This document shows positions 1 through 64,000 of a DNA stretch of 64,000 nucleotides, piece by piece. The stretch covers positions 1 through 64,000 of the forward strand of contig SVGS01000003.1 of the NCBI GenBank assembly GCA_015056205.1, given 5' to 3'. The notes under the pieces were generated by a model. It worked only from the letters and a program-made list of their open reading frames with translations, had not been told where the DNA came from and did not search any database. The translations under genes and the position numbers were made by a program. Source of the stretch: Clostridiales bacterium. GTDB lineage: Bacteria; Bacillota; Clostridia; Christensenellales; Aristaeellaceae. Position 1 is the stretch's first letter, and every line of letters starts with the position of its first letter.

Positions 1-77
1 AAGCCAAACAGGTTATGGATGCATTTAAACGTAGCGGAAAAAGCATGCAGGAATTGATGAATTTCCTGGATGTTTGA
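1..77 (+). CDS. C-terminal end of an unidentified protein (partial)
   Basis: An open frame enters from the left edge (codons from base 3) and ends at TGA 75-77, giving about 24 residues ending in QELMNFLDV. Its stop directly abuts the stop codon of the next, oppositely oriented gene (TCA at 78-80), the tight convergent arrangement typical of phage genes. The fragment is too short to assign a family, and it could be a chance open frame. Only the junction supports it as real. Confidence 0.35.
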   Translation, partial: AKQVMDAFKRSGKSMQELMNFLDV

Positions 78-362
78 TCATGAAACGGCGTTTAGTGGAA
101 CTTTCGTGAAGAGTTCACATTCAATGTAGCCGTTCCGCATGATCGGTATATCCCTTCTCCCGGCGTGCGGATAAGTGTCCACGTGCCGGCTGAAGGCTTC
201 CACCGTCCGCGTCGTCACTTTCTGGCAGTCCGTCAGCCTTCCGTTCCTTCTCATGGCCATCAGCATCGGGTCCTGATTCACCTGATGAATGACTTCCTCC
301 CGGACTTCCCGTCCCTCCGCCGTCCATCCGGTCACGATCGTCTTCTCATACCTCAGGATCAT
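78..362 (-). CDS. Hypothetical protein, element-encoded
   Basis: A 94-residue protein with no family I recognise. It is the last gene of the leftward operon visible here; its start overlaps the end of the upstream gene (346-753) by 17 bases, indicating translational coupling. The sequence is mixed charged (motifs such as TGWTAEGREVREEV near residues 11-24) and has no signal peptide, membrane segment or cysteine motif. It resembles the small accessory proteins found between the early and replication genes of clostridial prophages, but this is placement, not homology. Function unknown. Confidence 0.6.
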   Translation of the reverse strand: MILRYEKTIVTGWTAEGREVREEVIHQVNQDPMLMAMRRNGRLTDCQKVTTRTVEAFSRHVDTYPHAGRRDIPIMRNGYIECELFTKVPLNAVS

Positions 363-753
363 GTTCGTTTTCCTCCCCCGTTATAATTCTTTCCGGCCAC
401 TCCCCGTCCGGCCACGGCTCGTCCTGGCTCAGGTCCTCCAAATCCAGCCCCTCCCCGGCCATGATCTTCTCCTGCCACGTCCGGATCCGGCTCCGGACCT
501 GCGGATCCTCCAGCGCCTGCCGGTTCGTCTCCGCGAATCTCCGCAGGCTGTCCCCGACGGCCCCGGCCTCGATCTGCCGGATCATCTCCCGGATGACGTT
601 GCATTTCATTTCCTGCTCGATGAAGGCGATTTCATAACCCGTCAGCGCCTCCCGTCCGGATCCGTTCCGGCTCATGTTCAGTTTGATGGCTTCCATCACC
701 CGCAGACATTCCTCAAGCACCAACCTTTTCGTGATTTCCCGCATAACGGCCAT
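346..753 (-). CDS. Hypothetical protein, element-encoded, helical
   Basis: A 135-residue protein when started at ATG 751-753 (MAVMREITKRL); the open frame reaches further upstream, but that part overlaps the preceding gene and lacks a ribosome site, while an AGAGAGGAAA stretch precedes this ATG. ATG 742-744 is an alternative. The sequence is rich in Glu, Arg and Leu and probably alpha-helical throughout, ending in an acidic tail (ITGEENEHDPEV). It overlaps the genes on both sides, as in phage operons. No recognised domain; function unknown. Confidence 0.6.
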   Translation of the reverse strand: MAVMREITKRLVLEECLRVMEAIKLNMSRNGSGREALTGYEIAFIEQEMKCNVIREMIRQIEAGAVGDSLRRFAETNRQALEDPQVRSRIRTWQEKIMAGEGLDLEDLSQDEPWPDGEWPERIITGEENEHDPEV

Positions 754-1015
754 TCCGTTTTTCCTCTCTTTCCTTAATCCTTCGTTCCTTCGCGGCCCGT
801 ATCCGTTCGTTTGCTTCCTCTTCCTCAATCCGCCGGCACAGATCGGCAATCTGCCCCTCTACCGCGATGATCAGATAGCTGTATTCCTTCTTCATCCACT
901 CCACGGCGTACTGCCGGTTCCCTTCCAGTGCTTCCCGCCGTTCGCTGATGACCTGCAGTTCTTCCCGGATTGTGTCCCTGGCTCTCTTCAGCCGCTCGCT
1001 GTGCGGTATTTCCAT
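713..1015 (-). CDS. Hypothetical coiled-coil protein, element-encoded
   Basis: A 100-residue protein starting at ATG 1013-1015 (MEIPHSERLKR). The start was chosen because the upstream gene stops at 1018, leaving a two-base gap; the longer open frame would run antisensibly across that gene. The sequence is almost entirely charged heptad-like helix (REELQVISERREALEGN, then RRIEEEEANERIRAAKERR), so a coiled coil is likely. It contains a short hydrophobic stretch (YSYLIIAVEGQIADL) that is too short and too charged at the edges for a sure membrane segment. Function unknown. Confidence 0.55.
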   Translation of the reverse strand: MEIPHSERLKRARDTIREELQVISERREALEGNRQYAVEWMKKEYSYLIIAVEGQIADLCRRIEEEEANERIRAAKERRIKEREEKRNGRYAGNHEKVGA

Positions 1016-1017
1016 CC

Positions 1018-1263
1018 TTATTCGTCCTCCTCCCAGGCAAAGTGTTTCCAGCTCAGGTAGTGTTCGCACCGCCGGAAGCATTGCGTTTCGCAGTAACATC
1101 GTTGCTGCAGCTCCCGCATCTGAGGCGTCTGGTAATGGATCGTCGTCCACTTCGCGTCTCCGACGTGCGCCCTGCAGCTGATATCCAGCTCGCTGTAGTG
1201 CAGGAACAGCGGGCACATGCCCTTTTCCAGTTCCTCCCGCCTCTGGTTGCGCCTTCTGCCCAT
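1018..1263 (-). CDS. Small cysteine-rich protein, probable zinc binder
   Basis: An 81-residue basic protein with six cysteines: C17, C30, and a cluster C56, C58, C62, C66 followed by H68, with further histidines at 22, 33 and 43. The spacing suggests one or two structural zinc sites, hence nucleic acid or protein contact, but no named family fits. It sits between the zinc-ribbon protein gene at 1369-1698 and the coiled-coil gene at 713-1015 in the leftward operon. Start is the ATG preceded by GGAGAG. Real gene likely, function unknown. Confidence 0.6.
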   Translation of the reverse strand: MGRRRNQRREELEKGMCPLFLHYSELDISCRAHVGDAKWTTIHYQTPQMRELQQRCYCETQCFRRCEHYLSWKHFAWEEDE

Positions 1264-1368
1264 CTCTCCTTGCTCCCCTGTTTCCGCCTGTCTCTTCCGA
1301 AACTGAATAAATGATTCGTCCGTCCCTTGATTTTCCTTGGTTTCTGCCTGGTTTCCTTAGCAGCTGTT

Positions 1369-1698
1369 TCACCGGTCCCCGCCGGCTGGTGGGATCATCC
1401 TCCGCCGCTCGCTCTTCCGCGCCCGCCGGAATCGTCCGCCCACCGGGCAGGTTGCGAAATGGCTCACGTAAGCCTCCAGCAGGTTCGCGTCCGGGTCGTC
1501 GTCCGCGTCCCCGGCCAGCTCCCCGAATACAATTCTGCCGTCCTTCATGACGTAGGTTCCCCCCTTCGGATCCTGCCGTACGTATACCGGCTCCGGATCG
1601 CAGGGAATCGTCTTTCCCGAGCAGGCTTTAATGAAAATGATTTCCTTTCCGCATCCCCGGCACTGTACCGGCTGTGTCACGTTCGCTCTGGTTGCCAT
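1369..1698 (-). CDS. Zinc-ribbon-like hypothetical protein, element-encoded
   Basis: A 109-residue protein. A CxxC pair (C13, C16) followed by C26 and C33 in the first third looks like a zinc ribbon or rubredoxin-like knuckle, with a further cysteine near residue 85 in HFATCPVG. The C-terminus is strongly basic (RRARKSERRR), which would suit nucleic acid contact. Such CRGCGKEI-type small proteins are common in clostridial phages. It lies downstream of 1713-2102 with a 14-base gap in the same operon. Function unknown. Confidence 0.65.
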   Translation of the reverse strand: MATRANVTQPVQCRGCGKEIIFIKACSGKTIPCDPEPVYVRQDPKGGTYVMKDGRIVFGELAGDADDDPDANLLEAYVSHFATCPVGGRFRRARKSERRRMIPPAGGDR

Positions 1699-1712
1699 GT
1701 CCCTGTTCCTCC

Positions 1713-2102
1713 TTATCGATCGTTTCCTGTCTTCTGCACCGGCCAGTTCCCCGACGCGATTCTCTCTTCCCGGATCAGTCCCTTTCGCAGCTTCCAGATC
1801 AGCGCCTTCGGGTCCCTGGATCCCAAGTCCAGCAGATACCTTGTCGGATCCTTTCCTTCCAGGATCATCTTCTCAGCCGTTGCCCGAACCTCCGGCGTCA
1901 GGATCCGCTTCCATCCGTTGACTGCCTTTCCTGTCGCGCTTCCGTCCGTGATCTGCTCCCGCGACCGTCCGAGTTCTTCCACCTGCAGCCTCCACCACGT
2001 GCCGCCGGGTGACACGTATCCCAGATCATGCAGGTATTCCAGCACGCTGTCCCCGGCTCTCTCGACCTCCCGGCATTTCTTCGCCAGCTCTTTCCGGTTC
2101 AT
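1713..2102 (-). CDS. Hypothetical protein, element-encoded
   Basis: A 129-residue protein when started at ATG 2100-2102 (MNRKELAKKCREVERAG). That ATG overlaps the stop of the upstream gene by four bases (ATGA-type coupling), which decides the start; the open frame upstream of it is the antisense reading of the neighbour. The sequence is basic and helical with several Trp residues (GGTWWRLQVEELGRSREQI). The mid-region could be a small DNA-binding helix bundle, but no family is recognised. Function unknown. Confidence 0.6.
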   Translation of the reverse strand: MNRKELAKKCREVERAGDSVLEYLHDLGYVSPGGTWWRLQVEELGRSREQITDGSATGKAVNGWKRILTPEVRATAEKMILEGKDPTRYLLDLGSRDPKALIWKLRKGLIREERIASGNWPVQKTGNDR

Positions 2103-2389
2103 TGCGGCCTCCCGTACCCTGCGCCGGTCCATGTCACGTGCTGGTTGGTCATCGGATAGACCACCGTCGCGGCGTTGTCCCAGGCTTTCCTGTCCAGATA
2201 TTCCTCGATGCTGTAGGTGACGGCCGCCGTCAGAGCCGCCACGACTGCGATGATCAGAATCATGGCTTTCCACGACGCGCTTTTCGTGCTATACTGTTTC
2301 CGAACGTTGTTCATGGCCTCCGGGCCATAGCCTCCCGATGTTCCCCTTATCGGGATGCTTTTTATCGTGTTAATCATTTCTTGTCCCAT
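2099..2389 (-). CDS. Small membrane protein, element-encoded
   Basis: A 96-residue protein with one clear membrane segment at about residues 42-60 (AMILIIAVVAALTAAVTYS), preceded by a basic stretch (NNVRKQYSTKSASWK) and followed by a short hydrophilic tail. By the positive-inside rule the N-terminus would be cytoplasmic. A shorter form starting at M26 (MNNVRKQ) is possible. It overlaps the upstream gene by 16 bases and the downstream gene by four. No family recognised; single-span phage membrane proteins can be holins or superinfection-exclusion factors, but nothing here decides this. Confidence 0.55.
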   Translation of the reverse strand: MGQEMINTIKSIPIRGTSGGYGPEAMNNVRKQYSTKSASWKAMILIIAVVAALTAAVTYSIEEYLDRKAWDNAATVVYPMTNQHVTWTGAGYGRPQ

Positions 2390-2805
2390 CCTTTTTCGTA
2401 TTCATATACCGGGTTCTCGAAGCTCCCGTTCCGCTCGTAGTAGACCACCTGCGCCGGATAGCTCCGCCGCTCCCTGGCGTATTGCACACATTCGGCCCAT
2501 GTCGGCCGTCTGGCGTATACTTTCTCTTCTCCGCCAAACCATCCGCCCGCCGGGCCGTAGGTCGTCTTCGCGTGCTGTCTGACCCGGCCCAGTTCGTCCT
2601 TCCTCGTGTCTTCCTCAAATACGATCGGCCGGGTGCATACCGCGATCGCGTCCTCCCTGAATCCGTTCTCCTTCAGCCAGATCCCGGAGATCTCGATGAT
2701 CCATCCTCTGCGCCCGGCTTTCTGTTCCTCCGCCGGAATCACCGGAGTCCCCGTCTCTCCCAGCATCTCGAACATGCTCATCTGCCCCGGCAGTCCCTGT
2801 TCCAC
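2374..2805 (-). CDS. Hypothetical protein, element-encoded
   Basis: A 143-residue soluble protein with N-terminus MEQGLPGQMSMFEML, a pattern common in clostridial phage proteins that carry a short QMSMF-type leader. The remainder (IIEISGIWLKENGFRED, then PTWAECVQYARERR) alternates strand- and helix-like segments. It is the gene downstream of the DUF4406-type gene, with a 17-base gap. I recognise no catalytic motif. Function unknown. Confidence 0.6.
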   Translation of the reverse strand: MEQGLPGQMSMFEMLGETGTPVIPAEEQKAGRRGWIIEISGIWLKENGFREDAIAVCTRPIVFEEDTRKDELGRVRQHAKTTYGPAGGWFGGEEKVYARRPTWAECVQYARERRSYPAQVVYYERNGSFENPVYEYEKGWDKK

Positions 2806-2822
2806 GTCTTCCCCTCCTCGGC

Positions 2823-3302
2823 TCAGTCCATGTTGGCTAGCATCTCAAGGGTTGCCATGTTGTCGTTGATCCCCTCTTCGATCCCGGCCGCGATGTCGTC
2901 TGCCAGCTTCTTGACGTCCACCGGGGCCTTCTGCGGCTTATCAGTTTCATGGGCGATACCGACTTCCGGATCCTTCTGCGACTTCATGTCTTCGTAGGCG
3001 AAGCTGTATTCCTCCTCCAGGTCGATGACCCTCTTTCCGGTCGCCCTTGCGAATTCCAGCTCCAGCTTCGCGCCTATGCTGTTTTCCCACCCGGGGAGAA
3101 GGCCAATGCTGTCGGCCTCCCGCAGCATGGCCAGGCAGATCGGCATGTATTTTTCCTGGTTCATGCCATCCGGCAGCACGGCCGGGTTGATGACCGTCCA
3201 GCCAAAGCGGCCCTTCAGGTATTCCTCCGCCATTCGGAAGTTCTCTTTGCCGTTGTCGATCAGGCCCCGCATGGGCCCGGCGATGTAGATCACGTTGTTC
3301 AT
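2823..3302 (-). CDS. DUF4406 (nucleoside 2-deoxyribosyltransferase-like) protein
   Basis: A 159-residue protein beginning MNNVIYIAGPMRG, the hallmark IAGPM motif of the DUF4406/nucleoside deoxyribosyltransferase-like fold. Later come MLREADSIGLLPGWENS and GAKLELEFARATGKRVI, matching the family's 'AD ... LPGWE.S.GA..E...A...G' pattern (about residues 60-95). Known members are frequent in phages and bind or cleave nucleotides; exact substrates are mostly unknown. The last 60 residues are an acidic and helical extension beyond the core domain. A role in nucleotide metabolism during phage growth is an inference from the family. Confidence 0.85.
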   Translation of the reverse strand: MNNVIYIAGPMRGLIDNGKENFRMAEEYLKGRFGWTVINPAVLPDGMNQEKYMPICLAMLREADSIGLLPGWENSIGAKLELEFARATGKRVIDLEEEYSFAYEDMKSQKDPEVGIAHETDKPQKAPVDVKKLADDIAAGIEEGINDNMATLEMLANMD

Positions 3303-3352
3303 TGGTAGCTCTCCTTTCTTTTGTGCCTTATGCTCCCGGAATCACGCTGTTT

Positions 3353-3625
3353 TCATGTTTTGTCAATCAGAAACCCGATCAACTCGCGCTTTCCCGTTTT
3401 CTCGTCGGGCTTGAACAGATACGCTCTGCAATCACAGCTCGGAAGCTGCTTCTGCACGCGGTCCTTCGCCTTTCGCGCCGCGCTCGGAGTCTTCCAGACC
3501 TTTGCTTCCCACAGGTCGTCCGTGTAGTAGATCACCGGGGCCTTCGGATTGCCATTGGCGATGATTTCCCGGACGTATCTTGCGCCGTCCACTTGAACCA
3601 CAAAGCATCCCTTGAGCTCGTTCAT
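3353..3625 (-). CDS. Hypothetical protein, element-encoded
   Basis: A 90-residue protein. Its ATG overlaps the stop of the upstream gene (3622-3969) by four bases, showing coupling and fixing the start. The sequence has alternating strand-like segments (GCFVVQVDG, PVIYYTDDLWEAK) and a basic helix (SAARKAKDRVQKQL), ending in RELIGFLIDKT. It resembles short phage proteins of unknown role; no family assigned. A 50-base gap separates it from the downstream DUF4406-type gene. Confidence 0.6.
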   Translation of the reverse strand: MNELKGCFVVQVDGARYVREIIANGNPKAPVIYYTDDLWEAKVWKTPSAARKAKDRVQKQLPSCDCRAYLFKPDEKTGKRELIGFLIDKT

Positions 3626-3969
3626 CCCTTATTCCTCCTTTTCAGATTTTTGATCTCACCTGCCATGAACGCCCGGAGCATGTCAGCCCCGGCCTCGATC
3701 CGTTCTTCCGTCTCCATGTCCTCCAGAATCTGAATCCGCTTTTTTGCCTGCTTCAGCTCTTCTCTGGCCCGCCTCTTCTCCGCTTCCATCTCCTGCCGGG
3801 CTTTCTTGTACTTCTCCGCCAGCTCCCGGATGATGTGCATGTCCAAGGCCGTCGGGGCCATCGGCTTATCCTCCTCCCGGATGTACAGCGGCACGGCCGG
3901 CAGGAATTCACCCGTTTTCGGATCTCGCAGGGCCGTTACGCCTACCTGGATGTATCGTCCCTCTCCCAC
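3622..3969 (-). CDS. Hypothetical coiled-coil protein, first gene after the operator at 4027
   Basis: A 115-residue protein. I start it at GTG 3967-3969 (VGEGRYIQVGV) because an excellent AAAGGAGGG ribosome site stands seven bases upstream, whereas the ATG ten codons earlier has none. The N-terminal third is compact (TALRDPKTGEFLP); residues from about 55 to 105 are a long charged helix with heptad character (REELKQAKKRIQILEDMETEE), likely a coiled coil. It follows the small HTH gene, with a GTGTC-N6-GACAC operator copy in between. Function unknown. Confidence 0.65.
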   Translation of the reverse strand: MGEGRYIQVGVTALRDPKTGEFLPAVPLYIREEDKPMAPTALDMHIIRELAEKYKKARQEMEAEKRRAREELKQAKKRIQILEDMETEERIEAGADMLRAFMAGEIKNLKRRNKG

Positions 3970-4026
3970 GCTGTTTCCCTCCTTTCGCTTTCCATTCAAA
4001 CCACATATTGCATTGTGCGATTAAAT

Positions 4027-4042
4027 GTGTCCTTTACGACAC
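4027..4042. promoter_or_regulatory. Operator-like palindrome, copy 1
   Basis: GTGTC-CTTTAC-GACAC overlaps the stop codon of the small HTH gene and lies 57 bases upstream of the next leftward gene. The five-base arms are identical to the copy at 4295-4310. No strong promoter surrounds this copy, so it may be an auxiliary operator or serve a weak internal promoter. Confidence 0.6.
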
Positions 4043-4246
4043 CATTGAGTTAAAAAAAATTTGCGCTGTCTCGTGGTCATCAAGATCGAGTTCATTTCTC
4101 ATGGCACAGATTTCAGATTGAGTAAACTGGCTTACTCCAGTAGTCTTTCTGAACCACGCTGATCTTGAAATGCCTAAGGCAGCGCACATTTCATCAATCG
4201 ACTTGTTGAGCAATATCATTTTTGCCTTCAACTTCAAAGTATTCAT
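4034..4246 (-). CDS. Small helix-turn-helix protein (Cro/excisionase-like)
   Basis: A 70-residue protein started at ATG 4244-4246, behind a GAAGGAGGAAAGC ribosome site; the frame upstream of it crosses the control region and is not coding. Residues 15-45 (SIDEMCAALGISRSAWFRKTTG) read as a helix-turn-helix with the usual 'A..LGIS...' turn. It is the first gene of the leftward operon and diverges from the repressor gene at 4392, so it occupies the Cro position of a lambdoid-type switch. Its use of the -AT- rich codons differs from the GC-rich genes downstream. Role inferred from position and HTH. Confidence 0.7.
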   Translation of the reverse strand: MNTLKLKAKMILLNKSIDEMCAALGISRSAWFRKTTGVSQFTQSEICAMRNELDLDDHETAQIFFNSMVS

Positions 4247-4288
4247 GTGCTTTCCTCCTTCGTTGAAATGTTTGTTGGAACAGTTTTC

Positions 4289-4317
4289 ATTATAGTGTCC
4301 TTTAAGACACTTGTCAA
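4289..4317 (-). promoter_or_regulatory. Leftward early promoter with embedded operator
   Basis: On the minus strand the -35 box is TTGACA (4312-4317) and the -10 box is TATAAT (4289-4294), both perfect, with a 17-base spacer (4295-4311). The spacer is almost completely filled by the palindrome GTGTC-CTTTAA-GACAC at 4295-4310. A repressor bound here would block RNA polymerase directly. Expected to drive the leftward operon beginning with the gene at 4034-4246. Confidence 0.85.
4295..4310. promoter_or_regulatory. Operator palindrome, copy 2 (within the leftward promoter)
   Basis: Perfect five-base inverted arms GTGTC and GACAC around CTTTAA, sitting between the -35 and -10 boxes of the leftward promoter. 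Same arms and same spacing as copy 1 at 4027-4042. Probable binding site of one or both divergent HTH proteins. Confidence 0.75.
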
Positions 4318-4335
4318 GCCTTATAATATATTTTT

Positions 4336-4365
4336 GTTGCAAATAGGACACTTCTCGTATATAAT
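4336..4365 (+). promoter_or_regulatory. Rightward repressor promoter with degenerate operator
   Basis: -35 box TTGCAA (4337-4342), 17-base spacer, perfect -10 box TATAAT (4360-4365), reading toward the repressor gene at 4392. A third operator-like site (GTTGC-N6-GACAC, 4336-4351, three of five matches in the left arm) overlaps the -35 box, which would suit weak autoregulation. Confidence 0.75.
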
Positions 4366-4391
4366 CCGATTTGCAAAGGGGATGATTGTGT

Positions 4392-4736
4392 ATGAGCGAT
4401 ATCTCGGATAAGATCTTCCAACGCCGTAAAGAACTTGGACTAACGCTTGAAGATGTTGGTAAAGCTGTTGGTGTCGGAAAGTCCACTGTACGAAAATGGG
4501 AAAAAGGATTGATCAAAAATATGGGCAGGGACAAAATAGCACTTCTCGCTAATGTCCTAAATATGTCGCCAGTTGAATTAGTCCCCTGTGACAGTCAGTT
4601 AAACTTGGAGCGCCTCAACACTGAGGAATTTCGCCTTGTAACTGCTTATCGCGGCGCTACGTTCGAGGCTCAGCAAATTGCGCTTGAAACACTTGAGAAT
4701 CACCCAAAGGAAAAAACCGGCCATCAGGCCGGCTGA
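4392..4736 (+). CDS. XRE-family transcriptional repressor (CI-like)
   Basis: A 114-residue protein; ATG 4392 follows AAGGGG by ten bases and is preferred over the TTG at 4386, which lies too close to the ribosome site. Residues about 5-60 are a classic XRE helix-turn-helix (IFQRRKELGLTLEDVGKAVGVGKSTVRKWEKG, given here as a landmark in parts: LTLEDVGKAVGVG then STVRKWEKG), followed by a short helical tail (FRLVTAYRGATFEAQQIAL). There is no peptidase domain, so it is not a LexA/CI type that self-cleaves. Divergent from the small HTH gene across the operator region; inferred to maintain lysogeny. Confidence 0.85.
   Translation: MSDISDKIFQRRKELGLTLEDVGKAVGVGKSTVRKWEKGLIKNMGRDKIALLANVLNMSPVELVPCDSQLNLERLNTEEFRLVTAYRGATFEAQQIALETLENHPKEKTGHQAG
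4711..4732 (-). terminator. Leftward intrinsic terminator overlapping the repressor stop
   Basis: Read on the minus strand: CCGGCC-TGAT-GGCCGG followed by TTTTTT, a six-pair GC stem with a U tract. It faces leftward, so it cannot end repressor transcription; it would stop antisense transcription arriving from the recombinase/ssrA side. A pure-GC stem of six pairs is short, so chance occurrence is possible. Confidence 0.5.
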
Positions 4737-4829
4737 TCCAACTGTTTCGGAATTCTTAACGGTTTGTCGTACTTTGTCCTATTTTCGATCGTCTGCCTGC
4801 ATACTTTGTAACACAGGAGGAATCATCAC

Positions 4830-6383
4830 ATGGCCCGTCAGAAGAAGGACGATCCCATTGAAAACAATGTCGTAATCTACGCCCGCTATTCTTCCCACTC
4901 CCAGACGGAGCAGTCCATTGAGGGCCAGCTTCACGACTGTTATGCCTACGCGGAGCGGAACGGTTATCAGGTGGTAGGCGAATATATCGACCGTGCGCTG
5001 ACCGGCACGAAGGACGACCGTCCTGATTTTCAACGGATGATCCGGGATGCCGAAAAGCGTCAGTTCCGCTTCGTGCTGGTCTGGAAGCTGGACCGTTTCG
5101 CCCGGAACCGGTATGATTCAGCTTTCTATAAAAATCACCTGCGGAAAAACGGCGTCAAGGTCCTTTCCGTCATGGAGAATATCCAGGACACGCCGGAAGG
5201 GATCATCCTGGAAGGGATGCTGGAATCTCTGGCTGAATACTATTCCGCCAACCTCTCCGAGAATATCAGGCGCGGCCTGAAAGCCTCCGTTGCGAAGGGC
5301 TGGTATTGCGGCGGATCCGTCCCGCTTGGGTATAAGATTCAGGATCACAAGATGGTTCCGGATGAAAAGACGGCTCCTCTCATCCCGGAGCTGTACCGGC
5401 GTTATGCCGACGGTGAAAGCCTTGCCTCCATCGCGGAGGATTTCAACGCCCGCGGCTACCGCACGAATCGCGGCCGCGCCTTCAAAACTTCCACCTTTGC
5501 CCGGATCGTTCCCAACTCCGCCTATATCGGGGAATACGTCTATGCCGGCGAGGTCGTCCCCGGCCTGGCCACGCCCCTGATCGAGCGTGCCCTGTATGAC
5601 CGCGTGCTGGCCCGGCGGGATCAGAACCGCCGTGCTCCCGCCGCTTCCACCGCGACCGTTGACTTCCTGCTGAGCAGAAAGCTGTTCTGCGGCGTCTGCG
5701 GCTCCCCGGCCTGCGGCGACGCCGGAACCAGCAAAAGTGGAGAGCGCCACTATTATTATTCCTGCAGCGGCCGGAAGCATCACCGGACAGCCTGCGCCAA
5801 AAAGGCTGAAAAGAAGGATTTTCTCGAATGGTATATCTGCGAGCAGACCGTTGAATACGTCCTCAGCCCTGAGCGGATCGATTATATTGCGGAACAGGTG
5901 GCCCAGGCCGCCGGCGCGGAGAACGCCGAAACCCTCTCCGCCGTGAAGGACGCCGAAAGGCGTGCCCAGCGCCTGGACGATGAAGTGAATTCCCTTATGG
6001 ATAAGCTGATCTATGCCCCGAAGGAAGCCGCCCGGAAGATCTGCGAGCGGATGCAGCTGCTGGAGCTGCAGAAAACCGACATCCAGAAAGAACTTGCCCG
6101 TCTCCGGCTGCGGTCGAAGTGCCAAATCACGAAGAAGGAAGTTCTTGCCTGGCTGAAGCGCTTCACCAAAGGGGATCTGTTCGACATGGATTTCCGGTCC
6201 CGGCTTATCGATACCTTTATCAACTGCGTTTATTTCTATGATGATAAAGTCGTCATCTTCTACAACATAAAAGAAGGCCGCCTGACCTGCAAGATTGATC
6301 AGATCGGCGACCTTGACGAGAAGATTGAGGCCGTCCAAAGGTGTTCGACTTTGGACGGAAATGGTGGAGATGAGGGGAGTTGA
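4830..6383 (+). CDS. Large serine recombinase (integrase of the element)
   Basis: A 517-residue site-specific recombinase that would integrate and excise the element. Residues 14-22 (VVIYARYSS) carry the resolvase active-site motif, with the nucleophile probably S21, and VLVWKLDRFARNRYD holds the catalytic arginines. A Recombinase domain follows (about 160-270, VPLGYKIQ ... FNARGYRTNRG), then a zinc ribbon (LFCGVCGSPACGD ... YYSCSG ... C) and a coiled coil (about 370-440), the standard large-serine layout. ATG follows AGGAGG. The last codons (NGGDEGS, stop at 6381-6383) are read antisense through the 3' end of ssrA, so this C-terminus depends on the integrated state. Confidence 0.95.
   Translation: MARQKKDDPIENNVVIYARYSSHSQTEQSIEGQLHDCYAYAERNGYQVVGEYIDRALTGTKDDRPDFQRMIRDAEKRQFRFVLVWKLDRFARNRYDSAFYKNHLRKNGVKVLSVMENIQDTPEGIILEGMLESLAEYYSANLSENIRRGLKASVAKGWYCGGSVPLGYKIQDHKMVPDEKTAPLIPELYRRYADGESLASIAEDFNARGYRTNRGRAFKTSTFARIVPNSAYIGEYVYAGEVVPGLATPLIERALYDRVLARRDQNRRAPAASTATVDFLLSRKLFCGVCGSPACGDAGTSKSGERHYYYSCSGRKHHRTACAKKAEKKDFLEWYICEQTVEYVLSPERIDYIAEQVAQAAGAENAETLSAVKDAERRAQRLDDEVNSLMDKLIYAPKEAARKICERMQLLELQKTDIQKELARLRLRSKCQITKKEVLAWLKRFTKGDLFDMDFRSRLIDTFINCVYFYDDKVVIFYNIKEGRLTCKIDQIGDLDEKIEAVQRCSTLDGNGGDEGS
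6331..6358. repeat. Ten-base inverted repeat at the element/ssrA junction
   Basis: CCGTCCAAAG - 8 bases - CTTTGGACGG, perfect arms, ending four bases before the tmRNA 3' CCA. It lies inside the recombinase reading frame. It could be part of the attachment site (serine recombinase sites are imperfect palindromes around a short core) or a weak hairpin after ssrA; there is no U tract on either strand, so ordinary termination is unlikely. Confidence 0.6.
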
Positions 6384-6708
6384 ACCCCTGTCCGAAGATC
6401 CATTGACAAGACTTTCTCCGAGCGCAGTCCATGGTCAGATTTTCCGACCGCCCTGTCCACGGACAAGCAGTACGGCCGGTAGCTTCATGATTACGGGATC
6501 AGCTGCAAAGCTTAGGCTGACCTCGTTCCCTGCGAAAATGACGCCGGGATCCTGATCCGCAGGTGATCAGGGCCGACGCGCAGCATTAAGCCGCGAAAGC
6601 GAACTGGTTTTTGTCAGTTCTTTTTAATTTCCCCGTTTGTAACGCAGTACAGGGCCTGCGGCTCGCTTATCCGGCCTCCGCTATCCCCGTCGAAACCGGA
6701 TCATCCCC
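6362..6708 (-). ncRNA. ssrA: Transfer-messenger RNA (tmRNA)
   Basis: The RNA is 347 bases. The 5' end GGGGATG pairs with the 3' CATCTCC to form a seven-pair acceptor stem containing the G3-U70 pair that marks alanine acceptance, followed by A and an encoded CCA (6362-6364 on the plus strand read TGG). The T arm (AGGGG-TTCAACT-CCCCT) and the 5' TTTCGAC landmark are present. The internal reading frame ends at TAA with peptide ...TDKNQFAFAA, a normal proteolysis tag; the resume codon is not certain. It follows smpB by 28 bases. Rescues stalled ribosomes. Confidence 0.95.
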
Positions 6709-6736
6709 ATGTTCTGTCTATTCTTCCCTTTCTGTT

Positions 6737-7210
6737 TCAGTCTCCCTTTTGTCGATTTCTCAGAGCCCGCTGAATCTCCCGGTCGGAATCCCGCTTGGCG
6801 ATCGCGTCCCGCTTGTCATGAACCTGCTTGCCCCGGCAGATTCCAAGCTGCACCTTGACCCGGCCGTCTTTCAGATACATTTCTGTGGGAATCAGAGTAT
6901 ACCCCTGGCGCATCACAATCCCGTCGATCTTACGGATCTCGTTCTTGTGCAGCAGCAGTTTCTTGGGCCGCAGGGGATCCCTGTTAAAGATGTTCCCCTG
7001 TTCATAAGGGCTGATATGCATACCCTCAACCCACACCTCACCGTTCCGTACCTGAGCCCAGCTCTCTTTCAGGTTCGCTCTGCCGGCCCGGATGCTCTTC
7101 ACCTCTGTTCCAAACAGAGCAACCCCGCATTCGATCTTCTCTTCAACGAAATAGTCATGGTATACCTTCCGGTTCTGGACAACAATCCGGATCCCCTTCT
7201 GATGCGGCAT
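6737..7210 (-). CDS. smpB: SsrA-binding protein SmpB
   Basis: A 157-residue protein of the usual SmpB length. It binds the tRNA-like end of tmRNA and delivers it to stalled ribosomes. Family landmarks are visible: NRKVYHDYFVEEKIECGV near the N-terminus, GTEVKSIRAGRANLKESW (about 34-51), ISPYEQGN, and the basic C-terminal tail (DAIAKRDSDREIQRALRNRQ) that enters the decoding channel. It directly precedes ssrA on the same strand with a 28-base gap, so the two are probably co-transcribed, as no strong promoter is seen between them. Confidence 0.97.
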   Translation of the reverse strand: MPHQKGIRIVVQNRKVYHDYFVEEKIECGVALFGTEVKSIRAGRANLKESWAQVRNGEVWVEGMHISPYEQGNIFNRDPLRPKKLLLHKNEIRKIDGIVMRQGYTLIPTEMYLKDGRVKVQLGICRGKQVHDKRDAIAKRDSDREIQRALRNRQKGD

Positions 7211-7230
7211 GTGCGACCCCTCCGCGAAAA

Positions 7231-7259
7231 ATTATAACATAACTTCGCTCTCTTTTCAA
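7231..7259 (-). promoter_or_regulatory. smpB-ssrA promoter
   Basis: Minus strand: -35 TTGAAA (7254-7259), 17-base spacer, -10 TATAAT (7231-7236), 20 bases before the smpB ATG. Confidence 0.75.
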
Positions 7260-7281
7260 TCACTGGATTGTCTGGTATAAT
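7253..7281 (+). promoter_or_regulatory. proA promoter
   Basis: Plus strand: weak -35 TTTTCA (7253-7258), 17-base spacer, -10 TATAAT (7276-7281). The -35 box coincides with that of the divergent smpB promoter. Confidence 0.6.
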
Positions 7282-7305
7282 TTTGCTGGAAGGAGTTGAT
7301 CTGGA

Positions 7306-8628
7306 ATGACGGATCTGCACGAAATGTCCCTGGCCGCGAGAGAGGCTTTTTATACGCTGTCGGTTTCTTCGGATGAAGCCCGGAATCAGGCGCTCCTGGC
7401 GATGGCTGATTCCCTGTCCGCCCGCGCGGATGCCATTTTTGAACAGAACGCGCTGGATCTGCGGGATGCGAAAGCCGCCAGTCTCGCCGCTCCCCTGCTC
7501 AGCCGCCTGAAGTTTGATCAGGTCAAACTGGATCAGGTTATTCAGGGGCTGAAATCCCTCTGTGCTCTTCCGGATCCTCTGGGAAAAACAACGCTTTCCA
7601 CGGAACTGATGCCCGGTCTGAATCTGTATCGGGTGGTTTGTCCTATCGGTGTGGTGGGTGTCATTTTTGAAAGCCGGCCCGACGCGCTGGTGCAAATTGC
7701 TTCCCTCTGTATTAAAAGCGGAAACGCCGTGCTGCTCAAGGGCGGATCGGAGGCGTTACGGACCAATCGGATTCTCACCGAATGCATTCAGGAAGCTCTT
7801 CAGCACGCCGGTTTTCCGCGCACGGCTGTTCAGCTTCTGACCTCGCGGGAAGAGGTTTCCGCCATGCTGAAGGAGGACGAACTGATCGATCTGATCATTC
7901 CCAGAGGCAGTAACGCTTTCGTCCGGTATATCATGGACAACAGCCGTATTCCGGTTCTTGGGCATGCGGACGGTCTGTGCCATGTCTATATTCATCGGGA
8001 CGCGGATCCGGATATGGCGGTTCGCATCGCTGTTGACAGCAAAACGCAGAATGTGTCCGTATGCAACGCCATGGAAACCCTGCTGATTCATGAAGACATA
8101 GCCCCTCTCCTTCTGCCGCGCCTGAAAGAAAAACTGGAGGCTGGGGGCGTTCGTCTTCTGGGGGACGAAAAGGTTCAGGCAATGATCTCCTGCGAACCCG
8201 CGGAGGAGGCGGACTGGTCCATGGAATACCTGGATTATGTCCTGTCCATCCGGGTTGTTTCTTCTCCGGAGGAAGCTATCGCACACATCAATCGCTACGG
8301 TTCCCATCATACGGACTGTATTGTCACAAATGATGAAGCCACCGCGGCTTTCTTCCTGAATCAGGTCGACAGCGCCGGCGTCTACTGGAATGTTTCCACC
8401 CGTTTCGCCGATGGTTTTGTTTATGGCTTCGGTGCGGAGGTTGGCATCGCCACCGGCAAAATTCACGCACGCGGTCCCATGGGGCTGGAAGGACTGACAA
8501 CCTATAAATACAAGCTGATCGGCTCCGGTCAGACCATGGCGGATGTAAAGCGTGGGCTTCTGCACTATACTCACCGTCCCCTGAATGAGTCTGATCCCAC
8601 ATCCGGAGAAAGGAATCACGAAGCATGA
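7306..8628 (+). CDS. proA: Gamma-glutamyl phosphate reductase
   Basis: A 440-residue enzyme catalysing the NADPH-dependent reduction of gamma-glutamyl phosphate to glutamate semialdehyde in proline synthesis. Aldehyde-dehydrogenase-superfamily landmarks: PIGVVGVIFESRPDALVQI (about 115-133), LKGGSEALRTN, and the catalytic cysteine C253 in NVSVCNAMETLL; AEVGIATGKIHARGPMGLEGLTTYK near the end is typical of ProA. The C-terminus is about 20 residues longer than usual. No proB is nearby, so the kinase must be elsewhere. Its stop overlaps the next start (ATGATG at 8625), giving coupled translation. Confidence 0.96.
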   Translation: MTDLHEMSLAAREAFYTLSVSSDEARNQALLAMADSLSARADAIFEQNALDLRDAKAASLAAPLLSRLKFDQVKLDQVIQGLKSLCALPDPLGKTTLSTELMPGLNLYRVVCPIGVVGVIFESRPDALVQIASLCIKSGNAVLLKGGSEALRTNRILTECIQEALQHAGFPRTAVQLLTSREEVSAMLKEDELIDLIIPRGSNAFVRYIMDNSRIPVLGHADGLCHVYIHRDADPDMAVRIAVDSKTQNVSVCNAMETLLIHEDIAPLLLPRLKEKLEAGGVRLLGDEKVQAMISCEPAEEADWSMEYLDYVLSIRVVSSPEEAIAHINRYGSHHTDCIVTNDEATAAFFLNQVDSAGVYWNVSTRFADGFVYGFGAEVGIATGKIHARGPMGLEGLTTYKYKLIGSGQTMADVKRGLLHYTHRPLNESDPTSGERNHEA

Positions 8629-9401
8629 TGCGTCTTCAGAAATACCTGGCAATTTGCGGAGTAGCCTCCCGGCGCGCCGCTGAAAAGATGATTGCCGAAG
8701 GCCGTGTGACGGTGAACGGCGACCGGATTACGGAAATGGGCTTCCAGGTGGATGAATTCGGGGATGAAGTCACCGTGGACGATGTTCCGGTTTATCCGGA
8801 GGAAGAAAAGCATTATCTGGTATACAATAAACCTGTCGGCGAGGTGACCACCGTTTCGGATCCGGAAGGCCGTGCCACGGTCATGTCGCATTTTTCGGAT
8901 TATCCGGTCCGCCTGTTTCCGGTAGGCAGGCTCGATTATGACAGCGAAGGCCTTTTGCTGCTGACAAACGACGGCGAGCTGATGAACCGCCTCCTGCATC
9001 CCAGCCGCAGAATCGATAAAACCTATCTGGTTCGGGCCTCCAATGATGTCACGGATGAAGAGATCGCCCGCCTGAAGCAGGGTGTTTTCATTGATGGAAA
9101 ACTGACGTCCCCTGCCCGGGTTCGCCTGATCCGCAAAGATCTGTTTTCCACCACGCTGCTGATCTCCATTCACGAAGGCCGGAACCGTCAGGTCCGCAAT
9201 ATGATCGCTGCGGTCGGCCATCAGGTGGTGAGCCTTCGGCGCGTCGGTTTCGCTTCCCTCCTGCTGGGCGATCTGCCGGCCGGTCAATGGCGGTCCCTGT
9301 CCGAGGCGGAACTGGAAAAGCTGAAAAAACTGGCTTTCCGGCCTGAACCGGACCGGCATTCCGGAGGATCGGCCGGTGTCGGCTCGCACTTTTCACGTTG
9401 A
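8625..9401 (+). CDS. rRNA pseudouridine synthase, RsuA/RluB/E/F family
   Basis: A 258-residue enzyme converting a specific rRNA uridine to pseudouridine. Residues 1-60 are an S4 RNA-binding domain (MMRLQKYLAICGVASRRAAEKMI). The catalytic domain shows GRLDYDSEGLLLLTNDG with the nucleophilic aspartate D104, and KTYLVRA and GRNRQVRNM further on. In Bacillota the closest counterpart is RluB (23S U2605 in E. coli numbering), but family resemblance alone does not fix the target. Overlaps proA by four bases, hence translationally coupled. Confidence 0.93.
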   Translation: MMRLQKYLAICGVASRRAAEKMIAEGRVTVNGDRITEMGFQVDEFGDEVTVDDVPVYPEEEKHYLVYNKPVGEVTTVSDPEGRATVMSHFSDYPVRLFPVGRLDYDSEGLLLLTNDGELMNRLLHPSRRIDKTYLVRASNDVTDEEIARLKQGVFIDGKLTSPARVRLIRKDLFSTTLLISIHEGRNRQVRNMIAAVGHQVVSLRRVGFASLLLGDLPAGQWRSLSEAELEKLKKLAFRPEPDRHSGGSAGVGSHFSR

Positions 9402-9427
9402 CAGTCTTCTTTTCCCTATGGTATCAT
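9398..9427 (+). promoter_or_regulatory. Promoter of the polysaccharide gene cluster
   Basis: -35 TTGACA (9398-9403), 18-base spacer, -10 TATCAT (9422-9427); overlaps the last codon of the preceding gene and precedes the ATG at 9463 by 35 bases. Confidence 0.7.
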
Positions 9428-9462
9428 TAAAAATAAGTATGGAAAGAATGGAGTGGTAACCG

Positions 9463-10875
9463 ATGGCTTCCCGGGCCTCTTCAGGTCAGCAGACGAAGTC
9501 CGATCTGGTGATCGGCCTGCTTTCTCTTGTCCTGTATCTGTTGCTGGGCGCTTCATTCTTCTTCTGTCTTTCTCTGAACAATATCTTTCTTCGCGTGATC
9601 AACCGTACCCTGGCGACCACGCTGCTGACTTTTGTGGCCATGTCTCTAGCCATGCACGCGGTTTACGGTGGATATGATGTCGGCCGCAGAAAGCCGAAGC
9701 CGGTCATTTCCGCAATGATCGCCGGTACCGTCATTACGGATCTGGTTACCTTCCTGCAGCTGCAGATCATGAACGTCAACGCTCACTATAACGATCATCT
9801 GACGCTGATCGGCCCGGATACGCTGCTGCTCCTGCTCTGTATGGTGGTTCAGTGCGTGCTGATCATAATCTTTGTCCGCGTCGGAAATCAGCTGTATTTT
9901 AAAATGAATCCGCCGCGCAGCTGCCTGGTGATTCTCGGATCCCCGTCCCAGGAAAAATCGCTGCGGGAGAAAATCGGCCGGTATCAGCTCCAGTGGCGGG
10001 TAGATGAAGTGGTTTTATACAATGTTCCCGATCTCGAAAGCCATATAGAAAAGGCTGATGTGGTTTTCTTGGGGCAGCTTCCGGAAGGAGCGAAATTCGC
10101 TCTCCTGAAAATGTGCTATGATGATCGGAAAGATGTTATGTGCAAGGCGCAGCTTCAGGATATCATGCTTTGCAACGCCAACCCGGCCATTGTGGATGAT
10201 TCCGCTTTCCTGGCGATGGAGTATAATAAAATCACATACAGCCAGCGTCTGATCAAGCGGGCCGGCGATGTGATCGTTTCCCTGCTGGCGCTTCTGCTGC
10301 TTTCGCCCTTTGTGGTTCTGATCTCCGTTCTGATTCATATGGAGGACGGCGGCGCGGTTATTTTTCGCCAGTCCCGGCTGACGGCAGACGGCAAAACCTT
10401 CACCATCCGGAAATTCAGAACCATGACCCAGCTGAGTGAATCCGCCGCTCTCCAGCAAAGCAGCACGGTGAACGACCCCAGAATTACAAAAATCGGAGCC
10501 TTTCTCCGCCGCTTCCGGCTGGATGAAATTCCCCAGTTTTTCAATATTCTGATCGGCGATATGAGTCTGGTCGGTCCACGGCCTGAAATGATGGCCAACG
10601 TTTTACGCTATAAGATTGAACTGCCTGCCTTTGTATACCGGGAAAAGATGAAGGCCGGTCTCACGGGATATGCCCAGATCGAAGGAAGATACAATACATC
10701 CGCCGAAGACAAGCTCATGCTGGATATGATGTACATCGAAAGCTTTTCAATCTGGCTGGATGTCAAGCTGCTTCTCCGCACATTTACCGTTCTGGCCAAG
10801 GCTGATTCAACCCAGGGCTTTAACGCAGCTCCGGTTCGAAATAATATTACAGAAGAGGAGAAAAGGAAAACATGA
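9463..10875 (+). CDS. Polyprenyl-phosphate sugar-1-phosphate transferase
   Basis: A 470-residue integral membrane enzyme that would start a surface polysaccharide by moving a sugar phosphate from a UDP-sugar to undecaprenyl phosphate. The N-terminal 140 residues contain four membrane segments (SLVLYLLLGASFFFCLSL and onward); a cytoplasmic middle domain follows (CLVILGSPSQEKSL); the C-terminal catalytic domain (from about 264, KRAGDVIVSLLALLLLSP) contains FRQSRLTADGKTF, KFRTM and the signature GDMSLVGPRPEM. The layout is that of WbaP/exopolysaccharide glycosyl-1-phosphate transferases. No flippase or polymerase is nearby. The substrate sugar is unknown. Confidence 0.92.
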   Translation: MASRASSGQQTKSDLVIGLLSLVLYLLLGASFFFCLSLNNIFLRVINRTLATTLLTFVAMSLAMHAVYGGYDVGRRKPKPVISAMIAGTVITDLVTFLQLQIMNVNAHYNDHLTLIGPDTLLLLLCMVVQCVLIIIFVRVGNQLYFKMNPPRSCLVILGSPSQEKSLREKIGRYQLQWRVDEVVLYNVPDLESHIEKADVVFLGQLPEGAKFALLKMCYDDRKDVMCKAQLQDIMLCNANPAIVDDSAFLAMEYNKITYSQRLIKRAGDVIVSLLALLLLSPFVVLISVLIHMEDGGAVIFRQSRLTADGKTFTIRKFRTMTQLSESAALQQSSTVNDPRITKIGAFLRRFRLDEIPQFFNILIGDMSLVGPRPEMMANVLRYKIELPAFVYREKMKAGLTGYAQIEGRYNTSAEDKLMLDMMYIESFSIWLDVKLLLRTFTVLAKADSTQGFNAAPVRNNITEEEKRKT

Positions 10876-11789
10876 AAACCACACTGTTAATTATGGCAGC
10901 CGGTCTGGGCTCCAGATACGGCGGAAACAAACAAATCGACCGGATTGGTCCAAACGGCGAAATTCTGATGGAGTATTCCATTCATGACGCGGTAGAGGCC
11001 GGTTTCAACAAGGTCGTGTTTGTCATCCGGAAGAGCATGGCCGATACTTTCCGTGAAATGATCGGGAACAAAATCGCGCAAAAAGTGGAAGTTCATTATG
11101 CCTTCCAGGAATATGATACGCTGCCTGACGGCTTTGTTCCCCCGGCTGACCGGAAGAAGCCTTATGGTACCGTTCATGCCGTCGTTTGCGCAAAGGATCT
11201 GATTCAGGAGCCTTTTGCCGTGATCAATGCCGATGACTATTACGGAAAAGATGCCTTTGTGGCCATGGCCGCGTCCCTGAAACGCCTGCGGGAAGCGGAA
11301 AGCAAGGGAGAAAACCACGCTTCCATGGTAGCTTACTATCTGAAGAATACAATCTCGAAGAATGGCCATGTGACGCGCGGCATCTGTTCGACCGATGCGG
11401 AAGGCCATCTGGTTAAGGTCGTTGAAACCTACAGCATTCTTCCCTTCCCGGACGGCACCATTCGGGATATCAACGATGATCCGAACGGCGTCATTCTCGA
11501 TCCGGAAGCCCTGGTTTCCATGAATCTCTGGGGATTTGCTCCCTCCTTCTTCCAGGCAGGCGAACAGTATCTCGCGGATTTCCTGAAGGATGACAGCGCC
11601 GATCCGCTGAAAAAGGAATGTCTGCTGCCTGCTCTGGTGGATCATGAAATGCATACGCACGGCCTGCAGGTTGAAGTGCTTTCCACGCACGCCGTCTGGT
11701 TTGGCGTAACCTATAAGGAAGACAAGGAATATGTCACCGCGGAGCTGAAAAAACTGCACGATAACGGCAGTTATCCTCCCGCCCTCTGA
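10872..11789 (+). CDS. Sugar nucleotidyltransferase family protein
   Basis: A 305-residue protein with the nucleotidyltransferase fold: LLIMAAGLGSRYGGNKQIDRIG (abbreviated landmark AAGLGSRYGG, residues 8-17) replaces the usual GxGTRxxP...K loop, and NADDYYGKDAF (about 118) supplies the metal-binding aspartates. The family transfers an NMP to sugar-1-phosphate or other phosphates; this subgroup is commonly only annotated as nucleotidyltransferase. ATGA overlap with the upstream sugar transferase and galE 26 bases downstream point to nucleotide-sugar supply for the same polysaccharide. Substrate not deducible. Confidence 0.85.
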   Translation: MKTTLLIMAAGLGSRYGGNKQIDRIGPNGEILMEYSIHDAVEAGFNKVVFVIRKSMADTFREMIGNKIAQKVEVHYAFQEYDTLPDGFVPPADRKKPYGTVHAVVCAKDLIQEPFAVINADDYYGKDAFVAMAASLKRLREAESKGENHASMVAYYLKNTISKNGHVTRGICSTDAEGHLVKVVETYSILPFPDGTIRDINDDPNGVILDPEALVSMNLWGFAPSFFQAGEQYLADFLKDDSADPLKKECLLPALVDHEMHTHGLQVEVLSTHAVWFGVTYKEDKEYVTAELKKLHDNGSYPPAL

Positions 11790-11815
11790 TCATCGCCCCG
11801 TAAAGGAGGTTCTCC

Positions 11816-12835
11816 ATGAAGATTCTGTTAACGGGCGGAGCCGGATTCATCGGCTCCCATACCTGTGTGGAGCTTTGCGAAGCCGGGCATGAACCGGTCA
11901 TTGTTGATAATTATGTCAACAGCTGCGAGGAAGCCGTTCACCGGGTAGAGCAGATTGTCGGCCATTCTGTTCCCCATTATAAAGCGGACGTCCGGGATGC
12001 TGAGGCAATGCATCATATCTTCAGTGAAAACAATTTTGACTGCGTTGTCCATTTCGCCGGTCTGAAAGCGGTTGGGGAAAGCGTTGCACAGCCCCTTCGC
12101 TACTACCGGAACAATTTGGATTCCACGCTGACACTCTGCGAAGTAATGCAGGCGCACGGCGTTAAACGTATTGTCTTTTCATCCTCCGCTACCGTTTATG
12201 GAAACCAGCCTGTCGTACCGTATCGGGAAGATATGCCTTCGATCGGATGTACCAATCCCTATGGCTGGACCAAATTCATGATCGAAAAAATCCTGGAAGG
12301 CCAGTTCAACGCCGATCCTGAATGGAGCGTTGTGCTTCTCCGGTATTTTAATCCGATCGGCGCCCATCCTTCCGGTCTGATCGGTGAAGATCCCTCCGGA
12401 ATCCCCAATAATCTGATGCCTTATATTGCCAAGGTAGCTGTTGGGGAACTCGAAAAGCTTTCTGTTTTCGGAAATGACTATCCAACGCCGGACGGAACCG
12501 GTGTCCGGGATTATATTCATGTGGTGGATCTTGCCAAAGGCCATGTCAAAGCCTGTGACTTTGCCTCCGGGCGGACCGGCTGTGAAGTGATCAATCTGGG
12601 AACCGGTCATGGCTATTCTGTGCTGGATCTCGTAAACACCTTCCAGTCCGTAAACCAGGTGAAAATCCCCTATGTCATTACCTCCCGCAGGCCGGGAGAT
12701 ATTGCCGAAAACTATGCGGATCCTGCCAAGGCAAAGAAGCTTCTCGGCTGGACTGCGGAAAAAACACTGGAGGACATGTGCCGGGATACCTACCATTTTC
12801 AGCATCTGAACCCCAGAGGATATCACGGTGACTGA
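11816..12835 (+). CDS. galE: UDP-glucose 4-epimerase
   Basis: A 339-residue short-chain dehydrogenase/reductase enzyme interconverting UDP-glucose and UDP-galactose (or the N-acetyl forms). NAD-binding GGAGFIGSHT at residues 7-16, the SSSATVYG serine segment, and the catalytic Y149-x-x-x-K153 (NPYGWTK) are all present; RYFNPIGAHPSGLIGEDP and DGTGVRDYIHV are GalE hallmarks. Length is standard. It closes the cluster started by the polyprenyl sugar transferase. AAAGGAGG precedes the ATG. Confidence 0.96.
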   Translation: MKILLTGGAGFIGSHTCVELCEAGHEPVIVDNYVNSCEEAVHRVEQIVGHSVPHYKADVRDAEAMHHIFSENNFDCVVHFAGLKAVGESVAQPLRYYRNNLDSTLTLCEVMQAHGVKRIVFSSSATVYGNQPVVPYREDMPSIGCTNPYGWTKFMIEKILEGQFNADPEWSVVLLRYFNPIGAHPSGLIGEDPSGIPNNLMPYIAKVAVGELEKLSVFGNDYPTPDGTGVRDYIHVVDLAKGHVKACDFASGRTGCEVINLGTGHGYSVLDLVNTFQSVNQVKIPYVITSRRPGDIAENYADPAKAKKLLGWTAEKTLEDMCRDTYHFQHLNPRGYHGD

Positions 12836-12889
12836 CCCGTACGGACACATGGGATCAGGAGAGAAAAAGAAAGAAGGGAAGCCTGAATA

Positions 12890-15800
12890 ATGAATCTGCT
12901 GGTGATCGGAGACCGATCGGCTTCTCTGGTTCCTTCCCTCCTTGGTGCCGTCTGTGCCGGAATCGGCGGAACGATCCGGAACCTGAACCTGTTCTGCCTG
13001 AACAGAACAGAACGGGAAAACACCCTTTCAGAGCTGACGGAAGATTTAAATCAATGCCGGAGCGCCTTTCTGAAGCAGCCAGATTCGCCTGTTTTCACGA
13101 CCTGTTATTCCTTCGCTTCCGCCTGTTCTTCTCTGCCGGATTATCAGAATCTCATTCAAAATGAAAAGGATCAGCTTTTGCTCTCCGCCCTTCGTGGGCG
13201 GGGAATTCCTCTTTCTTTTCAAGCTGACTGGGAAGCCGTATCCTGGGTTTTTTCTGCGATGATAACCTCGCAGTCTCCGTCTCCCGCTCTTCTGAAGCTG
13301 AAAAACTGGCTGACCGGTCTGCAGGCCGGGGAAGATCGGCCGACCCGGCTGACCCTTCTTTTTGATCCCTCCGATCCATTCGAAGCCGGGACTGCGCTGG
13401 CTTTAATTCGTTACCTTCGTTCCGGTCAGCCGGAAAGCAGTCTCTTTCTGTCTCTGCTGGCCATTCAGGACCCGAACAGTACCCGCTTAAAGGATTCAGC
13501 AGATACTGCCCGCGCTTTTCTTCAGGCAATTCAGGACGGCGGTCTTCTTCGCCGGCTGGACGGAGAGAAGACGGAAGGAGCCGATGCTCTGTGGCTGCTG
13601 TCCCTTCCCTCCTCCCTGGCTGCCGGTTCGGATCTCCGTCAGCTGCTGGCGCTTTCCGCCGTCCGGGTTCTGGGCATTCTGGAAAGGCCGGACAAGCTTC
13701 CTGCCTGTGGTCTCCATATCCGTACCATGCCCGGTTCGTTATCCTGGAGAGTATTGGAAGGAAGTGCTGACACTGCGCTGGCGTTTTTTCAGACTTCAGT
13801 CTGGTTTGTGTCGGAAATATTTCCTTTTCTGCGTGGCAGACAAAACGCCGAAAGCGGCCGACGGGATTCCTCCTTCAAAAACAGCCTGACACGCCAGATC
13901 CAGAAAAAAGGCGATCAGAATCCTTCTTTTTACCAGTCCGCCGAGTCGCTCGAACGGATCATTCGCTTTATTCTGGCCCAGACTGTTTCCGTTATCCGTT
14001 CTCTTCCTTCTTCTCTTCTTCCGTCTGAAGAAAATCTGTCACGCTGGAAGGCGGCCGTTTCGGCCTGCGGGCGGGCTGTAACCACCGCTTCCGAATTGGA
14101 TGTTTCCGTCCAGGAAGCAAAAGACTCCGGTCTGGATCAGGTCATGCCCGTTCACAGGGTATCCATGGCGGATACCGAAGAGGAAGCAATGCTCCGCAAG
14201 CTGGATGATATGGAGAGCCGGCTGGAGCAGGAAACGGCTGAACGGGAGGAAGCGCTCCGGGCTGTCGGCGGTGCCCGCGGCATCCAGGCGCTACAGGATT
14301 GCCGTCATAAATGCCTGAAGGCGGCTGAAGCGGCCCGCGAACAGCTGCAGCGCCTGATGAATTCTCCTGATACGGAACACCTGACCCTCCTGGCTGTGGA
14401 AAGAAGGCTTCGCCGGCTGAATGCGGCGATCCTCCGCTGCGATCAGGATCTGGCCGCGCACCTTCGGGCGGACCGTATCGGAGAAGCTCCGTCTGCCCTG
14501 TCCTCCGATATCCCGGCCGATGCTTCTCCTGTCTCGCTGACTGTGCTTGAGACGCTGGAACGTCTGCTTCAGCAGCCGGGCCTGTCTTCAGCGGAAAAGG
14601 ATCTTCGGGATCAGCTTCCCCGTCTTTTGCCCTCTATCTCCTTTTCGGATGAAAAGGCCACAATCCGGCGAATCATTAAGCATCCGGATTGGAACGGTAT
14701 CCATAATCTTGCCGGAGTTTTCCTTCTCTTCTTCCATGTCTTTACCGAAGATCTTTCAGAGGTTAAATGGACTGTCGGTGAACCGCTGCCTGACATTCCT
14801 CTGCTTCCGGATCTGTATCCCGCGGACCCTGTTGTTACCATTCCGGACCTTCTTTCCCTCTTTCCGGACCACCAGGATCCTTCTTTCATCGCGCGCAGCC
14901 GCGGCCTTCTTGCCTTCCTGCTGCTGAAGCAATACCGGCGGACTCCTGCGGAAGAGGGCCGGCTGGCGGTCGAAGAACTGACTGCCGGACAATCTCCGCT
15001 TGTTTCCGCCTGGCTTTCGCAGCATCGGGCGGAAAGCGTCCGGATTGTTTCCATTGTTCAGGACAGTCAGTCGCTTCCGTTTGCTCTGATTTTGCCCGGA
15101 AAGGCCCTGACCCCGGCACATCTCAGCCGGGATCACAGTTCCATGATTCCGTCGTATATCTCCTGGTTTCACGCCTCAACGAATGAATTCGAAGATCCGG
15201 GGAATACCCTCAGTTCCGTGGAACGCAGGCTTCTCCTTCACCTGCTGGATCAGCTGGCCTCACAGGAAGAGCCGGCCGTTTACCAGGGGCTCCGCTCATT
15301 CTTCAGCGATTTTGCGCTCGCTCTGCGGCAAAACGATCCCGGAGAAAACCGGAAGGATTCCCACCTGACAGAATTATTAAAATCAGTCTGCGGCCTGCTT
15401 CATCTTCCCGCATATCGCGCTGTGCTCCGGCGCAGGGAACTGCCGTATGAGGCTTCAGTCCCGGAAGATGTTCTCTGTTCCTGCCTTGCCGGGAAACCGG
15501 TCAGCCCGGCTGTTCTGTCACCCGGAACCATGGACTCGCTGTATTACTGGAAAGATCTTCCCTTTGCCCGGGAGGATTCCCTTCACATACTCGTCGGAAT
15601 GAAGACCGCGGAACAGGACTATATTCTGAATACGCTGGATCAGGAATGCGACGTCCTGATGGATGCTTCGGACGATTTCCGCGATACCTTAACCCATTAT
15701 CTGCTGCTCCTGCGTGAACGCTTTCCGGACGCTTCGCCTGAAGCCCTGAAGGAATTAAATCATCTTCTCACAAAAACCGGCAAACCCCTCAGCGGAAAGA

Positions 15801-18097
15801 AACCCAAATTAACCTGGCCCTGGGATCCGTTTTCTCCTTCCATCCGGACAGTTATGACGGAATGTCTTGGAGAAGCACTGGCCGGCCCCGCCCTGCAGCC
15901 CTTCAGCGATCTTTTGCTGTGCTTTCCCGCCCGGGGCGGAGAGGTTATCGGCGATTCACTGATGAGCAGGCTCTGCGTTGTGCAGGCTCAGAATCCTCCG
16001 GTTCAGGAACAGGAAGATCAGCAAAGAGAAGAAAACGCTGATTCCGCGGAACGTACGGGCGCTGCCGATTCCGTTCTTCCGCCGATGGCTCCGGAATTTG
16101 CTTCCGCTCTTTGCCGGTCTCCGGAGGGACGCACCCTGATCAAGGATGGGCTTTGGTCATTCCGCCGAATGGAGGATGGCGGAATCCGCGCTGTCCTGAC
16201 TCTCGATGGTTCCTTTTCCCTGCAGCTGATCCGGAATTATGAAGAAGCTGAGATCCGTTCCCTCTACGCCCATGACCTGCCGACACTCGCGGTCTGGCCG
16301 AATGTTCCTTTTCTGCCGGAGGACTGGCATGCATATTTTGTCTATTGCCATGCCGCCGGCAACTCGCTTGGTATTTCGGTTATGCTGGAAAACGGGACCC
16401 GGTCCGACCTGGAGCCGGCCGTTCATGAGCGGTCTGTAACGCGGCTGGAGACCTGTCCCGTCTGTCTGTTTTTCCGGTGGGAAAGCCTCTCCGCGGGTGC
16501 TCTGTTCAATCTGCTTCCCCGTCCGGATCTTCCTTCGGGAGGCCCGGTTACCCTCTGTGCTGATATCGGCTCTTCCGCTTCCTCTATGATCTTTTCCGGT
16601 CCCGGCGGGATCAGCCCTCTCCGCGGCGTTTCCCAGGTTCGGGTGCTTCTGAACAATCCCGCCCGTTCCAGAGATCTTTTGCGAAAAGAATTTATACCGG
16701 TTGACGCTGTGTCTTCCCTTTTCCCGGCTGTGATCCGTTTCCTGCTTCCTGCATCCGCAAAAGATCCCGTACCTTTGCAGGATGGCGTTCTGCTGTCTGT
16801 CTCCGGTCTTCGGGAGGCGCTGGAGCTGCCGCCGGAAGCCCTGTATGCCTGTATGAAATGGGATGATCTCAAGGGAAGGGCAATGAAAATCTGCCTTCAT
16901 CAGATGATGCTTGAGGCCGCCCTGCAGGCCCGGATCAGCGGTGCCTCCTCCGTCAGCTGGCGGTTTGCTGTTCCGGACGAAATGGCGTCTGAAGGCCGGG
17001 AATATCTGGGAAATCTTCTCCGTCATACGGCCGAAACGGTTCGTATGGAAAGCGGTTTCCCTCTTCCTGCCCGCGGGCCCCTGGTTTCTTTCGGTTCTGA
17101 AAGTCAGGCCCTGGGATCTTATTTCCGGTTTTGTGAGCCGGAAGAAACCCGTGGCGGCCTGATGGTTCTGGATCTCGGATCCTCAACCGCCGATCTCTCG
17201 CTGACGCTGCGGGGGCGCAGCCAGGCGGACTGGGCGGTTCAGCTGCCCATGGGCATCCACTATCTCCTTTTGCCGCCCCTGCTGGCCGATCCGGCCCTGC
17301 TGCTGAATGAATTTGGGTTCATACCGGAGGAATCTTTTCAAAACGGGCTCGGAGCCTTCCACAGGATTCTGACCGCGGCCCGGACAGATCCTGCTTCTCT
17401 TCGCCAGGCCCGTCTGGCTCTGGATGCCTTCGTCGCGGACTTCGGTCCCCTCCTGTCCTCTGTCATCGGTTCCGGCCTCCTGTCTCCGGCTCCCGGCCTG
17501 CTTTCCGCCCGGCTTCTTTTCTCTTTTGCCTTCCTGATGATGCTCGCCGGCCTGATGCTTCTGCAGGTTGCATCCGATCCGCTGCAGAATGATTTTCTCC
17601 CGGATCAGATGGGCTTGTTCCTCTCAGGCCGTGGATCTTTCCTCGTTCAGGCCCTTCCGGATCCGGTTCGCCAGGGTCTCTGGCGGATTGCCAACATGTT
17701 CCGGAATCCGCGGGTCGGGAATCTTCTCCTGCTCTTCTCCTCTGAGAAGAAAATGGAAATTCCGGCAGGTCTTTCGACTCTGTCCGGTCTGCAGGAATCT
17801 CTTCCAAGACCGCCGACGGTTCCCTCTTCCTTTCCGGTTCGGCTGGAGGAACTGCTTCCTGAGTTTCTGCTCTGCTTCCGCAATGCTTTTCCGTCCGCTG
17901 CGGATCTCCTGTTCCGCGGTTTCTTCACACCTGATTTTTATCATCCCTTCTCCTCCGCCGGAGAAGCGGTTGTGTCCGCCTCCATTCAGCAGATCCACAG
18001 CCAGATTCTCTCCGGCGGATCCGCGGCCCATGCGTATACGGTTTTGTCTTCCTGGCCGGATACCCTGCTGGAAATGATTCGTGAAAGCGCTTCCTGA
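12890..18097 (+). CDS. Giant protein of unknown function with ASKHA (actin/Hsp70-like) motifs
   Basis: A 1735-residue cytoplasmic-looking protein without signal peptide. The N-terminal 330 residues form an alpha/beta region (MNLLVIGDRSASLVPSLLG, later TLLFDPSDPFEAGTALALI) that loosely recalls a degenerate Rossmann or tubulin-like domain. About 420-520 is a coiled coil (EEEAMLRKLDDMESRLEQ). 530-1030 is unrecognised; 1030-1062 is an acidic linker. From 1220 on there are ASKHA motifs: phosphate-1 CADIGSSASS (D1225), phosphate-2 VLDLGSSTADLSL (D1428, T1433, D1435), adenosine GLFLSGRGS (about 1576-1583). A hydrophobic stretch (about 1548-1565, LLFSFAFLMMLAGLMLLQ) lies just before it. It stands between galE (54 bases) and a TrmH gene (27 bases). 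Actin-like ATPase or chaperone role is inferred only. Confidence 0.85.
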   Translation: MNLLVIGDRSASLVPSLLGAVCAGIGGTIRNLNLFCLNRTERENTLSELTEDLNQCRSAFLKQPDSPVFTTCYSFASACSSLPDYQNLIQNEKDQLLLSALRGRGIPLSFQADWEAVSWVFSAMITSQSPSPALLKLKNWLTGLQAGEDRPTRLTLLFDPSDPFEAGTALALIRYLRSGQPESSLFLSLLAIQDPNSTRLKDSADTARAFLQAIQDGGLLRRLDGEKTEGADALWLLSLPSSLAAGSDLRQLLALSAVRVLGILERPDKLPACGLHIRTMPGSLSWRVLEGSADTALAFFQTSVWFVSEIFPFLRGRQNAESGRRDSSFKNSLTRQIQKKGDQNPSFYQSAESLERIIRFILAQTVSVIRSLPSSLLPSEENLSRWKAAVSACGRAVTTASELDVSVQEAKDSGLDQVMPVHRVSMADTEEEAMLRKLDDMESRLEQETAEREEALRAVGGARGIQALQDCRHKCLKAAEAAREQLQRLMNSPDTEHLTLLAVERRLRRLNAAILRCDQDLAAHLRADRIGEAPSALSSDIPADASPVSLTVLETLERLLQQPGLSSAEKDLRDQLPRLLPSISFSDEKATIRRIIKHPDWNGIHNLAGVFLLFFHVFTEDLSEVKWTVGEPLPDIPLLPDLYPADPVVTIPDLLSLFPDHQDPSFIARSRGLLAFLLLKQYRRTPAEEGRLAVEELTAGQSPLVSAWLSQHRAESVRIVSIVQDSQSLPFALILPGKALTPAHLSRDHSSMIPSYISWFHASTNEFEDPGNTLSSVERRLLLHLLDQLASQEEPAVYQGLRSFFSDFALALRQNDPGENRKDSHLTELLKSVCGLLHLPAYRAVLRRRELPYEASVPEDVLCSCLAGKPVSPAVLSPGTMDSLYYWKDLPFAREDSLHILVGMKTAEQDYILNTLDQECDVLMDASDDFRDTLTHYLLLLRERFPDASPEALKELNHLLTKTGKPLSGKKPKLTWPWDPFSPSIRTVMTECLGEALAGPALQPFSDLLLCFPARGGEVIGDSLMSRLCVVQAQNPPVQEQEDQQREENADSAERTGAADSVLPPMAPEFASALCRSPEGRTLIKDGLWSFRRMEDGGIRAVLTLDGSFSLQLIRNYEEAEIRSLYAHDLPTLAVWPNVPFLPEDWHAYFVYCHAAGNSLGISVMLENGTRSDLEPAVHERSVTRLETCPVCLFFRWESLSAGALFNLLPRPDLPSGGPVTLCADIGSSASSMIFSGPGGISPLRGVSQVRVLLNNPARSRDLLRKEFIPVDAVSSLFPAVIRFLLPASAKDPVPLQDGVLLSVSGLREALELPPEALYACMKWDDLKGRAMKICLHQMMLEAALQARISGASSVSWRFAVPDEMASEGREYLGNLLRHTAETVRMESGFPLPARGPLVSFGSESQALGSYFRFCEPEETRGGLMVLDLGSSTADLSLTLRGRSQADWAVQLPMGIHYLLLPPLLADPALLLNEFGFIPEESFQNGLGAFHRILTAARTDPASLRQARLALDAFVADFGPLLSSVIGSGLLSPAPGLLSARLLFSFAFLMMLAGLMLLQVASDPLQNDFLPDQMGLFLSGRGSFLVQALPDPVRQGLWRIANMFRNPRVGNLLLLFSSEKKMEIPAGLSTLSGLQESLPRPPTVPSSFPVRLEELLPEFLLCFRNAFPSAADLLFRGFFTPDFYHPFSSAGEAVVSASIQQIHSQILSGGSAAHAYTVLSSWPDTLLEMIRESAS

Positions 18098-18124
18098 GTT
18101 CTCAGACGGAAGGAGAAATCTTCT

Positions 18125-18892
18125 GTGGAAATGATTCAGTCCGTTAAAAACCCGAAGGTACAGCTCTGGCGGTCTCTTCGCGACGCGAAGGGACGAAAGC
18201 AGTCCGGTTCCTTTCTGGTGGAAGGCGTGCGCCTGGTCCGGGAGGCGCTGCTGTCCTCCTTCCCGGTCCGGGAAGTCCTCCTGCGGGACGACTTTCAGGC
18301 GGATCCGTCGCTGATTCCGCTGCTGAACGGTAATTTCCCCGTTTATCGTCTCGCTGATCATGTCTTTCAGTCCGTCTGTGACACAAGGACGCCGCAGGGC
18401 ATTGCGGCGGTTCTTGGCGTCCGGACGCTTCCGCTGCAGGGCAGTGCGCTGATCGCGCTGGATGGAATACAGGATCCGGGGAATCTGGGCACCATTATTC
18501 GCACCGCAGACGCGGCCGGAATGAACGGCGTGCTGCTAAGTCCGGAATGTGCGGATCTTTTCTCCCCCAAGGTGCTCCGGGCTGCCATGGGCAGTGTTTT
18601 TCACCTTGGTTTTTCTTTTCCGGAGCATCTGGATCAGGCCTTGATGGCGCTGAAGGAAAAAGGCTTCTCCATTCTTTCGTCCCAGCTGGACGGAGAGCCT
18701 TTTTTCAACCGCCGGAATGTCCGTTCTTCCTTTGTTCTTGTAATCGGCAATGAAGGAAACGGGGTTTCCGATCCCGTCAGACGGATCGCGACCCACCGGC
18801 TCTGCCTGCCCATGGCCGGCAACGCTGAATCCCTTAACGCGTCCGTGGCTGCCGGAATCATGATGTATGATCTGATGCGTTTTCCTTCCTGA
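18125..18892 (+). CDS. TrmH/SpoU-family RNA 2'-O-methyltransferase
   Basis: A 255-residue knotted (SPOUT) methyltransferase. GTG 18125 is the start, nine bases after AGGAG; ATG 18131 is too far. Residues 1-95 are the SpoU substrate-binding domain (SVKNPKVQLWRSLRDAKGR); the catalytic knot carries the three motifs: DGIQDPGNLGTIIRTADAAG, VLVIGNEGNGVSDPV, and LPMAGNAESLNASVAAGIMMYD. It adds a 2'-O-methyl group to an rRNA or tRNA ribose using S-adenosylmethionine; the target (RlmB-like G2251 or another) is not decided by these motifs. Follows the giant ASKHA gene by 27 bases. Confidence 0.92.
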   Translation: MEMIQSVKNPKVQLWRSLRDAKGRKQSGSFLVEGVRLVREALLSSFPVREVLLRDDFQADPSLIPLLNGNFPVYRLADHVFQSVCDTRTPQGIAAVLGVRTLPLQGSALIALDGIQDPGNLGTIIRTADAAGMNGVLLSPECADLFSPKVLRAAMGSVFHLGFSFPEHLDQALMALKEKGFSILSSQLDGEPFFNRRNVRSSFVLVIGNEGNGVSDPVRRIATHRLCLPMAGNAESLNASVAAGIMMYDLMRFPS

Positions 18893-18913
18893 CGGCAAAG
18901 TCTGATCACCGTC

Positions 18914-20377
18914 TCAGTCAAAAACTGCCGGCATGAAACGCATATGTTTCATGAAGGCCAGATGAAATTCCCTTTCTCCTCCCAGGGGAATCGGCTCCGT
19001 TCTCTCTGCCAGAGAACGGATTTCTTTTTTACCGGCCTCACTGCGAAGCAGCGCAGCACCTGTCAGAGCCGCATTGCCGAGGACTTTGGTCACGGAAATC
19101 AGTCTTTCCGGCCACAATCCGATCCGGGCTGCGGAAACCGGATTCATGCCATACCCAAACCCGCCGCACAGGAAAGCCGCCCGGATTTCATTCAATCGGG
19201 TCGACGAAACCTCCAGCAGCCGTTCCAGACCGGCCCCGAAAGCCGCTTTTGCCAGCTGCACGGCCTGCAGATCCTCCTGTGTCAGCCCGATCCCATCCCT
19301 GAGAATCAGAGGCCTGAGCAGACGTCCGTCCTCATCTATCCATCCCAGATTCAGCCCGCAGGCCACCGCGTCAATCACACCGGAGCCGCAGATTCCGACC
19401 GCAGGACTCCCGTCTATCGTTCTTGCAATGATTCCGCCGCCGGTTGGAATCACCCTGTCAATTGCGCCGGATACAGCACCGCATCCATGCCGGATGCCCG
19501 CGCCTTCCAGCGCCGGCCCCATGGAGACCGAGGTTGCATAAAGTCTTCCCTGCTTCCACAGCGCCATTTCTCCGTTGGTTCCCGCATCGCAGAGCAGCGC
19601 GGTTTCTCCGCTCCGTTGTATGCCCGAAGCCATCACGGCACACAGCAGATCCGCCCCCAGAAAACCGTGAACGCAGGGCGGAAGATAGGCCGGTGTACCG
19701 TCAAAAGATATTGTTTCATCGAACAGACAGTCCGGCCGGAAGGGAGCCTGTCCAAGCGCGTACGGATCATGTCCCGCAAACAGATACAGCATCGCCGTAT
19801 TTCCGGTAATGATCCAACGCCGGACCGAACCGTTTAGATCTTCTGTCCGGATCAGTCCTTTCAGAGCCTCCCGGATATCACGCTGAAGCTTTTCCGGTCC
19901 ATGGGTGGACGCATAATGAATCCGCCCGATCACATCGTCTGAAACCGAGCGCTGCGGATTCATTCCGCCTGCGGAAAACACCGGCCCCGCCGTTCCCTCC
20001 TGATACAGGCTTACAGCCACGGTCGTTGTTCCGATATCGGCTACGGCGGTCAGCAGCTTTTCATTGGCGGAATTCAGTTGCTCCCGCTGAGGCGTGTCCC
20101 GCAGAATCCGCATTTCCCGCTGCCCGGGTAGAATAATTTCCGCATCCCCGAGCAGGCGGGTCCGGCAGGAAAGCCGGAATCCCAGCGCGGTTTCCCGCGG
20201 GCTCATTTCACTCAGTCTTCCGGTCACGGAAACCCTGCACTGTCCGCAGATCCCGCGCCCGCCGCAGGGGTGTGCCGGACCGCCGGATTCTGTACTCAGC
20301 AGTTCCCGGATGGTCGGCGTGCCCTGAAAGGAGATGATCTTCTTTTCATCTCCCCGGATGATGGTCAGAGTCGGCAT
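18914..20377 (-). CDS. 2Fe-2S ferredoxin/ASKHA protein, corrinoid-activase (RACE) family
   Basis: A 487-residue protein. Residues 1-90 are a plant-type 2Fe-2S ferredoxin: C38, C44, C47 (HPCGGRGICGQC) and C71. After a linker comes an ASKHA ATPase-like domain (AVADIGTTTVAVSLYQEG near 110-127, ALLCDAGTNGEMALW near 260). This is the layout of RamA/AcsV-like activators that use ATP to re-reduce inactive cob(II)alamin in methyltransferase systems; here the C-terminal extra 4Fe-4S domain of RamA is absent. No corrinoid protein or methyltransferase is in the window. Last gene of a leftward operon, 15 bases after the secreted protein. Confidence 0.88.
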   Translation of the reverse strand: MPTLTIIRGDEKKIISFQGTPTIRELLSTESGGPAHPCGGRGICGQCRVSVTGRLSEMSPRETALGFRLSCRTRLLGDAEIILPGQREMRILRDTPQREQLNSANEKLLTAVADIGTTTVAVSLYQEGTAGPVFSAGGMNPQRSVSDDVIGRIHYASTHGPEKLQRDIREALKGLIRTEDLNGSVRRWIITGNTAMLYLFAGHDPYALGQAPFRPDCLFDETISFDGTPAYLPPCVHGFLGADLLCAVMASGIQRSGETALLCDAGTNGEMALWKQGRLYATSVSMGPALEGAGIRHGCGAVSGAIDRVIPTGGGIIARTIDGSPAVGICGSGVIDAVACGLNLGWIDEDGRLLRPLILRDGIGLTQEDLQAVQLAKAAFGAGLERLLEVSSTRLNEIRAAFLCGGFGYGMNPVSAARIGLWPERLISVTKVLGNAALTGAALLRSEAGKKEIRSLAERTEPIPLGGEREFHLAFMKHMRFMPAVFD

Positions 20378-20392
20378 CTTTTCTCCTCCGCC

Positions 20393-21466
20393 TCAGGGAG
20401 CCGTATAGCGGTCCGTCCAGGTATATCCGCATCCTGCGCACCGGTGAATCGTGTATCCCCAGTGTGAACCCTCCGCCTCAACAACGGTCTCCTCGACAGC
20501 AGGACTTTCGCATCTTTCCGGCCTCAGTACCTGATCCGTTTTCCGTGTTTCATCCCGGGTGAAATAATCCCGGTTGTTTCTCAGTCTGCCGGGTTTCGTC
20601 AGCTTTTCTCCGATCACGCCGGCGCAGTAAGCCCTTCGGTCCTTATTATCTTCAAAAAAACGGATCCGGCCGGTTACGGTATTATCCGTTACCCTGCCTG
20701 CGGAAGCATTCTGGCCGCAATGATAATACATTCCCACCAGTCCGCCGTTATGTACGTATCCGTGGCAGGAATCGTAGCCGTCCACTTCCACGGCGCATCC
20801 CGTCACGGTTCCGATCCCGCAGGCCAGTATTCCGCCCATAAACTGCTCGCATTTCTGATTCAGCTGCCGGTCCTCAAAGATCATCTCCACGCGGGCGGTA
20901 CATCTGTCGAACGTTCCGTTTCCGTATCCGATCAGGCCGCCTGTGCCGGCCATAATCCCGTAGCTGATCAGGCTCACACGCCCATGTACCGAAACGTTCT
21001 GCACCAGCGTCTGATCGCTCCAGCCGGCGAGAACAGCGGCAAAGCAGTGGCTTTCGCACTCCGGCTGCACCTGCGCGCCGACGATCCGAAGATTGCGGAC
21101 CGTCGCCCCCCGCAGAGCGGAAAACAGTCCTGCGGCGGCGATCTGATAGTCTTTCAGATTTCCGTCCTTCGCCGGGCATGGTTCCGTCCCAGGCCGGCGC
21201 ACCGTCAGATTGTACAGGGCGTGCCCGTTTCCCTCCAGCGTTCCCGAAAACGGAATCGGAACCCAGTCTGTTCCGGAAAGATCCAGATCCTCCTGAAGGC
21301 TCCAGATCCCACCCGGATCATCAGCGATTGCCTGCAGATCCCGCGGCGTATGAATCTCGTGAATGACACCGGAGGATTCCGCACAAGCCGGGTAAACGAG
21401 AACCGCCCGCAGAAAGAGAAAAGTCAGAGCGCAGACCAGAGCAGCCGTATTTCGCAGATTTCGCAT
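20393..21466 (-). CDS. Secreted beta-helix-like protein with GLUG-type repeats
   Basis: A 357-residue exported protein. Residues 1-29 are a signal peptide (basic MRNLRNT, hydrophobic ALVCALTFLFLRAVLVY, cut near ACAES). The mature part opens with IHTPRDLQAIADDP and WSLQEDLDLSGTDWVPI, and continues with turns such as GLFSALRGATVRNLRIVG, GGLIGYGNGTFDRC and GGLVGMYYHCG, the GLUG-type coils of a right-handed beta-helix surface protein. The C-terminus has paired cysteines (HRCAGCGYTWTDRY). Two bases separate it from the M16 peptidase gene and 15 from the ferredoxin/ASKHA gene. Ligand unknown. Confidence 0.75.
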   Translation of the reverse strand: MRNLRNTAALVCALTFLFLRAVLVYPACAESSGVIHEIHTPRDLQAIADDPGGIWSLQEDLDLSGTDWVPIPFSGTLEGNGHALYNLTVRRPGTEPCPAKDGNLKDYQIAAAGLFSALRGATVRNLRIVGAQVQPECESHCFAAVLAGWSDQTLVQNVSVHGRVSLISYGIMAGTGGLIGYGNGTFDRCTARVEMIFEDRQLNQKCEQFMGGILACGIGTVTGCAVEVDGYDSCHGYVHNGGLVGMYYHCGQNASAGRVTDNTVTGRIRFFEDNKDRRAYCAGVIGEKLTKPGRLRNNRDYFTRDETRKTDQVLRPERCESPAVEETVVEAEGSHWGYTIHRCAGCGYTWTDRYTAP

Positions 21467-21468
21467 GC

Positions 21469-24348
21469 TTACAACTCCCGGATCACATCGAGACCGCAGC
21501 TGTTCAGGGCGTCCTCATGAGCGACCACGCAAACGCTTCCTTCCGCCGCCATCCGGTCCAGTACCTCACACCAGCTTACCAGATCTTCCGGCGTGGCGTG
21601 CAGAATCTCCCTGAGGGTTTTTTCCGCCATCTCCCGGGTATATCCGGAAAGGTAGCGCAGATCGGCCGTCATGCCTTTATCCCGTGAGCTGAGCAGCGGA
21701 TTCAGATCATTCAGGCTCGAAATAATATATTTATCCAGCTCTCCCGGCTGCTGAATAAACTCCTTCAGAAACGCCGCGGCGCCGGCATCCACGGTCAGCG
21801 TCTTTCCCGGCGTGGGATCCCGGTAGGAGTAGGAAAAGAGATTCCCCTTCCGGTCTACCTGCATTCCGGAGCCGTAGGCTCCTCCCTGAACACGAACCCG
21901 GTTCCACAGGTATCCGAGGCTCAGAATATTGGTGGTCAGCCAGAGGCTTCCGGAAAAAGTTCTGCCGCAGCAGCTCAGTCGCCATGCTCTCGCGGCATAA
22001 CCGATCTGCGCGGGAATCCGGTAACCGACGGAGGGCAGCGTTTCCGCGCGATACGCCGCTTCCGGCGCTGTTTCTGTCCCTTCCGGAAATGAGCCGATAA
22101 AATCCGACAGATCTTTTTTCCCGTCAGCCGTCCATCCGATAATCATCCGTTTCCGGCAGAAACTGTGTCTCATGATCTCCTCTCCGAGGTTGACAAACGC
22201 CGCTGTTTCCTGATCGGGATCCCGGGCAAAACGATGGATATAAGCTACGGCCGGCGCTCCGTCCAGTGCGTTCTTAACAGCACCTTCGGCGCTGTACTGG
22301 CTGACCGCCTGCCGAATGGCGAAAAGATGTCCGGCGCTGACGATCCGCTGCCGGGCGGTCAGTTCGCTCTGCTGAACAAATTCCCTGATCCGGTCGGTAT
22401 CGTCCAGCTTCGTCTCTGTCAGAATCTCCGTCATCAGCTGCAGTGCCCGGTCCGCGTGTTCTTTCAGCGCGCTGAGGGAAGCGGTCAGAAAAGGAGTGCA
22501 GGTTTCGTTTTGTCCGTCCTCTGACCGGGTCATCAGGCTGAAGCTCATCGCTCCGGTATACCGTTTGATTTCCTGCTGCAGGCTCAGCGCGTCATGGCTC
22601 GCTGTCGACAGTTTTCCGAGCATGACGGTAAACAGCCCGGCAGCCGGAATCTGTTCCAGATTCAGATCCGTCAGCGGGAAATAGGCTTTCAGATGCACTA
22701 CGCCGTTGCACGGCAGGGTATGATAAAGCACGGTTGCGCCCAGAACCTTCTCTTCCTCAGATTCGGTCCATTCCGGCGGAAGATCCGCGTCCTCTTTTTT
22801 CAGTACCGGCAAAGCTGCCAGCGCTTCCTCCGGATCCGGAGCCGTCTGCCAGTCCGCCAGCGCCCGGATCAGCGCCTGATTCCGCTCCAGCTGCTCCCGC
22901 GTCCAGCCGCTCATGATATCACGGATTCTTTTTTCTTCCGCCCTGCGTTTTTCCTCTCCCAGGGTGCGGGAAGGCACGGAGTGAAGAATCACCATTCCCT
23001 CCCGGTTCAGCAGCAGATCCGCTGCAAGGCGGTCAAACTCTCCCTCCGCAAGCATCCGTTTCAGCTCACAAACAAGGTTTTCCGTCTCCAGACTGTCTCT
23101 CGGATTGCCTCCATACAGCCAGTCTCCCATGCATCGGATGCATCGTCCGATCCCCTGTGGTTCTTCTTCTTCCCGTAAATGGAAAATCATCCGGTTCAGA
23201 GAGGCTTCCACGGCTCCCCGCTCCAGCCCTTCCCTGCGGATTTTTTCTCCGGTTTTATGTAAAAGATCCAGAACGGCCTGTTCCTTTCCGTCCGTCAGGT
23301 TTTCCGCGTGAATGGTCACCCAGCTCTGAAGGCTGGTATCATCCACGGTAATGCTCAGATCCTGCGCAAGGTCCTGCTCCAGCACTTCCCGCTTCAGCGG
23401 CGTTTCATTGCTGCCGGCCAGAACATCGCCGATGATCCCCAGCGCCATGTTCTTCGTCCGGTCTTTCCAGGTACCCGTCAGTCTGGCCAGGGTCAGATGG
23501 GAATGGTTTTTCTCTTCCTGATCCGCAGCCAGATCATACCGGATTGTTTTTTCGGAAGATACCGGAACCTGATAGCGGAATTCAGGCAGATCCTCCCTGC
23601 GTTCGTATTCCGCGAGATAGGAGTCGATCAGGGGCAGCATTTCCTCCATGGGAAGGGCTCCGTCCAGATAGATATAAGCGTTGGACGGATGATAAAAGCG
23701 ATCATAGGTTTCGCAGAACTTTTCCCATGTCAGGTCCGGAATCACTTCCGGATCCCCTCCGCTGTTGAACCCATAACAGGTATCCGGAAACAGCTGCTGC
23801 GCGATCTGATGCTCGATCAGCGTGTCCGTATCGCTCATGGAGCCTTTCATCTCATTGAAAACCACACCCCTGTATTCCGGTTCTCCCGCTTCATTCTGAT
23901 CGATATGCCATCCTTCCTGGCAAAAGCGCAGCGGATCCCGGATCACTTCAGGATGAAAGACCGCGTCCAGATAGACTTCGGTCAGATTCAGCAGATCCCT
24001 CGGGTTTCTGCTGGCCACGGGATACATGGTCATATCGGGAAAAGTCATCGCGTTCAGGAATGTGCTCATGCTGCTTTTCATGAGCTCAACAAAAGGTTCC
24101 TTTACCGGAAAGCGGGCGCTTCCGCAGAGCACGCTGTGCTCCAGAATATGAAAAACGCCTGTGCTGTCTTCGGGAAGCGTCCGGAAGGCGATGGAAAACA
24201 CCATATTTTCCGCGCCGTTATCCACCCAGAACAGCTGCGCTCCCGTTTTCCGGTGAACCATCCGGACCGTGCGTCCGTGAAGCTCTCTGCATTCTTTGAT
24301 TTCTGTCACATCAAACCCGTAAATCCGCTGATTTTCCTGGATGATCAT
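21469..24348 (-). CDS. M16C metallopeptidase (PreP/insulinase family)
   Basis: A 959-residue zinc peptidase of the PreP (presequence protease) type, which degrades short unfolded peptides in a closed two-half chamber. The inverted zinc motif HILEH is at residues 67-71, followed by LCGSARFPVKEPFVELMKSS (about 74-93) and NAMTFPDMTMYPVASRN typical of the M16C branch; the C-terminal half contains NVLSLGYLWNRVRVQGGAYG-like substrate residues (VRVQGGAYGSG). Length matches single-chain M16C proteins. No signal peptide, so cytoplasmic. First gene of an operon with a secreted protein and a ferredoxin/ASKHA protein. Confidence 0.95.
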   Translation of the reverse strand: MIIQENQRIYGFDVTEIKECRELHGRTVRMVHRKTGAQLFWVDNGAENMVFSIAFRTLPEDSTGVFHILEHSVLCGSARFPVKEPFVELMKSSMSTFLNAMTFPDMTMYPVASRNPRDLLNLTEVYLDAVFHPEVIRDPLRFCQEGWHIDQNEAGEPEYRGVVFNEMKGSMSDTDTLIEHQIAQQLFPDTCYGFNSGGDPEVIPDLTWEKFCETYDRFYHPSNAYIYLDGALPMEEMLPLIDSYLAEYERREDLPEFRYQVPVSSEKTIRYDLAADQEEKNHSHLTLARLTGTWKDRTKNMALGIIGDVLAGSNETPLKREVLEQDLAQDLSITVDDTSLQSWVTIHAENLTDGKEQAVLDLLHKTGEKIRREGLERGAVEASLNRMIFHLREEEEPQGIGRCIRCMGDWLYGGNPRDSLETENLVCELKRMLAEGEFDRLAADLLLNREGMVILHSVPSRTLGEEKRRAEEKRIRDIMSGWTREQLERNQALIRALADWQTAPDPEEALAALPVLKKEDADLPPEWTESEEEKVLGATVLYHTLPCNGVVHLKAYFPLTDLNLEQIPAAGLFTVMLGKLSTASHDALSLQQEIKRYTGAMSFSLMTRSEDGQNETCTPFLTASLSALKEHADRALQLMTEILTETKLDDTDRIREFVQQSELTARQRIVSAGHLFAIRQAVSQYSAEGAVKNALDGAPAVAYIHRFARDPDQETAAFVNLGEEIMRHSFCRKRMIIGWTADGKKDLSDFIGSFPEGTETAPEAAYRAETLPSVGYRIPAQIGYAARAWRLSCCGRTFSGSLWLTTNILSLGYLWNRVRVQGGAYGSGMQVDRKGNLFSYSYRDPTPGKTLTVDAGAAAFLKEFIQQPGELDKYIISSLNDLNPLLSSRDKGMTADLRYLSGYTREMAEKTLREILHATPEDLVSWCEVLDRMAAEGSVCVVAHEDALNSCGLDVIREL

Positions 24349-24378
24349 ACATTCTCTCCTTATAAGCCTTTGGAAAGT

Positions 24379-24406
24379 ATTGTATCTGTTTCTTTCCCCT
24401 TGTCAA
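24379..24406 (-). promoter_or_regulatory. Promoter of the M16 peptidase operon
   Basis: Minus strand: -35 TTGACA (24401-24406), 16-base spacer, -10 TACAAT (24379-24384), 30 bases before the ATG at 24348. Confidence 0.75.
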
Positions 24407-24486
24407 GCATGCATCAAAGAAGGATTTTGATTCTTTGTGTAGTATTAAGATGGAGTGGCAAACGGAGAAGGGAGGCGAAAACCGGC

Positions 24487-25491
24487 GTGACGATCCGTGA
24501 ACGAACCGAGCGGCAGGAATATATGCTGCTGGCTCCCTATGCAGCCCATTCGGCGGAGAGCGCCGGGCGGGAACGTCCCGTATCCCCCTGCGAGATCCGG
24601 ACGGATTTTCAGCGGGACCGGGACCGGATTATTCATTGCAAATCCTTCCGCCGCCTGAAATTTAAAACGCAGGTTTTTCTTTCTCCCGAGGGAGATCATT
24701 ACCGCACCCGGCTGACGCATACGCTGGAGGTTTCCCAGGTCGCCCGCACCATCGCCCGCGCTCTGCGCCTGAACGAGGATCTGACGGAAGCCATCGCTCT
24801 GGGGCACGATCTGGGCCATACGCCTTTCGGTCATATCGGCGAGCGAACCCTCAACGATCTCCTGCCGGAAGGGTTCCGCCACAATGAGCAAAGTCTCCGG
24901 GTGGTGGATTGTCTGGAAAACGGAGGTCACGGCCTGAATCTGACGGCTGAGGTCCGCAGCGGAATTCTCCGGCATTCCGGTTCTCTGCAGCCGGAAACTC
25001 CGGAGGCGGAATGCGTGCGCCGGGCGGACCGGATCGCTTATCTGAACCATGATCTGGACGATGCGCTTCGCGCCGGCATTCTGAAATCCTTTGAGCTTCC
25101 CTCCGACTGTCTGCATGTTCTGGGCAAAACCCACGGAGAACGGATCAATACCATGATTACCGATGTGGTTCAGTCCAGCGAAGGTTCCCCTCATCTGTCC
25201 ATGAGCCCCCTGATCCAGGAAGCGATGGACGGGCTGCGTGAATTCATGTTTCAGCATGTTTACCGGGATGGATGGCGGGATCCGGAGGAAGCCCGCTGTG
25301 ATCAGGTGCTTCGCAGCCTTTTTGACCATTATTGTTCCCATCCGGGCGAAATGCCGGAAGAATTCGTGCTCATCGGTTATCGGGACGGGGTTGAGCGCAG
25401 CGTCTGTGACTTTCTTTCCTGCATGACGGATCGTTACGCTACCCGTAAATTCACTGAATTGTTTGTTCCCGCTTCCTTCCAGGCCTTCTGA
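24487..25491 (+). CDS. dgt: Deoxyguanosinetriphosphate triphosphohydrolase-like protein
   Basis: A 334-residue HD-superfamily enzyme removing triphosphate from dGTP or other dNTPs. The open frame extends far upstream antisense to the M16 gene; GTG 24487, 11 bases after GGAGG, is the supported start. The HD metal-binding set is visible: RLTHTLEVSQVARTIARAL (H), LGHDLGHTPFGHIGE (HD), then RRADRIAYLNHDLDDA (D). The FRRLKFKTQVF segment is typical of the bacterial dGTPase-like group preceding dnaG in Clostridia. 37 bases upstream of dnaG in the same direction. Confidence 0.93.
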   Translation: MTIRERTERQEYMLLAPYAAHSAESAGRERPVSPCEIRTDFQRDRDRIIHCKSFRRLKFKTQVFLSPEGDHYRTRLTHTLEVSQVARTIARALRLNEDLTEAIALGHDLGHTPFGHIGERTLNDLLPEGFRHNEQSLRVVDCLENGGHGLNLTAEVRSGILRHSGSLQPETPEAECVRRADRIAYLNHDLDDALRAGILKSFELPSDCLHVLGKTHGERINTMITDVVQSSEGSPHLSMSPLIQEAMDGLREFMFQHVYRDGWRDPEEARCDQVLRSLFDHYCSHPGEMPEEFVLIGYRDGVERSVCDFLSCMTDRYATRKFTELFVPASFQAF

Positions 25492-25528
25492 TCAGCGGGT
25501 TCCCCTTCGACCTTCACAGGACAGGTGA

Positions 25529-27334
25529 ATGAGTATGGCTTCCAGATATCCGGCAGCCTGGATGGAAGAACTCCGGGCCCGGAATGATATTGTTCAGGTG
25601 ATTTCCGGCTATGTAGGCCTGAAAAAAAGCGGCAGAAAATACTGGGGGCTGTGCCCTTTTCACGGTGAAAAGACCGCTTCCTTTTCGGTGGATGAGGAAC
25701 GTCAGCTTTTTTACTGCTTTGGCTGCAAAGCCTCCGGGGATGTGATCAGTTTCCTGATGGAAATGGATCATTTGACCTTTCAGGAGGCGGTGGAAACGCT
25801 GGCGGAGCGGGCACATCTGCCCATGCCGGAAATGGAAGATGATCCGGATTATATCCGGCGCAGGTCACAGCGGGAGCGTCTGCTGGAAGCAAACCGCCAG
25901 GCGGCCGTCTATTATCATGAAATGCTGTTCAGGACCGAAGGGCTTCCGTCGCTCCGGTATCTGAAAGAACGCGGGCTGGATAACGCGGTCATCCGTAAAT
26001 TCGGCCTCGGCGCCGCTCCGGATCAGTGGGACGCGCTGACAAAGCATCTTCTGGCTCAGGGGTTCACGCTGGAAGAACTTTCTCTGGCAGGCCTTACGGT
26101 TGTAAAACCGGCGAAAAACGGCGAATCGTCTCCCCGGGCTTTTGACATGTTCCGGAACCGCGCCATCTTTCCGATCATCGATATGAACCGGAATGTACTT
26201 GCCTTCGGCGGCCGCTCCCTGGGCAAACAGGAACCGAAATACCTGAACACCTCCGATACACCGGTATTTAACAAGCGCCGCGGGGTTTATGCCGCGAATC
26301 TGCTGCGTCAGCAGCGGCATCTGGATCAGGTAATCCTGGTCGAAGGCTATATGGATGTGGTGGCTCTGACACAGTATGGCATTCCGGGCGTATGCGCTAC
26401 CCTGGGAACCGCTTTCACCAATGAGCAGGCAAGGCTGCTCAAGCGCTTCGCGCCTGAAGTCCATCTCGCCTATGACGGGGATTCCGCCGGGCAGCACGCG
26501 ATTCTCCGGGGGCTGGACATTCTGGAGCAGGAAGGAATACCGGTTCGTGTGCTTGGTTTTCCTGATGGACTGGATCCGGATGAATTCATCCGCCGGGATG
26601 GAGCGGAAGGATTCAGGAAACTTCCGCGGCTGACCCCGGCCACCTACCGGCTTCGGCGTCTCAGGGATCAGTTTGATCTTTCCGATCCGGAAAAAAGAGT
26701 GCAGTTTGCCCGGAAGGCGGCCGCTGTGCTGGAGGCCCTGGATCCGGTAGAGCGGGAAGCGCACCTGAACGCGCTGACCATTGAAACCGGCTTTGCCCGG
26801 GAAGTGCTTCTGGAGCAGATGGATGTTCATCATAAGTCTTCCGGCGGCTCTGACAGGTCCGGGGAACCCCGGAATCCGGTTTCCCGTCCGCCCGCCCGCC
26901 GCTCCGCCTCTCCTCCGGTTTCTGAGGAAACCGTGGCGGAGGAACAGCTGCTCGGTATTCTCGCTTCCGGACAAATCCCGAAAGATATTGTTGAAGAAAA
27001 GGATTTTGGGGATGAGGAGTTGAAATCATTATATGTGAATTTATCATCCGGGGTCAGCGTGCAGGATCTGGTTTCCTATGCGCCGGATGAAAGTTCCCGC
27101 TCCCGTTATACCCGGATCCTGATGGCTCCTCCGGCCAAAGATACGGACGAGCTGATTGCGATGGCTCATGAATGTGTGAACAGGATACGTAAAAGCAAGC
27201 TGAAAAAGGAATTGCAGCAACTCGTGGAGCGTGCCGCTCAGGCCTCCGGCGAAGAAGCGGATGCCATGATGCGGAAAGCTCAGGAGATCAGCCGGCAGCT
27301 GTCGCTGTACAGCGGTTCGGGGGTTTCTCCGTAA
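25529..27334 (+). CDS. dnaG: DNA primase
   Basis: A 601-residue primase that makes RNA primers at the replication fork. N-terminal CHC2 zinc ribbon: CPFHGEKTASFSV ... FYCFGCKASGDVI (about 42-70). The RNA polymerase core follows with the TOPRIM motif VEGYMDVVALTQYG (about 271-284) and the metal-binding DGDSAGQHA. The C-terminal DnaB-binding part (from about 440) is less conserved and has a proline-rich linker (RPPARRSASPPVSEE). Start ATG 25529; a second in-frame ATG lies two codons later. Between dgt and rpoD, the usual macromolecular-synthesis order. Confidence 0.97.
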   Translation: MSMASRYPAAWMEELRARNDIVQVISGYVGLKKSGRKYWGLCPFHGEKTASFSVDEERQLFYCFGCKASGDVISFLMEMDHLTFQEAVETLAERAHLPMPEMEDDPDYIRRRSQRERLLEANRQAAVYYHEMLFRTEGLPSLRYLKERGLDNAVIRKFGLGAAPDQWDALTKHLLAQGFTLEELSLAGLTVVKPAKNGESSPRAFDMFRNRAIFPIIDMNRNVLAFGGRSLGKQEPKYLNTSDTPVFNKRRGVYAANLLRQQRHLDQVILVEGYMDVVALTQYGIPGVCATLGTAFTNEQARLLKRFAPEVHLAYDGDSAGQHAILRGLDILEQEGIPVRVLGFPDGLDPDEFIRRDGAEGFRKLPRLTPATYRLRRLRDQFDLSDPEKRVQFARKAAAVLEALDPVEREAHLNALTIETGFAREVLLEQMDVHHKSSGGSDRSGEPRNPVSRPPARRSASPPVSEETVAEEQLLGILASGQIPKDIVEEKDFGDEELKSLYVNLSSGVSVQDLVSYAPDESSRSRYTRILMAPPAKDTDELIAMAHECVNRIRKSKLKKELQQLVERAAQASGEEADAMMRKAQEISRQLSLYSGSGVSP

Positions 27335-27367
27335 TGGGACGGATACAAGAAAAGGAGAGGATTTTCA

Positions 27368-28495
27368 TTGTCGCTTTCCCCTGAAAACAAGCAAACCAAA
27401 CTGAATGAACTGTACGAGTTCGGGAAATCCAAGGGTACGCTGACCTATAAAGAGATCATGGATCGTCTGATCGAGCTGGAAATGGATTCCGACCAGCTGG
27501 ATCGTGTTCTCGAAACGCTGGATGCCTACGGCGTCACGGTGGTGAATGACGATGCCGATCCGTCTTCTCCCGAATCCGATGATGAAGCCGCCGCAGATCA
27601 GGCTGCCGCCGCTTCAAAGAATGATGTCCTGGCGGATGACATCGATCTTTCGATTCCCGAAGGCATCAGCATTGACGACCCGGTTCGCATGTACCTGAAA
27701 GAAATCGGCAAAGTCCCGCTCCTGACCGCGGAGGAAGAAATCGAAATCGCCAAGCGTCTGGAGCAGGGGGACGAATCCGCCAAGCAGAAACTGGCGGAAG
27801 CGAATCTGCGCCTGGTTGTCTCCATTGCCAAGCGCTACGTCGGCCGGGGCATGCTCTTCCTGGATCTGATTCAGGAAGGGAATCTCGGTCTGATTAAAGC
27901 GGTGGAAAAGTTTGATTACCGAAAAGGGTTCAAGTTCTCCACCTATGCCACCTGGTGGATCCGTCAGGCCATTACCCGCGCGATCGCAGATCAGGCCAGA
28001 ACCATTCGGATCCCGGTTCATATGGTTGAAACGATCAATAAACTGATCCGGGTTTCCCGTCAGCTGCTCCAGGAATACGGCCGGGAACCCACGCCTGAAG
28101 AAATTGCCCGGGAGATGAATATTTCGGAAGCGAAGGTGCGGGAAATCATCAAAATCGCCCAGGAGCCCGTTTCACTGGAAACCCCCATCGGCGAAGAGGA
28201 AGACAGTCATCTGGGCGATTTTATTCCGGATGAGGATGCTCCCGCTCCCGCGGAAGCGGCTTCTTTCGCCCTGATGAAAGAACAGCTGATGGATGTACTG
28301 GATACGCTGACCCCCCGGGAGGAGAAAGTCCTCCGGCTTCGTTTCGGTCTGGATGACGGGCATCAGCGCACGCTCGAGGAAGTCGGTAAGGAATTCAACG
28401 TGACCCGAGAACGGATCCGCCAGATCGAAGCGAAAGCCCTGCGCAAGCTTCGCCATCCTTCCCGCAGCAAAAAGCTCCGGGATTATCTGGACTGA
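27368..28495 (+). CDS. rpoD: RNA polymerase primary sigma factor (sigma-70/SigA)
   Basis: A 375-residue housekeeping sigma factor. It starts at TTG 27368, which follows AAAGGAGAGG at a good distance; no ATG is available before conserved residues. Region 1.1-like N-terminus is short and acidic; region 1.2/2.1 [21 protein letters not shown]; region 2.3-2.4 [19 protein letters not shown] (-10 recognition); region 3; and region 4 [18 protein letters not shown] with the -35-binding helix-turn-helix [20 protein letters not shown]. Its activity fits the near-consensus TTGACA/TATAAT promoters in this window. 33 bases after dnaG. Confidence 0.98.
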
Positions 28496-28506
28496 GGGCT
28501 CCCGTA

Positions 28507-29187
28507 ATGCTTGATCCTCGTCTTTCTCTGGCTTTCGATCTTTATCCGAAATGCCGCCTTGCCGCGGATATCGGAACAGATCATGCTTATCTGCCGGCCG
28601 CGCTGCTTCAGCGCGGCCGCTGTCAGCGAATGATCCTGACAGATATCAGCCCCTCCGCGCTGGAAAACGCCCGCCGCAGAATCATTCAGTCGCGTCTGAA
28701 TGATCGGGTGACGTTTGCTCTGGGCAACGGTCTGTCCCCCCTTTCGGAACCCTGTGACGCGATTTCCGTCACGGGGATGGGCGGAAGGACAATTCGTCAG
28801 ATTCTGCTTTCAGGCCGTGACCGGCTTCAGGGCGCTGTGCTGATTCTCTCCGCCCATACAGACTGGCCTCTGATCCGCGAAGCGCTGATGGAAACAGGCT
28901 ATCGTCTGGACCGGGAAGAACCCTGTTTTGATTCCGGACGTTTTTACCTCCTGCTTCGTGCCGTTCCCGGCCGGGAACAGCTTTCCGGGCAGGAAATCCG
29001 GCTTGGAAAGCCGCTTTTCCGTTCCGCCTCTCCTGTGCTGCTTCCCTTCCTGCGGCGGCGGAGGGAAGTATTGCTCTGTACCCTGAACGGACTGCGTTCC
29101 TCCGCTCATCCGGATCCGGTCCGAAACGCTCGGATGCTGGAGGATCTTGCTTTTTATGACCGTAAAATCAAGGAACTGGAGGCGTAA
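28507..29187 (+). CDS. trmK: tRNA (adenine(22)-N1)-methyltransferase
   Basis: A 226-residue class I methyltransferase that methylates N1 of A22 in the D arm of tRNAs. Landmarks: LDPRLSLAFDLYP, the SAM-binding ADIGTDHAYLPAALLQRG (about 20-37), ILTDISPSALENAR, and the family-specific VTGMGGRTIRQIL (about 91-103, where NPPY is replaced by GMGG). It begins 11 bases after rpoD and is followed within five bases by the Nif3-like gene, the normal Bacillota arrangement. Confidence 0.95.
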   Translation: MLDPRLSLAFDLYPKCRLAADIGTDHAYLPAALLQRGRCQRMILTDISPSALENARRRIIQSRLNDRVTFALGNGLSPLSEPCDAISVTGMGGRTIRQILLSGRDRLQGAVLILSAHTDWPLIREALMETGYRLDREEPCFDSGRFYLLLRAVPGREQLSGQEIRLGKPLFRSASPVLLPFLRRRREVLLCTLNGLRSSAHPDPVRNARMLEDLAFYDRKIKELEA

Positions 29188-29192
29188 AGCTC

Positions 29193-29954
29193 ATGACCGT
29201 CGGAGATATTTATCAGATTCTGGACCGGATTGCTCCCTTCGATACCCAGGCGGATTTTGATAATTCCGGCCTGTTAATCGGTTCTCCTGCATGGGAGGTA
29301 TCCGGCGTTCTTTTTGCGCTGGATGTCACCGAGGCGGTGGTGGAGGAAGCGGTTGCCCTCGGGGCAAATCTGATTGTGACCCATCACCCCGTTCTTTTTT
29401 CTCCTGTTCAGCGTATTACAGAGGATCAGCCGGAAGGCCGTCTGATTGCGGCGCTGATCCGGAACCGGCTTTCTCTGATCGCTGCCCATACGAATCTGGA
29501 TCAGGCTCCAGGCGGAATCAACGATACGCTGGCGGCACTCTGCGGGCTGTCGGACGTCACTGGCGAAGGCTACGTCCGGATCGGAAACCTTCCGGAAGCA
29601 TGCTCGGCCCGGGAACTGGCGGATCGTCTGTCCGGAATTCTCCAGTGTACGGTTCGGCTGATGGGGCCTGAGGAAGCCGTTATTGATCGGCTGGCCGTGT
29701 CTTCCGGAGCCGGAGGCAGTGAATGGAAAGCAGGGGCTGACGCCGGATGCAGCGCTTTTCTTTCCGGTGAAATCAAACACCATCATGCGCTGTCCCTGGC
29801 TGCCTGCGGAATCGTCTCGCTGGAATGCGGGCATTATGCCACAGAAGCGCCCGGGATCCGAACCCTGGCGCTTGCTTTACAAAATGCGCTGGATGAGATA
29901 GAATGGAAAATGCGGGTTTTTGTATCCAAAATCCCGGCTTATTCTTTTCCCTGA
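29193..29954 (+). CDS. Nif3-like dinuclear metal center protein
   Basis: A 253-residue protein of the Nif3/YqfO (GTP cyclohydrolase I type 2-like) family, toroidal hexamers with a dinuclear metal site. Metal ligands visible: LIVTHHPVLFSP (HH, about 62-73), AAHTNLDQAPGG (H, D) and the late GEIKHHHAL and CGHYATE (H, E). Length fits the short form without the inserted PII-like domain. The true activity of the family is unsettled. It lies between trmK and cdsZ as in many Bacillota genomes. Confidence 0.93.
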   Translation: MTVGDIYQILDRIAPFDTQADFDNSGLLIGSPAWEVSGVLFALDVTEAVVEEAVALGANLIVTHHPVLFSPVQRITEDQPEGRLIAALIRNRLSLIAAHTNLDQAPGGINDTLAALCGLSDVTGEGYVRIGNLPEACSARELADRLSGILQCTVRLMGPEEAVIDRLAVSSGAGGSEWKAGADAGCSAFLSGEIKHHHALSLAACGIVSLECGHYATEAPGIRTLALALQNALDEIEWKMRVFVSKIPAYSFP

Positions 29955-29995
29955 GACCGTGACAGGCGGTTTCCCTGTCAGAAGGAGGCTCACCT

Positions 29996-30697
29996 ATGGA
30001 ACAGTTTGAAGCGTTATGGTCTTTTCAGACGGAGGATTTGCAGGCGGAAGCCATTGCGGACAGCCTTAAACGCTCTCCCACCCGTTTGAAAGTGGAAAAA
30101 ACAGTGGAGCTGATCAAGGATCGGCAGAAGCAATATAAGCAGATTGAAGACGATATTCTCGCCATGGCTGACCGGAAAGACATTCTCTGCCAGGCTGTCG
30201 AGAATGCCAAAGCCCAGCTGACTTCCCTGGAGCATCAGTTCGAGAACAATCCGCCCCAAAGCCAGGAGGATGTGAAAGCGCTTCTTTCCGAAGTCAGCAA
30301 ATTCCGGGAAAACATCCGCCAGTATGAAGTGGAAATCGGCCGGATTGCCCGGGAATCCACGGTTCAGGGTAAGCAGCAGATGACCGTCCGGCGTGAAGCC
30401 GCAGCTGCGAAGAAGACCTTCGATGAGCTGAAGGCGAAATATGAAGAGGAGTCCCGTGAGCTGAAGGCGAAGCTTGAGAAGCAGCGGGCCATTGCGAAAG
30501 GGCTGGAATCTTCCGTCCCGCCCGAGCTGCTGGAAGAGTATATGACGATTAAACGTCATATTTCTCCGCCGGTGGTTCGTCTCCGGTTTGGCCAGTGTTC
30601 GGGCTGCAATACTTCCCTTCCCTCCGCGACGCTGGCGAAAATTAAAAACGGCTCGCTGGTTGAATGTGAAACCTGCGGCCGTATGATTATCCAGTAA
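29996..30697 (+). CDS. Zinc-ribbon coiled-coil protein (CdsZ-like)
   Basis: A 233-residue protein: a long antiparallel coiled coil (about 15-175, rich in Lys, Glu, Gln) ends in a C4 zinc ribbon with CSGCNTSLPSATL and VECETCGRMI, i.e. two CxxC pairs at about 201/204 and 224/227. This is the CdsZ (zf-RING_7, formerly DUF164-type) family, regularly adjacent to Nif3-like genes. A role in RNA or ribosome-associated processes has been proposed for the family, without a firm reaction. 41 bases after the Nif3-like gene; its stop converges on the LRR gene 13 bases away. Confidence 0.88.
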   Translation: MEQFEALWSFQTEDLQAEAIADSLKRSPTRLKVEKTVELIKDRQKQYKQIEDDILAMADRKDILCQAVENAKAQLTSLEHQFENNPPQSQEDVKALLSEVSKFRENIRQYEVEIGRIARESTVQGKQQMTVRREAAAAKKTFDELKAKYEEESRELKAKLEKQRAIAKGLESSVPPELLEEYMTIKRHISPPVVRLRFGQCSGCNTSLPSATLAKIKNGSLVECETCGRMIIQ

Positions 30698-30710
30698 AGC
30701 CCGTAAAAAA

Positions 30711-31400
30711 TTATTTCATAATGATTTCCAGATCCGGAGAACAGCCCAGAAAGGCCGTCTCCGGAATTTCTATACCTGCGGGCAGGGTCACTCTTTCCAG
30801 AGCCTGGCAGGCCTGAAACGCGTTTGCGCCGATATGCTCCAGATTGGGACCGAAGGTGATCTCCTTCAGGCTCATGCAGACCGCAAAAGCCATATCGCCG
30901 ATTGATGTGACCGAATCCGGAATCGTGATCTTCTCCAGCGTTTTACACCCGAGAAAGCACCTGTCGTCCAGTCTGATAACTCCCTCCGGAATCACCATCT
31001 CCGTGATTCGGTCGCAGGTGGCGAAAGACTGCACTCCGATCCAGGTAATCCCTTCCGGAAGCTGAACGCTTGTGATGTTCGCGGCGAAATCTTCAAACGC
31101 ATGATCTCCGATCCCGATCAGTGGATAAGACTCCATATGATCCGGCACAACCAGATCGGAATCCTCTCCGTGATACTTCACAATAAAAGCGCCGTCTTCC
31201 TCCTCGTTCAGCTGGTAGGTATAATCGCCGGCCTCCTGATTGTTGTTCCGCTCATCGAAACCGCTCAGATCGTCGAAATACTCAAATCCGCCGGAATCAT
31301 CGTCATCAAACTCAAACTCTTCGTCATCATCTTCTGCTGCGGCGGCGGAACAAAACACCAGAATCAGCGCAAGGAATATAGCCCACCATCGTCTGTGCGT
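30711..31400 (-). CDS. Secreted BspA-type leucine-rich-repeat protein with unusual start
   Basis: About 229 residues: a hydrophobic export signal (HRRWWAIFLALILVFCSAAAA), an acidic low-complexity stretch (DDDEEFEFDDDDSG), then 23-residue LRR_5 repeats from residue 110 (ITSVQLPEGITWIGVQSFAT, ITEMVIPEGVIRLDDRCF, LEKITIPDSVTSIGDMAF, LKEITFGPNLEHIGANAF). No ATG, GTG or TTG lies between the promoter at 31434-31456 and the signal sequence; ACG 31398-31400, eight bases after AAAGGGGG, is the best-placed start. The ATG at 31538 is inside the divergent lacI control region and upstream of that promoter. Function at the surface unknown. Confidence 0.7.
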   Translation of the reverse strand, partial: THRRWWAIFLALILVFCSAAAAEDDDEEFEFDDDDSGGFEYFDDLSGFDERNNNQEAGDYTYQLNEEEDGAFIVKYHGEDSDLVVPDHMESYPLIGIGDHAFEDFAANITSVQLPEGITWIGVQSFATCDRITEMVIPEGVIRLDDRCFLGCKTLEKITIPDSVTSIGDMAFAVCMSLKEITFGPNLEHIGANAFQACQALERVTLPAGIEIPETAFLGCSPDLEIIMK

Positions 31401-31433
31401 ATGAACCGCCCCCTTTCTATGAAGACTGTTTTT

Positions 31434-31462
31434 ATTATATCCAACAAAGCCCAAAAAATCAA
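31434..31462 (-). promoter_or_regulatory. Promoter of the LRR gene
   Basis: Minus strand: -35 TTGATT, 17-base spacer, perfect -10 TATAAT (31434-31439). A GAAAGGGGG ribosome site follows about 20 bases on. It lies inside the long open frame, which shows the far-upstream ATG is not the start. Confidence 0.7.
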
Positions 31463-31477
31463 CGCCCTGTTTTTTCC

Positions 31478-31506
31478 TTGACGATTCATTCAAACTGTGA
31501 TATTCT
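31478..31506 (+). promoter_or_regulatory. lacI-malQ-glgP promoter
   Basis: -35 TTGACG (31478-31483), 17-base spacer, -10 TATTCT (31501-31506). The transcript would begin inside the palindromic operator that follows. Confidence 0.8.
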
Positions 31507-31512
31507 AACGCT

Positions 31513-31536
31513 GAAAACGTTACCGGTAGCGTTTTC
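31513..31536. promoter_or_regulatory. LacI-family operator
   Basis: GAAAACGTTACCGGTAGCG continuing to TTTTC: a 24-base palindrome with one mismatched pair, centred on ACCGGT. Size, symmetry and the AACG/CGTT arms fit a LacI-family site. Placed immediately downstream of the -10 box, so it should repress its own operon. Confidence 0.8.
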
Positions 31537-31577
31537 ATCTTCCTTGTTTTTATTCCATTCCAGGAGAGGATGACAGG

Positions 31578-32606
31578 ATGAAAACCTATACAATTCGTGA
31601 TATTGCCACCCTGGCCGGTGTTTCAGTAACAACGGTCAGCCGGGTTCTGAATCATCGCCCGGATGTCAATAAGGAAACCAGAGAGCGGATTGAACGGATT
31701 ATTGAAGAAAATCATTTTATGGGAAATACGAACGCCCGCGGTCTGAAGCAGAGTACCGAGGTCATCGGCATGGTCATCCGCGGCCGTTCCAACCCTTTTC
31801 TGAATGCCCTCACCGAAGCGATCCTCTCCCGGGCGGATCATCTGACCGATACTCTGATCACCGAATACATCGATGAGAAGGATGACGAATTCCGTACCGC
31901 GCTCCGGCTGACCCGTCAGCATCGGGTTAAAGGGATCCTTTTCGTGGGCAGTCTGATTGACGATCGGGTTCAGGCCATTCATGGACTGGATATTCCCGTT
32001 GTTTTTACCACCGTCGACGCGAAAAACGCATCACTTCCCCGGGCTTCCTCCGTCGCCATCAATGACCGTGAAATGGGCCGGGTCGTCGCTGAATCGCTGT
32101 TCAATCTGGGGCATCGCAGGGTTGCGATCTTTGGCTCCAATCCGGTCGCCGGTGATTCCCTGGCCATGCGCTTTCAGGGTTTCTGCGAGGTCTGGAAGAA
32201 CCATGGGCTTTCCTTTGACCCCATGGATTACCGGGAATGCCGTTTCTCCTTTGAATCCGGATATGAAACCGCCATGGAGTATTTTGCCTCCGCGCCTCAT
32301 ACAACCGCTCTTTTCGCCATGAGTGACAGCGTGGCGGTGGGCGCTGTTCGTGCTCTCCGGGATTTGTCTCTCCAGGTGCCGGATGATGTGAGCGTGGTTG
32401 GCTTCGACGGTACCGCCGTCAGCCGGTTCTCCGTTCCCCGTCTGTCAACCGTTGAACAGCCGGTGGATGAAATTGCGCAGGAAAGCATTCAGCTGCTTCT
32501 GGATATGATTGAAAGCGGAGCCGCTCCCCGGCATCTGCTGGTGGAAGCCTTCTGGAAGCCGCGCGAATCTCTTGCGCCTCCCTCTTCTTCCCGTCTGGCG
32601 GAATAA
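31578..32606 (+). CDS. LacI-family transcriptional regulator
   Basis: A 342-residue repressor. Residues 5-27 are the LacI helix-turn-helix (IRDIATLAGVSVTTVSRVLN) followed by the hinge; residues 60-330 form the periplasmic-binding-like sugar sensor (EVIGMVIRGRSNPF, GDSLAMRFQGF, ALFAMSDSVAVGAVRAL, VPDDVSVVGFDGT). With malQ 43 bases downstream and glgP after it, the likely inducer is a maltose- or maltodextrin-type sugar; this is context inference. A palindromic operator overlaps its own transcription start, implying autoregulation of the whole operon. Confidence 0.95.
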   Translation: MKTYTIRDIATLAGVSVTTVSRVLNHRPDVNKETRERIERIIEENHFMGNTNARGLKQSTEVIGMVIRGRSNPFLNALTEAILSRADHLTDTLITEYIDEKDDEFRTALRLTRQHRVKGILFVGSLIDDRVQAIHGLDIPVVFTTVDAKNASLPRASSVAINDREMGRVVAESLFNLGHRRVAIFGSNPVAGDSLAMRFQGFCEVWKNHGLSFDPMDYRECRFSFESGYETAMEYFASAPHTTALFAMSDSVAVGAVRALRDLSLQVPDDVSVVGFDGTAVSRFSVPRLSTVEQPVDEIAQESIQLLLDMIESGAAPRHLLVEAFWKPRESLAPPSSSRLAE

Positions 32607-32649
32607 CGGGCAGCGATTGGCCCGACTGATCTGAAAGGAGAAAAAAGCC

Positions 32650-34122
32650 ATGCGGCGCAGTGGTATCCTGCTTCATATTTCTTCCCTGCCATCCCCCGGC
32701 GGAATCGGTTCTCTCGGAAAAGAAGCCTTTGAGTTCGTGGATTTCCTGCAGGCTGCCGGAATGCGGATCTGGCAGGTTCTTCCCGTCGGCCCTACGGGGT
32801 ACGGAAACAGCCCCTATCAGTCCTCGTCCGTTTTTGCCGGCAATCCGCTTCTGATTTCCTGCCGCAAACTGCGGGAGGAAGGTCTCCTGTCTTATCGGGA
32901 TGAGGAGGAGTTTATCCCGGACGATCCGGAAACCGTGGACTATGAACGGGTAAAGGAGAATAAGGATTTTCTCCTTCGCAGATGCTTTGCACAGTCTGCC
33001 GGCCGGCTTCAGCCCCAATTGAAGGCTTTTGAAGAGACGCACGCCTGGGTATCCGATTTTGCGCTTTTCACAGCGGTCAAAAACCATTTTAACCAGGTGA
33101 TGTGGACAAAATGGCCGGATGAATCCATCCGTCTCCGGAAGCCGGAAGCCCTGAAAAAGTACCGCGAGGAACTCCGGGATGAAATCCGTTTTCATCTTTT
33201 CTGTCAGTACCTCTTCCGCCGTCAGTGGAATGATCTGAAAAAGTACTGTGCGGAGCATAACGTCCTGCTATTTGGCGATATGCCCATCTATGTGGCGGAG
33301 GATTCCGCCGATACCTGGACGCATCCGGAGGTTTTCCAGCTGGATCGTCAGCGGACCCCGAAGCGGGTAGCCGGTGTTCCGCCGGATCTCTTTTCCGAAA
33401 CCGGCCAGCTTTGGGGCAATCCCTTGTATCGCTGGCATTATCTCCGGTTTCATCGTTTTGACTGGTGGATTGACAGAATGCGCGGCATGTCGGAACTGTA
33501 TGACATTCTGCGAATTGATCATTTTATCGGTTTTGCGAACTATTATTCCATTCCCTACGGTGCTCCCGACGCGAAAACCGGAAAATGGGTAAAGGCGCCC
33601 GGCAAAGCGTTCTTCAAACGTCTGAAGGCCGCAATTCCCAATATGGAGATCATCGCCGAAGACCTGGGCGAAGCCTCTCCCCGGGTTAAAAAGCTGTTGA
33701 GCTGGACCGGTTACCCCGGCATGAAAGTGCTCACCTTCGGCTTTGACGGAGATGAAACCAACCCGCATTTCCCCGGTAATTATTCTGAAAACTGCGTTGC
33801 CTATACCGGTACCCATGATAATGACACGACACTGGGCTGGGCCCGGAAAGCGGATCCGAAGGTGCTGGACTTCGCGATGCGCACTCTGAACTTTTCCGGC
33901 GTTGAGAATGCCCCGGAGGCTTTCATCCAGGCTCTTTTCCGTCTCCCCTGCGAAACGGTGATCGTTCCGATGCAGGATGTCCTCGGTCTGGACGGATATG
34001 CCCGTATGAATTTTCCAAGCACCATCGGCGGAAACTGGCTCTGGCGGATGAAACCCGGTGTGCTGACGCAGGATTTGTCCATGAAATATTATCTGCTGAA
34101 CAAGCAGACTGACAGGAGGTAA
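32650..34122 (+). CDS. malQ: 4-alpha-glucanotransferase
   Basis: A 490-residue GH77 amylomaltase that transfers alpha-1,4-glucan chains between maltodextrins, lengthening them for phosphorylase. Family landmarks: RSGILLHISSLPSPGGIGSLG at the start, PVGPTGYGNSPYQSSSVFAG (about 48-67), LFGDMPIYVAEDSADTW, the nucleophile in DILRIDHFIGFANYYSIP (D about 290), AEDLGEASPRVKKLL (catalytic Glu), and GTHDNDTT. Ten bases before glgP, in the lacI operon. AAAGGAG precedes the ATG. Confidence 0.97.
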   Translation: MRRSGILLHISSLPSPGGIGSLGKEAFEFVDFLQAAGMRIWQVLPVGPTGYGNSPYQSSSVFAGNPLLISCRKLREEGLLSYRDEEEFIPDDPETVDYERVKENKDFLLRRCFAQSAGRLQPQLKAFEETHAWVSDFALFTAVKNHFNQVMWTKWPDESIRLRKPEALKKYREELRDEIRFHLFCQYLFRRQWNDLKKYCAEHNVLLFGDMPIYVAEDSADTWTHPEVFQLDRQRTPKRVAGVPPDLFSETGQLWGNPLYRWHYLRFHRFDWWIDRMRGMSELYDILRIDHFIGFANYYSIPYGAPDAKTGKWVKAPGKAFFKRLKAAIPNMEIIAEDLGEASPRVKKLLSWTGYPGMKVLTFGFDGDETNPHFPGNYSENCVAYTGTHDNDTTLGWARKADPKVLDFAMRTLNFSGVENAPEAFIQALFRLPCETVIVPMQDVLGLDGYARMNFPSTIGGNWLWRMKPGVLTQDLSMKYYLLNKQTDRR

Positions 34123-34131
34123 AAAACCACA

Positions 34132-36471
34132 ATGAATGCAAAACAGCTGCTGAAGGACGCCGAACAGCGTCTGATGACCGAAACCCATAAAAACCTTCAG
34201 GAAGCCGCCGCCTGGGAACTGCATAATGCCCTTTCCGGCGCCGCGATGGACGCTCTGGCGCCAATCTGGTCCCGTAAGGAAGCGGAGCGTTTTCCGAAGC
34301 GCCAGGCTTATTATCTTTCCATGGAATATCTGGTTGGCCGCCTGGTATATAATAATCTGTACTGCATGGGCCTTTTGAATGAGGTGTCTGCTCTCCTCCG
34401 GGAAAAAGGTGTGGATCCTGCGATCCTGGAGGATGTTGAAGACGATGCCTTTGGCAACGGCGGACTCGGCCGTCTGGCCGCCTGTTTCCTGGACAGCGCC
34501 GTCACATGCGGCGTCCCGCTGACCGGCTATGGTCTTCGCTTCCGCTACGGACTGTTCAAACAGGTATTTCTGGAAGGGCGCCAGTGCGAGCTTCCGGACG
34601 ACTGGTCCCGTTTCGGCGATCCCTGGTCCATTCGCCGTCCGGAGGAAGCTGTGATCGTCCCCATGAAAACCGGAAATGTTCTGGCGGTTCCCTATGATAT
34701 GCCCGTCGTGGGATACGGTATGAAAAATATCGGCACCCTGCGCCTCTGGCAGACCGAGAGCCTCCATGAGGTGGATTTCCCGCTCTTCAACCTGCAGGAA
34801 TACGCGAAAGCGGCCGCGGATAAAAACAAGGCTGAGGATATCGTGAAATTCCTTTATCCCAATGACACGAAAAGAGCAGGCCGTCAGCTCCGCGTAAAGC
34901 AGCAGTATGTTCTGGTATCCGCTACGCTGCAGGATATCCTCCGGGCCTACCGGAAGCGTCATGGCAGCAATTATTCCTTCCTGCCGAAGGAAGTGGCTGC
35001 GCAGCTGAATGATACGCATCCCGCGATGGCCATTCCGGAGCTGATCCGGCTGCTGGGTGAGGATGGCATCGACTTTGAGCCGGCCTTCCTGATGGCCCGG
35101 GAGATCTTTGCCTATACCAACCATACCGTAATGCAGGAAGCTCTGGAGAAATGGGATCTGGCACTTCTTTCCTCAGTTTGTCCGGAAATCGTGAAAATAA
35201 TCCGGAAAATCGATCAGCGGTTCAAAAAAGAAATGAAAGCCGCCGGTCAGACGATCTCCCCCGAGCTGTGTATCATCGAGAAGAAACGGGTGCATATGGC
35301 CTGGCTGGCAACCTACGGATCCCATGCGGTGAACGGTGTGGCGGAGCTTCACTCCGAGATCCTGAAAAAAGATGTGTTCGCGTCCTGGTATAATCTCTAT
35401 CCGGAACGTTTCCAGAACAAGACCAACGGCATTACCCAGCGCCGCTGGCTCGGCCTTTGCAATCCGGAGCTTTGCGATCTGATCGCCGGCAAAATCGGCC
35501 ATGGCTTTGAAACGGATCTGGATCAGCTGGAAAAGCTGCTTCCTTATGTGAATGCGGATCTCTGCGGCGCTTTCCGTCAGGTCAAGCGGACAAAGAAGGA
35601 GCAGCTTGCTCATGAGCTCTCTCTCCGTGTCGGTTTCTCCCTCTCCCCGGATATGGTCTTCGATGTTCAGGTCAAACGCCTGCATGAATATAAGCGGCAG
35701 TTTATGAATGCCCTGTCCATCCTGGTCATCTATAACCAGCTGAAACAGGGGCTCCTGAAGGATCTTCCGCCGGTTGCCTTTATCTTCGGTGCAAAAGCCG
35801 CTCCCGGTTATGTCCGGGCCAAGGCGGTCATTCACTGGATTAACATGATCGCCGACAAAGTCAATCAGGATCCTGAAACCTGTGATCGGCTGAAGGTGAT
35901 TTTCGTGCCGAACTATAACTGTTCCTGGGCTGAAAAAATCATCCCTGCCGCGGATATCTCCGAGCAGATTTCCCCCGCCGGCACGGAAGCTTCCGGAACC
36001 GGCAATATGAAGCTGATGCTGAACGGAGCGGTAACCCTGGGTACCTTTGACGGCGCCAATGTGGAGATTGTGGAGGAAGCCGGAAAAGAAAACAATTATA
36101 TCTTCGGAGCGACCGTCGAAGAGATTAACAAGATCAGGGAAACCTACGATCCGACACTCATCTATCGGAAAAACGCGGATCTTCGCAAAGCCCTGGATAC
36201 CCTGACGGACGGAACTTTCCCGGATCCGGACGGAAATCTGGCGGAGCTGCATGCGGCGATTCTGGAGGGCGCCTCCTGGCATAAGCCGGATCATTACTAC
36301 GTAATGCTGGACTTTGAAAGCTACCTGAATACGAAGCTGCAGGCCATCCGGGATGCCGGAAAAGCTGATGATACCTTTGCGGAAAAGTGCCTGATGAATA
36401 TTGCCCACGCCGGAAAGTTCTCCTCCGACCGGACGATCCGTCAGTACGCGAAAGAAATCTGGAACGTCTGA
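34132..36471 (+). CDS. glgP: Glycogen/maltodextrin phosphorylase
   Basis: A 779-residue GT35 phosphorylase releasing glucose-1-phosphate from alpha-1,4-glucans. Landmarks: YYLSMEYLVGRLVYNNL, GNGGLGRLAACFLDS, LNDTHPAMAIPELIRLL, and the pyridoxal-phosphate site near EASGTGNMKLMLNGAVTLGT (about 621-640). It follows malQ closely; together they make a route from maltodextrin to glucose-1-phosphate under the LacI regulator. Slightly shorter than the animal enzymes, as usual in bacteria. A strong terminator follows. Confidence 0.97.
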   Translation: MNAKQLLKDAEQRLMTETHKNLQEAAAWELHNALSGAAMDALAPIWSRKEAERFPKRQAYYLSMEYLVGRLVYNNLYCMGLLNEVSALLREKGVDPAILEDVEDDAFGNGGLGRLAACFLDSAVTCGVPLTGYGLRFRYGLFKQVFLEGRQCELPDDWSRFGDPWSIRRPEEAVIVPMKTGNVLAVPYDMPVVGYGMKNIGTLRLWQTESLHEVDFPLFNLQEYAKAAADKNKAEDIVKFLYPNDTKRAGRQLRVKQQYVLVSATLQDILRAYRKRHGSNYSFLPKEVAAQLNDTHPAMAIPELIRLLGEDGIDFEPAFLMAREIFAYTNHTVMQEALEKWDLALLSSVCPEIVKIIRKIDQRFKKEMKAAGQTISPELCIIEKKRVHMAWLATYGSHAVNGVAELHSEILKKDVFASWYNLYPERFQNKTNGITQRRWLGLCNPELCDLIAGKIGHGFETDLDQLEKLLPYVNADLCGAFRQVKRTKKEQLAHELSLRVGFSLSPDMVFDVQVKRLHEYKRQFMNALSILVIYNQLKQGLLKDLPPVAFIFGAKAAPGYVRAKAVIHWINMIADKVNQDPETCDRLKVIFVPNYNCSWAEKIIPAADISEQISPAGTEASGTGNMKLMLNGAVTLGTFDGANVEIVEEAGKENNYIFGATVEEINKIRETYDPTLIYRKNADLRKALDTLTDGTFPDPDGNLAELHAAILEGASWHKPDHYYVMLDFESYLNTKLQAIRDAGKADDTFAEKCLMNIAHAGKFSSDRTIRQYAKEIWNV

Positions 36472-36491
36472 TCCCCGGAAAAACCGTAACA

Positions 36492-36526
36492 AAAATCCGC
36501 CTGATTCCGTTCAGGCGGATTTTGTG
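36492..36526 (+). terminator. Terminator after glgP
   Basis: AAAATCCGCCTGA - 6 bases - TCAGGCGGATTTT, a 13-pair stem with flanking A and T runs; it can serve both strands but lies just after glgP and beyond the end of rsmI. Confidence 0.85.
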
Positions 36527-36566
36527 ATACTTCCGTTTTTTCGGTCACTGGATTTCATTCAGGAAG

Positions 36567-37424
36567 CTAAGGTTCAAACAGTTTTTTCAGAGTCAGCGCA
36601 GCCTGCTTTACCGCGTTTTTTTTCTCGCCGGCTGCGCAGAGCTGCTCCTGAGCCTCCCGCAGCGAAGCGCCTTCTTTCATTTTCTCAATGAGCTTCGCTT
36701 CCAGCGAGCATTCTTTTTCGGGCGTTTCTTCCCTTTCCCCGGCATTCTCCGGAAGCTCGATAACCACGCAATATTCGCCTTTTTCCGTCTTCTCGTTATT
36801 CCGAAGCCGTTCCAGAATGAGCTCCGGATGTCCGTAGATCGTCTGCTCAAACTTCTTGGTCAGGTCGCAGCACACGGTCATGCGGCAGTCCGGATAAACC
36901 TCCTGAACTGTCTCCGTCAGGTGAATAATCCGATGTGGAGATTCATGCAGCACCGCAACCCTGGGACCGGCGGAAAGCGCGCGCAGTTTCTCCTTCAGCG
37001 CCTTTCGTTCTCTGGGCAGAAAACCGTAGAAGGCAAATTCTCTCGCGTCAAATCCGCTGATGGAAACGGCAGCGATTCCCGCGCAGCAGCCCGGAATGGG
37101 CGTTACAGGAACACCCGCATCCAGGCAGGCGGCGACCGCTTCGTTCCCCGGATCGGAAATGCAGGGCGTCCCGGCGTCCGTCACCAGTGCGGCGGTCAGA
37201 TTCTCCTGCAAAATACGTTCCGCCAGCCCGCGGGCTTTGAATCCTTCATTGTGCCGGTGGCAGCTGATCAGAGGCGCGTGAAAATCGAACACCTGGCAGA
37301 GCTTCATCGTCACGCGCGTATCTTCCGCCAGAATCAGATCGGCCGACCGCAGAACAGCGACCGCCCGGGGAGAAAGATCCTCCAGATTCCCGATGGGGGT
37401 GGCCACCACATAAAGCATGCTCAT
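36567..37424 (-). CDS. rsmI: 16S rRNA (cytidine(1402)-2'-O)-methyltransferase
   Basis: A 285-residue tetrapyrrole-methylase-fold enzyme that 2'-O-methylates C1402 of 16S rRNA in the P site. Landmarks: LYVVATPIGNLEDLSPRAV, LILAEDTRVTMKL, VTDAGTPCISDPGNEAV (about 85-100), PIPGCCAGIAAVSISG, and FYGFLPRERKALKEKL. The C-terminal 60 residues are a helical extension. It follows rsmH, whose product N4-methylates the same nucleotide, by 15 bases; both are downstream of valS. Confidence 0.96.
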   Translation of the reverse strand: MSMLYVVATPIGNLEDLSPRAVAVLRSADLILAEDTRVTMKLCQVFDFHAPLISCHRHNEGFKARGLAERILQENLTAALVTDAGTPCISDPGNEAVAACLDAGVPVTPIPGCCAGIAAVSISGFDAREFAFYGFLPRERKALKEKLRALSAGPRVAVLHESPHRIIHLTETVQEVYPDCRMTVCCDLTKKFEQTIYGHPELILERLRNNEKTEKGEYCVVIELPENAGEREETPEKECSLEAKLIEKMKEGASLREAQEQLCAAGEKKNAVKQAALTLKKLFEP

Positions 37425-37439
37425 TTCGGTTCTGCCCCC

Positions 37440-38384
37440 TTATCCCTGCGCCCGCTTTTCAGCGATCCGCAGCTTGGCACTCCGGGCCCGGGGATTCCGT
37501 GCGATTTCTTCATCTGTCGGTGCGACCGCGCCGCCGCCCAGAACGCGTACAACCGGCTTTCTGCCGCAGGTGCACACCGGGGCTTTCGGAGGACAGATGC
37601 AGGGATTCTCCAGGCTTTTAAAACAGCGTTTGATGATCCGGTCCTCCAGGCTGTGAAAAGTGATCACGCATATGCGTCCGCCGGGATTCAGCAGATCGGT
37701 AAAATCCCGTACCGCTCTTTCAAGCGGCGCCAGTTCATCATTGACGGCGATCCGGATCGCCTGAAAGGTTCTCCGGGCCGGATGACCATCCTGCTTTCGC
37801 CGGACGGCCTTGGGAATGGCAGCGTCCACTGCGTGTACAAGATCGAGCGTGGTTGTCAGGGGTTTCTTTTCCCGCTGTTCGCAGATGATTCTCGCGATTC
37901 GCGCCGCCCATTTTTCCTCTCCCCAGTCCCGGATCACACGGGCAAGCTCCTGTTCCTCCGTCGTGTTCAGGTAGTCCGCGGCCGTGATTCCGCTGCTTTG
38001 ATCCATGCGCATATCCAGGGGGGCATCCGTGTGATAGCTGAAGCCGCGTTCCGGCGTATCCAGCTGGGGACTGGATACGCCCAGATCCAGCAGAACGCCG
38101 TCCAGCCGATCCACCCCGGCTTCTGCGAGCAGCCTTTTTCCGTCATGAAAATTGCCGCGGATGGCATGAAAACCGGGATACCGGCTCAGCCGTTCCGTTG
38201 CCGACCGGATCGCCGTTTCATCCCGGTCAATACCGAACAAAGCGGCTGTCCCGCCGCTTTGTTCCAGCATTGCGCCGCTGTGTCCGCCCCCGCCCAGCGT
38301 TCCGTCACAGTATACGCCGTCAGGGCGGACCGACATCCATTGCAGCACTTCCTTAAGCATCACCGGTTCATGCTGAAAGTTCAT
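37440..38384 (-). CDS. rsmH: 16S rRNA (cytosine(1402)-N4)-methyltransferase
   Basis: A 314-residue SAM-dependent enzyme (formerly MraW) methylating N4 of C1402. Start NFQHEPVMLKEVLQWM, SAM motif YCDGTLGGGGHSGAMLE (about 25-41), GVLLDLGVSSPQLD (about 97-110), RGFSYHTDAPLDMRMD, and GGRICVITFHSLEDRIIK near the end are diagnostic. In most Bacillota it sits in the mraZ-ftsL-pbpB division cluster; here it lies between valS and rsmI instead. Confidence 0.97.
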   Translation of the reverse strand: MNFQHEPVMLKEVLQWMSVRPDGVYCDGTLGGGGHSGAMLEQSGGTAALFGIDRDETAIRSATERLSRYPGFHAIRGNFHDGKRLLAEAGVDRLDGVLLDLGVSSPQLDTPERGFSYHTDAPLDMRMDQSSGITAADYLNTTEEQELARVIRDWGEEKWAARIARIICEQREKKPLTTTLDLVHAVDAAIPKAVRRKQDGHPARRTFQAIRIAVNDELAPLERAVRDFTDLLNPGGRICVITFHSLEDRIIKRCFKSLENPCICPPKAPVCTCGRKPVVRVLGGGAVAPTDEEIARNPRARSAKLRIAEKRAQG

Positions 38385-38403
38385 GTTGCTTCTCCGTTAT
38401 GAT

Positions 38404-41076
38404 TTACAGGCTTTCTTTCAGTTCGGCGATCCGGCTGACCAGCGCTTCGGCTTTCTGCCGGTTCATTTCCAGCTTTTCCTTCTCCTGAGCAACCAGCTGC
38501 GCCGGCGCCTTGGATATGAATCCGGAATTGCTCAGCTTTCCTTCCGCCCGTTCGATTTCCTTCTGCAGACGTTCCTGTTCTTTGGTCAGCCGCAGAATTT
38601 CTTTTTCAAAGTCCACCAGATCTCCCAGCGGAATATACAGCGTACCGGTCGCAGTCACCGCGGAAACCGTTTTTCCCGAAACCTGATTGGGATCGGAAAT
38701 CAGCTCCACCTGTTCCGCGCCGGCCAGCTTCCGGAAATAGCCTTCGCCGCCGCGCAGGGTCTCTTCCCATCCTTCTCCGGGCAGCAGCATCAGTCTCGTC
38801 CGTTTGGAAGGCGCCACATTCATCTCGCTGCGCAGATTGCGAATCGCCCGGATAACCTCCATCACGCCCTGCATTTTCCGTTCATCCTCGGCAAAATCGA
38901 GTTCTGTTTTCGCTTCGGGCCACTTCTGCAGCATGAGGAAGCCCTCACTCTCCGGCAGGTATTTATACACCTGTTCCGTCAGGAAAGGCATAAAGGGATG
39001 CAGCAGTTTGAGCAGATCCGTCAGCACATGCAGCAGCACGGCTTTAGCGGTTTCCTTGCTCTCCCCGTCCGGCCCAAGCAGCCGGCTCTTGCTCAGCTCG
39101 ATATACCAGTCGCAGAATTCGCTCCATGCAAAATCATAAATCTTGGTCGCAGCCAGTCCGAAGTCTCCGTCTTCCATATGTTCGGAAAGCTCCCGGATGG
39201 TTTCCTGCAGGCGGCTCAGAATCCATTTGTCCGCTGTCTCCAGCTGATCCGTGCTGAAGTTTTTCTTTTCGGTAACGTTCATCAGCACAAAACGGCTCGC
39301 GTTCCAGATCTTATTGGCAAAGTTTCTGGCTGCTTCCACCTTGTCCCGGCTGTAACGGGTATCGTTTCCGGGGCTGACGCCCATCACCAGGCTGAAACGC
39401 AGCGCGTCCGCGCCGTATTCTTCCACCACTTCCAGCGGATCCACGCCGTTCCCGAGCGATTTGGACATTTTTCTGCCCTGCTCATCGCGAACCAGTCCAT
39501 GGATGAGCACAGTTTTGAAGGGCGTCTCTCCCATATGCTCGATACCGCTGAAGATCATCCGGGCTACCCAGAAGAAGATGATATCATAGCCTGTGACCAG
39601 CATACTGGTAGGATAGAAGTAGTCCAGATCTTCAGTTTTGTCCGGCCATCCCAGCGTAGAGAAAGGCCACAGGGCGGAGCTGAACCAGGTATCCAGCACA
39701 TCCTCGTCCTGCCGCACCTTCGCGCCGCATTTCGGACAAACCGTCAGATCTTCCCGGCTGACGCTCATCTCTCCGCATTCGTCGCAGTACCAGGCGGGAA
39801 TCCGGTGTCCCCACCACAGCTGCCGGCTGATGCACCAGTCGCGGATATTCTCCATCCAGTTATAGTAAATCTTGCTGAACCGGTCAGGCACAAACTGTGT
39901 CTTTCCTTCACGGACCGCCTGAATGGCCGGTTCGGCAAGCGGCTTCATCCGTACGAACCATTGTTCGCTCAGCCGGGGCTCCACGGGGGTATTCCCATGC
40001 CGGTAGCAGAATCCCACATTATGCCTGTAGTCTTCGGTTTTCACCAGCAGACCCAGCTGTTCCAGCTCCGCCAGCACGGCTTTCCGGCATTCCATGGGAT
40101 CCATACCGTTAAATCGTCCGGCGTTTTCATTCATGGTGCCATCGTCATTCGTTACCGTGATGATTTCCAGCTGATGCCGCTGAGCGACCTCAAAGTCGTT
40201 GGGATCGTGAGCCGGAGTCATCTTGACCGCGCCGGTTCCGAAATCCATCTCCACATAGTCGTCCGCCACCACCGGGATCTCCCGGTTCACGATCGGCAGG
40301 ATCACTTTTTTTCCTACCAGGTCGGTATACCGTTCGTCGGCGGGATTGACAGCCACGCCGGTATCGCCCAGCATGGTCTCGGGACGCGTGGTCGCCACGA
40401 TCACACCCTCGCCGCCGTCCGCGCCGGGATACCGGATGTGCCACAGATGGCTGTCCTGCTCCTTGTATTCCACTTCCGCGTCGCTCAGCGCGCTGCGGCA
40501 GGCGGGGCACCAGTTAATCATCCTCTGTCCGCGGTAAATCAGGCCTTTTTCAAACAGGCGCACGAAAACCTCGCGTACAGCCTTGCTGCAGCCTTCGTCC
40601 ATGGTAAAGCGCTCCCGGCTCCAGTCACAGCTGACGCCCATCTTGCGCTGCTGATGCACGATACGTCCGCCGAATTCTTTTTTCCAGTTCCAGGCCCTTT
40701 CCAGGAATGCTTCCCGTCCGATGCTCTGCTTGGTCAGTCCTTCCTTCCGCATCGCCTCGACAATCTTCACCTCGGTGGCGATCGCCGCGTGATCCGTTCC
40801 CGGAAGCCAAAGGGTCGGATCCCCCTTCATGCGGTGATAGCGGATCGGTGCATCCTGAAGGATACAGTCCATGGCGTGCCCCATATGCAGCTGGCCGGTA
40901 ATGTTGGGAGGCGGCATAACGATGGTGAAAGGCTTTTTCCCTTCGACTCTGTGCGCCGTAAAAGCTCCGGATTTTTCCCAGTCCTGATAAATCTCAGCTT
41001 CGATCGCCTGCGGATTGAAACGGGTTTCCATATCGGCGCCGGTCATTTTTGTCTCCATGGAAGTACCTCCGATCAT
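38404..41076 (-). CDS. valS: Valine--tRNA ligase
   Basis: An 890-residue class Ia synthetase charging tRNA-Val. The HIGH motif reads PPPNITGQLHMGHAMD (about 54-69, HMGH), the KMSKS motif is EQGRKMSKSLGNGVDPL (about 536-552), and the editing domain is between them (GATRPETMLGDTG-like ATTRPETMLGDTG). Zinc-type cysteine pairs appear in YCDECG and CPKCGAKV. The final 70 residues are the ValRS tRNA-binding coiled coil (LTKEQERLQKEIERAEGK). First gene of valS-rsmH-rsmI. No T-box leader fits in the 90 bases before it. Confidence 0.97.
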   Translation of the reverse strand: MIGGTSMETKMTGADMETRFNPQAIEAEIYQDWEKSGAFTAHRVEGKKPFTIVMPPPNITGQLHMGHAMDCILQDAPIRYHRMKGDPTLWLPGTDHAAIATEVKIVEAMRKEGLTKQSIGREAFLERAWNWKKEFGGRIVHQQRKMGVSCDWSRERFTMDEGCSKAVREVFVRLFEKGLIYRGQRMINWCPACRSALSDAEVEYKEQDSHLWHIRYPGADGGEGVIVATTRPETMLGDTGVAVNPADERYTDLVGKKVILPIVNREIPVVADDYVEMDFGTGAVKMTPAHDPNDFEVAQRHQLEIITVTNDDGTMNENAGRFNGMDPMECRKAVLAELEQLGLLVKTEDYRHNVGFCYRHGNTPVEPRLSEQWFVRMKPLAEPAIQAVREGKTQFVPDRFSKIYYNWMENIRDWCISRQLWWGHRIPAWYCDECGEMSVSREDLTVCPKCGAKVRQDEDVLDTWFSSALWPFSTLGWPDKTEDLDYFYPTSMLVTGYDIIFFWVARMIFSGIEHMGETPFKTVLIHGLVRDEQGRKMSKSLGNGVDPLEVVEEYGADALRFSLVMGVSPGNDTRYSRDKVEAARNFANKIWNASRFVLMNVTEKKNFSTDQLETADKWILSRLQETIRELSEHMEDGDFGLAATKIYDFAWSEFCDWYIELSKSRLLGPDGESKETAKAVLLHVLTDLLKLLHPFMPFLTEQVYKYLPESEGFLMLQKWPEAKTELDFAEDERKMQGVMEVIRAIRNLRSEMNVAPSKRTRLMLLPGEGWEETLRGGEGYFRKLAGAEQVELISDPNQVSGKTVSAVTATGTLYIPLGDLVDFEKEILRLTKEQERLQKEIERAEGKLSNSGFISKAPAQLVAQEKEKLEMNRQKAEALVSRIAELKESL

Positions 41077-41100
41077 ATCAGTTTTACGTTTGTGTTATAC

Positions 41101-41130
41101 AAAAAAGACTCCGTCCTGATGGGCGGAGCT
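41101..41130 (-). terminator. Terminator after rpmF
   Basis: Minus strand: CTCCGCCC - ATCA - GGACGGAG followed by TCTTTTTT, an eight-pair stem with one G-U pair and a U tract. Confidence 0.8.
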
Positions 41131-41166
41131 GCAGGAATGAAGTCCACGTCAAACAGCAGTCGACAA

Positions 41167-41358
41167 TCAGGCGTTCTTCTTCTCTTCCTTATTGACGACC
41201 TGGACGCCGTTATAATAACCGCAATTTTTGCACACGCGATGGGCCAGTTTCATCTGATGGCACTGCGGGCACTCAACGATCGCAGGCATCTCCAGCTTCC
41301 AGTTGGCGCGACGGCTGTGTTTGCGAGCCTTCGAAATTTTCCCCTTCGGAACTGCCAT
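41167..41358 (-). CDS. rpmF: 50S ribosomal protein L32
   Basis: A 63-residue ribosomal protein. N-terminus MAVPKGKISKARKHSRRANW and the four-cysteine zinc ribbon CPQCHQMKLAHRVCKNCGYY (C30, C33, C43, C46) identify the zinc-binding (C+) form of L32. It follows the YceD/DUF177 gene by three bases, the conserved pairing, and is closed by a terminator at 41101-41130. Confidence 0.97.
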   Translation of the reverse strand: MAVPKGKISKARKHSRRANWKLEMPAIVECPQCHQMKLAHRVCKNCGYYNGVQVVNKEEKKNA

Positions 41359-41361
41359 AAT

Positions 41362-41853
41362 TCACACCTCCTCATTATCATCAAGCAGTTGTCGCAGCCC
41401 GGCGAAAGGATACTGGATCCCCGTCTGCCCGGGAGCGGCATCAGTGTCATGATATGGAAGCCCCGGACAATCCTCTCTGCAAAGGAACCGGATCGGCAGG
41501 GCCATCACGGCGTATGACATCGCAAGCCTGTCCATCTCGATCTCATGCCCCTCGTAAACGAAAATCTCCGGATCCTCCGGATCCCCGCCCCGGATAAAAG
41601 TTTCATCAAACTCATTCCGGATCTCGGCTTCGGTCTCCTCCAGACATTTGGCACAGGGCGCATGGGCGATGGTTCTGATCGTTCCGCGAAGGGAAACATT
41701 CCCCTCCTCATCCGAAAGAAAACTTCCTTCCAGTTCCGCGTCGTCGATCCGAACCAGATCCCCGCTGATCTCCTGATCCGCAATGGCCTGCGTGCCAGAA
41801 AACCGGAATTCCCGCCCGGGCTGAGCCAACGCTTCCGAAACGTTCAGCTTCAT
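41362..41853 (-). CDS. YceD (DUF177) family protein
   Basis: A 163-residue protein of the DUF177/YceD family, almost always encoded just before rpmF. A CxxC pair (APCAKCLEETEAEI, about 66-69) and a later C...C near the end (FLCREDCPGL) agree with the family's conserved cysteines. In plants and E. coli relatives have been linked to 23S rRNA accumulation; the mechanism is not established. Driven by a perfect-consensus promoter at 41882-41910. Confidence 0.92.
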   Translation of the reverse strand: MKLNVSEALAQPGREFRFSGTQAIADQEISGDLVRIDDAELEGSFLSDEEGNVSLRGTIRTIAHAPCAKCLEETEAEIRNEFDETFIRGGDPEDPEIFVYEGHEIEMDRLAMSYAVMALPIRFLCREDCPGLPYHDTDAAPGQTGIQYPFAGLRQLLDDNEEV

Positions 41854-41881
41854 GTCCTCACCTCAAAAGACACCGTTCGAT

Positions 41882-41910
41882 ATTATAATTCTTAGAAAAT
41901 CGTTTGTCAA
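41882..41910 (-). promoter_or_regulatory. yceD-rpmF promoter
   Basis: Minus strand: -35 TTGACA (41905-41910), 17-base spacer, -10 TATAAT (41882-41887); both boxes perfect. Confidence 0.88.
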
Positions 41911-41913
41911 CAC

Positions 41914-41945
41914 CCGTTTCCGGGGATTTTTGTCCCCGGAAACGG
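41914..41945 (-). terminator. Hairpin after ackA
   Basis: CCGTTTCCGGGGA - 6 bases - TCCCCGGAAACGG, a perfect 13-pair stem 12 bases after the ackA stop. There is no U tract on the minus strand (the next bases are GTGTTGACA, the yceD promoter), so termination may be incomplete. Confidence 0.65.
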
Positions 41946-41957
41946 ATTCTGTATTGT

Positions 41958-43193
41958 TTATCCTCTTACATGTCCGGTTGTGACAAGGTCCAGCGTGTCC
42001 CGGGCGATCATAATCTCCTCATTGGTGGGAATCACACAAACGGTTACCTTGCTGTCATCGGCGGAAATGATGGCTTCCTGGCGGGTTTTGTTCTTTTCCG
42101 GATCAATCTTCGCCCCGAGGAACTCCATCCCGTCAATCACCCGGGCCCGCAGGTCGGCGTTGTTCTCCCCGATTCCGGCTGTGAAGCAGATGATGTCCAC
42201 GCCGCCCATAGCAGCCGCGTAGGCTCCGATGTACTTCTTGATCCCGTAAATCAGCATTTCCTGCGCCAGCAGAGCGTTTTCATCTCCTTTGGAGGCCAGG
42301 TCATCGATATCCCGGCAGTCGCTGCTCTTACCGCTGATTCCAAGCAGGCCGCTCTTTTTGTTCATCATTGTCAGCACTTCATCCACGCTGATGGGATGAC
42401 CGACCGGCGTACCGTCGTCATTCAGCGGATTGTTTGCGATAAACTGAACCACCGCGGGATCACAGCTGCCGCAGCGTGTACCCATCAGCAGGCCTTCCAG
42501 AGGCGTCAGCCCCATGGAAGTATCCACGCACTTCCCATCCTTGACGGCGCTCAGGCTGGATCCGTTCCCCAGATGAGCAATGATGATCTTCTTTCCTTCC
42601 GGCTTCACACCCAGGAAATCGCATACCCGGTGGCTCACATAACGGTGGCTGGTGCCGTGGAAGCCGTAGCGGCGCACATGCAGCTTTTCTTCGTACATCT
42701 TCGGAACGCCGTACATATAAGCCTTCGGAGGCATGGTCTGATGGAAAGCCGTATCGAATACAGCCACCTGTGGCGTGCCCTTCATCACCTTTTCGCAGGC
42801 TTCGATCCCCATCAGGTTGGCGGGGTTATGAAGCGGCCCCAGCGGGAAACAGTCCCGGATCGCCTGCTTGGCATCTTCATTGACGATGACGGAGGCCGTA
42901 AACGCGCTTCCGCCGTGCAGAACCCGATGCCCCACCGCGCCGATCTCGTCGGTGCTGCGGATGACGCCGAATTCCGGATCCTGCAGAATCTTCAGCATCA
43001 GCTGAGCCGCCGCTTCGTGATCGGGAATGGCTTCCACGATCTCCGTCTTTTTATCCCCGGCGCTGTGCTTCAGCTTGCTTCCCTCAATGCCGATACGCTC
43101 CACCAGGCCTTTTGCCAGTTCCTTTTCGCCGTCCATATCGATCAGCTGATATTTCAGGGAGGAGGATCCCGCATTCACAACCAGAATTTTCAT
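41958..43193 (-). CDS. ackA: Acetate kinase
   Basis: A 411-residue ASKHA-fold kinase making ATP and acetate from acetyl phosphate. Family signatures: MKILVVNAGSSSLKYQLID at the start, VGHRVLHGGSAF (about 87-98, substrate arginine), VFDTAFHQTMPP, GFHGTSHRYVSHRV, and IIAHLGNGSSLSAVKDGKCVDTSMG (partial landmark HLGNGSSLSAV), plus CFTAGIGENNADLR. Standard length. The expected partner pta is not in this window. It diverges from tmcAL over a shared promoter region. Confidence 0.97.
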   Translation of the reverse strand: MKILVVNAGSSSLKYQLIDMDGEKELAKGLVERIGIEGSKLKHSAGDKKTEIVEAIPDHEAAAQLMLKILQDPEFGVIRSTDEIGAVGHRVLHGGSAFTASVIVNEDAKQAIRDCFPLGPLHNPANLMGIEACEKVMKGTPQVAVFDTAFHQTMPPKAYMYGVPKMYEEKLHVRRYGFHGTSHRYVSHRVCDFLGVKPEGKKIIIAHLGNGSSLSAVKDGKCVDTSMGLTPLEGLLMGTRCGSCDPAVVQFIANNPLNDDGTPVGHPISVDEVLTMMNKKSGLLGISGKSSDCRDIDDLASKGDENALLAQEMLIYGIKKYIGAYAAAMGGVDIICFTAGIGENNADLRARVIDGMEFLGAKIDPEKNKTRQEAIISADDSKVTVCVIPTNEEIMIARDTLDLVTTGHVRG

Positions 43194-43234
43194 TTCGCCT
43201 TCCAGCTCCTTTTCTAAAGGTATATTACTTTACA

Positions 43235-43262
43235 ATTATACACGCTTTCCCTTGAATTGCAA
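43235..43262 (-). promoter_or_regulatory. ackA promoter
   Basis: Minus strand: -35 TTGCAA (43257-43262), 16-base spacer, -10 TATAAT (43235-43240). Confidence 0.7.
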
Positions 43263-43280
43263 AGATGGATTTTGTAAAAT
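43252..43280 (+). promoter_or_regulatory. tmcAL promoter
   Basis: -35 TTGAAT (43252-43257), 17-base spacer, -10 TAAAAT (43275-43280). Its -35 box overlaps that of the divergent ackA promoter. Confidence 0.65.
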
Positions 43281-43316
43281 ACGGAAGAGGCTCAAATATG
43301 AAAAGGAGGGATTCCC

Positions 43317-44495
43317 GTGCCGGTTCTGGGCGTTGTGGCGGAATACGACCCCTTTCACGCGGGTCATGCCTTTCATCTGGCGGAATCCCGCCGTCTGGTC
43401 CGGCCCGATGCGGTTTATGTTGCCCTTTCTCCCTGCTGGACTCAGCGCGGTCTCCCGGCCTTTCTTTCTCCTTATGACCGCGCCGCCTGCGCTCTAGCCT
43501 CGGGAGCGGACGCGGTGTTCGCGCTCCCGGTGCTGTGGACGCTGAGGGACGCGGAACATTACGCCCTCGGCGCCGTTTCTCTGCTGGCGGGGCTCGGAAT
43601 CACCCACCTGGCTTTCGGTGCGGAGGTTCCAGATCTGTCTCTGCTGCAGCCCGTAGCGGATCTTCTGGAAGACCAGCCGGCGCCTTTTCAGCAGACGCTG
43701 AAAGCCGTTCTGTCCCGGGGAACGGGTTATCCGGCCGCTCAGGCGGAGGCTGCTGAATCCTGCATTCCGGGTGCCGGCTTGCTTCTTTCCGCTCCGAATA
43801 ATACCCTGGCTGTCTGTTATCTCCGGGTGATCCGAAGGCTGCGGCTTCCTCTGATTCCGGTCATTATCCCCCGCCGGGGCAGTTATCACGCATCCGGAGT
43901 ACATCCGGATGCGCCCTCAGCCTCCGCCGTTCGGGAAGCGCTCCGCCGGGGTGATTACGGCGCTGCTTTTTCTTCGCTTCCTCCCGTTTCCGCATCCCGG
44001 GTCCGGCAGGCTCTCCTGTCCGCCGTTGTCCCCGATCCTGCCGCTTATGACCTTCTTCTGAGATATGCCCTCCAGCGCATGCCGGAGGAGGCTTTTTCCT
44101 GCCTCCCGGACGCTGCTGAAGGTCTGGGGGACGCGCTGTCAGGCCTTCGTTTCTCCGCCTGTTCCTTTGCTGAAATCTCCGCTTCTCTGACCTCCAGGCG
44201 TTATTCTTCTGCCCGTGTTTCCCGCCTCTGTGCCCATGCTTTGCTCGGCGTTACGGCGGAACGCCTCCGCCGCCTTTCCCTTCCGTCGGATACGCTTCTT
44301 CTGGGTCTTCGGCCGAATCACGGCATGACCGCTGGGTGGAAAGATCTGCCGGTCCGGATCTGGCCGAACGCCTCAGAATGGCGGAGCGCAGCCGATCCGG
44401 AAGATCTCCAGGCCTGGCGTCTCTGGTCACTGTGCTGCCGGCAGCCCGCCACCCTTCCTTTCACGGAAAAAACGGTTACCGCCGGTCCCCTCTGA
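43317..44495 (+). CDS. tmcAL: tRNA(Met) cytidine acetate ligase
   Basis: A 392-residue member of the TmcAL/YlbM family, which activates acetate with ATP and acetylates C34 of elongator tRNA-Met. GTG 43317 is chosen because AAGGAGGG lies eight bases upstream and the conserved N-terminus begins there: PVLGVVAEYDPFHAGHAFHL, with the HxGH nucleotide-binding motif (H14-A-G-H17). The central CNTLAVCYLRVI-like segment (PNNTLAVCYLR) is also typical. It is divergent from ackA, whose product acetate-linked chemistry shares the substrate. Followed by an intrinsic terminator. Confidence 0.92.
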   Translation: MPVLGVVAEYDPFHAGHAFHLAESRRLVRPDAVYVALSPCWTQRGLPAFLSPYDRAACALASGADAVFALPVLWTLRDAEHYALGAVSLLAGLGITHLAFGAEVPDLSLLQPVADLLEDQPAPFQQTLKAVLSRGTGYPAAQAEAAESCIPGAGLLLSAPNNTLAVCYLRVIRRLRLPLIPVIIPRRGSYHASGVHPDAPSASAVREALRRGDYGAAFSSLPPVSASRVRQALLSAVVPDPAAYDLLLRYALQRMPEEAFSCLPDAAEGLGDALSGLRFSACSFAEISASLTSRRYSSARVSRLCAHALLGVTAERLRRLSLPSDTLLLGLRPNHGMTAGWKDLPVRIWPNASEWRSAADPEDLQAWRLWSLCCRQPATLPFTEKTVTAGPL

Positions 44496-44512
44496 TTTTT
44501 CTTTTTCCTGCC

Positions 44513-44540
44513 CTGTCCGCTTTCCGGACAGCCGTTTTTG
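44513..44540 (+). terminator. Terminator after tmcAL
   Basis: CTGTCCG - 5 bases - CGGACAG followed by CCGTTTTTG; a seven-pair stem with a U tract. Confidence 0.75.
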
Positions 44541-44584
44541 TCAGTTTATGGATAAATTGGATAATTTTCCCGTTCAGGACAGGC

Positions 44585-44613
44585 TTGACAAGACCGGTCG
44601 GAAAGGATATAAT
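44585..44613 (+). promoter_or_regulatory. tRNA-Arg promoter
   Basis: -35 TTGACA (44585-44590), 17-base spacer, -10 TATAAT (44608-44613), both perfect. Confidence 0.88.
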
Positions 44614-44625
44614 GCCATTCGTTGA

Positions 44626-44699
44626 GTGCCCGTAGCTCAGCTGGATAGAGTGTCAGACTCCGACTCTGAAGGCCACAGGTTCGAATCCTGCCGGGCATA
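44626..44699 (+). tRNA. tRNA-Arg (anticodon CCG)
   Basis: A 74-base cloverleaf: acceptor GTGCCCG pairs with CGGGCAT; anticodon stem TCAGA/TCTGA with loop CTCCGAC, so the anticodon is CCG, reading CGG. The T arm is CAGG-TTCGAAT-CCTG with a weak outer pair. The 3' CCA is not encoded. It stands alone between its own consensus promoter and a terminator. Confidence 0.93.
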
Positions 44700-44703
44700 C
44701 ATC

Positions 44704-44737
44704 ACCGGAAGCCTTATATCAAGGCTTCCGGTTTTTG
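44704..44737 (+). terminator. Terminator after tRNA-Arg
   Basis: ACCGGAAGCCTT - 5 bases - AAGGCTTCCGGT followed by TTTTG; a 12-pair stem, also close to the pepT stop on the other strand. Confidence 0.85.
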
Positions 44738-44742
44738 TATTC

Positions 44743-45942
44743 TCAGGTGCGGATGATCGACATCAGCACATCCGTCATTTTTTCCATTGACTGTACCGGA
44801 ATCAGCTCCTGCCGGCCGTGAAAATTGTATCCGCCGGTGGAAAGATTGGGGCACGGCAGTCCTTCAAAGGACAGCCGGGCGCCGTCCGTTCCGCCGCGGA
44901 TTGCCCGGATGACCGGTTCCACACCGTTTTCCAGGAATGCTTTCCGGGCCCTCTCAATAATTTCCGGATGTTTTTCCACCACTTCCTTCATATTGCGGTA
45001 GGAATCCCGGATCGTCAGGGAAACGGTTTCCGCTCCGTATCGTCCGTTCAGATAATCTGCCGCGGCCCGCATGACCGCTTTTTTCTTCTCAAGTTTCTCC
45101 CCGTCATGGTCCCGTAAAATATAGCGCAGCTCCGCCGTTTCGGTATTCCCGGCCATATCCGTCAGATGATAAAAGCCCTCGTACCCTTCCGTGTGTTCCG
45201 GCCTTTCCCACGCGGGAAGCATTTCGTTGAATTCCATGGCAAGCAGCGCCGCATTGACCATTTTGTTCTTCGCGCTCCCCGGATGAATGCTTTTCCCTTG
45301 GATCCGCACCGTACAGGAGGATGCGTTAAAACATTCATATTCCAGCTCGCCCAGCGCGCCGCCGTCCACGGTGTAGGCAAAATCCGCGCCGAATTCCCGG
45401 ACCCGGAACCGGTCCGCTCCCCGCCCGATCTCTTCATCCGGCGTAAAGGCGATACAGATTTTTCCGTGTTCCGGTGCGTCGGAAAGCATCAGCTTCTCGC
45501 ACAACGTCATGATTTCCGCGACACCCGCTTTATCATCCGCTCCGAGTACGGAATCCCCGGAGGTTACAATCAGCTCCTGCCCCCGGAGTCCGGGCAGGAA
45601 ATCAAACGAATCGATCACCATCCCGTTCCGAAGGAGTATCGGACCCCCATCGTATTCCGGAATGATCTGAGGCCTGGTCGCGCCGAGTACGGCGTCCGAT
45701 GTATCCATATGGGCGATCAGCCCGATCACCGGCCGCTTTCCTTCCCCCTTTGCGGGAATGCTGGCGTATACATAGCCGTCCTCATCCTGCCGCGCGTCGT
45801 CTATCCCCATCTCCCGCAGTTCCTGAGCCAGCATCTTTCCCAGCTCAAGCTGCCCAGCGGTAGACGGACAGCATTCGTTTTCCTCATTGGATGTGGTTTC
45901 CACCTGTACATATCGCAGGAACCGTTCCTTTACACTGCTCAT
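44743..45942 (-). CDS. pepT: Peptidase T (tripeptidase)
   Basis: A 399-residue M20 zinc aminotripeptidase. Started at ATG 45940-45942 (MSSVKERFLRYVQVETTS); the longer frame upstream is antisense to other features and lacks a ribosome site. Metal ligands and active-site motifs are clear: LIAHMDTSD (H78, D80), LGADDKAGVAE (about 139-149), TPDEEIGRG (E, E about 172), and NFHGRQELIPVQSME at the end. Length and motifs match PepT. Cytoplasmic; completes peptide breakdown. Stands alone between the ferredoxin terminator and the tRNA-Arg terminator. Confidence 0.96.
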   Translation of the reverse strand: MSSVKERFLRYVQVETTSNEENECCPSTAGQLELGKMLAQELREMGIDDARQDEDGYVYASIPAKGEGKRPVIGLIAHMDTSDAVLGATRPQIIPEYDGGPILLRNGMVIDSFDFLPGLRGQELIVTSGDSVLGADDKAGVAEIMTLCEKLMLSDAPEHGKICIAFTPDEEIGRGADRFRVREFGADFAYTVDGGALGELEYECFNASSCTVRIQGKSIHPGSAKNKMVNAALLAMEFNEMLPAWERPEHTEGYEGFYHLTDMAGNTETAELRYILRDHDGEKLEKKKAVMRAAADYLNGRYGAETVSLTIRDSYRNMKEVVEKHPEIIERARKAFLENGVEPVIRAIRGGTDGARLSFEGLPCPNLSTGGYNFHGRQELIPVQSMEKMTDVLMSIIRT

Positions 45943-46009
45943 TTTTTCCGGCCTCTTTCCTTTCCGATCTTCCTGTTCCGGAATCACGCTGTCTGATCCG
46001 TTTGTTAAT

Positions 46010-46042
46010 GAAAACAGGCTCCTGAAACAGGAGCCTGTTTTC
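46010..46042 (-). terminator. Terminator after the ferredoxin gene
   Basis: A 15-pair stem (GAAAACAGGCTCCTG - AAA - CAGGAGCCTGTTTTC) 13 bases after the ferredoxin stop, upstream of pepT; A/T runs at the stem base allow termination. Confidence 0.8.
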
Positions 46043-46055
46043 ACATCCATCAATC

Positions 46056-46226
46056 TCAGGCCTGAGCCGGAGCGCCGACGGGGCAGGTATCCGCGCACGC
46101 GCCGCATTCGATGCAGGCATCGGGATCGATGTTGTACTTGCTCTCTCCCTCGGAGATCGCGTTCACCGGGCACTGTGCAGCGCAGGCGCCGCAGCTGATG
46201 CATTCATCAGAAATTTTGTAAGCCAT
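46056..46226 (-). CDS. 2[4Fe-4S] ferredoxin
   Basis: A 56-residue clostridial-type ferredoxin, a low-potential electron carrier. ATG 46224-46226 (MAYKISDECISCG) is the start; upstream codons overlap ricT. Two classical clusters: C9-ISCGACAAQCP (CxxCxxCxxxCP) and CIECGACADTCP near residues 38-49. Almost nothing else is present, as in the clostridial archetype. Could supply electrons to PreA-like or activase enzymes in this window, though nothing ties it to one. Terminator follows directly. Confidence 0.96.
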   Translation of the reverse strand: MAYKISDECISCGACAAQCPVNAISEGESKYNIDPDACIECGACADTCPVGAPAQA

Positions 46227-46314
46227 AATAAATACCTCCATATAATCGTCTGAAAAGTTGCGTACTCTTCGTGAATCAATATAACACGCGCCCTGGAAAA
46301 AAGCAAGTCCAGCA

Positions 46315-47655
46315 TTAATTTTTATCAATATTGTGCAAGGCCTTTTCCAGATCCGCTGCCCACTGGCTGGAGCGGGCCTGTCTGGGAGCCGGCTCTTTCG
46401 CGGGCTGCTGCGGCTTCGCGTTTTTTTCCGGCCGTCCGGTGTTTTCGGCGGGAGCGGACGCCGATTGATTTCTGTTCTTCATCGGGTTTTCCCGGCGGAC
46501 CGGCTTCCCCAGCGCCGAAGACCGTGCAGGCTTCTCCTGTCTGTCTTCTGCGGCGGGCCGGGGATTATTGTTCCGGGGCGGGCGGGGCGGTCTTTCCGTC
46601 CGCTCTTTCCGTCCCTGTCGGTCGGGATTTTTCGGTCTTCCCGGTCTGGTACGTTTCTCCTTCGGCGCCTCGCCGGCCTTCTCCTCCTGCGCTGCCGTGG
46701 AAACTGCCGCGGTTTCCGCAGTCTCCGGCTCCGCCTGAACAGTCTCCGGTTCCGCGCGGACCGCCTCTGCCGGATCCTCCTGAATTTCCGCCGGAATCTC
46801 CTCCTTCGGCATTCCGCTCTCATCGGCCGGCGTTTCTTCTTTCAGATCCGCGGGTCTGGCCAGATCGTCCAGGGAGTAAACCTTCGTTTCCGCCGAATCG
46901 CCGTTCTGAAAGCGAACTGTTACCGTCTCCTTCAGAATATTCTGGTCGATTACCGTACCGAATCCGTCCGGAGTGCGAATATCCCGGCCGATCTTCGGCA
47001 TCCGTTTCCGGGTCTTTTCATACTGCTCCTGTTCGTATTTCAGGCAGCACATCAGTCTTCCGCATACGCCGCTGATCTTGGTCGGATTCAGGGAAAGGTT
47101 CTGCTCCTTGGCCATCTTGATGGATACCGGCTGAAAATCTTCCAGGAACGTACCGCAGCAGATGGGCCGGCCGCATTGTCCGAGGCCTCCCAGCATGCGG
47201 GCCTCATCCCGTACGCCGATCTGCCGCAGCTCGATGCGGGTCTTGAATACCGAAGCCAGATCCTTTACCAGCGAGCGAAAATCGATTCGGCCGTTTGCGG
47301 TAAAGAAAAACAGAATCTTGCTGTTGTCAAAATTATACTCAACGGAAACCAGTTTCATTTCCAGTTTATGCTCCGCGATCTTCCGCTGGCATATGCCGAA
47401 CGCCTGCCGTTCCTTCTCCCGGTTTTCGATGCTGTGCTGGATATCTTCCTGCGTGGCGATCCGGATGATCCGTTTCAGCTGAGCCGGAGCCTTTTCGTCT
47501 TCCACTTCCCGGGCGCCGACAACCACTTCCCCCAGATCCGGACCGTGGGCGGTTTCAACAATCACATATTCACCCACTTTGCATTCCATCTGATTGATAT
47601 CGTAATAATATAAAGCGCCATTTTTCTGAAATTGAATGCCGACGATTACAACCAT
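46315..47655 (-). CDS. ricT: RicT/YaaT (PSP1) protein with long charged tail
   Basis: A 446-residue protein of the PSP1/RicT family, part of the iron-sulfur RicAFT complex that in Bacillus promotes RNase Y-dependent mRNA processing, competence and sporulation. The core (1-270) has YVIVETAHGPDLGEVV, then the cysteine motifs GLGQCGRPICCGTF (about 157-170) and ISGVCGRLMCC (about 194-204). Residues 275-446 are low complexity: first acidic and Ala/Pro/Glu-rich, then strongly basic (KEKRTRPGRPKNPDRQGRK), unlike the short Bacillus form. It overlaps the end of holB by ten bases. RicA and RicF genes are not seen here. Confidence 0.93.
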   Translation of the reverse strand: MVVIVGIQFQKNGALYYYDINQMECKVGEYVIVETAHGPDLGEVVVGAREVEDEKAPAQLKRIIRIATQEDIQHSIENREKERQAFGICQRKIAEHKLEMKLVSVEYNFDNSKILFFFTANGRIDFRSLVKDLASVFKTRIELRQIGVRDEARMLGGLGQCGRPICCGTFLEDFQPVSIKMAKEQNLSLNPTKISGVCGRLMCCLKYEQEQYEKTRKRMPKIGRDIRTPDGFGTVIDQNILKETVTVRFQNGDSAETKVYSLDDLARPADLKEETPADESGMPKEEIPAEIQEDPAEAVRAEPETVQAEPETAETAAVSTAAQEEKAGEAPKEKRTRPGRPKNPDRQGRKERTERPPRPPRNNNPRPAAEDRQEKPARSSALGKPVRRENPMKNRNQSASAPAENTGRPEKNAKPQQPAKEPAPRQARSSQWAADLEKALHNIDKN

Positions 47656-48674
47656 TGATTTCCTTCCCCCATAAACCCGAAAAGTATTTTTTCAAAAACC
47701 GCCTGAAAATTGGTTGAGTATTGTAATTCCTTCCTGGCCTGAATGACCTGATCGTATAAACGCGTAAAAGCTTCCGCCGGAGCCTCCCTGGTAAACCGGT
47801 TCCAGTGTGCGGGAAGAGCGGATGCCAGTCCTTCGTCCCGCGAACCGTAGCGCACGTTCATCATTTGGTGCAGCATCGATTCCAGCACCGTGAGCAGGGC
47901 GTCCGCCTCACTTTTCCGGTTCTTCCATCGGTTGGAAGCGGGAAGAATATCGCTCCGTCTTGTCATCCCGAAGAAGGTGCTGATCACTTCCTTCCGGAAT
48001 TCGGTCAGTCCTTCCTGATGCGCCATCCGGATCGCCTTCCCGATGGATCCGTCAGCCAGCGGAACCAGAGTCGCGGCGTCCTGTTCGGAGATGCCTTCCT
48101 GGATCAGCATCGAGCGAATCGTCTCATCCGGCAGCGGATGAAGCCTTAACAGCCGGCACCGGCTGATAATGGTGTTCACAAGACTTTCCGGATGTCCCGT
48201 AACAAGAAAAAAGAAAGTGTTCTCCGGTGGCTCTTCCAGCGTTTTCAGCAGGGCGTTCTGAGCCTGCGGCGTCATGGTGTCCGCGTCAAAAATAAGCACA
48301 GAGCGGTTCCCGCCTTCAAAGGGAGCCATCCCGCAGATCCGGATCATCTCGCGGATATCTTCCACAGGAATGGTAGCCCGTCCTTCCCTGACTTCAGGCG
48401 AAAGCGGAATTCCCCGGCGGATTACCACCTGATCCGGATGCTCCAGCAGCATCGCCCGTTTGCAGGCCGCGCACGCCATGCAGGGACGGTTCTGTTCCGA
48501 CTCACAGAAAAGCTGTGCGGAAAGCAGTGTCGCAAGTGTCTTTTTTCCGACTCCGTCAGGTCCCGAAATCAGCAGGGCATGAGAAAGCCGTCCGTTCCTC
48601 TGCTGTGCCAGCAGATGGCGGATTTCTTCCCCCTGACCCAGAAAGTCCTCAAGTGTAATCGTGCGGTTCCTCAT
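47646..48674 (-). CDS. holB: DNA polymerase III subunit delta'
   Basis: A 342-residue clamp-loader subunit of the AAA+ type. Walker A-like loop ISGPDGVGKKTL (about 37-48), the four-cysteine zinc module CESEQNRPCMACAACKRA (about 57-74), the Walker B-type segment VLIFDADTMTPQAQNALLKTLEEPP and sensor-1 FLVTGHPESLVNTIISRCR. It loads the beta clamp with tau/gamma and delta. The gene sits between darA and ricT, the usual Bacillota order, three bases after darA. Confidence 0.95.
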   Translation of the reverse strand: MRNRTITLEDFLGQGEEIRHLLAQQRNGRLSHALLISGPDGVGKKTLATLLSAQLFCESEQNRPCMACAACKRAMLLEHPDQVVIRRGIPLSPEVREGRATIPVEDIREMIRICGMAPFEGGNRSVLIFDADTMTPQAQNALLKTLEEPPENTFFFLVTGHPESLVNTIISRCRLLRLHPLPDETIRSMLIQEGISEQDAATLVPLADGSIGKAIRMAHQEGLTEFRKEVISTFFGMTRRSDILPASNRWKNRKSEADALLTVLESMLHQMMNVRYGSRDEGLASALPAHWNRFTREAPAEAFTRLYDQVIQARKELQYSTNFQAVFEKILFGFMGEGNQWL

Positions 48675-48677
48675 TTG

Positions 48678-49010
48678 TCAGACTTTCAGGAACTGATCCA
48701 CGCTCAGAACAAACAGCGTTGCGCCGCCAACTGTAACCTCCACGGGATAGGCCGCGTAATCTCCGTGGTTCATTCCGCCGATCGACGTGGAAGCCGCCGT
48801 AACCTGCTTCCGGCTCTTGCAGACGGATTCAATAATATCGACCGCTTCATGAATGCGCTCCTCATCAACGCCGATCAGAAGAGTCGTATTCCCGGCTTTC
48901 AGAAAGCCGCCGGTTGTCGCCAGTTTTGTTACGCCAAACCCCTGTTTCATCAGCCTGGACAGCAGTCTGGAAGAATCTTCATCCTGAATAACGGCGATAA
49001 TCAGTTTCAC
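48678..49010 (-). CDS. darA: Cyclic-di-AMP receptor DarA (PstA/YaaQ)
   Basis: A 110-residue PII-like trimeric protein that binds c-di-AMP. MKLIIAVIQDEDSSRLLSRL, FGVTKLATTGGFLKAGNTTLLIGV (landmarks GVTKLATTGGFL and GNTTLLIG) and GGATLFVLSVDQF are the family signatures. Its output in most organisms is not known. First gene of darA-holB-ricT, with a good promoter at 49043-49071. The tmk gene that normally precedes it is missing here. Confidence 0.96.
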   Translation of the reverse strand: MKLIIAVIQDEDSSRLLSRLMKQGFGVTKLATTGGFLKAGNTTLLIGVDEERIHEAVDIIESVCKSRKQVTAASTSIGGMNHGDYAAYPVEVTVGGATLFVLSVDQFLKV

Positions 49011-49042
49011 GGGTCAGACCTCCTTCAGCACTTCATCTTATA

Positions 49043-49071
49043 AGTATATCTTACCGTCCCATGAAAATCAA
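49043..49071 (-). promoter_or_regulatory. darA-holB-ricT promoter
   Basis: Minus strand: -35 TTGATT (49066-49071), 17-base spacer, -10 TATACT (49043-49048). Confidence 0.7.
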
Positions 49072-49216
49072 GTTTTCTGTTTTCGCTTCCGGGGCTCGCA
49101 TCATGAATCTCCCCCCGGAAGGCCGACAAATGCCCGTTTCCGGATCACGGAAATACAGGTCGTGCAGAAAACATTTTCAGGAAAAATTGTTTTCAGAAAA
49201 AAATCGAAAAAAGGGC

Positions 49217-49244
49217 TTGACAGGATTCGCAAAATGGATATAAT
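49217..49244 (+). promoter_or_regulatory. tRNA-Lys promoter
   Basis: -35 TTGACA (49217-49222), 16-base spacer, -10 TATAAT (49239-49244). The 140 bases between this and the darA promoter hold nothing else I can identify. Confidence 0.85.
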
Positions 49245-49261
49245 AACATCTGTTCGCTTGA

Positions 49262-49334
49262 GCACCATTAGCTCAGTTGGTAGAGCACCTGACTCTTAAT
49301 CAGGGTGTCTAGGGTTCGAGTCCCTAATGGTGTA
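49262..49334 (+). tRNA. tRNA-Lys (anticodon CTT)
   Basis: A 73-base cloverleaf: acceptor GCACCAT/ATGGTGT, anticodon stem CCTGA/TCAGG with loop CTCTTAA giving anticodon CTT (codon AAG), T arm AGGG-TTCGAGT-CCCT. CCA is not encoded. Own promoter and terminator. Confidence 0.95.
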
Positions 49335-49337
49335 CGG

Positions 49338-49370
49338 CCCCTTGAGGATTGAACCTCAAGGGGTTTTCTT
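49338..49370 (+). terminator. Terminator after tRNA-Lys
   Basis: CCCCTTGAGG - 6 bases - CCTCAAGGGG then TTTTCTTT; ten-pair stem with U tract, four bases after the tRNA. Confidence 0.88.
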
Positions 49371-49408
49371 TATCCTGTATTTCTGTTTTTTGCTGGGAGG
49401 TGGATTCC

Positions 49409-50530
49409 GTGGCTCAGCCGGTTCGGTCCTGTTATGCAGCGGCGGCCTTTGGCCTCGAAGGCCTTGTGGCGGACGAACTGAAGAGGATCGGTATGCAGGA
49501 TGTCCGCGCCGAAAACGGCGGAGTCCGTTTTGCCGCGGATACGGCAGACCTCTTCCGTTGCAATCTGCTCTCCCGCTTCAGTGACCGTATGTTTATGCTG
49601 CTGGCGGAGGGTGAATGCCGAACCTTTGAGGATCTTTTCCAGCTTGTTTCCGGTGTTTCCTGGGAAACCCTGGCTGACGGAACCGAGGCTTTCAATATCA
49701 GCGCCAAATGTGTCCGCAGTCAGCTCATGAGCCCTCGGGACTGCCAGTCTGTCACAAAAAAAGCGCTGCTCGAACGTCTGAAGAAGAATACACGCCGGAA
49801 TATCTTTCCGGAAAAAGGGGCTGATTTTCCCGTTCAGGTTTCCCTGAGGAATGATCATGCGCTTGTGCTGCTGAATACCTCCGGTGCTTCCCTTTCCCGT
49901 CGCGGCTACCGAACCTGGAACGGAGAAGCGCCCCTCCGGGAAACGCTCGCCGCCGCTTTGGTGGCGCTCAGCCCCTGGCATCCCGGTCTTCCGCTTCATG
50001 ATCCCTGCTGCGGCACCGGAACCATCCCGATCGAAGCTGCGCTGATGCAGCTGAACCGCGCTCCGGGCCGCAGCCGTGCTTTTGCCATGGAGTCCTTTGC
50101 TTTCAGCGCTTCCGCCGGCCTTGAGCAAATCCGCCGTTCCTGCAGGGAAGCGGAAAAGGCGCCGCAGGAATCCCTCCTTTTCGGCTCGGATATGGATCCG
50201 GAACCCCTTGAACTGGCGCGGCGCCATCTGCGCCAGGCCGATCTGTCCGGCGTTGTGTCTTTCGAATGTCTTCCTCTTCAGCAGCTTTCTCTTCCGCAGG
50301 ACCGCGGAGTAATGATCTGCAACCCGCCTTACGGGGAGCGTCTGGAGAATCAGACCTCCTGCCGTCAGCTGTACCGGGATCTGGGAATCCTGAAAGCCCG
50401 CCACCCCGGCTGGTCTCTTTGTGCCATCACGTCCGATCCCGCGTTTGAGCGTTTTTTCGGAAAACGGGCCGATAAAAAGCGGCGGCTCTATAACGGCCGC
50501 CTGGAATGTACGTATTATATCTATCGCTGA
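49409..50530 (+). CDS. THUMP-domain class I RNA methyltransferase (RlmL/YpsC-like)
   Basis: A 373-residue RNA N2-guanine methyltransferase-type protein. GTG 49409 is chosen: GGGAGG lies eight bases upstream and the conserved start RSCYAAAAFGLEGLVADELKRIG (landmark AAAFGLEGLVADELKRIG) follows; the longer open frame runs back through the tRNA-Lys terminator. The THUMP region covers about 40-150; the Rossmann domain has LHDPCCGTGTIPIEAALM (about 200-217) and the catalytic MICNPPYGERL (about 300-310). Family members modify 23S rRNA (G2445-type) or tRNA; which is not decided. Confidence 0.92.
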   Translation: MAQPVRSCYAAAAFGLEGLVADELKRIGMQDVRAENGGVRFAADTADLFRCNLLSRFSDRMFMLLAEGECRTFEDLFQLVSGVSWETLADGTEAFNISAKCVRSQLMSPRDCQSVTKKALLERLKKNTRRNIFPEKGADFPVQVSLRNDHALVLLNTSGASLSRRGYRTWNGEAPLRETLAAALVALSPWHPGLPLHDPCCGTGTIPIEAALMQLNRAPGRSRAFAMESFAFSASAGLEQIRRSCREAEKAPQESLLFGSDMDPEPLELARRHLRQADLSGVVSFECLPLQQLSLPQDRGVMICNPPYGERLENQTSCRQLYRDLGILKARHPGWSLCAITSDPAFERFFGKRADKKRRLYNGRLECTYYIYR

Positions 50531-50544
50531 CCGCTGCTTTCCTC

Positions 50545-51957
50545 TCAGCCTTCCAGAATGATAACCCGGCTCCCGAACGGAATATGTGTCCACAGCCAGT
50601 ACGCGTTGATTCCCGCAAGGCCGGAAGGCTCCGCCTGCACCCGGATGCATCCGTGGGAGGACTTCGTTCCCAAGGCTTCCGCGCCGGCGGAAAAGTCCTT
50701 TAATCCGTTTTTCCACCAGTAGGGAATCTGGTGAATCATATTGCCGCCGTCGTACTGAATCACATAATCAAACTTTTTTCCGTTGGAGGAGAAACTCCCC
50801 CGATGTGTGCCGGTCAGATAGGCGCCGGCCGGAGTTTCGTAGTCCGCATGCTTTTTTTCCGCCTTCCCGGTGGAAATTCGAAGCGTGTCCAGCACCTTTC
50901 CCTGAAAATAGACGGTCAGGCTCTGATCGGATTTTCTGAAAACAAGACCGTAGTCTGTTTCTGGATGAACCACCTTCAGCTTGTCCTGTGGAACCCATCC
51001 TTCAACATATTCACCGGTTTCATGGTTCCACGCGCCGACTCTGGCCCACCCCGGAACGGACAGATCCAGTACCTTCATTCCCTGTGTCTGCCCGTGAACC
51101 GTTCCCAGAGATTCAGACCGAAGTTCAGGTTCTTTCAGGATTTTCTGATGCTGATGAAAGCCGATATCAACCACAACGGAGGGCTTCATCATCCAGTTCC
51201 ACATTGTGCTTTCATCCGCGTCGTCCGGTGGCAGGATTTCTCCCGTCAGAAACAGCGGTTCATCCGGCACCTGCGCATCGGTCACCTGAACGCGGAAGGA
51301 TTTTCCGTATTCCGGATTCCTCGGGTCGAACACGTGTACCGAATAGACGCCGGTCCCGGGAAGTCGGCTTTTCATCAGCTCGCTCAGTGAAACCTGTTTC
51401 ACCTTTCCGCCTTTCACAGGAAGGAAGGCCGTCAGCTTCTCCGTTCCGGCCTTCTCCGGAACCCATTCTACGGTCAGAGTGCCGTCCATCACTGTTTTAA
51501 GCTCGATAAACCATTCTTTCGGGCAGTTCAGATTCAGCGTTGCGGAGGAAGGCAGGGCAAAACTGACAGCCTGGTAGGTATATCCGACGGTATGGCTCAG
51601 CTGGGCGCGATATTCGGCTCCGCTGATTCCGTCGAACGCTGCGTCTATTGTGTACCGCCGCTGATCCAGCCTTTCTTCGTTAAACCCGGCGCCGTCCCAT
51701 AGTATGTCCTGCCTGCCGGCTTCCCTGATTTCTCCTTCCAGAATCCGGTAGATTGTAGTTTCGTCATGAATGGTAATCCGATAGAACCCCGCTTCCGGAA
51801 CCTTCAGGGCAAAACAGTTTTCTGAATAACTCCGGATAGCCCGTGGAAGCAGGAACTGAAATTCTTCCTCCCCGGCCGCGGTTTCACTTCGGATGAACAG
51901 GAGTATGATCAGCAGGATCATTCCTCTGCTGATCCATTTGCTTCGGCTCATTTCCAT
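50545..51957 (-). CDS. Exported L,D-transpeptidase (YkuD family)
   Basis: A 470-residue exported protein. Residues 1-29 are a signal peptide or anchor (basic start, GMILLIILLFI). The middle is beta-rich: FlgD/Ig-like segments (YRITIHDETTIYRILEG ... DILWDGAGFNEERLDQRRY), then an SH3-like region around 290-330 (VPGWARVGAWNHETGEYVEGWV). The C-terminal YkuD domain holds the active site: MIHQIPYWW (H about 408) and SSHGCIRV with catalytic C437. It would cross-link peptidoglycan or attach proteins to it in a 3-3 fashion. Stands alone, 14 bases from the convergent methyltransferase gene. Confidence 0.93.
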   Translation of the reverse strand: MEMSRSKWISRGMILLIILLFIRSETAAGEEEFQFLLPRAIRSYSENCFALKVPEAGFYRITIHDETTIYRILEGEIREAGRQDILWDGAGFNEERLDQRRYTIDAAFDGISGAEYRAQLSHTVGYTYQAVSFALPSSATLNLNCPKEWFIELKTVMDGTLTVEWVPEKAGTEKLTAFLPVKGGKVKQVSLSELMKSRLPGTGVYSVHVFDPRNPEYGKSFRVQVTDAQVPDEPLFLTGEILPPDDADESTMWNWMMKPSVVVDIGFHQHQKILKEPELRSESLGTVHGQTQGMKVLDLSVPGWARVGAWNHETGEYVEGWVPQDKLKVVHPETDYGLVFRKSDQSLTVYFQGKVLDTLRISTGKAEKKHADYETPAGAYLTGTHRGSFSSNGKKFDYVIQYDGGNMIHQIPYWWKNGLKDFSAGAEALGTKSSHGCIRVQAEPSGLAGINAYWLWTHIPFGSRVIILEG

Positions 51958-52020
51958 CTTTTTCTCTCTTCCGGTTACCGATCTTTCCGTTCATCTTTTT
52001 CGCTTTTGCCTTCGATCCGC

Positions 52021-52049
52021 TTGACAAATGCCGATGAACCGGATATAAT
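52021..52049 (+). promoter_or_regulatory. tRNA-Leu promoter
   Basis: -35 TTGACA (52021-52026), 17-base spacer, -10 TATAAT (52044-52049); perfect consensus. Confidence 0.88.
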
Positions 52050-52061
52050 CATTTCTGTTAT

Positions 52062-52143
52062 GCGGCCGTGGCGGAATTGGCATACGCGCACGTTTGAGGG
52101 GCGTGTCAGGCAACTGGTACGGGTTCAAGTCCCGTCGGCCGCA
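52062..52143 (+). tRNA. tRNA-Leu (anticodon GAG)
   Basis: An 82-base class II tRNA with a long variable arm: acceptor GCGGCCG/CGGCCGC, anticodon stem CACGT/GCGTG with loop TTGAGGG, anticodon GAG (codons CTC/CTT), T arm ACGGG-TTCAAGT-CCCGT. CCA not encoded. Confidence 0.93.
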
Positions 52144-52151
52144 CTTTTATT

Positions 52152-52185
52152 ATACCCTTGCGGTTTTATACCTGCAAGGGCTTAT
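52152..52185 (+). terminator. Possible terminator after tRNA-Leu
   Basis: CCCTTGC - 12 bases - GCAAGGG then CTTATTTATT; weak (large loop, interrupted U tract), so read-through into the histidine phosphatase gene is likely. Confidence 0.5.
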
Positions 52186-52202
52186 TTATTGGAGGAAAAG
52201 CC

Positions 52203-52964
52203 ATGCGCATTCTGCTGATCCGCCATGCTGAGCCGGATTATACCCATGATTCACTGACTGAAAAAGGCCGGCTGGAAGCGGAGCTTCTGAGCCGGCGAAT
52301 GATTCAGTACGATATCCGGGATTTTTATGTCTCCCCGCTGGGCCGGGCCCGTGAAACAGCGGATTATACTCTCTCCAGGCTGGGTCGAAAAGCGGAAGTG
52401 CTTCCATGGATGGCCGAATTCCGCGGGCGCTGCCCCAGCCCTGTCCCGGGGCGGCCGGATATCTCATGGGATTATCCGCCCCTTGTCTGGACCTCGTTTC
52501 CGGATGCGCTGGATCCTGTCAAATGGATTGACAATCCGCTTTTTGATCAGGGCAATGTCCGGGAAATCTGGAAAGAAACGACAGATGGAGCCGATCAGCT
52601 GATGGCCCGCTACGGCTTTCGCAAAAGCGGTCCCATCTGGCTTTCCGAACACAATACAACCGATACCATCGCCATCTTTTGTCATTTCGCGATCAGCATG
52701 GCGTTCCTCGCCTATCTGATGGATCTGTCTCCTCTTCTTTTATGGCATCGGATTCTCTGCCTGCCCTCTTCCGTGACCGAGGTTGTCACGGAGGAACGGA
52801 TCCGGGGTCAGGTTTCTTTCCGGGCTACGAAGATCGGCGATACCGCTCATCTGGAAAGCGCCGGAGAGCGTCGCTCCCCGGCGGGGCTTTTCCCGGAATG
52901 TTACACCGGAATCGATTCCACGGATCCGGCAGTCAACGGCGGGGATTTTTCTCGCAATCCCTGA
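52203..52964 (+). CDS. Histidine phosphatase family protein
   Basis: A 253-residue phosphoglycerate-mutase-superfamily protein. ATG 52203 follows GGAGG and begins the conserved core: MRILLIRHAEPDY with the phosphohistidine in RHA (H8). SPLGRARETADYTL supplies the second arginine, and FCHFAISMAFL the second catalytic histidine. The inserted 80-residue region (WDYPPLVWTSFPDALDP) is not informative of substrate. Could act on a phosphosugar, nucleotide or protein. No promoter of its own is seen; probably read from the tRNA-Leu promoter. Confidence 0.9.
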   Translation: MRILLIRHAEPDYTHDSLTEKGRLEAELLSRRMIQYDIRDFYVSPLGRARETADYTLSRLGRKAEVLPWMAEFRGRCPSPVPGRPDISWDYPPLVWTSFPDALDPVKWIDNPLFDQGNVREIWKETTDGADQLMARYGFRKSGPIWLSEHNTTDTIAIFCHFAISMAFLAYLMDLSPLLLWHRILCLPSSVTEVVTEERIRGQVSFRATKIGDTAHLESAGERRSPAGLFPECYTGIDSTDPAVNGGDFSRNP

Positions 52965-52977
52965 CATTTTTCCTTTC

Positions 52978-53964
52978 TCACAGAACAAACTGGAAGATGC
53001 AGAATCCGGCGTAAATACACAGCAGCAGAATTCCCTGAAAACGGGTCAGCTTTCCCCGGATCAGTGCGGGAATGGTCATCAGCGCCATTACCGCAAACAT
53101 CACAGGGATGTCCACTGCCAGAGAGGATGGGATTCCTCCGATCATTTTCCCGCCCAGCGACTGCAGAGTAAAGGGTTTAATGGCAAAACTGACTCCGGAC
53201 ACGAGCACCAGATTGAGCAGATTGGCTCCCACGATGTTTCCCAGGCTCAGGGCCCCGTGTCCCTTCACCAGGGAGGTGATGGCCGTCACCAGTTCCGGCA
53301 GGCTGGTTCCCAGTGCAACGAAAGTGAGTGCAATCACGGTCTCCGGCACGCCCAGCGCTTCGGCGATCTTTGTTCCGTTCTCTACCAGCAGGTTCGCTCC
53401 GACGGCAATGGCCGCCGCGCCGACCACGAGCATGAGCGCCATCTTCCATCCCGGCATCTCTTCCTCGTTCGTCTGCTCTTCCGCCTGATCCTCCCCGCCG
53501 ATCAGGCCTTTTCTTTTCCCGTTCCAGATAGTATAGGCAATATATGCCGCAAAAATCAGTACCAGAATGATGCCTGTCAGCCGGGTAAAGGATCCGGTAA
53601 TATACGCTGTTCCCGCGTAAAACACGGCGGTTGCGAAAAAGAAGATCACGGGAACCTTAAAACTTTCCCGGTCCACCGAACAGGGGCGGATCGCAATCGT
53701 CAGTGCGGAAATCAGCGCCGTATTGCAGATAATGCTTCCGATGGCGTTTCCGTAGGCGATTCCGCCGTGTCCGCTGGCGGCGCCTGTCGCGGATACCAGC
53801 AGCTCCGGCAGCGTCGTTCCGATGGATACCACGGTTGCGCCGATGATCAGTTCCGGTACATGAAACTTACGGGCAATCGCCGTTGATCCGTCCACAAACC
53901 AGTCTCCGCCCTTGATCAGCAGAGCGAAGCCCAGCAGAAACAGCAAAACAGGAACCAGCATCAT
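52978..53964 (-). CDS. Calcium/sodium antiporter (CaCA family)
   Basis: A 328-residue membrane protein with about ten hydrophobic segments in two homologous halves. The two alpha repeats are clear: LLIKGGDWFVDGSTAIARKF plus GATVVSIGTTLPELLVSATGA (landmark SIGTTLPELLVS), and in the second half TVIALTFVALGTSLPELVTAI with SLGNIVGANLLNL, giving the ion-binding G-T-[TS]-L-P-E pair. An acidic cytoplasmic loop separates the halves (GGEDQAEEQTNEEEM). Similar to YrbG-type exchangers. An extended -10 box (TGGTATAAT, minus strand near 54000) may be its promoter. Confidence 0.94.
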   Translation of the reverse strand: MMLVPVLLFLLGFALLIKGGDWFVDGSTAIARKFHVPELIIGATVVSIGTTLPELLVSATGAASGHGGIAYGNAIGSIICNTALISALTIAIRPCSVDRESFKVPVIFFFATAVFYAGTAYITGSFTRLTGIILVLIFAAYIAYTIWNGKRKGLIGGEDQAEEQTNEEEMPGWKMALMLVVGAAAIAVGANLLVENGTKIAEALGVPETVIALTFVALGTSLPELVTAITSLVKGHGALSLGNIVGANLLNLVLVSGVSFAIKPFTLQSLGGKMIGGIPSSLAVDIPVMFAVMALMTIPALIRGKLTRFQGILLLCIYAGFCIFQFVL

Positions 53965-54080
53965 GATCCTTCCTTTCGTGCGCGGGAATAGAGAAATTAT
54001 ACCATTCCGGACCTGTCAGATCCAGCCCGCCGGCCGTCTGAATAGCGGCCGCTATTTTTCCGAATTCCGCAAAATAGGAA

Positions 54081-54119
54081 AACGTCCATAAAGCGGACTG
54101 TATACGCTTCATGGACGTT
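54081..54119 (-). terminator. Terminator after rplT
   Basis: Minus strand: AACGTCCATGAAGCG - 9 bases - CGCTTTATGGACGTT then TTCC; a 15-pair stem with one G-U pair, 16 bases after the rplT stop. Confidence 0.8.
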
Positions 54120-54134
54120 CATCCACACAGAGAC

Positions 54135-54482
54135 TTACTGCTTCGCAATCTCTACCAGTTTAGCAAAGCCGGCCGGGTCGCTGACAGCCAGATCGGCCAG
54201 CATCTTCCGGTTCACTTCGATATTCTGCTTCTTCAGACCGGAGATGAACGTGGAATAGCTCATTCCGTTCAGCCGGGCTGCAGCGTTGATACGGGTGATC
54301 CACAGACGGCGGAATTCCCGCTTACGCAGCTTCCGTCCCACATATGCATAGCGCAGGCTGCGGGCAACCTGTTCCTTCGCGGCGCGGTACTGCTTGGATT
54401 TCGCTCCCCAGTAGCCTTTCGCCAGCTTCATGACCTTGCGGCGACTTTTATGGGCGTTCACTGCCCTCTTAATGCGTGCCAT
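54135..54482 (-). CDS. rplT: 50S ribosomal protein L20
   Basis: A 115-residue ribosomal protein. N-terminus [28 protein letters not shown] (landmark [19 protein letters not shown]) and the core [21 protein letters not shown]-like stretch ([18 protein letters not shown]) are unmistakable. Besides its role in 50S assembly, L20 commonly represses its own operon by binding the mRNA leader; a leader with attenuator features lies upstream of infC. Last gene of infC-rpmI-rplT. Confidence 0.98.
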
Positions 54483-54512
54483 GATTGTTTTCCTCCTTGC
54501 CGGTTATTCAGC

Positions 54513-54713
54513 TTATTTGTAAGGCAGCAGTTTATGGATCGTACGGGCTTCAGCAGCATTATCCACGATACCGGGATTCCGCAGATGGCGGGTACGCTTG
54601 GTGGTCTTCAGACGGACCTGATGGTTGGCGTTCATCTGCTTATGCTTCACAATACCGGACTTGGTAAAGGAGAAGCGTTTGGCAGCGCCGCGATGGGATT
54701 TCTGTTTAGGCAT
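54513..54713 (-). CDS. rpmI: 50S ribosomal protein L35
   Basis: A 66-residue basic ribosomal protein beginning MPKQKSHRGAAKRFSFTKSG. ATG 54711-54713 follows AAGGAGGA; the frame upstream of it is inside the infC tail and is not used. The C-terminus HLRNPGIVDNAAEARTIHKL is slightly divergent from the usual LR...V...D...I..LLP pattern but keeps LLPYK. 25 bases after infC, 30 before rplT. Confidence 0.97.
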   Translation of the reverse strand: MPKQKSHRGAAKRFSFTKSGIVKHKQMNANHQVRLKTTKRTRHLRNPGIVDNAAEARTIHKLLPYK

Positions 54714-54738
54714 AGTTGAGTCCTCCTTCCAATGCGCT

Positions 54739-55320
54739 TTATTCCTGCGTCTCTTGCGAGGCAGCTTTCTCCCGCTTTGCCTTCTTTTCAGCAAAGGAAG
54801 CCTTCACGGCTTTGGGAGCCAGGATCATGATCATATTGCGGCCATCCAGCACGGGGCGGCGTTCCACCATGCTGACATCCTTGCACCGGTCCGCAAAATC
54901 CAGCATGACTTTCATGCCGATTTCGCTGTGGGTGATCTGCCGGCCGCGGAAGCGAATGGATACCTTCACCTTGTCGCCGTTTTCCAGAAAGCGCGTCGCC
55001 ATCTTCGCCTTGGTGTTCACATCGTTCTCCTCGATGGTGGCGGACAGCTGCACTTCCTTGATATCGACAACCCGTTGATTCTTCCGGTTTTCCCGCTCAC
55101 GCTTGGACTGTTCATACCGATACTTGTCGTAGTCAAGCAGTTTGCAGACAGGCGGCACGGCTCCCGGCTGAATTTTCGCCAGATCAAGGCCGCGCTCCTC
55201 CGCGAGTGCCAGGGCCTTCTGAGTAGGCATAACGCCAAGCTGTTCGCCGTTTTCGTCAATCAGGCGAACTTCCCGGTCCCGGATTTCCTCGTTGATCAAC
55301 AGTTCCGTTGCGATGTCCAT
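54739..55320 (-). CDS. infC: Translation initiation factor IF-3
   Basis: A 193-residue factor that checks start codon pairing and keeps 30S subunits free. N-terminal domain LLINEEIRDREVRLIDENGEQLGVM (landmark INEEIRDREVRLIDENGE), linker RKNQRVVDIKEVQLSATIEENDVNTK (landmark VVDIKEVQLS), and C-terminal domain FLENGDKVKVSIRFRGRQITH. The start here is an ordinary ATG behind AAGGAGGTGC, unlike the rare AUU start of E. coli infC. A short extra tail (EKAASQETQE) ends it. First gene of the operon, after a structured leader. Confidence 0.97.
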   Translation of the reverse strand: MDIATELLINEEIRDREVRLIDENGEQLGVMPTQKALALAEERGLDLAKIQPGAVPPVCKLLDYDKYRYEQSKRERENRKNQRVVDIKEVQLSATIEENDVNTKAKMATRFLENGDKVKVSIRFRGRQITHSEIGMKVMLDFADRCKDVSMVERRPVLDGRNMIMILAPKAVKASFAEKKAKREKAASQETQE

Positions 55321-55463
55321 GCACCTCCTTGGTGTATTGCGTAAGAAAAGCGACGGGCATAAACCCGTCGCTCATGAATCAGACCATTCCCTCTCGGGAT
55401 GCTCTTGAACCCGGCAGCCTCTGCTGCGCAAGGTGAGGGGCGGGTAGCCTCTGCTTTCGAACA
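55321..55463 (-). ncRNA. Structured leader of infC-rpmI-rplT (L20-type attenuator)
   Basis: About 140 transcribed bases precede infC. A strong intrinsic terminator, AGCGACGGG - 6 bases - CCCGTCGCT then TTTTCTT (55342-55372), lies just before the ribosome site, so reading into infC must depend on antitermination. Upstream, the ten-base word AGCAGAGGCT occurs twice, 30 bases apart (55416-55425 and 55446-55455), each able to pair locally. Known L20 leaders in Bacillota work this way and carry L20-binding sites that mimic rRNA; the match to that family is inferred from position and layout. Confidence 0.7.
55342..55372 (-). terminator. Attenuator terminator in the infC leader
   Basis: Nine-pair stem AGCGACGGG/CCCGTCGCT with loop TTTATG followed by TTTTCTT, placed 22 bases before the infC start. 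Confidence 0.85.
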
Positions 55464-55469
55464 GAGGTT

Positions 55470-55498
55470 ATCATACCACCCCTGTTTTTCTCTGTCAA
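55470..55498 (-). promoter_or_regulatory. infC operon promoter
   Basis: Minus strand: -35 TTGACA (55493-55498), 17-base spacer, -10 TATGAT (55470-55475). The -35 box overlaps the stop region of the preA-like gene. Confidence 0.82.
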
Positions 55499-57015
55499 GC
55501 GTTATTTTTCTTTGCGTTTCTGTTAATCCGCCTGCCGGCGCTGCTGATCGCCCGTTCCGGGCAGACCAGGATGCACAGATGGCAGCCGACGCATTTTTTC
55601 CCGTTCAATACAGGCCGCCGGTTCTCGTCCATCCGGATCGCCTGGTGGCCTCCGTCTTCGCAGGAAATCCGGCACCGTCCGCAGCCGATGCACCGTTCGC
55701 GGTGAAAGCTCGGAAACAGGATACTGTCCCGCTCAAGCACGTTCGGCTCGCTGCTGATGGTATCCAGTCCCACCCCCATCGCCTGTTTCACATTCCGGAA
55801 TCCCTTTTCCGCCAGATAGAGGTTCAGTCCGGCTTTCAGATCATCAATAATCCGGTAGCCGTATTGCATGACCGCGGTGGTGATCTGCACGGTATTTCCG
55901 CCCAGCATCAGGAATTCCAGCGCATCCTGCCAGGTTTCCGCTCCGCCCATGGCGGAGATGTGCCGTCCCTTCAGCGCGGGAATCTGCCCCAGTTCCGTGA
56001 TAAAGCGCAGCGCGATGGGCTTTACGGCGTTCCCGCTGTATCCGCCGACCGTACTCTGACCGCGCACGGACGGTGCGGTAACATAGGTATGAATATTGAT
56101 TCCCACAACCGATTTAATCGTGTTGATGGCGGCAATGCCGTCCGCGCCTCCCCGGATCGCGGCTTCCGCCGCGGGGATCATGGATTCCACGTTGGGGGTC
56201 AGCTTCGCCAGAACAGGAATATGACAGTTCTTCTTCGCCGAGGCGGTATAGCGTTCCACCAGTTCCGGGATCTGGCCGATAGCCTGGCCCATATCCTCCT
56301 CCACCATATTCGGGCAGGAAAAATTCAGTTCCACCGCGTCTGCGCCGTTCTCCTCGCACAATCTGGCCAGTTCTCCCCATTCCGCTTCATTCTGCCCCAT
56401 AATCGAAGCCATAATCACCTTGTTCGGATACTTCTCTTTCAGGCTTCGGAAAATACTCATGTTTTCCGCTACGGTGTGATCGGACAGCTGTTCGATGTTT
56501 TTAAAACCGATGATGCTTCCGTCGTTTCCCTGAATGGCGGAAAAGCGCGGAGAGGCTTCATGAATATCCAGGGAGCACACGGTTTTAAAGCAGATCCCGG
56601 CCCATCCCGCCTCGAAGGCTCTGGCGCACATATCATAATTGCTGGCCACCACGGAGGAAGAGAGCAGAAACGGGTTTTCCATCGGTATACCGCAAAGATC
56701 GCATTGCAGCCGGTTTTCATCCGCGGGAAGAGGCGTCTCGCATTCCGGTTTAATCTGGTAATAGAGCCGGTTAATTAGCTCACGGATCGGCACCTCTCCG
56801 GGCCGGACGCAGGCAGCCTCACAGGGAGCCGCGCAGGAAAGGCAGGGATTGATTTCCGGTAAGCGCTGAGCGGCGGTCTGTTCGTTCGCGAACCAGATGC
56901 TGCGCAGCAAGCCGGCCGGTTTCACTTTTTCGCAGGCCGTATCGCAGGGAGCCAGATCGCACAGGGTGCACCGGATCATATCGGCCCGTGGAATGCGGGG
57001 TTGAACAGGAATCAT
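55495..57015 (-). CDS. PreA-like dihydropyrimidine dehydrogenase subunit with extra N-terminal cysteine domain
   Basis: A 506-residue iron-sulfur flavoenzyme. From about 105 on it is PreA-like: a dihydroorotate-dehydrogenase-type barrel (NPFLLSSSVVASNYDMC, VELNFSCPNM near 225, AKLTPNVESM, TVGGYSGNAVKPIALRFI) and a C-terminal pair of 4Fe-4S clusters (CIGCGRCRISC and CVGCHLCILVCP). Canonical PreA reduces uracil/thymine with partner PreT. Here residues 15-75 add two cysteine clusters (CTLCDLAPCDTAC and CLSCAAPCEAAC) resembling the Fe-S domain of PreT/DPYD; the FAD and NAD(P) domains of PreT are absent and no preT is adjacent. Substrate unproven. Confidence 0.88.
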   Translation of the reverse strand: MIPVQPRIPRADMIRCTLCDLAPCDTACEKVKPAGLLRSIWFANEQTAAQRLPEINPCLSCAAPCEAACVRPGEVPIRELINRLYYQIKPECETPLPADENRLQCDLCGIPMENPFLLSSSVVASNYDMCARAFEAGWAGICFKTVCSLDIHEASPRFSAIQGNDGSIIGFKNIEQLSDHTVAENMSIFRSLKEKYPNKVIMASIMGQNEAEWGELARLCEENGADAVELNFSCPNMVEEDMGQAIGQIPELVERYTASAKKNCHIPVLAKLTPNVESMIPAAEAAIRGGADGIAAINTIKSVVGINIHTYVTAPSVRGQSTVGGYSGNAVKPIALRFITELGQIPALKGRHISAMGGAETWQDALEFLMLGGNTVQITTAVMQYGYRIIDDLKAGLNLYLAEKGFRNVKQAMGVGLDTISSEPNVLERDSILFPSFHRERCIGCGRCRISCEDGGHQAIRMDENRRPVLNGKKCVGCHLCILVCPERAISSAGRRINRNAKKNNA

Positions 57016-57194
57016 TTCGCGCCCTCCTTATTGAACTGGGTGAATCTGCTTTGACTTTTGTTTTTCTTGGTTCTATTTTACATGATTGTTCCCGGATCTT
57101 CAAGAAAAATCTGTTCATTTTTCATACAGGCGAATCTTTGCAAAACATCCGATGAAGCCAGTCTGAATTTTTCGTGAAACTTGCTTTCGGGCTA

Positions 57195-57223
57195 TTGACC
57201 GCGCCCGAAGCCCGCGTTATTCT
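57195..57223 (+). promoter_or_regulatory. ftsH promoter
   Basis: -35 TTGACC (57195-57200), 17-base spacer, -10 TATTCT (57218-57223), 35 bases before the ATG. The rest of the 240-base gap to the preA-like gene shows no further structure. Confidence 0.75.
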
Positions 57224-57258
57224 TTCCTCGAAGGTTCAATGAGAAGGAGGTTCCATTC

Positions 57259-59184
57259 ATGAGCGAACATCATAACCCGGACGCTGAACCGAAGAAAAAG
57301 ATAAACTGGTTTATCATTCTGATCGTCCTGTTTCTCCTGACCTTCGGTCTGAATCTGATTAATATGCACCAGGGCTCTTCCGCCTCTTTTCAGATTTCCT
57401 ATGATCAGTTTCTGGATCTGGTGGAAGCCGGTCTTGTGGATCAGGTTTATATGAATGATGATCAGATCCGGATCGCGCTGCGGGATGACGCGGATGTGAA
57501 CAGGGTTTCGTCGATCCTCTCCCCCGCTTCCGTCCAGAACGCCTCCGCCCGTGAAATAACGCTTCCCCGCACCGTTATTCTGTATACCGGCCGGGTGGAT
57601 GATCCCCAGCTGGTCTCCGCCCTGCGCAGCGGAAAAGTCCGGATCTATGAGGAAATTCCGGAGCAGACTTCCATTTTCTCTGTCATAGCCAGCTGGCTGG
57701 TGCCAATGGCCGTCATGTATCTTCTGTATTTCTTCATCTTCCGTATGCTGATGAAGCGGGCCGGCGGCGGCGAAGGCGGCGGCTTTCTGGGCGGCATATC
57801 GGGCATCGGCAAATCAAAAGCCAAGGTATATAACGTGGAGAAAAATACCGGCATCACCTTCAGGGATGTAGCCGGCCAGGATGAGGCGAAGGAAAGCCTG
57901 GAAGAAATGGTCGATTATCTGAAAAACCCGAAGAAGTATCAGAATATCGGAGCCAGGCAGCCCAAGGGCGCCCTGCTGGTGGGGCCTCCCGGCACCGGTA
58001 AAACCCTGCTGGCCAAGGCGGTAGCCGGCGAAGCGGGCGTTCCCTTCTATCATCTGACCGGCTCGGAATTTGTGGAAATGTTTGTCGGCGTAGGCGCCAG
58101 CCGCGTCCGCGACCTGTTCCAGACGGCGAAAAAGAATACCCCCTGTATTATCTTCATTGACGAGATCGACGCGATCGGCAAAAAGCGGGATGTCCAGATG
58201 GCCACCAACGATGAACGGGAACAGACCCTGAATCAGCTGCTGGCTGAAATGGACGGTTTCGAAACCAATGGCGGCATTATCGTTCTGGCGGCGACCAACC
58301 GGCCGGAAGTTCTGGACCAGGCGTTGCTGCGTCCCGGCCGCTTTGACCGGCGGATTATCGTGGAAAAACCGGATCTTTCCGGCAGAGAAAGCATTCTGGC
58401 CGTTCACAGCAAGAAAGTAACGCTGGCCCCGGATGTGGATCTTCATGAAATTGCCCTCTCCACCAGCGGTGCCAGCGGCGCCGATCTGGCAAACATCGTG
58501 AATGAAGGAGCCCTTCGGGCTGTCCGGATGAACCGTACGGCTGTTTCTCAGGCGGATCTGATGGAATCTGTGGAGACAGTCTTCGCCGGCAAGGAGAAGA
58601 AAGACCGGGTTCTGAGTCCCAAAGAGCGTCAGCTGGTCGCCTATCATGAAGTGGGCCATGCCCTGGTTTCGGCGCTGCAGAAAAACGCTCAGCCGGTTCA
58701 GAAAATCACGATAGTTCCACGTACGATGGGTTCCCTGGGCTATACCATGAGCGTTCCGGAAGAAGAACGTTATCTCCTGACGAAAGAAGAACTGATCGCC
58801 CAGATTACCATGCTGCTGGGCGGCCGGGCCGCGGAAATCGTCCGTTTCGGCGCCGAGACAACCGGCGCGGCCAATGATATTGAGCGGGCTACGGATCTGG
58901 CCCGGAAGATGGTCACCCAGTACGGCATGAGTGATCAGTTCGGCTCCATGGGCCTAGCCAGTACTCAGAATCAGTATCTGGACGGGCGGAACGTTTCCAC
59001 CTGCTCCGAAGCGACAAACGCGCAGGCGGACGAAGCGGTTCGCCAGATCCTGGCCCGGTGCCAGCGGGATGCCGAGGAGCTGCTCCGCAGCCACAGCGAT
59101 TCCCTGGACGCCATCGCCAACACGCTCCTGGAAAAGGAAAACATCAGCGGCAAAGAATTTATGGAGCTGCTGAAGGCCTCCTGA
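57259..59184 (+). CDS. ftsH: ATP-dependent zinc metalloprotease FtsH
   Basis: A 641-residue membrane-anchored AAA+ protease that removes misfolded membrane and regulatory proteins. Two membrane segments flank a short extracytoplasmic domain: residues about 15-32 ([17 protein letters not shown]) and 135-156 ([17 protein letters not shown]). Walker A GPPGTGKT at 242-249, Walker [12 protein letters not shown], second region of homology [20 protein letters not shown]. Protease zinc motif H463-E-V-G-H467 (most homologues have HEAGH). The region after the AAA domain is of standard length. GAAGGAGG precedes the ATG. Confidence 0.97.
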
Positions 59185-59198
59185 GACAAAATTTCTGC

Positions 59199-59227
59199 TT
59201 GACAAAGGCAACGGGAAAGCATATAAT
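59199..59227 (+). promoter_or_regulatory. tRNA-Trp promoter
   Basis: -35 TTGACA (59199-59204), 17-base spacer, -10 TATAAT (59222-59227); perfect consensus. Confidence 0.87.
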
Positions 59228-59242
59228 TCGCTTGTTGCCTGA

Positions 59243-59316
59243 AGGGGCATGGTGTAATGGTAACACGTGGGTCTCCAAAACCTTTGTTGAGGGTTCGAAT
59301 CCTTCTGCCCCTGCCA
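59243..59316 (+). tRNA. tRNA-Trp (anticodon CCA)
   Basis: Acceptor AGGGGCA/TGCCCCT, discriminator G and an encoded 3' CCA; anticodon loop CTCCAAA gives CCA; T arm AGGG-TTCGAAT-CCTT. The anticodon stem (TGGGT/ACCTT) has a T-T outer mismatch and a G-U pair, weaker than usual. G73 and the CCA anticodon support tryptophan. Confidence 0.9.
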
Positions 59317-59321
59317 GACAG

Positions 59322-59357
59322 AGAGCCTTGAAACCGTTGAGTTTCAAGGCTCTTCTC
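59322..59357 (+). terminator. Terminator after tRNA-Trp
   Basis: GAGCCTTGAAAC - 6 bases - GTTTCAAGGCTC then TTCTC; a 12-pair stem six bases after the tRNA. Confidence 0.8.
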
Positions 59358-59482
59358 ATGTTTTGGCATAAATTGGCTTTTACCGGATCCGACATATTTT
59401 GCCTGATTTTCCCCCATTCAGGGATTCGCCCGTCCCTGTGCCTCACTGAAACTTGTGTCGCTGAGGCGTAAGAGCCCGGCTT

Positions 59483-60052
59483 TCACAGAAAATCGCCGAT
59501 ACTGCCGAGAAGCTTTCCAAGGCTGTGGTATTTACCGGAATAAATCACCGGATCCAGAACGGTCAGATCCACATCGAACGGATCCCTGCAGACAAGCCGT
59601 TCATCTATCTGAATATTCCGGATCGGGCAGAAAAAAGTTGTGGAGTTTCCGGTTTCCATGGTTCGGGACACTTCACATTCATAGATCCACCGGCTCTGGT
59701 CCAGAACCGGAACATCCAATACTTCTCCACGGCTGACAGAATACGCCATCCCGTCTTTTTTCCCATCCTTTGCGTGACGGGAACCGAAATAATCCATCAA
59801 AGGGAGCATATCCGTACTGACCAGGTTGGCGCTGAACATCCCTGTACGCTGCACATTCTGCTTTGTCATTTTTGTACCGAACATACTGACTACCAGAAGG
59901 TATCTGCTGTCTTCCTCCTGAGTAACGCTGATCCACGTGATCGGAGCGAAGTTGGCTGTGCCGTCCTCGTTGTTGGTACCAATGATAAAGGATGGCTGCA
60001 CGCACATGGAATAGACCGGCTCCACGTTTCTCCGCTTTATTTTCTCCATCAT
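59483..60052 (-). CDS. Flavin reductase-like (FMN-binding split barrel) protein
   Basis: A 189-residue protein of the flavin reductase-like family: CVQPSFIIGTNNEDGTANFAPITWISVT (landmarks IIGTNNEDGTANFAP and TWISVT, about 20-45) is the FMN-binding strand-loop, followed by YLLVVSMFGTKMTKQNVQRTGMFSANLVS (landmark TKQNVQRTGMFSANLV), where the T-x-x-N-I/V motif is typical. Such proteins either reduce free flavin or use bound FMN as an oxidoreductase. Stands alone, opposite in direction to the MATE gene. Substrate unknown. Confidence 0.88.
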   Translation of the reverse strand: MMEKIKRRNVEPVYSMCVQPSFIIGTNNEDGTANFAPITWISVTQEEDSRYLLVVSMFGTKMTKQNVQRTGMFSANLVSTDMLPLMDYFGSRHAKDGKKDGMAYSVSRGEVLDVPVLDQSRWIYECEVSRTMETGNSTTFFCPIRNIQIDERLVCRDPFDVDLTVLDPVIYSGKYHSLGKLLGSIGDFL

Positions 60053-60396
60053 ACATTTCCTCCGGCATCTTTGCGTCGAACAGGAATCGTTGTCAGGGAT
60101 TATCCTTCAGAATACAATTCATCAGCGTACAATGCTTCGGGCTGCAATTCCTCAGAATACAATTCTCCCGGAGGCGCACGATTTCCTTTTCATGGCTACC
60201 CGGTTTTTCTTTCTGTCCCATGAAAACATCGCGGACGCAGCCGTCGAAACCGTTCCAGATTTTGTTATTGCATTCCTGCTTCATTTCGGTTAAACTCATC
60301 ACAGATTTTCTCCCGGACATGATGCTTCTCCGGCAGGACTTGAGCATACGTTCATGAAACATTTGGGTTAGAATTCTTTTTTCAGGAGCATACGTC
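60053..60396. other. Intergenic region between flavin reductase and MATE genes
   Basis: A 344-base gap without a supported gene. It carries a four-unit 15-base tandem repeat (60104-60163), separately listed. Reading frames across it (for example the one on the minus strand through 60093-60767) run antisense into the MATE gene and have no ribosome site. No clear promoter box pair for the MATE gene was found; the segment just before it (GTTAGAATTC near 60367) is only weakly -10-like. Confidence 0.6.
60104..60163. repeat. Four-copy 15-base tandem repeat
   Basis: Units CCTTCAGAATACAAT (60104-60118), TCATCAGCGTACAAT, GCTTCGGGCTGCAAT and TCCTCAGAATACAAT (60149-60163). Units 1 and 4 are nearly the same; all four end in CAAT. 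The period of 15 keeps reading frame, so it could be a remnant of a coding pentapeptide repeat, but no gene contains it. Confidence 0.8.
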
Positions 60397-62196
60397 ATGA
60401 AGCAAAAGATCGTCAACAGTTTGAAAAACGGAGATGAGAGCCGGAACATCGCAACGATGTTCCGCTCAACAGCTCTTGCCATGATTGCCACCGAGCTTAC
60501 GGAAGTTATCGCGGTATTTATCGACGGTATCGTAACAAGCTCGTTCCTCGGAATTGATGCATATTCCGGCATTTCCCTGCTGAAGCCTTTTGCAACCATC
60601 ATCTCTCTGGCCGCCGGCGTTCTGTCCACCGGGTGTATTGCCCTTTGTTCACGGTACGTCGGTTCGGGAAAAAAGGAAGAGGCGAACGTTGTTTTCAATT
60701 TTTCTGTTTTCCTGGCAGTCCTGATCAGTGGATTCATCCTTCTTGCGTCGGTGTTGTTCCCGGACACGGTTCTGAATCTGTGCGGCGTTGATCTGAAAAA
60801 AATGCCGGAACTGAATCAGTATCTGTATGATTATCTGAAGGGTTATATGATCAGCATTCCCGCGATCACCCTGATCCGGATCATCGGCCCTGTTCTGGTA
60901 ATGGATAACGGGAAAAAGATCTTTACGGTTTCTTCCGTTGTGCTCTGTGTCACAAATATTGCCGGAGACCTGCTGAACGCGTGCGTTTTCCACGGCGGTG
61001 TTCTTGGAATGGGGCTTGCTTCCTCCGCCGCGGTATTTGTCCAGCTTCTGATTATTCTTCCGCACTTTGCCGGGAAAAGCAGCTTCTTTCGGTTTTCCCT
61101 CAAACATATTCGTCCAGGCTGCTTCCGGGATCTTCTTAAAAATGGTTCCCCGGCTTTTGTGAAAAGAATGGCCGGAACGCTGCAGGCTGTTCTGACCAAT
61201 TACCTGAATCTTTCCATTGCGCTGACGGCAGCCGCTGTGGCTGCCAAAGGAATCCAGGGAGATTATTTCCAGTTCCTTTTCAGTATAACGTCAGGCCTTG
61301 GTAAAACACTGGTCACAATGGTCGGCATCTATTACAGCGCAAATGATCTGAAGGGGTTAAAGAATCTGTTTTCCTATTCTTTCCGATTCGGTCTTTTGCT
61401 CTCCTCCGCTGCGGCAGTCATTGTCTTTGCCGCCGCTCCCCTGCTGGCCGGGGTGTATACTGACAATCCGGAGACTCTTTCGCTTACGGCATTCGGAATT
61501 CGCAGTATAGCTGTTGCCCTTCTCTTTGACACATGTATGACCCTGGTTCAGTCTTTTTTTCAGGGCATTGGGAATCTGAAGCATGCAAATCTTCTGAGTA
61601 TCATTGAGCGTTTCATCATCCCTGTCCTTTCAGCCTTTATTCTTGGTTCGCTGTTCGGTTCAAAAGGCATACTGGCTTCTACGGCTGTCGGAAAGGTGAT
61701 TCTGTTTCTTGGATTCATCGTTTTCATCACAATCAAGCGCCGGCATTTTCCAGGAAACTGGGAGGATATCATGCTTCTGCCAAAGGGCTTCGGCGGTCAG
61801 GAAAGTGATAATCTGTATGCCGTCATTTGCTCAAAGGAGGAAGCGGTGGAAGCAAGTCACCAGACACTGGAATTCTGTCTGCAGCACGGAATTGATGAAC
61901 GGCGGTCCAACCTGATGGCGCTGTTTGTGGAAGAAATGACCCGTAACGCGATTATGCATCCCGACAATCAAAACAAACAGCCGGTTTTTGTTGATTTGCG
62001 GCTTCTGATCAGCGGCAGCAATATCTGTTTCAGTATGATGGATCTGGGCAAACTGTTCAATCCGGAACTGTTTTATGAGATGCACAAATCAGAAAGTCCG
62101 GAAACACATATCGGAACCAGCCTGATCATCAACATGTCCAAAGAAGTGCGCTATTTCAGCACATACCGGAGCAATAACCTGGTCATCTATCTGTGA
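60397..62196 (+). CDS. MATE transporter fused to a GHKL (RsbW-like) ATPase domain
   Basis: A 599-residue fusion. Residues 1-450 are a MATE/MOP-superfamily transporter with about twelve membrane segments (FIDGIVTSSFLGIDAYSGIS and SLLKPFATIISLAAG near the start, YLNLSIALTAAAVAA in the second half). Residues 460-599 are a soluble GHKL ATPase domain: N-box LMALFVEEMTRNAIMHP (E about 513, N about 517), G1-like MMDLGKLFNPELF, G2-like ETHIGTSLIINMSKEVRYF, and a terminal beta strand NNLVIYL. That domain resembles anti-sigma/HATPase_c_2 kinases. ATP-regulated or signalling transport is inference. Start ATG follows AGGAGCATACGTC. Confidence 0.88.
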   Translation: MKQKIVNSLKNGDESRNIATMFRSTALAMIATELTEVIAVFIDGIVTSSFLGIDAYSGISLLKPFATIISLAAGVLSTGCIALCSRYVGSGKKEEANVVFNFSVFLAVLISGFILLASVLFPDTVLNLCGVDLKKMPELNQYLYDYLKGYMISIPAITLIRIIGPVLVMDNGKKIFTVSSVVLCVTNIAGDLLNACVFHGGVLGMGLASSAAVFVQLLIILPHFAGKSSFFRFSLKHIRPGCFRDLLKNGSPAFVKRMAGTLQAVLTNYLNLSIALTAAAVAAKGIQGDYFQFLFSITSGLGKTLVTMVGIYYSANDLKGLKNLFSYSFRFGLLLSSAAAVIVFAAAPLLAGVYTDNPETLSLTAFGIRSIAVALLFDTCMTLVQSFFQGIGNLKHANLLSIIERFIIPVLSAFILGSLFGSKGILASTAVGKVILFLGFIVFITIKRRHFPGNWEDIMLLPKGFGGQESDNLYAVICSKEEAVEASHQTLEFCLQHGIDERRSNLMALFVEEMTRNAIMHPDNQNKQPVFVDLRLLISGSNICFSMMDLGKLFNPELFYEMHKSESPETHIGTSLIINMSKEVRYFSTYRSNNLVIYL

Positions 62197-62286
62197 ATGA
62201 AAGCAAAACCGAACAACAGCCCGTTTCCCTTGATCGGCAGGGCTTCTCCGCGCATGGAATCCATGTCCGGAGTCATTCTGTATGAT

Positions 62287-62345
62287 GGCCCGGGCGTTCC
62301 GACGGCGAATCCGGGGATCCGGATTGCAGTCGGAACGCCCGGGCC
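62287..62345. repeat. Long nested inverted repeat between convergent genes
   Basis: A perfect 17-base inverted repeat (GGCCCGGGCGTTCCGAC ... its complement, outer arms 62287-62303 and 62329-62345) encloses a second seven-base one (AATCCGG - GGAT - CCGGATT). Together they fold into one long, GC-rich hairpin. It lies midway between the convergent MATE and GH4 genes. No U tract follows on either strand, so a bidirectional terminator or a mobile palindromic repeat are both possible. Confidence 0.75.
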
Positions 62346-62424
62346 TGTACAGGTCATTCCGATGATAATATGAATATTCTTCCGATTCATTTACGGGAGA
62401 TGAAACAGAACGCTCACAGAATAC

Positions 62425-63852
62425 TCAGTGGAAGGTGGGCATCCAGCTGCCGTGGGCTTCGATCAGTTCATCGCACATAGCGACAATATCATCCATGGAC
62501 AGCTCTGATCCGGCATGCGGATCCAGCATGACCGCCTGGTAAATATAATCCTTTTTCAGGGTCCGGGCCGCTTCCAGGGTCAGCAGCTGCACGTTGATGT
62601 TGGTCCGGTTGACCGCCGCGCACTGCTCCGGCAGATCTCCGACCCAGGTGGGCTGCACGCCGTTGCGGTCCACCAGGCATGGAACCTCCACACAGGCGTT
62701 CGCGGGCAGATTGGTAATCAGGCCATGGTTGAGCACATTTCCGCCGATGCGGGTCGGCACCCCGGTCTCCATGGCTTCCATGATATAACTGGCGTACTCG
62801 TGGGTGCGCTTGTGGCTCAGCAGCGGATTCTGCGTCAGCTCATGTCCCCGTTTTTTCCAGTCCTCTATCTGGTGGATACAGCGGCGGGGATATTCATCCA
62901 GCGGAATGTTAAAGCGATCGATCAGCTCCGGATACCGCTCTTTGATAAACCAGGGCGTGTATTCCGCGTTGTGTTCGCTGGATTCTGTGATATAGTAGCC
63001 GAACCGGCGCATAATCTCCAGCCGCACCATATCCCCATGCTTTCCGGTTTCCTGATAGAGCTTGTAATCCTTCCTCTTCTCTTCCATCCACCACTCGGGA
63101 AGCTCTTCGCCCTGGGAAAGGCCCTCGATCCATTCCTCAAAGGTGCCGATATCCAGCTTTCCCTGGTTATACAGCAGTGCCCGGCGTTTGATTTCCGGAT
63201 ACAGATCCTTGCCGTCCTTCGTGATTTCCAGCAGCCAGGCCTGATGGTTGATGCCCGCAATTTTCCACTGCACGGTATCGTCATAAGGCATGCCGAGTTC
63301 CTTGAGCAGCGTGGAGGCGCAGACCTGCACGCTGTGGCAGAGGCCCACCGTTTTGACCCCGGTCATGGTCAGCATAGCGCCGGTCAGCATGGCCATGGGG
63401 TTGGTGTAGTTCAGAAGCCAGGCGTTCGGGCAGACTTCCTCCATATCTCTCGCGAAATCCAGCATCACCGGAATCGTTCGCAGCGCGCGGAATACGCCGC
63501 CAACGCCCAGGGTATCGGCGATGGTCTGTTTCAGCCCGTATTTTTTCGGAATTTCAAAATCCGTGATGGTACAGGGATCGTATCCTCCCACCTGGATGGC
63601 ATTGACCACATAATTTGCCCCGCGAAGCGCCTCCCGTCGGTTTTCAGTGCCGAGGTATTTCTCAATGTGTGCCTTGGAACCGTTATTGCGGTTAATAGCC
63701 TCCAGCATCATGGCGGACTCGTTCAGCCGCACTGCGTCGATATCGTAGAGGGCGATGGTACTCTCCTCCAGTGCGGGCGTCATCATGCTGTCCCCCAGCA
63801 CATTTTTAGCAAATACCGTGCTACCGGCTCCCATAAAAGTAATCTTCGGCAT
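62425..63852 (-). CDS. Glycoside hydrolase family 4 (alpha-glucosidase/alpha-galactosidase type)
   Basis: A 475-residue NAD- and Mn-dependent glycosidase. ATG 63850-63852 follows GAAGGAGGTCGC and begins at the NAD-binding loop (PKITFMGAGSTVFAKNVLGD); the longer frame adds 14 unneeded residues. GH4 landmarks: GTENRREALRGANYVVNAIQVGGYDP, NYTNPMAMLTGAMLTMTG, GLCHSVQVCAS (metal-binding Cys and His) and INHQAWLLEI (N, H). Overall most like the alpha-galactosidase/glucosidase branch (MelA/AglA type), acting on unphosphorylated substrates. An AraC-family regulator lies directly upstream on the same strand; no transporter is in view. Confidence 0.94.
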   Translation of the reverse strand: MPKITFMGAGSTVFAKNVLGDSMMTPALEESTIALYDIDAVRLNESAMMLEAINRNNGSKAHIEKYLGTENRREALRGANYVVNAIQVGGYDPCTITDFEIPKKYGLKQTIADTLGVGGVFRALRTIPVMLDFARDMEEVCPNAWLLNYTNPMAMLTGAMLTMTGVKTVGLCHSVQVCASTLLKELGMPYDDTVQWKIAGINHQAWLLEITKDGKDLYPEIKRRALLYNQGKLDIGTFEEWIEGLSQGEELPEWWMEEKRKDYKLYQETGKHGDMVRLEIMRRFGYYITESSEHNAEYTPWFIKERYPELIDRFNIPLDEYPRRCIHQIEDWKKRGHELTQNPLLSHKRTHEYASYIMEAMETGVPTRIGGNVLNHGLITNLPANACVEVPCLVDRNGVQPTWVGDLPEQCAAVNRTNINVQLLTLEAARTLKKDYIYQAVMLDPHAGSELSMDDIVAMCDELIEAHGSWMPTFH

Positions 63853-63902
63853 AACGCGACCTCCTTCAGCGAAATGTTTTTTATATTCCGGCATCTCTGC
63901 CG

Positions 63903-64000
63903 TTATTCCTTTTCCTGATGCTGTTTCCGGTAATCCATCGGTCTTACGCCCACAATCCGCCGAAACAGCTGCTGAAACTGCTGAGTGCTTCCGAATCCAA
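63903..64000 (-). CDS. AraC-family transcriptional regulator, C-terminal end (partial)
   Basis: An open frame entering from the right edge gives GFGSTQQFQQLFRRIVGVRP then MDYRKQHQEKE and stop at TAA 63903-63905. GF-x2-x2-F...F+...G..P..YR is the invariant end of the AraC/XylS DNA-binding domain. The gene lies 50 bases upstream of the GH4 glycosidase on the same strand, so it probably controls or is co-expressed with it. Only the last 31 residues are seen. Confidence 0.9.
   Translation of the reverse strand, partial: GFGSTQQFQQLFRRIVGVRPMDYRKQHQEKE

Follow-up and report, generated by a model that had tools for sequence, protein, structure and literature searches.

The locus and its 1735-codon gene

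The window analysed here, a stretch of 64,000 nucleotides, carries on its forward strand an open reading frame of 1735 codons that starts with ATG at position 12,890 and runs to 18,097. The nearest known relatives of the source genus are ruminant-gut bacteria. A preliminary description of this DNA had given the frame and the positions of three nucleotide-binding motifs, all of which we confirmed. The features on which our analysis draws are listed below with their basis in brackets.

9,463–10,875, forward strand: bacterial sugar transferase (PF02397) that opens an apparent operon (Pfam E 1.7e-59; synteny)
10,872–11,789, forward strand: nucleotidyltransferase, 4-base overlap with the sugar transferase (Pfam NTP_transferase)
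11,816–12,835, forward strand: NAD-dependent epimerase, ending 54 bases before the fused gene (Pfam Epimerase)
12,890–18,097, forward strand: fused gene, tubulin-like, coiled coil and actin-like, 1735 residues (frame, homologues, split-gene profiles)
12,890–13,834, forward strand: putative degenerate tubulin-like core, residues 1–315 (split-core profile, hhalign)
12,899–12,943, forward strand: site of the lost tubulin T1 loop (intact relatives: GGTGNK) (alignment)
13,349–13,420, forward strand: site of the lost tubulin T4 signature (intact relatives: FGGTGASG) (alignment)
13,835–14,689, forward strand: putative helical region and coiled coil, residues 316–600 (aligns with split tubulin-like proteins)
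14,837–18,052, forward strand: actin-like protein, residues 650–1721 (homologous to a separate downstream gene in other genera)
15,989–16,075, forward strand: variable acidic linker, about residues 1034–1062 (alignment)
16,556–16,576, forward strand: phosphate-1 motif CADIGSS, from residue 1223 (D = 1225)
17,162–17,194, forward strand: phosphate-2 motif MVLDLGSSTAD, from residue 1425 (D = 1428)
17,615–17,638, forward strand: adenosine-type motif LFLSGRGS, from residue 1576 (SGRGS at 1579)
18,125–18,892, forward strand: SpoU-type RNA methyltransferase, beginning 27 bases after the fused gene (Pfam, synteny)

The sugar transferase, the nucleotidyltransferase (which we take to be GalU-like), the epimerase (presumably GalE-like), the fused gene and the SpoU gene thus all lie on the forward strand, spaced by −4, 26, 54 and 27 bases, and the fused gene apparently forms an operon with the first three. 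The second gene after it, on the reverse strand (18,914–20,377), encodes a RACo-type protein recognised by Pfam RACo_C_ter, a family itself described as an ASKHA domain. Next on that strand (20,393–21,466) is a protein of 357 residues whose start is signal-like. It matches nothing in Pfam at E ≤ 0.001 and is conserved beside RACo in the homologous locus L032. At the other side of the operon, a serine recombinase gene (4,830–6,383, forward strand) terminates inside the tmRNA gene (6,362–6,708, reverse strand), in the 3′ end of the latter, and small phage-like frames lie to its left. This stretch (4,830–6,708) looks like an element that has integrated at the tmRNA gene.

The frame of 1735 codons is a genuine gene that is conserved and evolves under purifying selection. 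Its copy in L032, a metagenome-assembled genome from yak jejunum, encodes a homologue of 86% identity and served as the reference for dN/dS, which we computed with our own Nei-Gojobori script. The overall ratio was 0.16, with 0.19 for residues 1–330 and the lowest value, 0.08, for residues 1215–1600 within the actin-like module. The highest value (0.58) fell on residues 1031–1075, which hold the variable acidic linker; an acidic linker had been recognised in the preliminary description.

Pfam and NCBIfam gave no useful match to the full-length protein; a Pfam match to ZapD (E 0.29) is too weak for any use. AlphaFold2 models were of too low confidence to be used for both residues 1–606 (mean pLDDT 40.5) and residues 640–1735 (mean pLDDT 34.9). 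In a sequence search against solved structures neither half gave a significant match: the best hit of the C half was BiP (E 1.8), and the N half met chance coiled coils (from E 0.041 upward) and, at E 0.84, an Asgard tubulin. A candidate paralogue in the same genome (C17:28185, 88 residues, E 7.1e-4, three internal TGA codons) was judged a chance match because no frame of at least 90 residues there matched the query and the profile found a single place in the genome.

Fusion of two adjacent genes

Single-sequence searches in 100 genomes from the bacterial family, in which remote copies may escape, returned matches in 21 genomes including that of the window. Copies from the same genus matched over their full length, and in other genera the N-terminal and C-terminal parts of the query matched separate frames. 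We therefore surveyed 21 loci, namely those of 19 of the 20 other matching family genomes (G084 was left out) and two further ones. Iterated profiles found both parts in all 21 loci and in the window. They lie in a single frame in the window and in L031, L032, L047, L048 and L049, and in two frames in the remaining 16 loci. In 21 of 21 loci the N-part is either in one frame with the C-part or upstream of it on the same strand. The split frames abut or overlap, with the exception of L044, where 0.9 kb separates them.

As the iterated profiles had already seen the window, the test was repeated with profiles built from split genes of the same bacterial family alone. These matched the window protein in its N part with an E-value of 5e-39 (residues 3–572) and in its C part with 1.6e-174; nothing was found at E ≤ 10 in 400 shuffled copies, two reversed copies or the other frames of the window. 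These comparisons demonstrate that the protein arose by the joining of two neighbouring genes, one tubulin-like with a coiled coil and the other actin-like. The preliminary description missed this composite origin. What it had called an orphan has relatives in other genera, families and phyla, and its roughly 1000 unrecognised residues resolve into two pieces: a tubulin-like protein with coiled coil, and the N-terminal half of the members of another protein family.

Within the window's genus, 38 of 45 genomes contain a match, among them all 13 that are at least 90% complete. Full-length frames of 1716–1828 residues are present in 34 of these 38, and the other four have shorter frames of 954, 1330, 1338 and 1589 residues. 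In a tree of the C-part, a long branch with a support of 1.000 separates 32 fused rows (of which L125 and L126 duplicate L032 and L031) from 20 split rows. Judging from this tree, the fused copies are one clade, the window's genus, and go back to one fusion event. L038 was left out of the tree and of the C-part alignment; its actin-like gene (G002:C27, 6,416–9,625) is interrupted by TAG codons in frame, three of which fall within the search match; this may reflect decay or a reassignment of TAG in that lineage.

In wider surveys, 9 of 200 genomes of the order and 3 of 398 of the phylum had a match to the C profile, the window genome being counted and one of the 3 being an FtsA-like match. That match, found with a profile of the 21 C-parts, is to a protein beside FtsZ (L073, genome G501); it is weak and was dropped from the family because of its FtsA-like appearance and its position directly before an FtsZ-like frame. 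Four distant loci lie on contigs that extend far enough upstream, and in all four the tubulin-like gene comes immediately before the actin-like one. Six matches came from a plasmid collection, and the three examined (Gloeothece, Picosynechococcus and Prevotella) all showed the same order of N before C, with the next gene in Prevotella matching the C profile weakly (E 1.9e-7). No match was found in the viral contigs searched. The split pair is thus present in other families, in Cyanobacteria and in Prevotella. Both halves of the family were matched by profile in the cyanobacterial copies L152 and L154, which carry the same Pfam signals as Synechocystis Sll0445 and Sll0446 (see below). The split pair is already known in outline; for the fused form a search of the open-access full-text literature found nothing, and we know of no natural protein that joins the tubulin-like and actin-like superfamilies.

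The actin-like and tubulin-like halves

Judged by motifs and profiles, the C part is a protein of about 1050 residues with an actin/FtsA/MreB-like module, which bears out the ASKHA module of the preliminary description. The phosphate-1, phosphate-2 and adenosine-type motifs occur in this order and are kept across the C-part alignment, where the phosphate-1 and the phosphate-2 aspartate are each conserved in 20 of 21 copies. Distant relatives reach the models of known families: L072 scored above the MreB_Mbl cut-off (28.4 versus 27), and the cyanobacterial copy L154 matched FtsA at E 4.8e-5, below the FtsA cut-off. With hhalign, the distant and cyanobacterial C-proteins matched MreB with 97.9%, FtsA with 95.8% (against a loosely drawn control set of 30 rows that probably includes some MreB-like ones), DnaK with 35.6% and FtsZ with 0.1%. 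The fused C group alone reached 49% for MreB and 8.1% for the same FtsA set. The window C part shares the three ASKHA motifs with FtsA and MreB but is far larger, with about 570 residues without recognised fold before the module.

A comparison with SrfB, a large protein with an actin-like core, had also been drawn loosely. We rejected membership in this family (PF07520), as neither the window protein nor the relatives scanned gave a Pfam match. A search for PF07520 in 101 genomes of the order was negative as well; since the control genomes were equally silent, it is uninformative by itself. The closest described counterparts are instead the FtsZl1 operons and the Synechocystis pair Sll0445–Sll0446 (see below).

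The tubulin-like part of the fused protein comprises residues 1 to about 600 and appears to be of the FtsZl1/Tubulin_2 kind. Helices in residues 316–600 were seen in the low-confidence model only, and this region aligned across the N-parts. Residues 1–315 matched a profile of split cores that contains no fused member with an E-value of 2.1e-16, a comparison in which none of 500 shuffles scored at E ≤ 10. By hhalign, the fused cores matched the split group with decayed loops with 98.7% and the group with intact GTP loops with 95.9%, and split cores matched intact cores with 99.9%. Among the 22 N-parts, seven matched Tubulin_2 (PF13809; best 2e-7) and five the tubulin GTPase domain (PF00091) at E ≤ 0.01. 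L040 (30.9 bits) and L152 (40.8 bits) exceeded the Pfam cut-off of Tubulin_2 (27 bits), and L040 matched an annotated cyanobacterial tubulin-like protein at E 2e-18.

Comparisons that skip these intermediates count against this identity. The N part of the window had no Pfam match and hence none to Tubulin_2. The Tubulin_2 Pfam model likewise gave no match among 21 relatives of the window, as would suit a decayed domain. A profile of distant and cyanobacterial tubulin-like proteins did not find the window, their hhalign probability to the fused N group being 0.4–1.9%, and none of the N groups matched true FtsZ (11% at most). A profile of the intact members mainly reached the helical half of the window protein (residues 300–571). 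The tubulin identity is therefore transitive, along a chain from fused via split decayed-loop and intact cores to Tubulin_2, and common ancestry of the window N-terminus with tubulins is supported through these intermediates only. This lends support to the earlier hunch of a decayed tubulin-like N-terminus.

The T1 and T4 loops are both intact in 6 of the 22 N-parts, and both are lost in all six fused copies aligned. Among the 16 split genes, nine have also lost both loops and one (L037) has kept T4 alone. Loss of the GTP loops in split genes indicates that it preceded the fusion or happened more than once.

Related systems, partner genes and a possible role at the cell surface

The FtsZl1 (Tubulin_2, PF13809) family was described by Makarova and Koonin in 2010 (PMC2875224). 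According to the passages of that paper on the family, it has an N-terminal FtsZ-like domain, a long coiled coil and a helical end, a layout that the window family may share, and its operons contain membrane-linked proteins, the named partners being vWA, kinase, GTPase and OmpA-like proteins. Unlike FtsZl1, the window copy has lost the T4 loop GGGTG(S/T)G. In the main text of PMC2875224, the word actin appears in general passages only.

In Synechocystis, according to PMC9880817, Sll0445 (Tubulin_2), Sll0446 (FtsA domain) and Sll0447 (DivIC domain) associate with photosystems and with two pilus proteins, Slr2015 and Slr2018, and phototaxis is reported to be impaired when any one of the three genes is interrupted. 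The genes sll0443–sll0449 are given as a single transcription unit in a passage of PMC2633013, and altered levels are noted for a comFB mutant in PMC12313861 and for a lexA mutant in PMC4759255. In L152 and L154 the Pfam signals come in the order seen for Sll0445–Sll0447, with DivIC being weak (E 0.004 and 0.33). By gene order and Pfam domains, Sll0445/Sll0446 are apparently the same pair as the window family: in both, a tubulin-like gene is followed by an actin-like gene of about 1100 residues, fused to a single frame in the window. The Synechocystis proteins are separate, whereas the window protein is one chain that has lost its GTP loops and belongs to a genus in which the lipoprotein described next was not found.

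In the relatives with intact loops, the split pair follows a lipoprotein gene and usually a small membrane protein gene as well; next to the fused gene, neither turned up. A homologous large lipoprotein-like gene lies nearby in all six intact-GTP-loop loci (partial in L052), and a small protein with a hydrophobic stretch in five of the six, signal and hydrophobic stretches being assessed by eye. In 4 of 4 distant loci there is another set of lipoprotein-like genes, related to the first (hhalign 97.8% between the two). A lipoprotein-like gene also lies upstream on the same strand in Picosynechococcus and on the other strand in Gloeothece. The sequences of these proteins include DATQNM, DGTPSM or DGSGSM, which by eye resemble the vWA MIDAS motif, in keeping with the vWA partners of FtsZl1 operons as named in the passages of PMC2875224; Pfam gave no vWA match in the lipoprotein-like partners of the relatives. 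In the fused genus, the lipoprotein profile found nothing in 43 of 45 genomes and matched in the signal region only in the other two; none of the 13 good genomes has it, so that no vWA-type operon partner was found there. In three distant genomes (L068, L069 and L070), a membrane/coiled-coil protein and then a large Sel1-repeat protein (Pfam E 3.4e-11 in L070) are encoded downstream of the actin-like gene.

Taken together, we consider it likely that the fusion of the tubulin-like and the adjacent actin-like gene has yielded a membrane-associated scaffold that organises cell-surface machinery. The fused chain would be one cytoplasmic scaffold at the membrane, a fixed 1:1 version of a former two-protein complex. 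Its pseudo-tubulin and coiled coil may serve docking and self-association and would have lost the usual mode of GTP binding, and the actin-like part would bind and hydrolyse ATP to switch the assembly state. The machinery organised by the assembly would most likely be type IV pili, the export of surface polysaccharide, or both. A pilus or surface role is suggested by the apparently equivalent Sll0445/Sll0446, which the passages of PMC9880817 report to support pilus-driven phototaxis. The window genome encodes a PilT-family protein above cut-off. In a hand count within the 100 family genomes, PilT was present in 15 of the 21 genomes that have the split or fused genes and in 33 of the 79 that lack them (Fisher p 0.026), or in 8 of 9 genera with and 22 of 41 without (p 0.067), both ignoring kinship; we regard this co-occurrence as weak. 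The more specific notion of a single-chain tubulin-actin machine at the envelope, with a pseudo-GTPase domain on an ATP-driven domain and one nucleotide cycle replacing two, strikes us as evenly poised.

The pilus role may also have been lost, such that the fused protein serves surface polysaccharide synthesis only and positions the initiating sugar transferase of its apparent operon. Besides the gaps in the window, this possibility draws on the neighbours kept across the 21 loci, in fused and split genera alike: the epimerase (galE) lies upstream in 12 and the sugar transferase in 11. An RNA methyltransferase is likewise kept downstream in nine, so adjacency by itself proves little. Epimerase, sugar transferase and methyltransferase are, however, absent at all six intact-GTP-loop and all five distant loci (L052 and L071 being short contigs), and the link of the sugar genes to the fused gene is therefore not original. 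We hold this alternative to be possible but doubtful.

It is unlikely that the N half is an unrelated alpha/beta and coiled-coil protein, leaving the C part alone recognisable. Such a reading would account for the lack of a Pfam match in the window N part and of a direct match to FtsZ or the distant tubulin-like proteins, but not for the match of residues 1–315 to split-gene cores, the Tubulin_2 matches among the relatives or the constant position upstream of the actin-like part. Still less probable is a second cell-division pair, that is a fused analogue of FtsZ/FtsA, even though these too are a tubulin-like and an actin-like protein with adjacent genes and the C part is FtsA/MreB-like. The window genome has its own FtsZ (C1:21345, above the PF00091 cut-off), directly preceded by an FtsA match (C1:20120, E 1e-38, below the TIGR01174 cut-off), so the fused gene is not the cell's only tubulin/actin pair; moreover, the tubulin GTP site is lost, and the single-sequence search found matches in just 21 of 100 family genomes. 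A functionless, decaying relic, as the lost GTP site and the missing lipoprotein partner could imply, is highly improbable given the dN/dS of 0.16, the full-length frames in 34 of 38 matching genus genomes and the presence in 13 of 13 good ones.

The two major superfamilies of filament-forming proteins are the tubulin-like and the actin-like ones. Living genomes present a series that leads from two genes with both nucleotide sites via two genes with a decayed tubulin site to a single fused one. That the two were fused also argues for one physical complex in which the tubulin-like partner of FtsZl1-type operons works together with the actin-like one, and the fused chain offers structural work 1735 residues at fixed stoichiometry. 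Thus, a poorly understood system that is widespread in Firmicutes-type genomes, Cyanobacteria and Bacteroidota becomes directly testable.
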